Below the pieces are notes generated by a model. The model worked only from the letters and a program-made list of their open reading frames with translations, was not told the origin of the DNA and made no database searches. This document shows, piece after piece, positions 1 through 64,000 of a DNA stretch of 64,000 bases. This DNA is from Datnioides undecimradiatus (Eukaryota > Chordata > Actinopteri > Lobotiformes > Datnioididae), in the NCBI GenBank assembly GCA_008933995.1, contig WARS01000014.1:5627192-5691191 (forward strand). The letters are read 5' to 3'. Position 1 is the stretch's first letter, and each line of letters opens with the position of its first letter. Position numbers and translations under genes: made by a program.

Positions 1-3000
1 AAGGGGACGCCACAGACCAGGAGGAAGCCTCCAGTTAGAGCTGCAACCAGGCCAAGGATTATCAGCAGTGTCCAGAAACCCCGAAACACTGCAAGAAATA
101 CAACCAGGCCACCGTCAGAACACTTACCAACCTGTACTTATGGTATGGCAAAGGAGATGAGAATATTTATAGCCTACCACTCTCAAACCTGTCCATAAAT
201 ACTTATAAATTGTAAATATAAATTCATTCAATTCAGTTGTATTTGCACCAAATCTTTAGAAATATACCCAACAACTGCTCCAATGAGAAAGCACTAAGCT
301 ACTGCACCAAGGAATAACTTCCTTCCTAGATTAGCTTGATTAGCTTGATAGATTAGCTTCCTTTGTAGTCTTTATATCTTAGCATAAAGACTGGAAAGGA
401 AGAGCTACCCTGGTTCCGTAAGGTAAAACAATCTCCCTAACACTTTTTACCTCCTTTGCTTAATCTGTAAGTTTACATCAATGAATGGAAGTTATATGTT
501 TGACTATTTTCCTGGCTTCTTATGTATGAAAACAATCCAGATAGAATATATTAATAAGTGAGTGCTAGAGGTAATGATAAGTAAATGCTGTCATCTTTGG
601 ACAGAAACAGGCTGTTTCCCCTCGCTTGCTGTCTTTATGCTAAATTAAGCTAAGCTAAGCTAATCACGTCCTAGCGTCGTCTTTCAGACATAAGGGTGGT
701 GTGAATCTTCTCAACTAACTTTCCAACAAGAGTCAAAAGTGTCTTTCCCAAAAAGTCAAACTACTTTTTGTAAAATGGTGGGGTTTTTAAATGTTTTTCC
801 AGTATTTCTGAACTAATTTATCTACTTTTAGGCTAATACATAAACAAAAGACTCAGTGCTTTATCAGATTTTTATTCACATTTATGGAGACTTTCATTTG
901 GGGATACGCATGTGTGTGTTGGGGTATTATATTGTTATAGTTTTTGACCCATGACCTTCTTGATATTTCTAAATATCTAGCTATGTAATGAAGATGAGAT
1001 ATAAAAAAACAACTTTATTCCTTTTTCTAGTCATTTCTATGCTCCTGCTGCTGAACCCGTGACCCTTCAGCTTCTCACTGTGACTGTATAATGTTGGAAA
1101 TGTGGGAGTTATTCTCCCTGATGCCAAATGCAAATTGTGGATTCGTGTTCATGTGTGTGAGGAAGTGATTGTAAAAAAAAAAACAAAAACATGCCTGTGT
1201 CCCTGTGTGTGTGTGTCTGTGTGTGTTTGTTATTTGTATGTTATTTTTGCCTTTACTTTATTAGGTCACCTGTCTTGACCAGCAAGTGAGTATGCATTAC
1301 CTGCTGTAGCATCATAACTTGGATGAGGCACCTGTCCAAGTGCGACAGGCAGGGGGAAGAGGTAACCGTGGATGCAGACCTTGGATTCTGGTTGGTTTGC
1401 TGTTTGAAAAAGAAAAGGTAAAAATAAAAACAACTGAAGATTCAAAAGCAGTCCACAGAGTCAAGAAAAACAATGTGGTTGTAATAGAATACAGAGAAAC
1501 AGAAGGAAAACCACATGAGAGCAAAATTTAGAGAAAAGCCAAAAACTGAAATAAATACCAACACAGTCTTCTTGCTCTCCTCCTCTATATTTTCTGTCAA
1601 ATATCCAAATTATAGACATTTTTCTTTCCTGCACTTGTTAGCCTGTCAAGGAGACCACACTGCCAAGCGTGGGACATGCAACCACAGTGGACAAGGACCA
1701 ACAAAAACTCTGGAGGCCTACATACTGAAAAGTGTGGCCAGGACTGCATGTGTGGACGGCTCCACCTGAAACACACATCGCCAGAAGAAGCCCTCGTGGT
1801 GCAGAGTGAGAAATGGAGGAGAAGCAGTGTCGGCCTCCACCAACAGGATCTAAAGGAGAAACAGAAACAGACTGACATGAGCTGGACAAACAGAGAGATG
1901 GACATGTCTGAAGATGGCTGAACCTTAATTTGTGTCAGCTTTGTCAACACGTCTGCATCAGCTGCTCTGGTGCCACGGCATCAAACGTGGTTCTGATTAT
2001 GGCCCGCTCCTCTGTGAGGTTTGCAAGGGGAGCTTACCAAACACGCATGAGTGATACTCTCCATTTGCTTGTCAAAAATATGATTGATGGTGCTGAATAA
2101 CACGCAGCAACTTTAATCAGCCGCTTTTATTGAAAATGAAAGACTTTGTTGTGCTGTGATGTTCGGGAGGAGTTCACCGGGGGATTAGCCTTTTATAAAT
2201 ATATCCCTTACTTTGCATTTTGTGAACTTTCTCACAAATGTGGCATGAAAGAATAAAATTAAAGGGGCACCGCACTGAGTTTACACATGAAGATGAGTTG
2301 ACTTGTAGAGCACTACAAAAACTGCATGAACAGATAATTTGGCAAAAAACAAATAAATTAAGTGAAAGTTTCTATGATACATTCAGTACCAACTATTTTG
2401 CTATTTTATGTTTGTAGCCATATGTTTTCTAGAAGATGTGTTTGTTGTTGTTGTAGGAAACAGGTTTGGCAATGCACCAAGGCACTTGGAGGCTACAAAT
2501 ATTTAGCTATGCAGGGTGCGTGAGTCATGTCTGGTGGTCCAGACACATGATGGTTTCAACTTATGTCATCCACAAAAGCCTCTGCTTTACTTAGTTTTTA
2601 GAGCTATCTAGCATGTTTTGCACACTAAAATACATAATTAAGACTCTAAACAAGGCAAGAAATAGATTTTCTTAACATTAGCATGTTAGCATTTTCATTT
2701 TGAACATGTTAGCCTGCTAACGTTTCTTCAAAAGCAATGTTGTTCCAAAATAAAGCATAATAGATGAATAAAATCTTGGTGTTGATAACCAAAGGCCTGC
2801 ATTACAAACTGAGGGCATGGAGTTTGGAAGACCTGAGTGTTGACCAGACATAGAGGGTCGGACAAAAAGATGCTACTGGCTGCGTTATGGGAAGTATCGG
2901 ATTTAGTGTTTTTGGCGGTTTACACCAGGATACACAAGTTATTTTGATGCATTGATTTGTTTTGTTTCTCTCACTCCCCAAACTGTATAAAAAAGCATGA

Positions 3001-3450
3001 CTAAACTAAAGTTGGCATCTCTTTAAATATCTTATAGTGGCATAGCGTGCAAACCCCTGTCTACACAGCATCTGATCAGGTTCCACAGTGGACTTTTTGT
3101 GGTTGTCACATGTGATGTTTCAGTGATAAAAATAATGCACTGCTGTGACTATTCTTATATACATTTGTTTAGATGAAGGCCACTGACCACTTCTGACATC
3201 AAGCAGTACGGTTTACAGCCACTGTATGTATTTGTGAGTGAATATGGACTATTATCTGCACACAGGTCTGTCCTACCTCAGTCCCATTGGCATCTTTTTC
3301 CCCTATCAGTGTTGTTAGCGTCGGCCATGTATACGGTCCACAGTTGTCACTGGCCACCAGCCAGTAGTCTGTACCAAAGGCCAGCAAGAAACACAGAGTC
3401 CCCACTGCCCCAAATATCCCCCCAGCCAAGGCTGCAGCTCCCACCCTCAT
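1..3450 (-). CDS. tmem182: tmem182, claudin-like four-pass membrane protein (3' end missing)
   Basis: Exons, in transcription order: 3277-3450, 1726-1849, 1301-1399 and 88 down past base 1. All junctions are GT/AG and phases join (0, 1, 1). Exon 1 starts MRVGAAALAGGIFGAVG, a first membrane segment followed by GTDYWL. Exon 2 carries the family hallmark HHEGFFWRC, exon 3 TNQPESKVC and SYDA, and exon 4 VFRGFW leading into the second membrane segment. About 161 of roughly 230 residues are present. The last membrane segments lie beyond the left edge. The order of motifs matches vertebrate TMEM182, a muscle-enriched protein of the claudin/PMP22 type that has been linked to integrin and myogenesis; that role is family knowledge. 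Only the first exon is obvious as an ORF; the others are short and were found from motifs plus splice sites. slc9a2 lies just upstream on the same strand, as in human 2q12. Confidence 0.9.
375..535 (+). repeat. dispersed teleost repeat, 'gcataaagactgg' family (forward half)
   Basis: The stretch starts ttagcataaagactggaaag and continues through a text I recognise as very common in teleost genomes (the 'gttagcttagcataaagactggaaac' repeat). It lies in the last visible tmem182 intron. Confidence 0.55.
545..680 (-). repeat. same dispersed teleost repeat, inverted half
   Basis: Read on the minus strand it runs gattagcttagcttagctta, atttagcataaagacagc, then aaacagcctgtttctgtcc. This is the same family as 375-535 in opposite orientation, so the two form an inverted pair. 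Confidence 0.55.
2655..2720. repeat. 'gctaacatg' dispersed repeat fragment
   Basis: Short fragment with repeated gcatgttagcat and acatgttagcctgctaac, a common teleost dispersed sequence. It lies in tmem182 intron 1. Confidence 0.35.
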
Positions 3451-4160
3451 AACTCCTGGCTAAAGCCTCCCTCACTGTGCTCTGTCTCCTCAGCTTTCAG
3501 TCAGTTACTCCTCAGTTCCTCACCGGTGTCCACTCTGCTACCCACTGCCCAACCCCTGTCCTAAAGAAAACAGTCTGGCTCTCCCTGCCACTCCCTGGCA
3601 TGCTGGGAGCTGTAGGGAAGAGAGGCTTCAGTAACTGAGGAGGTCAGGCAGGGGGACAGCAGTTATTTTAAGAAGCAGTAAGCCTGTCCTTGTCAAATTA
3701 CCAGTGGCTGTGCTGTGTGCTGGTGAAGGAAACAAGGAGAAGCATGATTGGTTTGGGTGTGTGCTTATAAAGTGGACGGCGAGTATCAGCATTTATGACT
3801 GCAAGGTATTTCTAAGGTAGGTGTTACACTTGGAGCGCCACTTTGAAAATGAATTAGACCAGAGATGCAAATGACCTCCACCAAAGGTGTTCATGAGGTG
3901 AAACATGGAGCAAGGGAAACTACTTTGTGGCTGGCAAACACTGAAAATGATTAAAACAAAACAAATGCTGAATTATTTCATCCATTTTACCAGTTTTAAT
4001 AAAGTGAATATCCATGAAATTAATAAAAGCTTTCATCAAACCAGTCTTCATACTCTAAGGCTAAATAAATATTAAGTACTTATCACTTTATGGAACCATT
4101 GTGATATGATCGAACACACTGAATTCATTTGTTTACATTCCACTTCCCTACAGTCTGTGT
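3451..4160. other. intergenic: tmem182 5' flank and slc9a2 3' flank
   Basis: About 0.7 kb separates the tmem182 start codon from the slc9a2 stop codon. The two genes are in tandem, so this holds the tmem182 promoter/5' UTR and the slc9a2 3' UTR. No ORF or repeat was recognised, and no clear minus-strand AATAAA was seen close to the slc9a2 stop. Confidence 0.5.
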
Positions 4161-5314
4161 TCATTGCTGCTTCTCATTCTCCAAAACAAAGCTGAGTTGT
4201 TTCTTAGGGGCCCTTCCTACAGGTGTCTGCTGCTGTGGACAGATACGGTCTTCTCCTTCTCCAGGAGCTGAAGACTTTGGATCCGCCTGCCTTGTGTTAG
4301 TGGAGGCTGCTGGGCCCAACATGTCCTGAAGGACAGGTCTCGGGCTTATGGCGCACACTGTCAAGAGAAGACCCCAGAAAGTCAGAATAGGCACAACATG
4401 GCTGTCAGGTCAAAGGTCAGGAGGTAGAGTGTCTGTCGCTTTACCTGTGTGGGACCTGCTCAGTCCTGCCCTCACTCTGCGTGAGCCATTGAACTCTCCA
4501 TCCTCCCCCTGTCACAAGTTCACAGTGAAACATGGTGAAAATCCTAAGTATGATCACACTAAGTACATTATGACTGAAGGTAAAATCTCTTTGAAAACAA
4601 GAATCAGAGAGATTCATACTGACTGACTGAGTGAGTGATGTGACAGTACCTGTGGCCAGTGTGTAATTGTATTATATGTGTATCTCTCGCCCAGGCTGTG
4701 GTGTCTGTAGAGAGGCTTCCTTGTTCTCTCCATTGTGGTATCCTGGTGCAAAGTGTGTCTGCTGTAGGCAGGTGTCTGCTGGAGTAACACCATACATACA
4801 TGAACCCAAACAGCAGATGAATGGTACGGTGCATGTTCTGTAAACAGTGGTCAACAAATCAAAGCTGTGAATTGACCTTGTTGTTGAGGTTCTGAAGGTT
4901 TCTGGAGAGAATACGCCTGATGCTGTCCATCTCCTCTGGTAAGAGGGGACGGCTGTGGGAGCGAGGGTCAACTCTGAAAGTAAAGTGTGGACATTCACAT
5001 CTATTTAGTCAAAGACTGTTTACCACTTGGGTTTTAAGTTGGAAGAAGTCAGGAAATTCTTTTGACTTTCATTAGCACAGATAACCATGATGGTGATGAC
5101 ACTTCATTTAGGTTTTTAGGTCCTGGAGATCCCTGAGCCCCTACGCAAGAGACACTGTAGAATATAGAAGTGCTTTCTCACAGTGGGGGCGCCTCCTCGT
5201 CACCCCTCTGCTCCCTTCTCTCCAGCTCCTGGTACACTCTGAGGATGCTGGAGCGAGCCTGGTGATCCTCACGGATCAGAAAGCGTCGAAGGTACTTCCT
5301 GTTGAACTGCTCAA

Positions 5315-5352
<38 letters not shown>

Positions 5353-8300
5353 TGTTAAATACACTGCAATAGCCAGACTGTTGAAAAACTGTGGGACCAA
5401 CTTTTGCATGTGGTATTTGCTGCCATCTAGTGGTCATTTTAGGTCTTATTTTATAGACGTGCTGCGACATTTAGGGAAACACAAGCAGGAGGTCAAGTTA
5501 AAGTAAAAGAAGAAAAACTAACTTGTCTTTCCAGTAGTGCTGACCCCAGTAGCCAACCACGTCCTCTATTCCTGCCAGCAGGTGATCAATGAGCTAAGGG
5601 GAGACATGATAGTAAATCATTTGGAAATCATCATGTGGGTTTCTTGCGCGCTGCAGATCTTTTAAGAAAGTATAATCAGAAAACAGATTGCACTCTCTAT
5701 GCTGAACTATCACCATTATGTTCATTTTCACAGATGAAAGGATGAAAAGTCTCTGGTCTCTGTGTGTTCCCATACGCAGGCCATGGCACCAGAGCGAGAT
5801 GAAAGACTCATTTCTGTTACAAAAAACTGAATGGACTGAAGAAATAATATCTATCATTGTGATGTGTTTACTTATGCTGAGGATAAAATTTTGTGTTGTG
5901 AAGCAAAAGTATTTGAAGCACGTACATATGAAGAGTCTGAACCTGTTTAATTATGATAGCATATTAGCTGATCCATCTTCCTTTGGTAGAGCATCCAAAA
6001 GTAAGAAAATCTCAAGTACAGCAAAGATATGAAGGTAAATAGTGAGCACTTTCAGTGAAATTAGAGTTAATCACATTGGTTAGTTATTTTAATCTTGGTA
6101 TGCTGAGAGAAATGACAATATAAATGAAAAATAATGCAATAAATCTAACTACGTGAGCTTTATTGCTATAAAAATGGTTGAGGTGTTAAACTCAATGAAT
6201 GAATTAGCTGTCTACATTCCTATCACTCAGTGGATACCTTGACTACATTACGTTGGGAATAAATCAGATTTTATAATCATAAATATGTATATAGACTTGA
6301 AGTCCATAAAAACCATATTGCAAGCCCATCACATCCTTAAGTGCTGTCATCTCTCACCCTGCTGTGGATCTCCTCACTGACAGTAGGCAGAGCTCTCTTC
6401 TTCCTCTTCACATCCAGCAGCTCTACCAGAGGTTTAATCGTCATCCCCTGCAAACCAAACTCCACATATTCAAAAATGTCCTCAAAGAAACCAAACAAAC
6501 ACAAACACAATGCAAAGAAGGACAGCAATCGGAAAACAAATGAACTAGCCTTTCATCAAAATTCACACGATTCTCCCACCTGAACAAAGACAGTGAAGAG
6601 GATGACCACAATGGTGGTTGTGATGAAGAGTCTCTTCTTTGGGAAGTCATCGATCAGGAAGACGAGGGAGAAACAGATTGCTCCCCTCAGGCCTCCATAG
6701 GCAATGATGAACTGATCTCGAAAGGTCACAGCGTTCCTCCGGAGCTTGTTCACCACAGCAGTGAGAAGGAGAACACCTTCAGAGGAGGAGAAATGTTTAC
6801 CGAACTCCTGGCCACGGCACCACGGTGCACTGGTTGTCATTTGCAAAACTGTATTGTGCAGGAAAGATTTTAAAAGCTACCTGTGGCCCTCCACACAAGG
6901 CAGAGCAGCAGTGTGGAGCAGACAAAAGGCCAGCTCCACATATGGACATCCTGGATTGTGGACACGCCCAGGAAGATGAAGATGAGGGTTTCACTCACGC
7001 TGCTCCACATCTTCAGGAAGTACTGGATGCTGGTGTTGCTGCGCTCAGACACATTAGCCTCCACATACTGCTTCATGGTCACAGCACAGGTTACAATGCT
7101 GCAAAAAGAGGCAGAAAATATGTAAGACATAATCAAATTTTACCCAGCTAAACGTTTACAAAAGTAGGTTTCTGAGTTTAAGTTAATAGTCAGCAGGACT
7201 TACGCCATGATGCCAGACAGGTGAAGCATCTCTGAGGTCAGGTAGGACAAGTAGGAGTAGAGGAAGACAAAGAGAGGGGCAATGACCTGGGCTCTGGAGG
7301 TGAACCGAGAGGTGAGGGCTGCCACCAGGCCAAAGAAGAGGCCCACACACAGGCCTCCGAGGCCCACCACCACCACCCTGCAGCCTCCCAGCAGCACATC
7401 CAGCCCCGACACTGACGGCAGACGGAGGAAGGACTCAAACAGCTTGTAGAGCACCTGAGAGGATGAGAGTTTAGAGTATCATTCACACATCAAGATATTT
7501 TATTCTGAGGCAAACACCATTTCCCTCACCACTGTAACAGCGTCGTTGAGCAGTGACTCTCCGAACACCAGGATGTGAAGCTGTTCGTTAACATGCATCT
7601 CCTGGAAGACAGAGAGCACGGCCACGGGGTCCACAGCAGCGATCAGAGAGCCAAACAGCAGGCAGTGGAGCAGAGAGACGTCTCCCAGAGAGCTCTGGGC
7701 CAGCAGACACACCCCGTACAGAGACAGGCCGATGCCCAGCACGTTCCACAAGGTGCCCAGCACGGCATACCTAGAGATATACAGTCAGGGAAAAAAGCAT
7801 GTTAGCTTGAATAAGGGCTGGGGATAACATCAAAGATTACATTACCATTACAACTATAAAATAATATATTTGGTTTGATTTTGCTAGAGTGTGACAAACT
7901 GTAAATACAACACTGATATTCTCACCTTAGTTGTTATGACTAACATGTTAGCAAAATGTTGCTTATTTACACTCTCAGCTGACATGAGACAATTGGAGTG
8001 TCTCTGATGCACTACTTCCTGTCCTGTTCGCTCTGTTTTAGATCATCTGCTAAATGCTCCAATATATATGCAATATGTTTAGGACTTTCCTCTGCGCCAA
8101 TACAACTTTTTTCTAATACAGGTGTTTCAATGCCCCTCCGGTTTTGTTTTCAATGCCAAATTCTATTTTTGATGTCAAATTGTGAAGTGGGTCAGTTCAT
8201 CACAGCTGCCTGATGCCTGGACACAAAGCTAATGACAGTGATGAAGACAAAAAGTGAAGACACAAGAAATATACTTTAGTGATGACACAAACTGAAGGTA

Positions 8301-11300
8301 ATTGCCATTTCTAGCATGCTAACATGCTCACAATGACAATGTTAACATGTTTAGCAAGCATGACAACTGTGAAGTCACCATACTGTAAAACCTCAGTTAG
8401 CTATATTGTATTTTTTACAATTATAACTTATTTTAAATATGTTACTGTGGTATATCTGAATTAAGCAATTATAACTTAAATGTATGTAATTCACATAAGT
8501 TACCATTTAAGTTGAATTAACTATAAGGCAAATTATTACATCATAGTTATGTTAACTTCAAACCTACTTAGTTTATTTGAGGAAACCGATTGCCTTACAC
8601 TGTTTAAGTTGAACACAAAAGCACACCCACATATTTACCACAACTTAAAACATTTATTAAGATGAAATCTTAACATTCTTCAAACATTTTAACCTTTACA
8701 GTTAATTTTTTTTAATGTGGAATCAAATATAAAATCAAAATATACTGTGGTTGTTTTTGTTTACACTTTTGTACATGCAAAACTGAACACTTTTGCACAG
8801 AGGTATAAAGGCATACATTTTTCAGCCCTATGCTAAAAATCAAAACATTCTGTAAATGAGTAAATTTAGCAAACAAGAAGCATGAGTGTGTTTTAACTTT
8901 TAATATTAACATGTTTAACATTTTTTAGAACACTGTTAACATTAAATATGTGCAATATTCTTTTGAAAAGTGTGCCTGTTTCAGACAATGCTGACTTTCA
9001 AAAAACCCTATTACTCTAGCTCATTTCTTAAGGCTTGTAACTTCAAGACTGAGAAGGACAACCTGAATAAACTCAAAGAAGGCACATAGCTTCTCAGGGT
9101 AGCTCAAATGGAGAGCATAGATCAGTCCAAACAAAATCACCTGAGGGTCTGGCCAAGATGTGAGAGTCATTACAACCTGATCCTCGAGGAAGACTGACAC
9201 ATGGTGGGTTTCAAAGGGAACTTCTCCACGCACATCACCTTCATTCAACACAGCCACTAGAGCCACTGCTCCCTCCTCAGTTACCGTCAACTCATCCTGA
9301 AAAGGTAATACAATACATGATAATGTTATCTCCGATGATGCACAGAGATATAAAAAGATGAGCAGGGAGTCCAGCAGCTCAGTTATATAAACTCTTAATA
9401 TGTCTTATGAATAAGGGGATATGAAACCTTAAGTAAACATAATTGATGAAATTGTTGATTTCTATTTGCAACGTGGATGAACGTAAAGAAAACAAAATAT
9501 ACCTTGTTTTGAAGATCTCTGATGAATTCTCCTTCAAGTACAGTGGTAGACCCGCCAGGGCTGCTGTTATGTCTTTCTTATCCTGTTGAGCAAACACAAT
9601 GTATGTATGTAATACAACTCATTCTTACTATAGGTCCAGCACAATATGGCTGTCTGTGATACTTGATATTAAGGCATGTGTATCAGTAGGCAATGACTCA
9701 ACATAGACAGAGTCAGCTTTTGAAGTCTGTACCAGTGGCTTGAAGAACTTTGGAGGACAACTGGAATGCCATCATGTGTTGGTGTCTCTGCCAAAGTTTG
9801 TCATGAACTCTCTTTTTGAAAACTTTGTGCTTCCCCTCAAATCTCATTGTCCACAAAGATCCACAAGAGGACCAAAGCACTTTATGAGATGAGGGTAGTG
9901 TTCAATGTAATGATGTTCAGGTTGCAGTCATAAGCTGTAAGGAATTACAAAACCACACAATTCACATTTCCACGTGGTTTACATACATCAAAACAGTAGT
10001 AGTTTGTCATAATCAAGGCAGTAACTAACTTTTTGTTTCAGTCAGTGGCTTATAAATCTCTCAACTGTATTATTATTATTTTATCCTTGTATATGAACAG
10101 TATAATAACTAGTTAAACCAGAACGTAGTCCCAGAGAACACCGTGACTTAACAGTATTTAATATTAAGTCTGTGACGAACATTAAACTTGGATGTAATGT
10201 ACCACATGTTCTTTGCCTTTTTCTCATTAAATGACTTAAACCTGCATCGTGCCCTCATTTGAAATTATCGATACTCTCGAGTCGCTAAACGTTTATCATT
10301 TTGAACGCGAGTAAAACAAGGGAAAAATTACTCTCCAAAAGCTATTGGCAAACAAAAACTCAACATAGCACAGTAAAACGTGCACAAAGCGACCTAATCG
10401 TCCCTCACAAGTTTACCTCACAAGCAAGTTTCACTGCGACTATAAAGTAAATTTAATCCTTTTCGAAAATATTTTTTTCCTGAGCCACGAAGGTCCTCCG
10501 TTTACAGACTAGCAACTTAACGCTAAGCTAACGATGCAGTTAGCTAGCTATGTGAGTCACACAACGTACAAAAAGGTTGAGAAGCACGTTGAAAATAACT
10601 GAACGTTACCTTGTTAGGAACACAAACCCATATACCGTCCCTGTGTCCCAGTCGTCCCGCCTCGCCGCGGAAAGTACCTCGCATCAAACAAACCCACCGC
10701 ACACACCGACCCAACCGCCACTTTCCCGCCTCGCTGAATTTCGAATGTCGCGTGCAAAGCGGTCTCTTCCGGTCACGTTCAACTGTCACGTCCTTGTTCA
10801 GTCTGTTAATGCCTTGTGCACTGGCTGAAACAGGAGGTTTGCCATTCACACATAAAACAACGTAATACAACAAAATGGGCCCGCCATTGTCCTAATACAA
10901 ATATGATACTGAGTAAGAGTGAAAATGTTCTTTAGAGCTCATGTGGTGATGATATGCGATATCCTGACTTGTTAAAACCTTACCGGCAGTCCAAACAAAA
11001 CATGGATGTAATTTACGCTTTCACATTTGATTTTCAGTTATTTTTTAAGATCTTGAAATTTTGGGAATTACAAGGCTGCACTTTTTCAAATGCTTTACAA
11101 AAAACAAAAGGAACAATTAAGAATCCTTAAGTCATACTTACATATTTATATAATCAACTTCACGATAATGAATTAGTACAACAAAGTTTATTTAATGTAT
11201 CCTTCCTTAAAATATGGCAAGAATTTTAGTGTGCAAAACAAATGAGTTATAACTTCACTGATGTATTTTTGAGTGATGCTATATTAATGTGAATGAGTTA

Positions 11301-12609
11301 TTTAAACTTAGTTCTTGTATTAAGATGTGCTGTTAGGTTTTACAGTATATACTAATTACCTATTGAGGCTGGTGGGAATGCCAAAGTCACCAAAGTCATC
11401 AGGAATTATGCTTATTGGATATAGGAATGTTTGAATTTAATGGCAATTCATCCAACAGTTAAGAAATCTCAGTCAGGACCAGAGAAGAACCATAAACAGA
11501 TCATTTGGATGGTTTCTCCCCCACTGTTTATTCTCTACTTGTTTTAATTCATTGGTGCTCTATATATATATATATATATCCCTGATCTATTTGACATATT
11601 TAAAAGGATTTTTAACTTTAAATGTAAAACAAAACTCTGTCTAACAATATGTGTATGTATTCAACATACACACACACATATGCATTGACCAGGTACAAAC
11701 CAGAGGATGGTGCCAAGGTTTTCAAAGAAAAGCCTCCCTGGCAGGAAGTATCCTGCATCCAAGACAATGGGCGGGAGCAGAAAGAGGAAGAAAGCATCAG
11801 CGCTGAGCGTTGGGGGAGCGGAGTGGCGAACACCATAGATCACCCCTCCAACCAGCAGGCCCACCATGATGAGGAGACAGCTCTCTGGGACAACTGCTGG
11901 GACTCGACCTGACCAGTGGAAACCTGTGAGGTCAGAGACAGAGAAGATAAAAGGATGTCACGCTAACTGGATTAAGCCATGTTGTGACATTTTGAGCTGT
12001 CAGATGTTTTTACTCCATCACTCCGGATGAAAAGCCCAAACATGGAGCTACACCAACAGCTCATACACATGACATAATATGCATACACAGCTGAGTGGTG
12101 ATGGGATGCTTTCTATATTCTAAATTTAAGACATAGAGTGATGACAATGACTTTGTTAAACCAATGAGTTAACTTACTTATACAATAGTAGTAACAGTTG
12201 TAGCATTAGATGATGAAGTAACTTGTTACAAACATAACATAACAAAACCTGATGCTTTACTTAACTTCACATTCAAACTAATATCCAACGACCTCCACCA
12301 GCTTCTGATCTAATGTTGGCTTTTCATGTATGAGCAGAAAACCAGCCAAAGCTTACCCAGCTTGGCCAGTGAGGCCAGCATGATCCACAGCACAATCTCA
12401 AAGGGAGCCTGCACATGGTGATAGTCCATGCTGAAAACCCTCAAAGCCATGGGCAGATCCACAGACAGGCTACCATCGCTACTGTTGAAGCCCACCAAGG
12501 GGGGTAGGTTGTGGGGCTGGGGGAACTCAGCAGGGGGGGTCAGGGCTGAACATACAGGCCACAGCAGGCAGGCAGAGAGCAGCAGAGGGAGAGTCCACAG
12601 AGCAGCCAT
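4161..12609 (-). CDS. slc9a2: slc9a2, NHE2-type Na+/H+ exchanger (13 coding exons, 721 aa)
   Basis: Electroneutral Na+/H+ exchange in the (epithelial) plasma membrane. Exons: 12357-12609, 11701-11923, 7530-7770, 7204-7454, 6881-7098, 6580-6776, 6358-6447, 5523-5593, 5182-5316, 4877-4973, 4650-4778, 4445-4508, 4161-4357. All phases agree and give 2166 nt including TGA. Residues 1-22 look like a signal peptide ([22 protein letters not shown]). The amiloride-site segment [16 protein letters not shown] is near 129-144, the transport motif [11 protein letters not shown] near 229-239, and GGLRGAICF follows in exon 6. The CHP-binding helix ([16 protein letters not shown]) is in exon 9. Exon 11 has YSRHTL, matching the NHE2/NHE4 tail motif YNRHSL. 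The tail is shorter than in human NHE2 (812 aa) and lacks its proline-rich end. NHE2 rather than NHE4 is inferred from tail similarity and the tmem182 neighbour. Exon 2 uses a GTTTGT donor, required to keep W-Y-A-V in frame. Intron 2 contains a transposon. Confidence 0.93.
5318..5348. repeat. (CA/TG)n microsatellite abutting the slc9a2 exon 9 acceptor
   Basis: About 15 CA units on the plus strand. On the transcribed strand they read (TG)n directly before ag|GTTTGAG, the acceptor of slc9a2 exon 9, in the place of a polypyrimidine tract. Confidence 0.9.
8290..8372. repeat. 'gctaacatgctcacaatgac' dispersed repeat fragment
   Basis: Contains gctaacatgctcacaatgac and then aatgttaacatgtttagc, which I recognise as an abundant teleost dispersed sequence. 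It lies in slc9a2 intron 2, immediately left of the candidate transposon. Confidence 0.45.
8381..11347. mobile_element. candidate DNA transposon, about 2.96 kb, TA-flanked with short inverted ends
   Basis: Ends are perfect 11-bp inverted repeats, CTGTAAAACCT at 8383-8393 and AGGTTTTACAG at 11335-11345, each flanked by TA (8381-8382, 11346-11347). Subterminal regions are AT-rich and share repeats such as ttataactta (near 8413 and 8467, with a similar copy near 11244). The left end also has an 'aaccgattgcctta ... aagttga' segment resembling a very abundant teleost inverted-repeat family. Inside, on the minus strand, are remnants of a multi-exon gene (separate entry) and a GC-richer block near 10540-10870 that looks like its first exon, with a GTAACG donor after 10610. 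The TA flanks suggest a TA duplication, but 2 bp could be chance. No transposase was recognised, so the superfamily is unassigned. Confidence 0.6.
9021..9912 (-). pseudogene. decayed transposon-associated gene (multi-copy teleost family)
   Basis: Three stretches resemble a repetitive family of uncharacterised teleost proteins. At 9912 to about 9700 the minus strand gives [14 protein letters not shown] in one frame, MRFEGKHK and RHQHMMAF in a second frame, then [14 protein letters not shown] back in the first, so it carries frameshifts. A bounded exon at 9503-9582 reads [21 protein letters not shown] final exon at 9021-9296 (acceptor ttttcag) encodes LTVTEEG and [14 protein letters not shown], ending in TGA. 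Joining the last two exons as they stand puts the second out of frame and meets TGA after three codons. I recognise the sequence style from family experience but cannot name a function. Frameshifts and the broken splice phase argue for a dead copy. Confidence 0.6.
11560..11578. repeat. (TA)n microsatellite
   Basis: About nine TA units in slc9a2 intron 2, near exon 2. Confidence 0.8.
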
Positions 12610-12678
12610 CCTGCAGCCATGCTGGAACAAGTGGAGAGACAGAATAGGACCTGGGTAAGAGGGATGGTGGGGGTGAGC

Positions 12679-12699
12679 AGCACACACACACACACACAC
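12679..12699. repeat. (CA)n microsatellite upstream of slc9a2 exon 1
   Basis: About ten CA units, some 70 bp upstream of the slc9a2 start codon, inside the probable 5' UTR intron. Confidence 0.8.
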
Positions 12700-13254
12700 A
12701 AAACACAACCTGACCACAGCTCATGCAGCCACTAATGTGCACAGGAATCCCTGAGCTAGCATTGATATCCAACCAGCAGTTTAGAGCTCAACACACACAC
12801 ACACATATACATACATACATTCCTACATTACTCACAGGGGCCTTATTTAACACTGATCAGGTGTGGACAAAATGATTTTAAAATGTCCCCTTGACTGTTT
12901 TTAAGAGAGGACCTGCAGTCACAATTATGTGTCATTACTCCAGTGTGCATTAAGGGAGAGATATGAATTTATTGAAATAGGAACTGCACTATCCTTACAT
13001 TACATATGATTGGCCCAGGCTTACAGAGGATCACGAAGAGACACATACACTACATACCTCCAAAAACATGTCATGAGCTAAGAGGAAAAAGAGATAACCA
13101 CTGAAAAGTTTACTTCAGCATAAGCCTCATATGTTAAATATGATGGCGATGTGGTGTTGATAACACAGACATTTTCTCAGTAGAATGAAGAATTCAACTT
13201 CTGTCTTTTCATGTTAGCTTTACAGCTTTTCTCACAATCCTAAGCTGATGGCAG

Positions 13255-13735
13255 AACGACATTAGTGACAAGGTTTGGACACAAGGTGAGAGCAGGACCC
13301 AAATGCAGGCAGGGACAAGGGACAGGAGATATATTTTAACAGTTTATTTATGGGCTTAGGCTTATGGGTGGTCAAGGCAGGCAGGGTCGGAATCCAGATA
13401 ATCAGTCCGAACATGACATGGTAAGTGACATGATAAATCCAAAAACCAAAAAGGCAAAAACAGAAATCCGAATTCACAGTTGGCACAAGGAAAGCACATG
13501 GTCACAAGGTAGGAACATGGCTGCTAACACAGCAAATGAACCAACAAAGAACAAAGGCAATGGCACAACTTAAATAGACAGGGGGGAGGCAGCAAAACGA
13601 GACACAGGTCAGACCAATCAACTAATCAAGACAGGAAACAAGTACACAGAAACACACAAGGGAAACACTTTTCAAAATAAAACAGGAAATAACAAAACAA
13701 GAAACTCAACTCAAAACCATGACAATTAATAAATT
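13255..13735 (-). repeat. dispersed teleost element with promoter-like segment
   Basis: Read on the minus strand it begins ttgtcatggttttgagttga, then tttcctgttttattttg, and further on tgtctcgttttgctgcc followed by tctatttaag, a TATA-like box. This order of motifs matches an abundant teleost interspersed element I know only by sequence. The far end carries gcaggacccaaatgcaggca. Element class was not determined. Confidence 0.55.
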
Positions 13736-16725
13736 TGTATTTCTCTTTTTCTCATAATTCATTTTGCTTATTTCTTTTTTACTAATTCATGCTGCAGTGT
13801 GAATATTGCTTTACGCTACCTTGAAGTGAACAGGAGACTGCTGACAATCTGTACAATGAAAGTGGAGATGATTTCCTTTTTTGTCATGTGCATCAATATG
13901 CAGCCAAGACGAGAGCTTCATATTATTAAATGTGGGTATTATTAGATGTCAGTATGCCTGCATATTTCATTTTTGTAGCATCAGAATAAGACTTCCACTA
14001 TAATTGCCCTCAATAAAATAAAGCTTTCTTGTATTGGTCATTCCCCAAAAAATGCTGTTAGAACTAAAAATGTGTAAGTTTGTGTGACTTTGTTTTTCAA
14101 ACAGATGGCTCAGGAAAATATGTATTTTCCTTCAGTTTCAAAATCTGTTGCTGCTTTTGCAAAAGCAAAGTTGTTGTTTGTTCTTCTCCAGTCCAAGACA
14201 ACAGATTGAACCTGAGTTTGCCTTTTTCTCAAATCTGTTTTATAATGAATCGTGAATGAAAACAATAACCCGCTGACAATTAACCACCAGAGTGCTCTCA
14301 GATCTCTCAGAAGATAGCTGATCATTTAAAATCTGAACTGGATGGTTTGTTTTAAATTACATATAAATGAAAAGCAACAAAGAAAAAACATATTAATGTT
14401 CTTTCTTAAAGTACTTCTTTATTATGCTGACTGATGAGTGCTGAGAATAGTTTTTGGTCAGACTAGCTAATGAAAAGTCAATTTACTGTCCTCCAGCATT
14501 ACTTGTATTGTCTTAGCTATCCAATGGAATGATTAAACCCCCTTATTAAATATGCCTTATTGGACAGTGCAGTCTTCTCTTGTCACAAAACAGGCTTCGG
14601 AGACAACGTTCCCTCATCTCTTTGAAAGCCACTTAACTAATAGGAGTAATGAGTGGTGCCCTGAGAATATTGGCTCTCAGTGATAATAAGAGCTCATTGG
14701 CAGTTGTTGTAGACATAACAGGAAAAGCACAGTTGCACTTAATAACACAAATAACAAATGGTGGAAGTTTGGGGACCTTAATGATACGGGGCCATTGTTA
14801 GCATTATTAGCCTGCTGCGGCCAAGAACAATAGCAATACCTCTCCTTTCCTACAATGACCAGTCAAAATGTCTGTTGTGTAACAGGCCTGTTGCTGCAGC
14901 AGCCTTTTCATGTTTTAACCGTGTAACTGTCACTGTGTCTGTGTATTTACAGGGAAAACTACATGTACATGTATAGATATGTATAATATTGCAACATGTG
15001 CTGAGGTGGACATGCTTACTGCTCTCAGTTAGTGGTGTGGAGATTGATTATTGATTGATTATTGATCCTTTTAACATTTGATCTGCCAGTGTAGGAGCAG
15101 GTGTTACTATTGGCATTAGCACTGTGAAATAAGTATGTCTGTAAGAACAATGGCCCAGCACTTACAGAAACTGAAGCTTCTAAGTGGAACTAAGTCATTT
15201 TATTATTCACACCTGTGATTTTCCTGCAGTGACCTGACACCTGCAACCTTTGTCATTTTATTGCCGTAGCACAAGGGCTTTGGTGACCCAGTTTCCGACT
15301 TAGCTCCACCCAGTGTCCACCTGAGCAGAGGTCTGATCAGCAGACTGAAAGCACCTGTGACAGCAGTAACAACAGAGTCAACTTCAGGTGACATTAGTGA
15401 AAACATCTGTGGAGGTTTGTTTGTACAGGCCCTTTAGGTATAATGTTATCAAAGTGATGTAGGGCTGCCTTTTTGTGACTGTACATTTAGTATTATGATG
15501 TAGTTACAGATGTATTTTAAAACAAAGTTTGTTTGGTGATTGTTTATACGATTGTGTCACTGACAATTCTTCCATTGACAATGCACTGAATCACTGAAAA
15601 TACCTGGAAATGACCTGACCTCTAAACAGAGGCGGTATGTAATAAGACCTAATAAGACACTATCAAATCTGTTCAAGAAAAACCTCATTCAATCCTTATT
15701 TTCAGATCCACCTTAATGCATGCCTTAATTCATGCTGGACCTCACTGTGAAGTGCAGGAGCTCATTGACATGGCACAGCATGAAACTGTCTAATTTTATC
15801 CATTTGTAAACTCTAACAATAATAGTATTTATAGTCTTCTTTGAGTATTAGAGAGATTTAGGGACCTTGGACAGGTCACTAGTCTTTCAATGGTATTAAT
15901 CAAACCGACCATGTGATGCAAAGTTATTCCTGCTGTACTCTGATAGACACACAGCATGAACTCTTGCTCTTGTCTCGTCTTTGATCTCTGCATTGAATTT
16001 GCAGGCCTAAATAAGGCTGTTTACCTTCAGCTTCATCAATGATGGGTTACAGGGCGGCCTCCTGTCATTATGTTGTAGATAGAGTATATAATTATACAGA
16101 ATACTGGGTAATAAAGTACTTTTGCCTTTGCACTGTGCACACCATAATATTGCAAATCATATGTAATTTGAAAGTTAATTCTGAAGTTATGTTTTCGTAA
16201 CTACACATCACCACCATATAACAGAAACACCTAAGGGATAACAAAAAACAAACTACATCCTAAAAAAACACCGCAAAATTACACCTGTTGTTATTGTGTT
16301 GTATTACATCAGCCCTGTTTGTCTTAACTGTCTTGGGCCGACTAGGAAATCATTTCAAGTGAGTTAAAGTGCTGTAAGTGCTGTAAATATCTCATATTAA
16401 AGTCATCATACAAATTGTGCAGTAACTCCACCTTACCATTCAATATATGTCATTTATTTCTCTAAACAATATTGAGAGAATGGATATAAATATTGTTCCT
16501 CTGGCAAAAGATAAAACATAAGACTAAATAACCAAAATGACACTTATGAGTAAATAAAAACAACACAATCAAATTCAAATGCACTTAATTGTTCAAATTC
16601 AAATCTAAAACCTGACTGAATGATTCTTTTATTTCACTTCCAGTAGACCAGATGGATTTATTTACAATAGGTTACAAATCTATTTACAGGGAAATGTCAG
16701 TCTGTGTCTTCAGTATAGTAAATAA

Positions 16726-16749
16726 CACACACACACACACACACACACA
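16726..16749. repeat. (AC)n microsatellite
   Basis: About twelve AC units downstream of tasl. Confidence 0.85.
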
Positions 16750-17046
16750 TAGAGTTATAAGGTCAATAAAATAAACTGTATGTCAGGTGAAGTCAGGCGG
16801 GTGCAGTACTAAAATCTGACAGCAGATGGCACATGAGTGCAGGTCATTTTAGGCACCTTTACAGCAGACAAGTAAACAAAGACATTGTGTAGATATAGGT
16901 AAACAAGAATAAACGCATGCACTGATTTACTGACTTGCACTTGTTTGTAGGTCTCAGTTGCATGTAGGTATGTGCCAGCTTGGAAGTGGAGAAGTGCAGA
17001 AGCAAAATGAAGAGCTGAGCGTTTCAGGATGCATGCATGACAGAAC

Positions 17047-18047
17047 TCATTGCAGATGAACATTGTCAGCCTCTGAGATCCTCAGCACAGGGGAGCTGAA
17101 GTTGGATGAGCAGGGAACTATGTTCTGGGTGTTAAGATAACTAATCTTTTTGCCGGTGTCCCCACTTGATCCTTCTTCCAGACTGGCCTCCAGTGAGATG
17201 GGCCCCTGCAGCTGGCTGCTGGGCTGCGGTGGAGGCACCAGGCCATGCAGGAGGCTGTTCCCCAAGTTGGAGTTACATCGAGCCAAATTTTCAGTCAGAT
17301 GCTGCATGTACACCTCCTCCAGCTGTTTCTCCAGCATCCCATTCAGCACTGAATTAGACATAGGCTCCAACCCTGATCCGGGCATATTCAAGCTGATGTT
17401 CTCACTGGTCCCCATAGCCAGATAACCCTGGTCTGGTACTGAGAAAAGAGGCTTCCCTTGTGGCTCCTCACTGGCAGACCATTCTGGTTGATGGTAGACT
17501 TCAGAGAGTAAATCGTGACGGGCTATGATGGATCTCAGTGGGTTGGGTGAGATGTCAGCCACCTGAAGGTCTGGATATTTTTCTAGCAGGCTACAGTCGT
17601 CTAAGCAAACTATAAAATCACGGTCCAGGATGAGGTCAGTCGGACAGCCAGGGATGGAGCGGCCTGCAGGACCCTGAGGCACCACTCTCAATCCCTGGAA
17701 TTGGGGGGGGTCTAATTCTTCCTGGTTTGGACCTGATTAGAGAAAAATTGCTATTTATCTGGCATGATTTCATTAGCAAAGGAAGAACAATTTAGTCAAA
17801 GAAAGGCAAGAAAACTAGACTAAGCAAAGTTAAGATTAGTGTGTAAAACCGGTACAGAAAAAAACTGTTTACCTGCTTCAGCCGAATCTGTCTGTAGGTC
17901 TGTGGAGTTTGAGTCGGTGAGAAAAGGCCTGCAGTTGACTGCATCCATGCAGTGTGTGTGTGTCTGTGATCTCTGCCGCTTGGAAGAAGAGGCAAACTTT
18001 CTCTCCTCCCTGTAACGCAACACTCTGAGAAAACCTTCGGCCAACAT
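17047..18047 (-). CDS. tasl: tasl, TLR adaptor interacting with SLC15A4 on the lysosome (286 aa)
   Basis: Two coding exons, 17873-18047 and 17047-17732, joined in phase 1 (GCA G | GT CCA). The protein opens MLAEGFLRVL, close to MLSEGYL at the human TASL N-terminus, the part that docks into SLC15A4. The middle has SNSVLNGMLEKQLEEVYMQH, matching the human ISNAVLNEYLEQKVVELY region. The C-terminus is SPVLRISEADNVHLQ, matching human SLHISQYSNVNP and containing the pLxIS-type motif that, once phosphorylated, recruits IRF5 downstream of endolysosomal TLRs. Length is close to human (301 aa). The residue before the motif leucine is Val, where a hydrophilic residue is usual. The sequence between these anchors is poorly conserved, as expected for a largely disordered adaptor. 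No membrane segment is visible. A second tasl-like paralogue elsewhere in the genome is possible. Confidence 0.85.
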
Positions 18048-20160
18048 GGCTCGGAAACACTGCCCTCTCTTCTTTTACTGTCTCTTCTTACCCCTCTTTG
18101 CTGCCTAATGATTGTCAGTCTGAAGCACAAAAGACACGGCGTAAGTGCGAGAGTAACTGTGAAGCTCTACCGATCTGTTTCACTTCTGCAACTGAGAACC
18201 TTCCTCTCCACCCCCAACTCACACTTCCTTTTATTAGTCTGTACTGAAAATCACAGTTAAGAGAAAAGAGAACAATGAATTTATACACAAGCTGAGAAAA
18301 CTCACTTTGGTAAGCTGAGAGGCAGAAGTATTCAGATCCTTTGTTGAAGTAAAAGCACCAATAAAATATCAAATAATCCATATAGACAAGTATTTGGAAA
18401 ATACTTCATTCCTGCAATAAAAAGCACTACTACCAAAATGCACAAAACCCCCCCCACACATTTGCTTTGTTGTGTGTGTCTGTGAAATATCGTATCAATC
18501 AACTCAGGATCCAAACAGAAGACATCAGATTTAAATGAAACCGTGTGGGAAAGTTTCATGAGGATATCACTCTTTGGTGGAGGAGCCACAGACATCTGAA
18601 ACCACATCAAACATTCTACATTTGTTGATCAACTTTAACCTTTAATAAGTTACATTAACACATCCGCAATACGTCAGTGTCACTGATTCTGGGTGGGAAA
18701 ATATGTATAAAATTGTAAAATTGCATTACAAGGAGTGAATGCACATTTCAACTGATTGATTGATCAATCGACCTCTACCTCTCTCAGTATTTTATAGGAA
18801 TAATTTTCTCCACTATAATCAAAAGTAACTAGATACGCCACAGTGTCAGTATTGAAGAAATAGGAGGGGCTTGTGTAGTCACATTCATGCTAGCAAAATC
18901 TCGGTAAAATTGGTATTGGTACTTTCCACCACTGTTGAGTGCTGAGGTGCTTTGAATGATTGGGTAAAATGCTGTGGAATATCTGCTGAATGTTTGCAGA
19001 CCAGAAATATATCAGCAATTTAAGCAGAAGTGATGACTTTTCAGCAACAATCACTTTAGCAATTTATGTATTTCAAAATCAGTGAAATCCCAAAAGCTTG
19101 AATTTCCTTGGAAGCGTTGTACAGTCAAGTCAGGCTCAAAGAAAGATTAGTCATATTCTGTTAACTGTAAATGATTTATTGTGCATAAAAATAACAGTAT
19201 AAGAAGGCAGAATGTACTTCAGATGAAATTTAACAACCACCAGGGACTACTGAGAGTCAGGCTTGTAGTGTTATTTTGCAGTCTGATTTTTATTTTGTTT
19301 TAGGGAAGATATCCACTCATGTAAGACAGAACACAATGCAGAACAGGATGCTTACAGCAAAACCAAACAGCCAAACAGCTGTCCAACTCCCCTAAAAACT
19401 AATAACACTTTAACACTTTAAAAAAAAAAAAAAATACAATTTTACATCCCTCTACGTTTGCAGATTTGTAATTTTGGCATGTGTTATCATTTTTAAACAT
19501 ACATCTCGTAGAAAAAAGGTTGCCATTAAAACAGCATTAAGACATTATAAAGTAAATAAAAACATAGAGAACGGGATTGTAATAGGTAACTTTAACAGAA
19601 GGTGCTGCAGTTTTGGCGATGACAGGTTTGGCTGGAACAAAACATTTAAATCAGTGTTTCCAGAATTCAATAGATAAGACTTATTATGACTTACTGATTC
19701 AACCTGCCGAGTTCAGTAACTGGTGATAATGTTTCATGGTCTGATGCGGACATGGAGGATGTTCTGTCGGCCGAATGGTGAATCTGTTTTACAATTTTTC
19801 GACAGTGTGTTCATTTTGTTGTGTTCTTAAACAGGCAGCTACACGTTCATGCTAATGGATTGATTGACATGTCATTAGGCCAATAGGCTTAGCGGGCTGC
19901 GGTTAATGAGAGGAAGCAGAGCTGCGGGTAGATACCCGCAATGCTCTGCTTTCGCACCTCCCTTCATTGCAGCCGACAAGGCACAGCTGAGCACAGATTG
20001 ATAATTAAAAAAACATACTGAAAAACCGTACACATGTATATAAGCTGAGTGAAATGTCGCTTCTTCTTTTTTATTCCTGGGTGGGCTCCAGGTCAGTCTG
20101 GGTCCAGGTCTGGGTTTAGGACTAGGCCTGAGGTCTCAGGTAGAAACTGTGTGAACGCAG
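18048..20160. other. tasl 5' flank and sh3bgrl 3' UTR/flank
   Basis: The two genes are in tandem on the minus strand. Minus-strand AATAAA hexamers lie at 20070-20075 (short 3' UTR) and 19175-19180 (about 1 kb 3' UTR, closer to the mammalian SH3BGRL size). A poly-A run is near 19420-19434. No coding sequence was recognised. Confidence 0.5.
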
Positions 20161-29477
<9,317 letters not shown>

Positions 29478-29516
29478 GATTAAATCCCTGATGCTGACAC
29501 GAGTCCGGTATGCAGG

Positions 29517-29558
29517 CTGGTCGGTAGGTCGATCGGTCGGTCTGTCGGTTGGTTGGTT
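29517..29558. repeat. degenerate (GGTC/GGTT)n tetranucleotide repeat
   Basis: Runs of ggtc, ggtt and related tetramers about 40-80 bp upstream of the sh3bgrl ATG, so probably within its 5' UTR. Confidence 0.75.
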
Positions 29559-29748
29559 GCCCTGCTCCTTGCAGACACTTTGCAGGCGTAATGCGAGACA
29601 AAACAACAGCAATAACAAACTTCTCCGGCTAAAAATGCTGTGGGTCTGTTGAAGGCAGCGCAGACTATCTGCGCAAATGTCTCTGCTCTCAGCACTGGAT
29701 GGAGCTTGGCATTCCTCCTCCGCCTCTACTCTGCCTCCCCGCCCCTTC

Positions 29749-29749
<1 letters not shown>

Positions 29750-29796
<47 letters not shown>

Positions 29797-29797
29797 A
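29750..29797. repeat. compound (TC)n(AC)n microsatellite
   Basis: About fifteen TC units followed by about eight AC units in the shared promoter region, roughly 270 bp from the sh3bgrl start codon. Confidence 0.9.
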
Positions 29798-30210
29798 ACA
29801 CACTCGGAGACACGTACGCGCACGCACAGAGAGGCTATAGGCCTATCAGGACGGCAACACAACAGGGCTATATTGTCTGAATATTTCAGCATCGACCCCA
29901 TTGTCTGCAAGCCAGGCATGCGCTATTGTCCCTTTAACGCTGCAGGTGTGCATCTGAATGGTGCATTTAGTGACTGATATAAACGCTGAAATAAAATGTG
30001 CCGTGATTTTGAACACTCACTGGGCGCTTTTGCTTTTGTGTAACAGCACAGGCGCTGAAGCGCCGTCTTGTGCCGTGCAGCCACAGTATTACACGGGCTT
30101 CGTGGGCCCCCTGCAGGCGTCTGGAGCAGACGACGCAAGGTTTTTTTTTCCTCTGAAACGAATTTAGGAAAGCCGACTGACAAACAAAAAAAATGTGTCG
30201 GAGAGGAGTG

Positions 30211-30223
30211 GGCGCCATATTGG
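30211..30223. promoter_or_regulatory. YY1-type site in the divergent promoter
   Basis: ggcgccatattgg fits the YY1 core GCCATNTT. It is common in CpG-island promoters, but occupancy is unproven. Confidence 0.45.
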
Positions 30224-30749
30224 ACCCAAACACGAAGTGAATTTGTGGTGAATTTTCTCCATGCCGGCCGCTGCAGATGTGAGCGCTGGTTTTTAGACGA
30301 GCCAGTGAGGATGCATGGCTTTACACTGGTGCATGTTGCCTGCCGCCGGGGCCTGTGTAACGGTCCAAACCGGTTAGCCGGGCGGCCACTTTCTCGCCGT
30401 AATTAAACACACTTGTATGAGGGCAATATGTCCTCGAATGCAACCCTTTCATTCTTGCAGGCTTCCTCCCATCTCTCCCTGCAAGAAGCCATTCGCGCAG
30501 ACCCCAGATCATCACCGGCTCCAAAATTCCAAGTGTTCTGCAGCCCCGAATGGCGTCACCTGATTGGCGGAGAGCCTATCAATCATGCCTTTAGCCGCAC
30601 CCCTCCCCCCATTCAACCACTCGCCTCTCTGTTCCAGTGTGTTTACTACACTGCCGAGCATAAGGGAGACACTCGTCTTCACATGCACTGAACCCACTAA
30701 GAAAAACAGTTTTTAGTTGTATTTGTAAGAAAACCTCCAAGAGATCAAC

Positions 30750-33100
30750 ATGCCCAAGAGAAAGGTACGTATTCTGAAAATAACAAAAATACTTTGACGG
30801 GGATATCAGCTATTAATGCAATGCAAACCGTTATGAAGACATCCCTCTGAGACATTACTTAATTATAACGCTATGTATAACCTTTATTTAACGTTGGTAA
30901 TTTTTGTTCTATTTTCTAGATATAATATACATTTTTTATGTGTTAGAATGAATATTTTCCTGCTCGGACACGGCCTATAAAATGCGTTTTCTTCCGAGAG
31001 CCGCTGTCCTTTGGAGAGTCAGAAGTCTCTCTCGGTCTCCATGCAGTTAAAGCACAAGCAGCAGCCATGCTTTGCAGCTCTTGTCCACCTTCGTCGCCGA
31101 CCTACCGAGAACAAACGCTTCACTTATCGCCATTTCGCCACCAAACCGGCCGAAAATGCCACTAGAAAATGCTATAGTGCCTTTACTTTGCATTTTGGCC
31201 GCAAAAACAAACATTTGTCGTCGCGTTTCGATAAAATTGTATATTTTTTCTCTTTGTTCATAGTCCCAAATGGCTGCGATGGCGTGCCTCTGCCGCCTGG
31301 TGGCGCGCGTGAGCCGTAGCAGGTCCCTCCCCCTTCTCAAAGACTCCCGCGCCAGCTTTCAAATCTGAGCTTCATGCATTGAATGAGAGAAAGAGATGGG
31401 GGAGTGAAAGGGAAAAGCAGGGCCTGGGCCCTCAAAATATGGCTCCAGAGGCCCACATGGCTGAGCTCTCACAGCCTACTAGTGAAATCATTCCATTGCC
31501 CAACATTTCTGGGCTGTAATCCTTTTAAATGACCCCTATTTCAAATAAATTTTTGTTTTCACACAAAACTAAAAAGTTTTTTCAGCGGGTCTGTAATTAT
31601 CCGTTATATGGGCCCAGCACATTTAGCAACTGTTTCCTGTTAATATAAACTCTATTTATCCTCTCAGTAATGTTATTTTAATTTTTTTCAAGTGTAACTT
31701 GTCATATTTGTGTTTTTCAGTCACAGGTAACAGAGGGAGGTGAGCGGGAGGAGGTAAGACGGTGACACATGAAGTACAGCCACATATGTGTGATTAAATG
31801 TTATTGCGATCAGTATGTGGGACATGTGAGGCCATTATGGGAAAGAATGTACTTGAGTGTTAAATTCAAAGGTGTGTCTCCTGAATACAGTCCCAATCAA
31901 AATAAAAGCCCTGTGATAACACTCTTTGTTCTGTTTCAGCCTCAGAGGAGATCGGCCAGGTTATCAGCGGTAAGAAGACGCACATACAAACTCCACAAAC
32001 TCATTCACATCAACAGTCAGTTAAAAAAACATGCAAAACGTGGTGTAATGCATAAAAGTGCTTTCAAAGACTAAAATAATTAGATAATGCAACACGTTGC
32101 TTTTAGAGAAGCAAAAACAGATATAGAGATAAGTTACCCTTTCATAGAACACTGAAATCTGACTTCTGTCGATATAAAACTTCAAAACATGCATTTTTTA
32201 CTTAATTAAGCTCGAGAATTATTTAAAATCATTGAAATAGTGAATTAGGCAGCAATTTAGGTACCAAAAATACCTTAAAGCTAACATAAAGCTTTATTAC
32301 GCAGTATAAAATATAATTTAGGAAGGTTTTTGTGAGAAAAATGTGTAGGAGTGGTACAGTACATACTAAATACCAAAAGCAGGCGTAATAGAAGCTCTCA
32401 GAGTTTGTACTATAGTGTAATATGCTTTAGTTTCTTAATTAGCCCAGTTAGGGTCAGTCATAATGACATTATAGACCCTCGGATGATGGCTGTATTTAAA
32501 AGGGATTTCTAATAGGGAACATTTAAGAGTGTGTTAAAGAAGCTAAAGTCTTTAAGTACATTTGGAAATACAAGATAAACTGCACATTAGCAAAGAAAGC
32601 AGGATTGTATTCTAATTTAAGGGTTTCCTGATCCCTTTCTCTTTCCTTTCACAGAAACCGGCCCAACCCAAGCCGGAACCAAAGGCCAAGAAGGCAGCAA
32701 AGGTGAGAAACTCCGAGTCCCGACTCTGAATGAAGTCGCATGACAAAGCAGAAGACACAGGTGTTAGACGAGCATCCAGCCACTGATAGTCTGTTCTTTT
32801 CTGCTGCAGAAAGAAAAGGCTGTGAATGATAAGAAGGAGGACAAGAAGACCAAGAAGGCGAAGGAGAACGCAGAGGCAGAGGCAAACGAGGAAAACCACT
32901 CTGAGAACGGAGAGGCCAAGACCAACGAGGTGGGTCGACTCAAAAAAGTTTTTTACCAGCAGCAGAAGTGGGTTATTTTAGACGGTGCGTGTACGATATC
33001 TGCTCGAAAAGGGTTCAAAGTTTTGACCTTGGCCTGCTGCTTTGTCCCACAGGTGGAGGCAGCCCCCGAGGAGGCCAAGGAGGAGGCCAAGTCCGAGTAG
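30750..33100 (+). CDS. HMGN family nucleosome-binding protein (97 aa, six exons)
   Basis: Exons 30750-30764, 31721-31753, 31940-31969, 32655-32702, 32810-32929 and 33053-33100, all phase 0, 294 nt including TAG. It starts MPKRK, the invariant HMGN start and first half of a bipartite nuclear signal. Exon 3 is exactly PQRRSARLSA, the core of the nucleosome-binding domain that contacts the H2A/H2B acidic patch. KPAQPKPEPKAKKAAK follows. The tail is Lys/Glu-rich with ENHSENGEAKTNE and ends EEAKSE. HMGN proteins sit on nucleosomes, compete with linker histone and loosen chromatin. Length and tail resemble HMGN1/HMGN3-type proteins. Position next to and divergent from sh3bgrl corresponds to human HMGN5, whose tail is much longer. 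I therefore give the family but not a paralogue symbol. The six-exon layout with a five-codon first exon is the usual HMGN structure. Confidence 0.93.
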
Positions 33101-33960
33101 CACCACTGCCCAAGCTTCCTCCTCCTCCTCCTCTACAATCCCTCCCCACCCCTGAACCCCCCAGCCAGCCAGCCAGCCCCCCAAGTCTCTCACATGGTTT
33201 CCCTCCAAGGCGTATTGTTAACAGAGGAATATTTTTATCAATGATTTTATAAGTATCCGTACAGATTTTTAGCACAAAAAGCAAAGCTGATTATGGAGCA
33301 CCTTGCAGATTTGCAGTGGTCATATCAAGTGTCTGCAAGCAAGATGAACACACTAAAATCTTTTTTAAATGGCATTTCATGATTGTTGAAGGCTTGTGTG
33401 GTGTAGAAAGTGCGTCCCTGCCGGATTGGCTATGTTGTGAGTTGTGTATTCCTGTGTTCTTCCTCCTTCCCTGATCCTCCCGCTCCTTCCCCTCCCTCTT
33501 CCCCTCTTCTTCCTCCACAGATTAGACCTTCCTCCCCCCCGACAGTTCAGCCTTTATCCATGTTTTATTAACGGTTCAGCCATGTTACTGTGGGTGATTC
33601 TTTTAGACCTCTAAATGTGCAGTGAGTTCCCTTTTGCTTCTGTCTCTTGTTTTATTTTTTCCATTGAAATCGTGTTTAAAAAAAAAAAAAAGCGTGTTGA
33701 AGTGTGTTGTCCACATAAGAAAGAGGAAGATGAACATGTGAAACATTCCGGGAACAGTGATTGCCTCCGACCTGTCTCCTAGACGACCCTGCGTGTAAAA
33801 CAGCTCCTGCTCCATCCACGCTGTCATGTCGGCTTTTCTAAACACTCTGGTTTTTTTAAAACAATTGAATTTGGAAACCTTCTCTGACAAATGCAGGTGT
33901 CTGGTCCCTCTCTTATGTTCTGAAATTCTCTTAATAAAAAGAAGTCCTGGGAATTTTCCT
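33101..33960 (+). other. HMGN gene 3' UTR with poly(A) signal
   Basis: No ORF of interest. AATAAA at 33933-33938 is followed by a T/G-rich stretch from about 33970, giving a 3' UTR of about 0.86 kb. It contains CTC-rich runs and an A-tract near 33678-33690. Confidence 0.65.
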
Positions 33961-34084
33961 CGAATCAGCGTCCCGACTTTGTTTCTTTATGAGATGTAGA
34001 GTGGTACAAGTTTCCACATTAACGCCATAAGAGTCAGTCACTAAAGAGGAAAAAGTTATTTTCTGTAAACTGTAAGCACAGAGT

Positions 34085-34215
34085 AACAAAGTCTTCTATT
34101 AATCCCACAGTGGGGATATTTGCAGTGTTACAGCGGCGCAGAGGATGGTGCAACAGCAAGGAGCACCAGTACAAAAGGGAGCAAAATATAATTAAAATAA
34201 AAAGCAAGATATAAA
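34085..34215. repeat. dispersed repeat fragment ('ttaatcccacagtggggat')
   Basis: The attaatcccacagtggggat start followed by tgcagtgttacagc and an A-rich end resembles a common teleost interspersed repeat. Class unknown. Confidence 0.4.
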
Positions 34216-36820
34216 AGGAACAGCTCTACATCCCAGCCTTAAACTCCATTGTTCATATCTAAGCGAATACAACACTGTACCATTAAAAACTACAGTTGAA
34301 AGCTATATTGCAGCCTGCAATCTTGTTCTCCACAGCTTCCATTATTAACCACATGTGAGAGCCTTTCTGTGTCCCCCTGTATAGGGAGATGTAAAATCAG
34401 TCCTTTAATGCACAGGTTGCATTGGTTTGAACAGACACAAGACATAAAACATGATTCAGACAGTTACCGTCACCTCTGACATGAGGTAACACACGTAATT
34501 TTGTTTCACTGTGGACAAACTGAACATCTCCTTTTGAGACTGCTGCTGCAGGATACAAATTCCAAGGCAGTGCTTTTCATCCTGCCTCATATTTGCTTTG
34601 TCTAATTAAACACCGGAAGTTTGTTGATCCTCCAGACTCGCTGTAGGTCGGTGCTGAGGATTGAAACCAACGTGATTCATCTCACAGATCCGTTGCTGCA
34701 GATCCATTGAGAGAGCAGGTCAGCAAAAGGTCAGCCACTGTTGGGACACTATTCTGGGATTCCCTGACAGGGAGTGTATGTGACTTACTGGGAGACATTT
34801 GCTACTTGGTTTTTCATCCTTACTAAACGATTGGCCCTTGTTGCGAATCACCAAAATGTCAGTGTAAAGGATGTCATACTCAGCAGCTGATTAAAGGCCT
34901 CCACTGAAGCCTGTATACCCTTCATGCTTCAGTCTTGTAGTCATCACCAGACAGAGGGAGGTTACAGTGCTCTGTATGCCCGCCTGCAGAGGCCTGTACC
35001 CACTGAAGGAGCAGACAGTGTCTATCCAACCCTGCATCTCTACCCCCCTCGCCCCCCCGCAGGCTTCACACACTCAGATTTAACTCTCCACGAACTCAGG
35101 CGTGAGTGCTGTGACCCACATTCACCTCAACCCTCAAACAAAATATCACAGATTTATTTAGCAACATCACATAAAGAGAGCTCCACATTTAGTTCATGCA
35201 TACAGCGCTGCATGTGTCCATTCGCGGCAGATGCCTGGCAGCAGCAGGCATGAGGAAACGCATGTCGTCTATTAAGCAAACACAGTGCGAATAGGCCACT
35301 TTTCCCTGGGCTTTGTCTGAGTGTGCGTTTGCCTCCAGCACTGACAGTGTGTGAATGTGTATGCGTGTCTGCTGTGTCCTTTCAGGCCCAGACCTCGCTT
35401 TGCTGTGCATTAAAATATGCACAAGATTATTATTTTTAAAAAAAATTTGCAATGGCTTATTTGGATTGGCTGCAGCAGGCCTTCTTTTTTCAAAGACCAC
35501 AGAATTTGTGGGGGTTTATTTCAACACGAATCACTACCTGCATTTCCCACAGACCGTGACGCGATGTTGCGTTTCCTCCGCTGTTCAGTGCAGCGGTTGC
35601 AGCCCCTCTGACCTGCATTGTCATGGCCGAGCACCGGGCTCCATTTTGTCGATATTTTATTGTGTGCCCGGCGTTATTGCGCCGCGCCGCCACTAGATGT
35701 CACCCTTGTCTTACCCTTTCCCCACCTGCAGACACTCAGGAGCTTTCCTCGTGGCATCCTGGCGAGCTCTGATTAACCTCGCAATTTATTAACTCCCGCA
35801 TTAAACGCGCTATTATTTTTCTTTTCCTGAGGCATATTCATAGGAAATTATTGAGTGGCGAGAGACAGATCACACATTTCATCATGAAAAAGAACTTCAA
35901 ACATTTCAAAGTGGATCCCTCAAGGCTTTCCTAAAAAATCTCTCATCTCCTCTTTCATTCACGTCTCCCATCATATTTTCTTTGAATCCCCTGTCAGCGT
36001 CTTCCGTTTGATGCATTTGCTGTTCTATTTAACCTGTATTCAGCCAGACGATTCAATTAAGAGCACATCCCCAAGCCCAGGCCATGATTTCAGCCTCCTC
36101 TGTGCAAGATCTATTGATGAAGTGCATTGATGCGGGAGGGGCGGCGGGGGGGCTAAAGGAAATACATTATTGATCAGGCACAAAGTTTGTGATCTCAGCC
36201 GCGGTGGTCTCTCTTTTTCGCGCCACCTTCTTTCATCTGTGCAGTTCTTGTGATATCCCTACACCTTCATTGATCGGTCCATTCATCCTGTCTCCTGTGA
36301 TCAGCCCTCTGACTCGTTAACGGCTTTGATGCTAAGATGCACGCACGCGCACACGCGCGCGCACACTCTCTCTCACATACACATTTCTCTCTCCCGAGGC
36401 ATTCTGACATCAAAGAGCTAATTACTCCAATATTATTTTATCTTTTGGTCTGTGCAAGCTTGCTGCCTGGCCTGCATGAACTGAATGTTTGTCTCCCTGC
36501 TTAACTGTCTGTCTGACCATCTGCCAGTCTGCCTGCTCGTCTGCAGCTCATCCTCCTCTGTCTCTTTTCGCTATCTAGTACTCACAAGGGAGTCGTGCCC
36601 CCAGCCTCGCTCAAACCTCGCCAGTGTGCATCCTCATTCCGTCCTCTCTCTAACTCTCTGATGGGTTATGATATGTTGACTAAAATAGCCCCATTTCCCT
36701 TTATAAACATGTGCATATCCTATTCTGTCATCCCACGCGTTTCCAGCCTCTCTCTCCTCCCCACACTCATCCATTCACAGCCACTGTCCGCATCGCTCTG
36801 GTCAGGGTCTCGCACGCAGG

Positions 36821-36821
36821 A

Positions 36822-36862
<41 letters not shown>

Positions 36863-36872
36863 GCGCGCGCGC
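36821..36872. repeat. alternating purine-pyrimidine tract (TG)n(CG)n
   Basis: About 50 bp of nearly unbroken TG ending in gcgcgcgcgc, so a candidate Z-DNA-forming tract. Confidence 0.8.
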
Positions 36873-37528
36873 AAGCGTCGCTGTTGTGTGTAGTACGAGG
36901 AGGGGGAGTGGGAGGAAATTCTCTGCGTAAAGGATGAGGATGACCTTTTACGAGGAAGTGATTTAAATGATGTCCTGTCGTCACCAGGGATACCAGTGTG
37001 TGAATGTGGATGAGCATTTGTTGTGGAAAGCACGTCACACTTTTGCACATGCTTACACACACGCGCGCACACAATGGAAAGAGGAGAATATGCGCGGGCA
37101 CAAGTTGCCAACAGGTACATGCTGACATTTTGTGTGGAAAAAGCCTGAGTCAAATGTCCTCCCTGCAGACCGGACCTTAGTGATGCTTGAAATGAGCAGA
37201 TGTTTAGTGGCAAGGTCCTCTGATGGGCTGCTCTGAGAGGATGTTGCTGTCTGGTTGCCTTAAATTGTTTGTGCTCGACTGTCTTGTTTATCTGCGGGGC
37301 TGGCTGCACTCTATGGGGGTGGGATGTACAAATGTACAGGAGCGAGTGAATGGGAAGAGGCAGGGTGAGAAGGAGAGGAAGAGAAAGTACCGGGAGGTGG
37401 GGGGGGGCAAAGAGAGGAGAGGAAGCATGCAGGGGGAGAAGAGCTGGATGCAGATGGGGATCTATTCTCTCCCGCGCACGCAGACAAGATGGAAATGAGT
37501 GGGCGTCTGTGACGTCAATCAGTGTAGA

Positions 37529-37529
<1 letters not shown>

Positions 37530-37563
<34 letters not shown>
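37530..37563. repeat. (CA)n microsatellite
   Basis: About seventeen CA units. A palindromic CRE-like TGACGTCA lies just left at 37510-37517. Confidence 0.85.
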
Positions 37564-37566
<3 letters not shown>

Positions 37567-38164
37567 CAAACACGCTCACACACAGTGAGACACTCCCCTC
37601 CTCTTCCAGTCCCATGCTAATACATGCTTCACTGCAAACAGCAGCAGTGCCATGGATCACAGGCATAAACATCAGCACACATAAACAGACCCCCACCACC
37701 ACCCGCTACAAACCCCCCCCAAACCAAAAACAAACATGAGCATACGCACACACACACAGCTCTGAGTCTCATCTCATCTCTGTGCCATAGGCAGGGTTAG
37801 TAATCGTTCTCTGATTGCTAATTTTACAATCTTAAGAGTTTTCACGAAATGGCAAACTTGTAGCATCGGTCACAGGGCTGAAGGGCCAAGAGTCAGAGGA
37901 GTATATGGTTAGTACACATGTAGCAACCCCACAGGGTGGAAGAAGTGCTCAGGTCTTACCATTACAAGCCAAGTCCTGCATTCAAACCTATACTAAAAAA
38001 CAGGCGTATAAATATACTGTAAAACTGCTGTTGCTATTTGCTAATTTATCATTTAACTTAAATGATAAATTAAATAGAGACAAAAGTACAATGTTTCCCT
38101 CTGTAGCGAAGTGTGTAGAAATATAAACTTGCATGACATTTGCTCAAATAAAGTTAATCTACCT

Positions 38165-38204
38165 GGTGTGTGTGTGTGCATGTGTGCGTGCGTGCGTGCG
38201 TGTA
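38165..38204. repeat. (TG)n / (TGCG)n microsatellite
   Basis: TG array grading into tgcg tetramers. Confidence 0.8.
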
Positions 38205-38905
38205 TAATTACACAGTGGCTGCTGTGTGATTATAAAATGTGTGAGGTATAATAACTGAGAACCTTGTACACCAGCCAGCTGCGTGTACAGCTGTGCTTCC
38301 TCTCTCAGCAAATTGTAGCCCTCGCTCTGTTGTGAATCTGCCTTTCTGTCCGCCTGATTGATCACTTGTTATGTAAGCTCGTGTCTTTGTCACATGGCTA
38401 ACATTATGATCCATTATGCTGCATTAAGTTTGCATAATTAATAAAGTAAGGTCTCAGCGACCCACAGGTCCCTGAATGGATTTGATGTGCAGCAGACAAG
38501 CAGACAAGAAGCGCAGACACCCCTCAGAAAATATCACCGTCTCCCACTATACTCTGCATCACTGCACAATTTGGACTGATGCAAGAGGAGTTCAAGTAAT
38601 GACAGTACAATCTGAGGCAGAAAATAGCACAGATGGGTTGAAGTTGTACGTGGAATAACAAAGTAACATGATCGACAGGTCTGATTCCTCTAGGTTCTCT
38701 GATTCAGGCTCCATGTAAGGCATGTGTTTGGCAAGTTCGCCTTTAAGAAATCATCCATCCATGTCACAGAGTCGTGACGACACAGACTTCTATCTAGAGA
38801 AATGAAAAACTATTTTTGAAACACTCCTCACTGCCTCCCCCATTTTTTCTGTTGAGGGTAAATTAGCGGATAAAGTAAGAGTGCATCAATTTCAATGTGG
38901 GGGCG

Positions 38906-38933
38906 GTGTGTGTGTGTGTGTGTGTGTGTGTGT
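38906..38933. repeat. (GT)n microsatellite
   Basis: About fourteen GT units. Confidence 0.85.
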
Positions 38934-39900
38934 ATTTCTGATGAGGGGGGATGAGGTATGTGTGCGGAATGAGAACTAAAGATGCAGCAGCCACTTGCCT
39001 TGCCAATTGCTCTATTTCTTTGAGTAAAATGGTTTTCTTGGCTGTTTTTCATCAAGGTTTTTATCCTCTTGTACCCTCAGCTGGAAGAGGACTGAGTCAT
39101 AGCAGTCAAGGAAGCAGGTGGGTGGGAGGCACAGGGTGGGTAGGGGGGGAGTGGAGGGTGAGGAGAGAGATCGAGGACGTGGGTGGTACGGGTTGGGGGG
39201 GGTTGAGGGGGAGGTTGTAGTGAATGAAAAAAAAAACATGAATGGTGGATACTATGGATTTATTACCTGCTGTTTATCCACCAGTGAAACAGCAATTCTG
39301 TCTGAAAAGCAGCATAAAGCTGTCACAAATGATTATAGTTTCTATTACGTGCATGACTCTAAGTGCCTCATAAGAGCAGGTTGCATGGTGACTATCATGG
39401 CATTCAATAAACACCGCTCTCACATTAGACTTTGAAGGGGCAGGTAATCAACAGATAGAATGGAGTAAACTGGCCTTTGGTCGTACTTATCTCAATTCAC
39501 ACTTCAGATGGTTTGACATGGTTCATACCTTAAGCTTCTGCTGGCGTTGACTTGGAGCTTTTGTTTTCATTCATGCTGCAGAGGCAGCATCGGCCCACAG
39601 ATCATTCCTGATTTACTCCTGAGGGGTGAAAAGATTTGGAGATGTGAACAAATAAACATGTTTTTTTTAGCAAACCTGTATAAGGCTGACATTCTAAAAT
39701 GGTACTGATGCTGATGGTACTGATTGTCAAATCAGATGTGTTGGCCTCCGCATGGGAGAGACAGAAAGACACATGTGTGGGTGATATTCTCTTTTTGTCA
39801 CAGTCAGTTTGAAACTGTTTGTTGAAGGCGGACGGGTGGGCAGGCCATTAGGAAAATTGATGTGCGTGCAGCTGTGTGTATGTGTGTGTGCATGCTCCTG

Positions 39901-39902
<2 letters not shown>

Positions 39903-39953
<51 letters not shown>
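39903..39953. repeat. (TG)n microsatellite, longest in the window
   Basis: About 25 uninterrupted TG units, likely polymorphic. Confidence 0.9.
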
Positions 39954-39956
<3 letters not shown>

Positions 39957-42303
39957 CTCCTGCTCTAACATCACTGCTGTCGTCACTGCAGCCACCTCAC
40001 AGTGACTCCCCTGTGACTGAAGGCCTGACAACCTCCCACGCTCTCCCCATCAGCTCCTATGCTCCTGCTCCTCTTGCCTCGCTTTATCAATAACCTCACC
40101 CCCCAACACACACACACACACACACTCACTCTCTGTCCTTTGCTTTGTCTTCCCCTCAACTCCGTTTTCTCCATCCATCCATCTCTTTGTCCACTATCTT
40201 TTTCTTTCATTTCACCCACCTCCTTTTTCTTTTTTCTTGTTTTCATCTCTCGCCCCCTCATTTGCTGTGTGGGTCTTCCCTGTCTTTCGTCATGCTCTCT
40301 GCGCCCACCGTGCTGCCTGTCTCTGTCTCTATGGAAACCCTGGGTGGACAAGAGAGGCTCAGAGGTCTGTGAGACGCTGATACAGACCCTATTAGATCAC
40401 ATGCTTGCCTTCTCTCCCAGAGAGCCACATGCTTGCAACCTTGCACACAGAGGTGCAGGCCTATACTGTGTGTAAATGGTGTGTGACAATGCTGTTACCT
40501 GCCATCCCACGAGCCCCCCTGGCCATTGAAAGAGATGCCCCATCTCCCCTTGTGCCCATGACTTACTGGTGGTGTGAAGTGGGAGGAAAGGATGGAGGCA
40601 ACGAGAGAGTAAGGAGGGAGCCCTATTGTTTCATTAGACTGTAAATCTCTTCAATTACTAAGCGGAGATGGGGACCACCTGATGCCGCCTCTGCACATAC
40701 TGTATATTCCCATCTGGACACACACACACAGAAAGACACACACATGTATGCACACCCTCCTCTCTGGCCCCCTCCTCTCCTGTCTCCCCTTTCAGTCTCA
40801 CACCTCACGAACCATATTCTCCTCACATTTACACATTGTTGAGCCTGCTGTGTTGCGTAGACTGTGCGTCATTCGGGTCCAAACACATCTAAAGGACAGG
40901 TGATTTGCGATAAGAGGTCTCACACAGACAGAATTTCACAGCTTGGGGTCGCTCTCCTGGGTGACATCGTGATTTGACGGTCACGCTTAAGTGGATCATT
41001 GCTGAGCGCAATCATGGGGAGGATACGTAAGCTGTGCAGCGTGTCATTTTGGGGGAAAAGTGGTAGGGGTGTGAATGAGATTGGAGCAAAAAGAGACAAG
41101 TAAAAAGTGGTGTAGGATTTCTTCTTTTCTTCAGTCAAAGCTTAGCTTCATTTTTGAAACAATTCAATTCTCTGACAAAGCTTGAAGGTTTGTTGAGTTT
41201 CCCCTTTATTTTATCAAAATATACATGAATAAACTACAACAAAGGACTACATTAAAGAAGACATCAAAACGGGCAGCAATAACAGGGGTCAACAACTGAA
41301 CACACACCCAACCCAGCCCCAGGCCCACCCCGTTAACACCCCCAGTGCAGTGAGATAAAGACATGCCAATGATGTCTCACATTTAGGCACTTGATTTTCC
41401 CTACCGAACCATCTTTGGTCGTAGTTGCTGTTGCACGGCTTTGAACTTAGAGTCAAACAGGTTTGAGGTGAATTCAAACTCGTCTAATGTTGAATTGGAG
41501 GCTGCTGATTCACGAGAGGAGTCACATGAGTTTAAATGTAAATCCTTTCAGTTTAGACAGATCTGTGTCTGCCATGTTTAGAGATGACCCAAAGATGGTT
41601 ATAACCTGACCACCTCCATAGAGTAAACTTTAGCATTAAATAAATCAACACTAGATGGTACAGTACTTCACATGATTACAGAAAGGACTCCACAAGGGTA
41701 AGGAATCAAGCACTACATCTGAACACAATTTACCTGAAAACAATGCAGTGTATCCGCACACCATATACTGTAATCAATACTCTGTACAGTCTATTGCAAA
41801 GGCATTGTTGTTGGCATTTTTCTGTAGGAACTAACCAGTCTGTTTACCACTGAGTATTATCTTGGAAAGTCTTGCAAAAATAGATCAATTTTTATTAAAT
41901 TAAAAGCCTTTGCTTTGACTCCAGGATGAGATATATACTAGCTACTCATGCATGTCTAACTTTGTGTGCATACAGGAAACTGTATGTATGCTTGTGTGTT
42001 TGTGTTTGTGTGTGTGATGTGCATGCATGTGCATGTTCTGATGAAACCTACTGTACACACTGGTAGACTTGTCCCTCAGTATTTTCTTCTGAACACACAC
42101 TTTCAGTAAAGGATTAACAAAGTTACATTAAACTGTTTAAGAAGCATAGTAGTCACACAGTATTTGGCAGTGAGAGAACAGTCCTAATTTATCCATGCAC
42201 AATATCAACCACAGGCAAGGTCCACATTCTGAACAAACCCATTAAGAACAACACAGTAAGAACATGAAAAGAGTGTACAACAATTCAAGAACCTGGAAGT
42301 GTG

Positions 42304-42306
<3 letters not shown>

Positions 42307-42338
<32 letters not shown>
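42307..42338. repeat. (TG)n microsatellite in the probable tent5d 3' UTR
   Basis: About sixteen TG units 350 bp past the tent5d stop codon. On the mRNA strand it reads (CA)n. Confidence 0.8.
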
Positions 42339-42683
42339 GGTGCATTTGTGTGAATGTCAACAGCACAGCTGGTTTCCTAGGGAGACCAAAGGGCTATGAC
42401 TCATGCAGTGCATACAGCATTTTCTGGAATTTCAACAATATCGGAAGAATTATTATTTTCCCACAAAGCCCAGTTAATTAAATATAATCATGTTAGAACC
42501 TTACAGTGTACTCGGGGAGTTTACTGTAAAACCCTACTCAGACCCACCCCCATAGGTCTATTATAGACCAAACAGTTTATCCCTGGATTATATTTCCATT
42601 CTCCAGCTCTTTCTCTTCATGGCAAGCACCTTCCCCTTTGCACGAGTGCGTGTTTTGTTTAATTAGGTGCATGTTTGTGTGTG

Positions 42684-45600
42684 TTAGACTAGTCCAGTCT
42701 GTGTGTGCAGGTGTAAGGGGTACGGTTGGTAGAGCAGAGTTGATCCCCCTTGGGGTATGTAATAGCTGCAGTAGCTGGGTTCTGCTAGATAGGGGGCACT
42801 GTGCTCAGCAAGGTATGGGGCAGGCTGGTAGAAGCACGTCACATGGTCCGTGTTGGGAATAATGTTCTGCTCTCCTAAAACCTTCAGTGCCAGCACTGTG
42901 ATCATGTTAAGCGTCTGACGCCTCTCGTGTCCCATCAGACAAACCGTGCTATCGTCTACAACACGACGCAGTGTCATCAGGTACTGGTACTTGCTTCTCT
43001 CCTCACCAATAAAATGGTTCTTCAAGTAGGACAGGATCTTCCTCTGCTGCTCCTGCACGTCAGGGAAATCGATGAAAAAGCGTGAGCACATGTAACGCTC
43101 CAGTGTCTTTATCTGAGTCTCACTGGCTGGTCGGTAGTCTCTGACCAACAGGTTGCTGTATTTTAATAAGCCGCCACCCCGAATCTCCTCAGGGTTCCTG
43201 GTGGCAATTAGGCGGTAGCGCAGGTGGTCCATGGCTGCCTCAAAGTCACCATACATGCTCTCTGCCAGGACCTCGACAGCAGGGACCGAGTCAGGTGCCT
43301 GAGGACTTCTGCTCTGTTCAGGCATGTCTGCAGTTACCTTGGGGACCTCTTTGTTCTCAGGCACAGAGATGGATGCCTCATCAGCTTCTGGAGGGGCAGA
43401 TTCCCCTGGGCACTGAGACAGAGATGGAGGCAGCACATGCGAGGTGGCGCTCGGGATTGTGATTGGAAAAGAAACAGGCTCAGCAACCCCAGGCAACGAT
43501 GAGATATAATCTTGTTCCTTTTTATCCTCCAACTGTAGGAGAGGAATTCCTGGCTGAGGGGAGGACTCTTTAATCTGCTCCTCGCTGTCTGTGTTCAGTA
43601 TCAAAGGCTCCATGTCTGAAGATACCTGAGGTACAAGGTCCTCCGACTCCACTGGTGGAGTGAGGCAGAGGAGGGGAGGGCTGAGGCAGGGGGAAGGGGG
43701 GCTGAGACAGAGTGGAGGAGGGCTGAGGCTAAGCATGGGAGGGGTCAGGTAAGGAGGTGAGCTCAGGCAGGATGAAGTAGGGCTGAAACTTAGGGGTGGA
43801 GAACTAAAGCTGGTAGCCGGGCTGACTGTGCTCAGCAAAGGAGATGAGATGCAGTGAGATGGAGGGGTCAGACATGGAGGAGGACTGAGGCTGGGTGGCG
43901 AGGGAGTGAAGCAGGGAGGGGAAAGACTGAGTATGGGAGGGGTGAGACAGGAAAGAGGAGGTGTTACACAGTCGGAAGGGGAGGGTGTACTAAGTGTGGT
44001 CTCTTGAGGGGTGCCATCGGGCTGATCCAAGTCCATCTTTTTGGTCCGTAGTTCTCTGTATTTATCCTCATCACTGAGCTCAACTTCTGAGGTACATACA
44101 AGTTCTTGGGTGTTTAAGTTGGACGTAACAGTGGGTGAAACTAACATGTCCACTGAGTCATGGGGCTCTGATTGTTTGGATGCAGGGACAGTTTTATCTG
44201 CAGGGGACTGGCTTTGCTCATCAAAAGCTTGATGTGTAGTTGGTATCTGATTTAGGCTCTGAATACTTGTCTCACGTGAATTCTCTGTGGTTATCTGAGG
44301 GGATGATGGCTCTTCAGTTAAAGCAGACACGGAATCCACAGCAGAGGTGGAGTTAATATCAGGGGCTGGATCAGGAGATGAGGTAAGCTCTAGGTTTGAA
44401 ACTAGGTCACTGGAAGAGTTGGGTTCAGGCCCAGGGCTGGTTTCAGTAGAGAGACTAATCACTGGAGTGCCTGTAGGGTCCAAAGTGAGAGCTGTCGGCT
44501 TTGGGTTAAAGGCTATCTCAGGCTCAGGGCTAGGGCACGGGATTGGATCCAGACAGGGCACTGTAACAGATTCACTCTCTAAGACTGGACCAGTGGAATG
44601 ATTTGGAGTCACCTTCCTACACATCCTCCGAGGAGGCTTGGGAGAGGAGTGTTTGAGCACCACCATGTGAGATAGTCTATCTGAGGCCTTACAAGAGGGA
44701 GAAGAGGAGGTCTTTTTGTTAGAAACAAGGCTGGGTGGTGCAGGTAAAATATCCTGAGTATCTGGAGGGCTGACGGCATCAAGTGTGTTATCTGTGTGTG
44801 GTGTGCTGTGAGTCTCCAGTGTTTCCTGTGTGCCAGTAGGCTGTGTGTTGTGAGGTGTAAGAGATATGGAAGAGGTGGAGCAGGAACAATCAATACCCTG
44901 TGTATCTTCAGTGTTTTTTGCTTCTGATGCTAGAATCTTTTCTGCCACTTCACTTATTTCTGTGTCATTTTCCTTCTCTGCTTGCCTCCCCATCTCTGCT
45001 TCTACTTTTCTTTCATCTGTCTCTATCTTTGCATGTGAAGATGTGCTGGCGCCTGGAACAGACACATGTTGTGTCTTATCTTTCTCAGTGCCTCTCTGAT
45101 CCTCACAGAAACACTTAGAGGAGTCTGTACTTTGCCGCTCCTCTGCCAGGTTTAGAGACTGTTTCTCAGTTTCGTTTGAGGTTTTTGGCGGCTCGGGCTG
45201 TCCCATCTGCTCTGTGAATTCTTTCTGTTCATCAAGGGGTCTCTTGTGGTCAGATTGTTCTCTCTGGGCAGGGAGTTTTTTGTGATTTGAATGTGCTGGT
45301 TGCGGGCCATCATGTGGCTGCTTCTGGGACTGCTCTACTTTTGTTGAGCATTTGGTTTCGTCTGAGAGCTCGGACTTGTATACGAGTTCAATTTGAGTTG
45401 GAGGCTGAGCTTCCTCAGAGGTCTGTCTGTTTTCTGACGAAAGGTTTAGAGATGTCTGGTCAGACAGGTCTGTCTCACTGAAGTTTTCTCTGTCCCCTGA
45501 CACTTCTTTTAACTCTGCCGCTGTTTTTCTTTTGACGTCTTTTTCTGCTTCGGAGTGTTTTGTCTGCTTTGTCTGTTCCGTTTCTTCTGAAAGTTCTGTC

Positions 45601-46782
45601 TGGTCCTCCTTTTCATGCACCTCATCTCTCTGTTGCGTCTGGTTGATCTGAGCCTCCTCTTTGCTGGATGAGTCTTTACCAGTGGACTTCTCAGTTTCCA
45701 TTTCTGCAGCTTTGGCCTTTGTGAGCAGAGTGGGAGAGTCTTTATCCTGATTCTCTGCATGGTGGCCCTTCAGATCAGTAGTATTGTCTTTGTGCTGTGA
45801 TTCCTGCTGCATGTAGGACTCCAGGAGACGATCCAGAATGATCTGGAAGGAGTCGACACTGAACTCAAACTGTCGCCTCAGCACACTCACAAATTTGAGC
45901 TCCAGGTTTTTGCCACTGTTGTTTGAGAGCGAGATGAGGCTCCAGCGGTCATGCTCATTGAAGACCTTGACCATTTTTTGGACATAGGCCTCCTTCATTG
46001 TAGCACTGCTGATCCGCTCCCTGTTGACTCCAGCAGGTAGGCAGTCCAGCAAGCAGCCCAGCACTGACTCCTTGATCACCTGGGAAGAGAAGAGGTCAAC
46101 AACATGACAGCTACAACTAATGACTGCAATCTGAGTGCAGTTTTGCTGGTTGAACTGAATATTGTGATGCTCTTGTGGTTTAGTTTTCTGTATAATGCAA
46201 TAAAAATATTATAACCAGCACTATTGATTGAGCTTTATGGTAAAATGTTCTAAAATTAGATTATGGGTAGAATGACATTACAATGGCATTACTATCAATA
46301 CAGCATCTCAGGAATAAAAAATGCAACACCCTCGGAAAAGAGAAAGTAGAGATCTAGTATTGCATACATAGATAATACAGGAGGATGAAAGTTAATGCAC
46401 AGACCTGAACCTCAACTCTCAACTTTTATCCATTGACCTGCTTCTATTTTCTGACCAAACACTACAGTTATCATACCTGGAACTCCTCCTGACTGGGCAG
46501 CTCCACTCCAAAGATGATGTCCAAGTCTTTGTAGCTTGTTCCGTTGTCTCGGACAAGAACGTGGCTGGCCGTGGAGCCGTTCAAACGAACATCTCTCACT
46601 CTGATCCCCTGCTTCTGCAGCCTAGCCCGCACAGCTATGATGATGTCTCTAGGACGCAGCTCCAACGTAGGAAAGTTCCCACGGCCGTGGATTGGAACCA
46701 CCTCTGACAAAACCTGATGGAGAACCTCCACCTGCTCGGCATTCAGGCTGTGGAAGCGCTGACTAGATCTGGTTTCAGACAT
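42684..46782 (-). CDS. tent5d: tent5d, TENT5/FAM46 poly(A) polymerase with a giant insertion (1233 aa)
   Basis: Two coding exons, 46477-46782 and 42684-46079, phase 0. TENT5 enzymes add A residues to mRNA 3' ends. Residues 1-102 hold [10 protein letters not shown], the nucleotidyltransferase GS motif ([11 protein letters not shown]69-S70) and catalytic aspartates in YKDLDIIF (D86, D88). The third acidic residue lies in KNLELKF (E162). [16 protein letters not shown] follows. The conserved C-terminal part restarts at about residue 1040 with [58 protein letters not shown] and [10 protein letters not shown]. Ser after KFV, FGVELP and NHFIGE point to TENT5D, as does the Xq21-like neighbourhood. 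Between about residues 193 and 1040 there is an uninterrupted in-frame stretch absent from mammalian TENT5D (389 aa). It is Glu/Lys/Gln-rich first, then Ser/Thr/Pro-rich, with CLTPP/LSLSPP repeats. An acceptor at 46792 ahead of the ATG implies an upstream 5' UTR exon. Confidence 0.93.
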
Positions 46783-46791
46783 ACTGCTGCC

Positions 46792-49229
46792 CTGAGGGGA
46801 GGGAGGGAGGATGACAATGAGAGTTTATTACAACTCCCCAACAAAATGTGCTATGTGTTTAACTCTCCCGCTCTCTGTCTGTCACACACACACACTTAGC
46901 GCTCACTCACACTCATATGCACACTCCCTGCCAGTCTGCTGTCTGAAAGTCACAGCTTGGCTGACAGCTTTTCCACAATGCTAATGTAACTGCTGTGTTG
47001 ACAAGCTGACACATGGAGCGATCCACATAGATGTGCTTTGCATAAATATTCTTCCACTGCTCAACCAGATCACAACAAATTAAGAGGACGTGTTTCACTG
47101 GAGTCACAGAATCAGATACACGTTACCACCCACAAGTCTTTAAGCACATCAAGTAGTCCATTTATTGAGATCTCAGTTTCACACAATACCTGGTTCAGCT
47201 CTTTTGAGAGCCTTACACAGAATAACACTAAAATGTAAAACAAATAAGATAATAATAATAATAATAATAATAACAATTATAAATTTAAATAATAATAATA
47301 ATAATAATAGCAACATCAACAGCTGGAGGTCTACTTAATCTTTGTTTATTGATTGTTTCCACCAGAGGAGCAAGGGTTAAGCTGTATGAGTCATCACCAG
47401 CAGACTGCATTAATCACACCAACGTCACTAATTAAAGACACACATCTGTTTTTGTGCCCGTGTTTGCAGCACATGCTGTGTATACATTACAAACAATTAC
47501 TCCCACACATATTCATGTGAGTGCGCACAAGCTTTTATATAACACCTTCATAAATTGTAACACAAATTGGAACAAAGTGGGATTTAATATCAGCCAATTA
47601 TTTTTGTTTGGCTCTCACATGTGTAATCCTCCTGGCAGTTACAAGCGCACCCTCTGCACCCAGACTCCATCAATCAATCTCCACAAACTAGACATATTTT
47701 TCAATAAACCAAACAACATTTGCCTAACCAAGTCTGTCAGAGGAGTCTCTGTTATGTGTTTGAGTATGTGATTGTGGGTGCTTATAAAAGTGTTTCAGGG
47801 AGTAAGTGCTTGTGTTTGAGTGTGCAACTGTGGTTCATGGCAGCCCATTATGATCTATTGTTTGCTTTAATCAATAGATGTCACTCAGTGCTACAGCTGA
47901 ATGCTGCTGATTGCTATGATTTGTCAATACTAGCAGGGTAAACATTGGGATACTAATGAGCAGTAATGGGGTGCTTTCTGGTAGCAGTTTATCAGACATC
48001 ACAGGGCTACAGTCTGCAAGAACCACAAACAGTCTGTTGTACGGTGTGTTTATGAATCCTCTAATTCATGATGCACACATTTCAACAAACACTAAAGAAG
48101 AGCGCATTACTCCATCACATCTGTAAAACTGCAAAACACAACATTTCTGGTCATTCAAAAAGAGCTCCATATGCTTACCAGAAGACAAAGAAGTTGGGTC
48201 TGACAACACAAAGCTCCTAAATTAAACTGCTGTGGATGAGACATCTTTTTGAGCCCCACTTAAACAAGGTAAACCTCAAGTTGAAGAAATAGCAATCATA
48301 CATCCAGACCCAATAAAATACAGTTTCAGACATTGACACTGAATGTATATATACACACAATGAAACAATGTGCTGAGGAGACAGAGAGGCACTGCGGGAC
48401 TGTTCTCCAGCTAGCCCCTGTATCTCCCCCTCCCCTTTCGCACTCTTCTGCAAACTTGCAGCCTGAGTGACTCATCCAGGCGTATCGGCTCAGCTCACAC
48501 ATAATCTATGGCCACTGAAAAATCCAACAAATCAGAGGGTCTCATAAACATTGGACTAAATCTAAGCACAAACACAAACGGTAATACTTTCAGGTAGGAT
48601 ACAGAAACAACATTTTTTGTCCTGTGCATACACAACTTCACAAAGAGACTAGACTTATTTTTTCAAAGACAGATCTTGTTTATTTCTGTGTATCCTCTCT
48701 TCTCTTTCTTTTACTTAAACAATGTTTAAACAACACAGTATTTGCTGCCTTACTCTGCAAAAATGTGCAGTGTAAATTTGCTATTCTACAAAAAAAATCT
48801 GTTTTTTTTTTTTTTTAAAGGAGCACAATCTTTAAATCTTTATAGGAGTCTTTAAAATTTTGTTGTTAAACTTTTGTTGTTGTTTTTTTAATAATAATGA
48901 AAGTTGTTTCCCCATAAAATAACCACCAACAGGAAGGTAACAGTTTACCTTCAGTACCATCACGGCTTAAAATTTACTGGAAGTGATCCAGAGCCCTGCT
49001 GAATCTCACTCTGCCCTGCTGGTCTTCACTCTAATCACCTAATCACGCACTTACTTACTCCAGAGATACCAGGTGAGGGCAATTAACCGCAATTAAGTGC
49101 CTGGCAGGATAAAGGGCAGATGTACCTCTGAGCACCAGGATTAAAAACACATTAGATAATGGTGTGCATGCTCCGTGCAGCCACAGAAAAAAGTGAATTA
49201 TCTAACTTTCCAGAGCTGACGGTTCTTAC
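46792..49229. other. probable 5' UTR intron of tent5d
   Basis: Flanked on the minus strand by a donor (caacag|gtaaga) at 49230/49229 and a pyrimidine-rich acceptor (cctcccctcag) at 46792. It contains an AAT/TAA repeat and no recognised gene. Confidence 0.5.
47247..47309. repeat. interrupted (AAT)n trinucleotide repeat
   Basis: Two blocks of ATA/AAT repeats split by caattataaatttaa. Confidence 0.85.
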
Positions 49230-49545
49230 CTGTTGCTGTGGCTTTTGGGGGAGCAACTGGCTCCTGACGAGTGGAATTAAACCTTGAGTATCCACCGAGG
49301 TTCAGGTCCGGAGAGTCTGCGTCTCTTGTACGTGGGTTTGTTTTTCTTTTGAAGTCCCTACCCACTCCGGTGAGGCTCGGTACTGATGCTGCTCTGTCCC
49401 TTATAAGGCATTCGAGGCTAGAATCTGTGCGCGAGTTCATTCGGGCGCTGTCCAGGAGATCGCGTGGTGCTGAAATGAAGACTGAAATGAGTCCTCGCGC
49501 TCTTGTTTTCTCCTCCGGCCGCCCGGAGCGTAACGCAGTTTCCAT
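49230..49545 (-). other. probable 5' UTR exon of tent5d, with an upstream ORF
   Basis: CpG-rich block ending at a strong donor, GTAAGA (49224-49229). An ATG at 49543-49545 opens an ORF through to the donor. Spliced to the tent5d coding exon at 46791, that frame would read on past the main ATG and stop within a few codons. The transcription start is unknown, so the exon's left limit on the transcript is an estimate. Confidence 0.45.
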
Positions 49546-49578
49546 AGCGACCTGCCGTCATTCAGTTATGACTGGGGA

Positions 49579-49613
49579 GTTTGTGTGTGTGTGTGTGTGT
49601 GCGTACGTACGTA
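49579..49613. repeat. (TG)n(CGTA)n microsatellite
   Basis: TG array followed by gtacgtacgtac, just upstream of the tent5d 5' exon. Confidence 0.8.
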
Positions 49614-50490
49614 CAGCAGTCTACGGTGACAACAATAATGGTGGAGTTGTGTGTTGCGGTAGTGCATGGCGCGGGGGGCGTTAACAGGTGTAATATAATT
49701 CTTATATGCGCCTCAATGTGTGTGTCCGCCATAAAAATAAGTTTACGAGCTAAAGTCAGAGCCTAGACGAGCTAAAACGTGCACTGTACTGCCTGAATGA
49801 ATGACTGTGAGCGACGTGGAAGAAGGAGCACTTTATTCCTGCTCCTGGTGTTTTGGTGGTTTGGTTTTGAGTCCAAATCCCAGTGTCAGCTCATATGTTA
49901 GCGTGTCTTGGGGTTGAGGACGGGACCTCTATGTTTGATGGCTCGCTCAAACCTTAGGGAGACAACTTGGAGGACCCCTGTATTGAGCCGCAGCCTGGCT
50001 GCAGGTTAGTTTTGAGGGACGTTTTAAGATACTTTTCATTCACTTCTTCACTCACGCACACACCATTATATCTAGTGCCGTGACCATACAGACTAACAGC
50101 AGATACAGTATGAGTCATCCATGCTGCTCCCTCCCCCTGACCCAGCCGTTAATCCCCCCCACCCCCCAACCCCAGCCCCTTTCGGCTGGCCAGTGCACGC
50201 ACACACCGGAATCTTTTTTTTCTCTTTGAACAACCGCTAATCTTGTTTCTCCCCATGCTGCATTTCCATCTCATCAATACCAACTAGCCTAAATTCCTGT
50301 GTCCCCGTCAGGTTACAAACCCCGTCCAGACTTCGCTTCTCTCCGTGCAGAACTCTACCAAAAAAACATTCACATATGTTACGTACTGCATCAGAGATGA
50401 GGTGAAAGAAACATAACTGAGAGCGTTAAGGTAAACAGCGAGAGCCCCGGTAGAAAAGGTCAATTTACTCCTTCACCAAAAAAGCACAAA

Positions 50491-50498
50491 TGACGTCA
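50491..50498. promoter_or_regulatory. palindromic CRE (TGACGTCA) between tent5d and chmp1b
   Basis: Perfect CREB/ATF palindrome in a CpG-containing stretch about 0.73 kb upstream of the chmp1b ATG. Confidence 0.4.
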
Positions 50499-50890
50499 CT
50501 AGACGTGTACCACAACCTACCGATACCGGGTACAAACTATTTTTATCCTGGATGGAACTTGTCTGCTTTGGACACGCGCGCCCGTCCACCTCTTGAACAG
50601 TCGTGACGTAGGAGGCGCGAGCACGCCATGCAAAAATCGTGACCGTGTGACGACGGCGAAAGGAGACAGAAGACGCGATTGAATTCAAAGATAAAGATAA
50701 GTCAAGATATTGATAGGACGTGGCCTTTTGATGTATGTAGTCAGTTGAGACGACAAATGCTATCGCACGTGGACCCATCTCTGTAATAGTATGACATTCA
50801 TTCATAATTAACCCCAAGGATAGACATATAATACAAAATAACTCAAATGACGGATAATTCATCAAGCAAGTGCTGATCAACGCCACTGCT

Positions 50891-50901
50891 CTGCGCATGC
50901 G
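50891..50901. promoter_or_regulatory. NRF1-type site (tgcgcatgcg) in the chmp1b promoter
   Basis: Near-palindromic NRF1 motif 325 bp upstream of the chmp1b ATG, typical of housekeeping promoters. Occupancy is inferred only. Confidence 0.5.
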
Positions 50902-51225
50902 TCATGTGTGGACGCAAAATTTTCACCGTTTTATAAGCGGTTCACAAAATTTATCGATTGATTACAGAAGCTCTCCTGCAAGAAAAACTATTTTCGATAC
51001 ATATGAGACAGACGTTTCGACTTAAAGACAAATGAGAAACTTCAACTCTGATTCAGTGATCGCAAGCAAACGCGGAAGTGTGCAGTGAAGCCTCTTGCGT
51101 CGCAACAGTGACGAACGTGCGCTAGCTTAAAAAAAAATCAAAACAAGCGTTTGTGAGTGGCTGGGTGCTGCTTAGTAGCTGTGTAAAACCAGGCTGAGTG
51201 TTTGTCTCAGAAAGAGACCATCATC

Positions 51226-54200
51226 ATGTCGAATATGGAGAGTATCCTTTCCTGTTTAGTGCAGTTACCTAGCAATAGCAGTAGCTGGCCAAATGACATC
51301 TACGTCTGTTTGCTAGTGCTGATATAAAACAGCTTGTAACTTTTGCCCAGTCATCCAATGATGAAGAAAAAGGATGGCCGGCTAATGTTAGCAAGCTCGC
51401 CTGACCAATTTGATTACCGTTTGGTTTAACTCTCCCTTGCTGAGGAAAAGCAATTTATCATGCTTACATTAAGCTGGAAGCTTAAGTTTATAATCAGTAT
51501 ACATCTTACAATTCTAATGTATTACTAAAATAAATAATTCCCTGACTAGCTATACAGAACACTTGTTCAACCTCAAGTTTGCTGCCAAGGAGCTGCAGCG
51601 CAACTCCAAGAAATGTGACAAAGAGGAAAAGGCAGAAAAGGCTAAAGTCAAACAGGTTGGCTTCTTAAATTGTGAGTTTACAAGAAGCCTGGATCCGGGA
51701 AAAGGCTGGGTTATATGTTTGCGGCTATTGTCTGTGTAATGTTTTTGTTCTTGTTTCTCAGGCTATTCAGAAGGGGAATGTGGAGGCAGCCAGGATCCAT
51801 GCTGAGAACGCCATCCGTCAGAAGCATCAGTCCATTAACTTCTTGAGGATGAGTGCACGGGTGGATGCTGTGGCTTCTAGGGTCCAGACTGCTGTCACTA
51901 TGAACCAGGTCAGCACTGCAGGTCAATGGTTTGTAGACTTGCCATGCTTTCTGATGTTATGTCAATCAGGGAAATGACAACCAGTGAAAAACATATTTAC
52001 TGGAGTCGCATCTTTATCTTTTAACATCTTATTCAGAGTATGTCAGATCATTGTTGAAAGAGAAAAGGGGAACAGAGGTTTGTACTGTCCACCACGAATG
52101 AGATTTACCTCGTGTCATGTCATTTACCTGGCAGTGAGACCGAGCAACCGTCCACTTTATTAACCAAACCACCTTGTTGGTAGGTACCTTAAGAATGACC
52201 TCCTGTATTCACTGAAAAAGATGTAGAATCCACATGGCTTTTACATGGCAGTGGTTACTCTTGTATGACTCTGTTATACCTCTGCAGTAGAGTACATGAG
52301 CTCATATTTACCATATATTTCACCATGCAAGTGCATATTTTGAACACTTTGAAAACATCTTATTTCAGGAGGTATTCAGAAGGTGGAAAGCTGCAGAGCG
52401 TAACCATTTCAGAGTAAAAAGCCCACGGTAGTCTCTCCTTAAGACACACTCAGTCAAACGTCCTACACAAAGCAGGCAGAGGGAGTGAGCGTGAGCAAAA
52501 AAAAAAAGGCTAGCAGACATGCAAACAAAAAGCCGCCAATTACGTAATGTCATTAGATGTGCTTCAGACTTTAGGCTTTTAGCTTCTCGCTCTTATGAGA
52601 CTGACAGCCTCTTTAAATTGCTTTAATTCAGGTTCACCGTAGGACAGGCATTATTTAATAGAAAAGAACTTAATAGTGTCTATAGAAATGAAAGCAGAGT
52701 GTGAGATGGAGCTGAAAAACACCTGGGGGGAAAAAAAAAAAACCCCTGTATGTTGTTGTGCTACTGCTGCCTGTCTCATCAACACAGATGCATTTATAAT
52801 AAACCCCTTTATGCTAACATGGTCAGCTATTGGTAGGTTGGGCTTGACAAGATTAATCCTCATTCAGTGTCATGTTTGAAATATGAGGGATACTTTGAGG
52901 ATGACGGGCAGTCATGACAAAGCGTCTGGTTAAAAAGGTAAAAGTGACACCTAGTGGGAATAAAAGCATACAGCACATCAAGCTTTGCCTTCTCAAGAGC
53001 CATCTCCCTGTCAGACAAACGCTCTGATCCTGTTTCGAATCACAATAAATTTTAATGTGTCTTTTGTCCAGGTATCTAAATCACTGTCTGGAGTTGTCAA
53101 GTCCATGGATGCTACATTGAAAAGCATGAACCTGGAAAAGGTGAAAAAGCCAACATGGGCACGAAAAGACACACACATGAACAAAGTGAATGAAAATATG
53201 TTGGTTAGGATTTATTGAATGGCTTTCTTTGACTCTAACCCTCACTCTCGACAGATCTCCACATTAATGGAGAAGTTCGAAAGCCAGTTTGAGACTCTTG
53301 ATGTGCAGACAGCTCAGATGGAAGACACAATGGGCAACACCACCACTCTGACAACACCTCAGGTAATAAGCACTGTCTGCTTACAACCGGGGAAAACTGT
53401 GCCCCTGTGGCTACCTTTTAAAAGCACCAACAATTCAAACCCTGAATCCTCCAAACACACACTTCTGAAATAACTGTTTGCCCGGTTGGCTCCTAGAATG
53501 AAGTGGATATGCTGCTGCATGAGATGGCTGATGAAGCAGGGTGAGTACGGCCCATATGTTGAAATTTAAAAAAATATAAGTAACTGCAGTTACAACCTTA
53601 AAAGCTTTGATCGGGATAAAAAGAAATGGAGGGAATTCAAAAACACAATGTTCCTATTTGTTAAAAAAGACAGATTAACTTTAAAACAAGGCAGGATAAA
53701 TTGTGCTAAAAGCTTTATTTAAATGACTTTCATATTAAAATCTTTGTTTACACAGCTACTTTATAATACAAAAAGCCCATTAATACTAATGCTACAGTTT
53801 TTAAGATGCTGTGTTGTGAGGTCAAAGTGACTTTCCCGTTATTTTGTTGATTTTCTTCAAGAGCTAAAGCAGCAAAGTAGGAATTACGATGAAACTGTTT
53901 CTGTTTTTTTTTGTTTTTTTTTTAAAGGTTGGATCTTAACCTGAAGCTCCCTTCAGGCCAGACCTCCTCCCTGGCTTCTTCTGCAGAGCAGGTAACACAT
54001 CCACTCTTGTCATTATGCTGCCGCTGTATTTGCAGAAACGCAGAAACCGATTTCACACAGTATCTGTACTGTCTTTGGCTGTCTCACTGGTGCACATGAC
54101 ATTCGAATGGAAACTGAAAACGATGCTCCGCTGAAACACTCACCTCCTGTAAGAGTGACAGGTGGCTCTTAAACTGCTGCTGTTCGGTACAGTGGCCGTG

Positions 54201-54998
54201 GTCAACATGAGTTATCAGCGCTGCGCAGATCCTTATTAATATTAAGTTTCAACAACGGTAAAAAAATATTCAGATATCTGCAGAAGCATCTGAAACAAGC
54301 AGCTCAGTGTGTTTCTCACTGTCGACCTGTATCCTCAACACATCCCAAGCAACTTTTTCACCAAAAATGGCAAAAAGGGCCTGCGGTGGAGCTTTTCGAA
54401 CGTCATGGAGAGTGACGGTGTGACACAGAAGCAGTACACGCAGCCCTAATTTCACATAAACAACGAATGTTTGGAACACTGTGATCATACGGCACGACAG
54501 CGGAAAGGTAGATTATGTGGCAGGAAGTGAGTTGAGTCCTTACTGAACATGTTTGAAACATTTTCCGTCATGAAAGCTCACCAGCGGAATTCAGCCGACA
54601 TAATTCAAGCTGACCACAGCTGCTGTTTGTGAAGGACTTGATGCCTTCACCTCTCAAGTCTAAAATGGTTGATGGATTCTCTGAGAAACATCACTTAAAG
54701 TACAGTTCCTCAAGCTGCTCCACTGACAGACGCTTTTATGTTTCTAATTTGAGGCACCATCTAAACCTGAAAGGGTTTTCTATGTTTTGCAAGTTCTTAG
54801 TCGAGAATGCTATGATAAAAGAAAGATGTCTTGGGATTTGAAACTGGCTCACTTTGAGAGGAGCATATTTGTCTCAAAATACTTTTTTACAATTTTATCT
54901 TTGGCTGGATCTTCCCCTTGCTGTTTCACCTTGTTTTGTGCTGTTATCAGGACGAGCTCGCCCAGAGGCTGTCCAGACTGCGAGACCAGGTCTCGTAA
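51226..54998 (+). CDS. chmp1b: chmp1b, ESCRT-III subunit (197 aa, eight exons)
   Basis: Exons 51226-51241, 51558-51655, 51762-51908, 53072-53140, 53255-53362, 53497-53540, 53928-53991 and 54951-54998, 594 nt including TAA with all phases matching. The protein starts [18 protein letters not shown], the amphipathic first helix of CHMP1. It continues with [19 protein letters not shown] and [17 protein letters not shown], then [29 protein letters not shown] and the C-terminal MIT-interacting motif [18 protein letters not shown]1B assembles on endosomal, midbody and other membranes and recruits spastin, LIP5 and VPS4. The match is to CHMP1B rather than CHMP1A (SNMEKHLF, LEKISTLM). Length agrees with human (199 aa). 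Human CHMP1B is an intronless retrogene, so this spliced gene represents the original copy. An early AATAAA at 55076-55081 would give a very short 3' UTR. Confidence 0.96.
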
Positions 54999-57900
54999 CG
55001 ATGCAGAAAATGACAAGATGAGGAGGAGAGAGAAGAGCAGGACAAGCAAGAAGAGACAGGGAGAGAAAAGTGGAGAATAAACAAACATAAAAAGGTGCCA
55101 TGTGTCTGCACGGTGCCCTGTGCCCACCTTTGTGTTCACGTTTGTTCTTGGGTGAAAAATGAAAGAGAGGGAAGAAAACACATATTTACACCCTGTTCCT
55201 AACTGTATTACACACACTCCTTCCAAATTAACGTTTATGTGCACATTCATTTTTAGCATATATTCTAGCTGGGCAGTAGGACACTACTGTACTGTTATTT
55301 ATTTATCTTTTTAAGGTGACACACCTTGCACATGTTCCTGAATGAGATCTTTTTACACAAACTGTTGAGCAATGTTTATTGTTCAATAGCTACTTATACC
55401 TCATTCCAATATATACTATGTAAAAGATGCAAAGAGCAATATGTTTATTTATTTATTTATTTGTGTATGTTTTTATTTGTTGCCGACTGACTGACTGGAT
55501 ATTACTAAGCATGCTCGTATTCTAACTGGCACTCATGACAGATGATGTGTGGACCTGCAGTATTGTGGCCTTGTCCGTTTCAGTTTGGGCTGTTTCTGTG
55601 CTGAAACGTTTTATGTATCATGCAAAAACAGGGCTCATTGTAAATGTTTGCCTGGAGTGCGCTTTGGAGGAGGCTGGAATATTCTGCATGTAGCGGTAAG
55701 CCCTCTAGTGGCTCACCAAGCGCTCATATGCAAAGACGGAGACATTAAAATAGTTTTTAAAATGTTGTTCTCGTCACATTATTTGCTCTGTTTATTGCCG
55801 TGGTTGGGGCAAAGTTTGCATCCCTGCATGCCTCTCTGTCCCTCCTTTTTCCATTGGACCCCTCCTCTTTCTCTCCCCCAACAGGGAACAGATGAGAGGT
55901 CAAAGGTGTCACCTGTAGAGGAAGCGGCCTTCTGCCGCTCGCATGCCAGTGCCTCATTACACGCACACACTCACACACAGAACTCCCTGTATCCCAGGGG
56001 AGAGGGCGAGACTCAGCTGGGAGCCATTACAGGTGCGGTCCAAGCACACACACATATCTATCCATGAACACACCCGCAGTGGCGTAGCTGATGGGAGTCT
56101 TCCAGAGTGACACTCGGCAACCTCTGACCCTTTTTGTGTCCTCCCTAATCATCATCAGCACACACTTAACTGCATTCACAATCATCATCAGTGCCCCCAG
56201 ACTGACAGAAGTCTCTATTCTGCCTGTTATGCACATACTTCTTCCTCAGACGTTCGACTTATCCAAGAAATACTGACCCCGGTGATCCAGCAGCTGTCAG
56301 TCATTTCTGCCAGGAGTTGGATCACCTGAAATTAAAATTCCATGTCCCTCTGCTGTCAGCGCAACAAAATCTATTTGGTAAGTTTTGTTTTTAATCTATT
56401 TTTAACCGTCACGGGGCATCTTCTTTAAGTATGATTAAAGCTGGGAGAGTCTTTCATGGCCTGTTTTGCTCTCCGCTTTGTGGATCTCAACATATGTGGA
56501 CGGATGCTTCTTCCAGATGTGCTGCAGACAGCATTGCATTGCTCTGAAGGGAGGAGTGGTCGTGTTTGTATACAGTGTGTGTGTCAGGTGTTGATACCTA
56601 GTGGCTTTCTTCCCCACTCCTAGCGGAGTGGTACTTGCTGACAGGCAAGGATCCGGTTGGCCGGTGGTCCAGTCCCCGTGGCCGACCTGTCTGCATCTGC
56701 ACGGCGGGAAGAGCTGCTCAGAACCACACACAGGGGCTCACTGGAAGAGCTTTAATTACAACAAGGAGGGTTAGTTTGACCTCTACATGATTCATCCACA
56801 CAATATAAAACAATCCAGACAATTGCTCATGAGCTGGGAGTCAGCAGGAAAACATACATGTTGCTAAAGTCCAGTTTTTTTATCTCAAATAAAACTTTTT
56901 TGTCATATTTTATAGTTAGATTTAATATCTTCTGCTTTTTTTTTTTACATTTCATACAGAAACCAGTTTATTAATCATTTAAAAAATGACTGACAGCTTA
57001 ATCAATAATGAAAATATTCCTTAGTTGCAGCCCTCCCTTGAATTTTCCTGTTTTTTCCCTTCAATCAGGGGGAATGAATGATGTGGTTCTTTCCAAAAAA
57101 ATTAGGACCAAAAAAAAAAAATTAGGAATTTTTTTTATGAATTACTGAAAAAACAGCATTACCAGAGGTCACTAACTTGTTTTTAGTCCCTTATTTAAGT
57201 TTTTCTCTCTTTAAAAGCGTTTGGAAATTTTTGATATTTGTCTTATTGATTTTATCTTATTTCTTTTTACTCAACTGCTGTGCCTTATCAAATTTCTCTC
57301 TATAAAGCAGCCTGTAACAAAGAAAAGTGCTCTATAAATTAAGTTTATTGTTTATCATTTTTTTGATGCTTCATATTTATAGTATATGGTCTACTGAGGT
57401 TTGAATAATGGTTTTCTAAAAGAGGAACTCCTCGAGTAAGAATTTTATATATATGGCTCATACTGTGTTGAGAGTCTGTGTGTGAGATTCTGTGTGTATT
57501 GTATGTTTTGTTGGTTATATTCTTTGTGCTGCGTATTTTGAAATTGTCTTACGGTCAGACTTCAGACCCTTTTTTGTGACAGTGTGAGTTGTGAGCGTGT
57601 GCAGTAACATCTATTCAAGGTGGAGCCGAGGATGGAAAAGTTTCGTACAGTGAGGTAGGGCCTCTTCCCTCTTTCCTCTCCATGTCGTCTTTGTCCTCCA
57701 CAGCCTCCCATTTGAAATATTCTATTACTATGCGTGAAGGGTCAGGTCAAACACAGGAAGCCGAGCTGATTGGTTCTACTCAGATATCGATGGGCATGTG
57801 TGACCAATCGCTGATGCCCAGGGCTTTCCCCACTCTCCATCTGCTGCCGCTGCTGCTGATAAGTGTGTGTCTAATCGGTCCTGCCCAAGGCTCTCCCCAG

Positions 57901-58394
57901 TTTCCACTCACCTCTTGACCATTGCTTCCTGTCAGATGTGTTAACGCTGCTTTTAATCAGTTTTACTGTCTCGTGCACGCACACACACACACACACACAG
58001 ACACACCACACACACCAACAGCTGGTCCTATCCATCCCTAGTCCGCACAGCACGCTTCATTAAGATTTCACCTCACCCCATCACCCACTCTGATATCTCT
58101 TACAGTCAAACAACCCGTGAACATGGACATGTAGCCTTGTCTTTTACTCTTTATTGAGGCTGTCTGCCGGTCCTTGTGTCCACACACATGCATCCAGTAT
58201 GGAATATGTGCCACGCTTCATTATAACATTAGAGTTCATCACCTCACATTGGCAACTGTTGCCTCCGGCTAAATCAAACAGAGTTCTCATTTACACCACG
58301 CGCTTCAGGAGGGTAAAAACATTTCATGGCTTTTCTGCTTTTCCTGTGTTTGGTTCTCTGGAGTGCAGTATCTATCCAAGCCTGCAGCTCGGCT

Positions 58395-58570
58395 AAAGGG
58401 AGCTGTCTCGATAGCTATTGGATGAATTGTCGTTATGGTTCAGACGTTTATGCTCCCTCCAGAATAAACTGTCGCTTTGGTCATATCTCAAAGTTTCATT
58501 CAGCACTGCCATCAGATCCAAATTTTTAATTTGTCCAAAACTAAATATCTGCAGAAGCAGTGCCATTCCC
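58395..58570 (+). repeat. dispersed teleost repeat, 'attggatgaattg' family
   Basis: gctattggatgaattgtcgt, tggttcagacgtttatg, and ccatcagatccaaattttta appear in the same order as in the copy at 24730-25165. Confidence 0.55.
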
Positions 58571-59811
58571 ACTGGCCTCAGCTGCATCTGTTTGGTGCAG
58601 GGCAGCAAATTGTAAACATGGTAAGTCTCACAGAGCTGCTGTACTCTCTTTTATATATCTTATATGTTTCTGCATCTTATTTTTGTAAATACGTGCTACT
58701 ACACAGCAATGGCATATTTAATATAAAATTGATTCTTTAACATGTGTTTCTTGTTTTATTTGTCTGGATTGTTGAAATGCAGTTCAAAGTGGAAGCAATC
58801 ATATTTTAATCACTCGTGGTTGCGCTCTGTTGTTACAACTGACAAACTCTCAGGCACTTATTTCAGACTGAACGTGCTGTAAATATGACTAACTGTGTGT
58901 CTCACTTGGCTGGATGTGTAAATAGACTCTGGGTTATGCTGTGAAGTTGAGAGGGTTAATAAGGTGTTACTCTGTGGTAGTTGTTGACAAGATGACTTTC
59001 TGCTGATAATGACAGAAACAGGAAGAGAGGAGATCTATTAATAGGAGTTATACCTCTGGAATTACATTGTTATTATACCAGTGGATGTGAGTGTTGGGAG
59101 GTGTCTGTGGGTGTGTGTGCATGTGTGTGTGTGGTGCATATGGTAAAACACTCTGCAGGTCTGCTGTTAGTCACACTCCCGCGTCTCAAATTGAATTAGC
59201 GTTGACAGCGCACAGCGCCAGCCGCGTGTATGTGTGTGTGCACTGGGGGCACTAGCTGTTGGCAAGCTGTCTGTGTGTGTGTGTGTGTGAAACAGAAAAG
59301 AAAGAGGGCCTTCCCTCCCTGAAATCAATTAAGCGAGTATAGGTTTGTAGATGTGGGGGTGAGGGGGACACATCCTGACAGACAGACAGCACCATCTGGG
59401 GCAGCAGGCGGGTCGACCCTGGGTTGAGACATGAAAGACACAGGGCAGGGATAAGAGGAGACTAGAGTGCAGGCCAGCGTTAAATCACTCTTTTCTCTCC
59501 CCTACGTACCCTCACCCCAGCTCCTCGTCTGCCATCCGATACATCAGGCACGGAGCATCACTCTCACTCAATCACTTGCAGTCTCTTTCCTTATTTCCCC
59601 CTCTCGTTGCTGTATCTGTCCCAGGAGTGATAACCTGTCATACACAGGAAGCAAAAAGAGGTAAGAACGATCTATCCCTCTGTCAGAGAGAGGGGCAAAG
59701 AGAAAAAGAATATCTCACATCTCTTGTTCCAAAAGGGTTGATTTATAGCTTAAATAAAACCAAAGCCAGAGAGTGCCTCTCTCTCACACACACACACACA
59801 CACACATGCAC

Positions 59812-61684
59812 CTGTAGAGTCCCCCTCAGGTCCATCGGGAGGAGGAATTAGCATACACTGTCTTTTGGGGGGAGGGGTGGCCTGGCGTGATGGACAGCCA
59901 GGGTCAGAGTGTGTGTTGTGTTTGTTGGTCATGAGCTGAGTGCTGACAGCCCGGCTCTTCCAGCCGCCCTGCACTCAAACACACAGCTCCATTGACGACA
60001 AAAGAACAGGAAACGGTTAAGAAAGTGAATTAAATTAAGAGGCCATGGCAAAACATGAGCAATCACGTGACTTTAAAGTTTAGCTTATGGTTGGTTTAGC
60101 ATACACAGGAGCCAACATGCTAACTTGTCAAGTTAGTGTGGCAGTGATAGAGGGAGTGATCAGATCCTTAATCAGGTAAAAGTAGCTTCATGTAAAACAT
60201 GAAAGAGTGTGTAAGGCCTTTTCAGAAAATTGCAGGTGCAGTTATTGTTATATTAGCCTATATTACATCATCAGATTATTAATACAAATATATTAACATG
60301 CAATCAGCATTTTAATACTGTAGCAGGTAGAGAGTGGATTTTATATTTCTTACATAAAATGTTGGCTGGTTTCATTTACTGTATAACAATGCATCTGAAC
60401 TTCTGAAGTTCATTCTGTTTTAAAATATTAATCTGTGTTTACATGTTTTCTGATGATTTACTCAAACTAAAGTAACAGTATGACAATGTGGAAATATTCC
60501 ACGACAAGTAAAAGTCCTGCACTCGTGTGTCCCAAGTACAAGTACAGCAGCCTTTTCAACAGAATCTATTTAAAGCATTAAAATGTTGTTGCCCAAAGAA
60601 GTTTGCCGAGTATTTGAGCAAAACTAAATTATTAAATGTCCCTTTGTGAATTTAAAACATTGTCCTTCTTAAACCAAATACAAAATTTAAAACCCCACTG
60701 GATCATTTAAAAATATTTATTATGTGGAATGCCCTCTGTTAATGAGGTATTATATTAAGGGATCCATCATTATGTAGCTGGTGTCACATCCCTGTAAATA
60801 ACCAGCAAAGCAGAGTGTTCTCTTCAAAAAACCCATTAAGGAAAGGTGAAAATAGAGAGGTGTGAGGGAAAGTGTGAGAGCTGTGTGGGTCATTAACACT
60901 GTCTCTGATGGTGGTGTGGAGTGTGAGGCCCAGAGGAAACCCTAAAACATGCACACACACACACACAGAAACACGCAGGCCAGGTGCCAGGCCACATGTT
61001 AAAACAGTTTTTCCTCCACTCATCTAACCTCTGCTCCTATAAGACAGAGGCCTGTCAGGGAGCACATGCCTGTGCAATGCCCCACTGACCTGTGTCTACA
61101 CACACTCAGAGCCAAACGCTCACATGCAAAGCAACATGCATTGTACGAGTGTGTATCTCTGATCACAACAGAACACGGGATCTCAAATTTGACCACATTT
61201 TAGATCACATTTAATATCAGATATCAGATAAAAAGGAGTCAGTGGTGGGATAAGAAGAGCGGGCAGGAGTTTTGCTGTTCAGGAGGTAAAATGTAGTTTG
61301 AGCAGCGTATGCCTGCTTGATCAGGCAGTAGAGAAGCGCTTAATAACTGTTAAACTGCCCTTGCTTTTCACATTACTCACTCAGAATAATTCAATTTCAG
61401 CCACAGCTGGTTTCACTTTCAACTTTACAGCTGAGTTCAGTCATGTCCCATAATCTGACCTGATAAATAACCAGCTTTTATTGAGTTTGCAGAGAAAATA
61501 GCGTCCAGTATAAACCTCCACAAGAGACTCACAGAGCCAAATATGAGCGAAGGCTGCAGGGCACGGAGCTGACTGGGCAAAGGAGTGTGTGTATATGTGT
61601 GTGAGTATGTGTGCATCTGAGTTCTTTGTGAGCGAGTGTACGGCGGCTATTATTAGGAGATAGCTGACGCATGTGCGTTTGTGT

Positions 61685-61721
<37 letters not shown>

Positions 61722-63320
61722 CGTGTATGTTAATCTAATGAAGGCAGAGTATATTTACACGTCCCCACTCTGTGCCGAGCTTCTCTCCTGTTTCAGGATG
61801 CCATTTCACATGATTGGAAACAAATGACTTCAGGGTCGGATTTCTCTCCCTTTACTGCCTGTCAGTCACTCTGGAAAGACCCAGAAACTTCCCTCCTTGT
61901 GTTATTACAAAGTTGAATCAGCACAGTTTCCATGTTATTTCAGCCACCACCTTCAAGAGGATTATGTTGACACATTATCAGGCAAATTAACAATGAGGGG
62001 GGACGAACAGTGTGGTTAATCATCGATGGGCTGATAAAAGGTTAACTCAACAGTGGGTTTTAACCAGCTTTGGGGTCTGACAAGATCTTAACCAAAAAAC
62101 AAGGTTGATAACACAAAAAGATTAGAACTATAAAATATTTCTGTTTTCACATTTTAACTAGTCATGAAATTCAACTTAATTTTAAGGAGCAGTTTGAAAA
62201 TCTTCTCATTTCCCTTCTTGCTGAGAGTTTGATAAGAAGATTGATACTCACATCAATATTATGCAACTGTTCTATCTGAAATGAACTGATTTAAAATGAT
62301 TTTGTTGGTACACTAACTTGTAATAGGTATCTGAATGTAACCTGGATAGAGCTGGTTCGGGCTCCTGGAAGAAGTGTGTAATGGTTTGCAGCACAACATC
62401 AACAACTATGGGTCATAGCCCGTTATTCTCAGTACGGACTCAGGCAGAGGCAAAGAGAATAAAAAAGAGGATGTTAACAGACGAATAGAAAAAGAAATCT
62501 AGACCTATCGACAGGCAAATTATTGCATGATGTTGTTTTAAATAGGAAGTTATAGGCGGTATCCCGTTAGCTTAGCCTAGCTTAGAAATTGGAATGAATT
62601 AGCCTGTTCAGTAAAATCAGAGATGACTGAACCTCTAAAGTTCATGTGTTATGTCCAACACATTATATTTTGTTACTTTAGTAAAAGACAAATTACTGCA
62701 CCAAGTGAAGATAGGGTGCACTTACACTTTTTTACACTTTGTGATGGAGCAATGCTATCTGTTATCTGCTATCCACCTACAGTCTGTATGTAAAATAAGG
62801 CTAACTTGCTGTTAGCGGTCGCTTCATGTTGCACGTTTTCATTTATACTGTTGAATAAAAGCATGCACTCCTGCACAAACAGCTAATCAGTGGCTAATCT
62901 TCCATACTTGTTATGTTATCTGCTGCTTAAAAACACAGCGTGGTGATATGTTGACACTAATGAATGACAGGTGCTCATGTCTTGCTTTATATAATGTGTG
63001 TCTCTAGATTACTCTGTACTGGAGAGTGGCAGGTGCAGAGTTCAGTCTCCTGGTATGAAAGCAATTTGTCTAATTGAAAGATCAGGAATTATTTGGGAGT
63101 TTAGAATGATTGTCCCACATAGCCAAACATGGAAATGACAGACAGTATCAAATAACCAGCACAGATTATGTCTGTCTGCAGACAAAGGGCAGGCTGTTTG
63201 ATAGCAGCGCACCTGACTGCGCGCTGAAACACGGGCCATCCCCTGCCTGAGTTCCTCAATTAACTCCTTCCTGCTATTTCCACGTCCAGCGCGCATTAGC
63301 TCACTGCCATGCATGGCCAT
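59812..63320 (-). CDS. candidate two-exon fragment of an unrecognised gene
   Basis: Exon A, 63213-63320: ATG, 36 open codons (MAMHGSELMRAGRG..., KELIEELRQGMARVSARSQ), then a GTGCGC donor at phase 0. Exon B, 59812-59968: acceptor gagtgcag, 52 open codons (GGWKSRAVSTQLM..., SRQATPPPKRQCMLIPPP), then a GTGCAT donor leaving phase 1. The two join in phase, and their composition is less repetitive than neighbouring ORFs. Against this, both donors and the acceptor tract are weak, the 3.2-kb spacing is arbitrary, I recognise no homologue, and no further exon was found downstream. Listed as a hypothesis only. Confidence 0.2.
61686..61720. repeat. (TG)n microsatellite
   Basis: About seventeen TG units. 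Confidence 0.85.
62205..62600. repeat. fragmented copy of the 'gttagcttagc' dispersed repeat
   Basis: ttgctgagagtttgataagaag and attgatactcac near 62219-62254, and gttagcttagcctagcttag near 62567-62586, match the start and middle of the family seen at 375-680 and 21236-21645. Confidence 0.45.
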
Positions 63321-64000
63321 GACAAGTAAATTGCTGTTTGGTTATGACCGTTTGTCGGGAAACAGGCCATTTCCCCCGCTTTGCCTAAACCGCTGTTCCT
63401 AGCTCTGCTGAGGGAGGGAGGGGAGGGATGGTGCAGGGTTTTGAGTCTGAGCTGAAGGCAGGAATTATCACATCAGCGACTGAACGGGCGTGCCCTCTTT
63501 GGTATAGACAAAAAAACACAGCGTTATGTTGTTCCACAGTAGTGAGAGGTTTTCATTCGGCACACTAGAATCCACTCTTCTGAAAACCTTCCCCATGTTT
63601 CAGAAAGAGTTCACTCAGCAGTCCTGACTTACTGTTGATCCTGGAACAGCGACTACAACGACTACAATCACCATGCTTTCAGCGCAAATTTAGAGGGAGC
63701 CTTATTCCACTCTTGTTATGGACTGCGCCTGATAAAGGCCTGTACAGAATAACTCTTTCACCCCCATGCGTCTCTGATTAGTCCTGTTATTGGTATCAAA
63801 GCAAAGGGATGGAAACTGGCTGCCTGAATCCTGGCAGCTGTTGTTCTTCCTCTAAAATCACAGAGAGACCTGATGAGCTCATGTTATTAGTCAGGGGTGG
63901 CCAAGCCTGACACCGAGTTTCAGCCGAGTTTAAAGCTCGAAAACCTCATATAATTACAATATAATGTCTGTCCTGTTAGACAAAAGATTGAAGCACCTCA

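Follow-up and report, generated by a model that had tools for sequence, protein, structure and literature searches.

A long in-frame insertion within a tent5d-like gene of Datnioides undecimradiatus and its same-site counterpart in a duplicate gene

In the usual description of TENT5 proteins, the core is conserved and the variation lies in disordered ends. A tent5d-like gene in the genome of Datnioides undecimradiatus departs from this layout, as the variable part is internal and lies where the catalytic domain meets the helical domain. The locus raises the question of whether the extra sequence is a genuine part of the coding region and, if so, what it could contribute to the enzyme. The window analyzed here is a stretch of 64,000 nucleotides (C467:5627192-5691191) from a genome whose 497 contigs total 581,297,614 bases.

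Gene structure and family assignment

The tent5d-like gene lies on the minus strand and consists of two coding exons with a joined product of 1,233 amino acids (Table 1). The 1,132 codons that the initial annotation had given for the second coding exon correspond to 1,131 amino acids plus the stop. With an approximate scoring matrix, the splice donor (CAG/GTATGA at 46476) scored 8.0 and the acceptor (TTCCCAG/G at 46080) scored 12.8. Intron sites within the CDS differ among the TENT5 paralogs; in frames read by eye, the intron follows EEFQ in the gene of the window, RQIVQ in the B type, and TLK in the A type, and the frames of the C-type gene and of the second tent5d are uninterrupted. Elsewhere in the window, an ORF at positions 17050 to 17736 of the minus strand matches Pfam TASL (TLR adaptor interacting with SLC15A4; E value, 1e−7) and carries near its C terminus a stretch, LRIS, which we take to resemble the pLxIS motif.

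Table 1. Positions of the tent5d-like gene, its parts, and its neighbor in the window
Feature	Positions	Strand	Description
Coding exon 1, tent5d-like gene	46477-46782	−	Start ATG; NGS and DLD motifs
Intron of tent5d-like gene	46080-46476	−	GC 0.35
Exon 2 (ORF), tent5d-like gene	42684-46079	−	1,131 aa plus stop
Exon 2, 5′ part, remainder of NTase domain	45813-46079	−	Solved TENT5C/B match ORF residues 2 to 90
In-frame insertion	43266-45812	−	849 codons, aa 192 to 1040; order-promoting residues scarce; net charge about −69
12-residue stretch inside the insertion	44610-44645	−	Similar to SPKLQRKMSRKL in the duplicate's insertion
Degenerate 7-residue (21-bp) repeat array, ∼CL[ST]PPxx	43650-43976	−	aa 804 to 912; missing from the duplicate
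Helical domain and C-terminal tail	42684-43265	−	Ends TGLV, then stop; matches solved TENT5
Neighbor read as CHMP1-like	51546-54096	+	Approximate span of matching frames; head-to-head with the tent5d-like gene

Exon 2 alone matched the Pfam profile NTP_transf_7 in two stretches with 371.7 bits (cut-off, 27), and solved TENT5A, TENT5B, and TENT5C matched it to either side of the insert (best E value, 3.4e−104), in agreement with the earlier reading of both ends as TENT5. The motifs LNGST, KDLDII, and RRQFEF are present in the translated protein. We take GS, DLD, and the later Glu to be catalytic, the third catalytic Glu presumably being that in RRQFEFSVD, and all three were kept, as had been claimed initially.

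Grouped by position, 14 NTP_transf_7 profile matches resolved into seven TENT5 genes in the genome. These seven were placed in a tree of 10 rows with the solved TENT5A, TENT5B, and TENT5C, without a TENT5D reference row and with four of the seven own-genome rows (both A type and both B type) lacking exon 1. The two insert-bearing genes were sisters (100/99) and fell outside TENT5A, TENT5B, and TENT5C, and the others joined A (two genes; 95/94), B (two genes; 87/86), or C (one gene; 90/90). The origin of FAM46D has been placed in Euteleostomi (PMC3652184). Taken with this origin, the exclusion from A, B, and C is as expected for TENT5D, and the name tent5d given to the gene at the outset can be retained by exclusion. 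TENT5D is reported (PMC13291444) to have nearly no N-terminal tail and to diverge in its last 35 residues. In the gene of the window ∼9 residues precede the core, with just a few more in the C-type gene (L010), and the product ends in TGLV, versus TWLPC[NS] in the five other paralogs. As its NTase and helical domains are both complete, the gene was treated as a variant within the TENT5 family.

For human TENT5D (389 amino acids), the truncations and chimeras reported in PMC13291444 set the boundary between the NTase domain (to 209) and the helical domain (from 210), as deletion up to residue 209 removes the whole NTase domain and stopping at residue 210 removes the whole helical domain. The insert in the window comes after amino acid 191; without it the core measures 384 amino acids, close to the human length, and this places the insertion near the NTase/helical-domain junction.

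An open frame at the same site in two genes

Between fixed measuring points, the gene of the window has 853 residues and its sister has 388, compared with 19 to 20 in all five insert-free paralogs. The gene of the window does not have the compact layout in which only a short linker separates the NTase from the helical domain, and at the insertion site the solved TENT5A, TENT5B, and TENT5C align with a gap of at most 1 residue. The insert, first estimated at ∼840 residues between 43.26 and 45.81 kb, measures 849 codons; the initial annotation had marked the region 42966 to 45807, and the measured boundaries are 43266 and 45812.

The insert contains no stop codon in its own frame, and the other five frames contain 24 to 63. 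In Markov simulations with the same composition (500 per order), the mean number of stops for 849 codons was 35.4 at order 1 and 30.6 at order 2, and no simulated sequence had fewer than 21 or 16 stops, respectively. The GC content of the insert (0.50) also exceeds that of the neighboring intron (0.35). In-frame, free of stops, and not intron-like, the stretch reads as coding, as was first proposed.

DNA and protein searches of the genome matched the insert itself only and gave no further copies, the copy-search tool being one that passes over simple repeats and words of very high frequency. An origin of the insert from a transposon, a repeat, or another gene was rejected on the same searches. 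At E values up to 1, Pfam yielded NTP_transf_7 alone in the exon 2 product and in the duplicate, and the NCBIfam models of bacterial and archaeal proteins had no match in either insert. A search of viral contigs returned 67 pattern matches, none of which was a relative.

The insert is not a lone oddity. A second tent5d (C493:7435953-7438235; L009:2454-4736) is a single open frame of 760 amino acids without the CDS intron of the window gene, and at the same site it carries a different, shorter insert, which adds 384 codons in frame (L009:3024-4175). These codons contain no stops, versus simulated means of 13.3 to 15.3. The same neighbor stands head-to-head with each tent5d copy, and its exon has one additional, weaker match in the genome, on C7. 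We assume the name CHMP1-like for this neighbor; Pfam Snf7 scores it at 14.4 bits, under the cut-off of that profile, and none of the 14 Snf7 matches in the genome lies on C467 or C493, so the reading is unconfirmed by the family search. Between the two tent5d copies, dS in the flanks was 2.31 (190 codons) and 1.36 (185 codons), and dN for the same codon sets was 0.195 and 0.129. Thus, the duplication is old, with dS near saturation, and the core is conserved. It could correspond to the teleost whole-genome duplication, and the sister gene with its same-site insert suggests that the insertion is older than the gene duplication. In the second copy the motif is LNGAT, in contrast to LNGS in all six other TENT5 genes of the genome, with Ala in the position of the Ser of GS; this change may alter its activity.

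An assembly error, a pseudogene, or an ordinary unannotated intron is very unlikely to account for the stretch, because the duplicate has an insert at the same site, an open frame, and a matching neighbor. The 849 codons run without a stop between intact ends, the genome searches gave no second copy of the stretch, and the same architecture recurs on another contig. An ordinary intron was rejected specifically, as in-frame stops would be expected to accumulate, yet there were none in 849 and 384 codons. A subtler possibility is an exitron, with all or part of the stretch spliced from some transcripts such that short and long enzymes coexist. Candidate in-frame splice pairs are present, and just 1 of 100 codon shuffles attained the score of a 312-nt pair in the duplicate (L009 3370-3681). 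However, the best in-frame pair of the window copy is ordinary (75 of 100 codon shuffles reach its score), the best pairs leave part of the insert in place, and the pair scores come from the approximate splice matrix; this explanation is improbable.

Composition and divergence of the two inserts

Both inserts are acidic, being rich in Glu and Lys at the start and then in Pro, Ser, and Thr, with net charges of about −69 in the window and about −32 in the duplicate. Order-promoting residues make up 19.6% and 19.5% of the inserts, versus 35.7% of the flanks of the window gene. FoldIndex gave −0.104 and −0.129 for the inserts and +0.149 and +0.165 for the cores. The FoldIndex windows called disordered were 559/799 and 288/334 in the inserts (window gene and duplicate) against 44/284 and 24/276 in the flanks, the remaining 240 of 799 in the large insert not being called disordered. 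The disorder-type composition first noticed in the window is hence seen in both genes. AlphaFold placed little structure in either insert. In the exon 2 product, the blocks covering the insert (residues 101 to 930) had pLDDT values of 29 to 43 and almost no secondary structure, and the helical domain (991 to 1070) had values of 70 to 88; conserved parts of the core scored as low as the insert, at 33 to 41 for residues 41 to 80 of the exon 2 product and below 50 for residues 142 to 190 of the other model. Both models rest on shallow input (7 rows; pTM, 0.29 and 0.39), and with parts of the conserved core equally low, the low pLDDT says little. On composition and FoldIndex, the insert is probably disordered.

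Residue-level homology between the two inserts was not detected by local alignment, with scores at chance in each of six settings (reached by 128 to 154 of 200 shuffles). The best 12-residue pair, which includes SPKLQRKMSRKL of the duplicate, was equalled in score by 1 of 500 local shuffles and by none of 300 full shuffles; this pair was picked by a composition-weighted scan at a place first spotted by eye in an alignment, so the test is post hoc. At other lengths the best pair covered the same place but was weaker, with 74, 27, and 9 of 500 local shuffles reaching the score at 8, 16, and 20 residues, respectively. The shared pattern is basic, SPKxxR[RK]MxRK[VL], and different codons are used at five of its seven identical residues, as would be expected of old, conserved residues.

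These comparisons bear on whether the two inserts share an origin. Two independent insertions into one permissive site after the duplication would fit the lack of residue-level homology beyond the 12-mer, and the site may simply be tolerant. Against this, the five other TENT5 genes keep 19 to 20 residues there, indicating that insertions are not frequent, and the order of composition and the 12-mer are common to both inserts; we consider separate events unlikely, and a common origin may be the better reading.

Other features are confined to one copy. The window insert holds 14 [ST]PP motifs (a number reached by 0 of 500 shuffles), many of them within the degenerate 21-bp repeat, versus none in the duplicate. 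The simpler [ST]P was weakly enriched in the window insert (37; reached by 21 of 500 shuffles) and not in the duplicate (5; 438 of 500), and PxxP was depleted in the window insert (8; 500 of 500). Overall, 12 motif patterns were tried; strong enrichment was restricted to [ST]PP in the window copy, and none was enriched in the duplicate. PEST-like stretches (16 in the window insert and 6 in the duplicate) were given no weight with this composition. The initial annotation had proposed that the loop could hold phosphorylation or partner-binding sites or drive condensation, none of which gained support here; a proline-directed phosphorylation array is not the common function, as the duplicate is without [ST]PP.

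At fourfold-degenerate sites, the GC content of the inserts (0.38 and 0.42) is near background, versus 0.51 to 0.83 in the cores, which fits weakly constrained sequence. The arm could accordingly be a tolerated, near-neutral expansion of a surface loop that grew in frame without disturbing the fold and whose reading frame was preserved solely by the essential helical domain encoded further down the exon. The background GC at fourfold sites, inserts of sister genes that are not alignable, lengths as far apart as 849 and 384 codons, and repeat growth in one copy only are all in its favor. Yet both copies have kept hundreds of extra codons since an old duplication, the inserts are alike in composition, and the similar basic 12-mer is written mostly in different synonymous codons. 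Neutral growth is thus the main rival, a possible explanation but not the one we favor.

A putative regulatory arm and its comparison with known systems

Our preferred reading, to which we assign a probability of about 0.5, is that the gene encodes a non-canonical poly(A) polymerase of the TENT5D type. In place of the short linker that joins the NTase and helical domains, this enzyme would have a long, translated, disordered arm, likely regulatory or docking in nature. The site would have been filled before the gene and its neighbor were duplicated together; the arms would then have diverged beyond alignment, and that of the window copy would have lengthened, in part through the 21-bp repeat. 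As both ends of the arm would leave from one loop, the folded core could stay intact with the arm present in the mature protein. Placed beside the RNA-binding cleft, the arm could keep the NTase and helical domains tethered, use its charge and size to screen nucleic acid, and present at least one short basic docking motif. Judged from sequence, it is most likely an acidic, disordered regulatory or docking element.

A broader version of this proposal is more doubtful and is offered tentatively. In ray-finned fish, the giant disordered arm of a distinct TENT5D type, of a conserved kind and with a basic docking motif, might replace or add to the C-terminal, FNDC3-dependent targeting of mammals and so set which mRNAs are tailed. 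In sticklebacks, Fam46d is reported to be higher in the diencephalon and hindbrain/cerebellum of group-housed fish (PMC4569571), and a fish gene of this name is on that account expressed in brain.

With 849 residues, the arm exceeds twice the length of the remaining enzyme (384 residues), and it has a counterpart in a duplicate, making the pair a natural experiment on the amount of added sequence that a template-independent polymerase can accommodate at the NTase/helical junction and on a possible role of such an arm in regulating tailing or target choice. No description of an internal insertion in TENT5 was found in the open-licence PMC literature, as far as its text is available, and protein databases may hold predictions. 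Within the family, Caenorhabditis elegans TENT5 is known as PQN-44, a name that presumably denotes a Q/N-rich, prion-like region. TENT1/TUT1 is likewise a terminal nucleotidyltransferase with a proline-rich insertion in its catalytic part (PMC6232586, PMC7988573). This likeness is one of description, as TENT1/TUT1 belongs to another family and its insertion is in the palm rather than at the NTase/helical junction. TENT5A, TENT5B, TENT5C, and TENT5D (FAM46) share with the gene of the window the NTase and helical domains, the catalytic motifs, and matches flanking the insert, but the solved TENT5A, TENT5B, and TENT5C have a short linker at the position of the insert. The second tent5d copy is a sister with the same insertion site and the same neighbor, and it differs from the gene of the window in its 384-codon insert, the lack of a CDS intron, and GA for GS. 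Together, these comparisons suggest that the giant internal arm, whatever function it may serve, represents a new form of the known TENT5 family.
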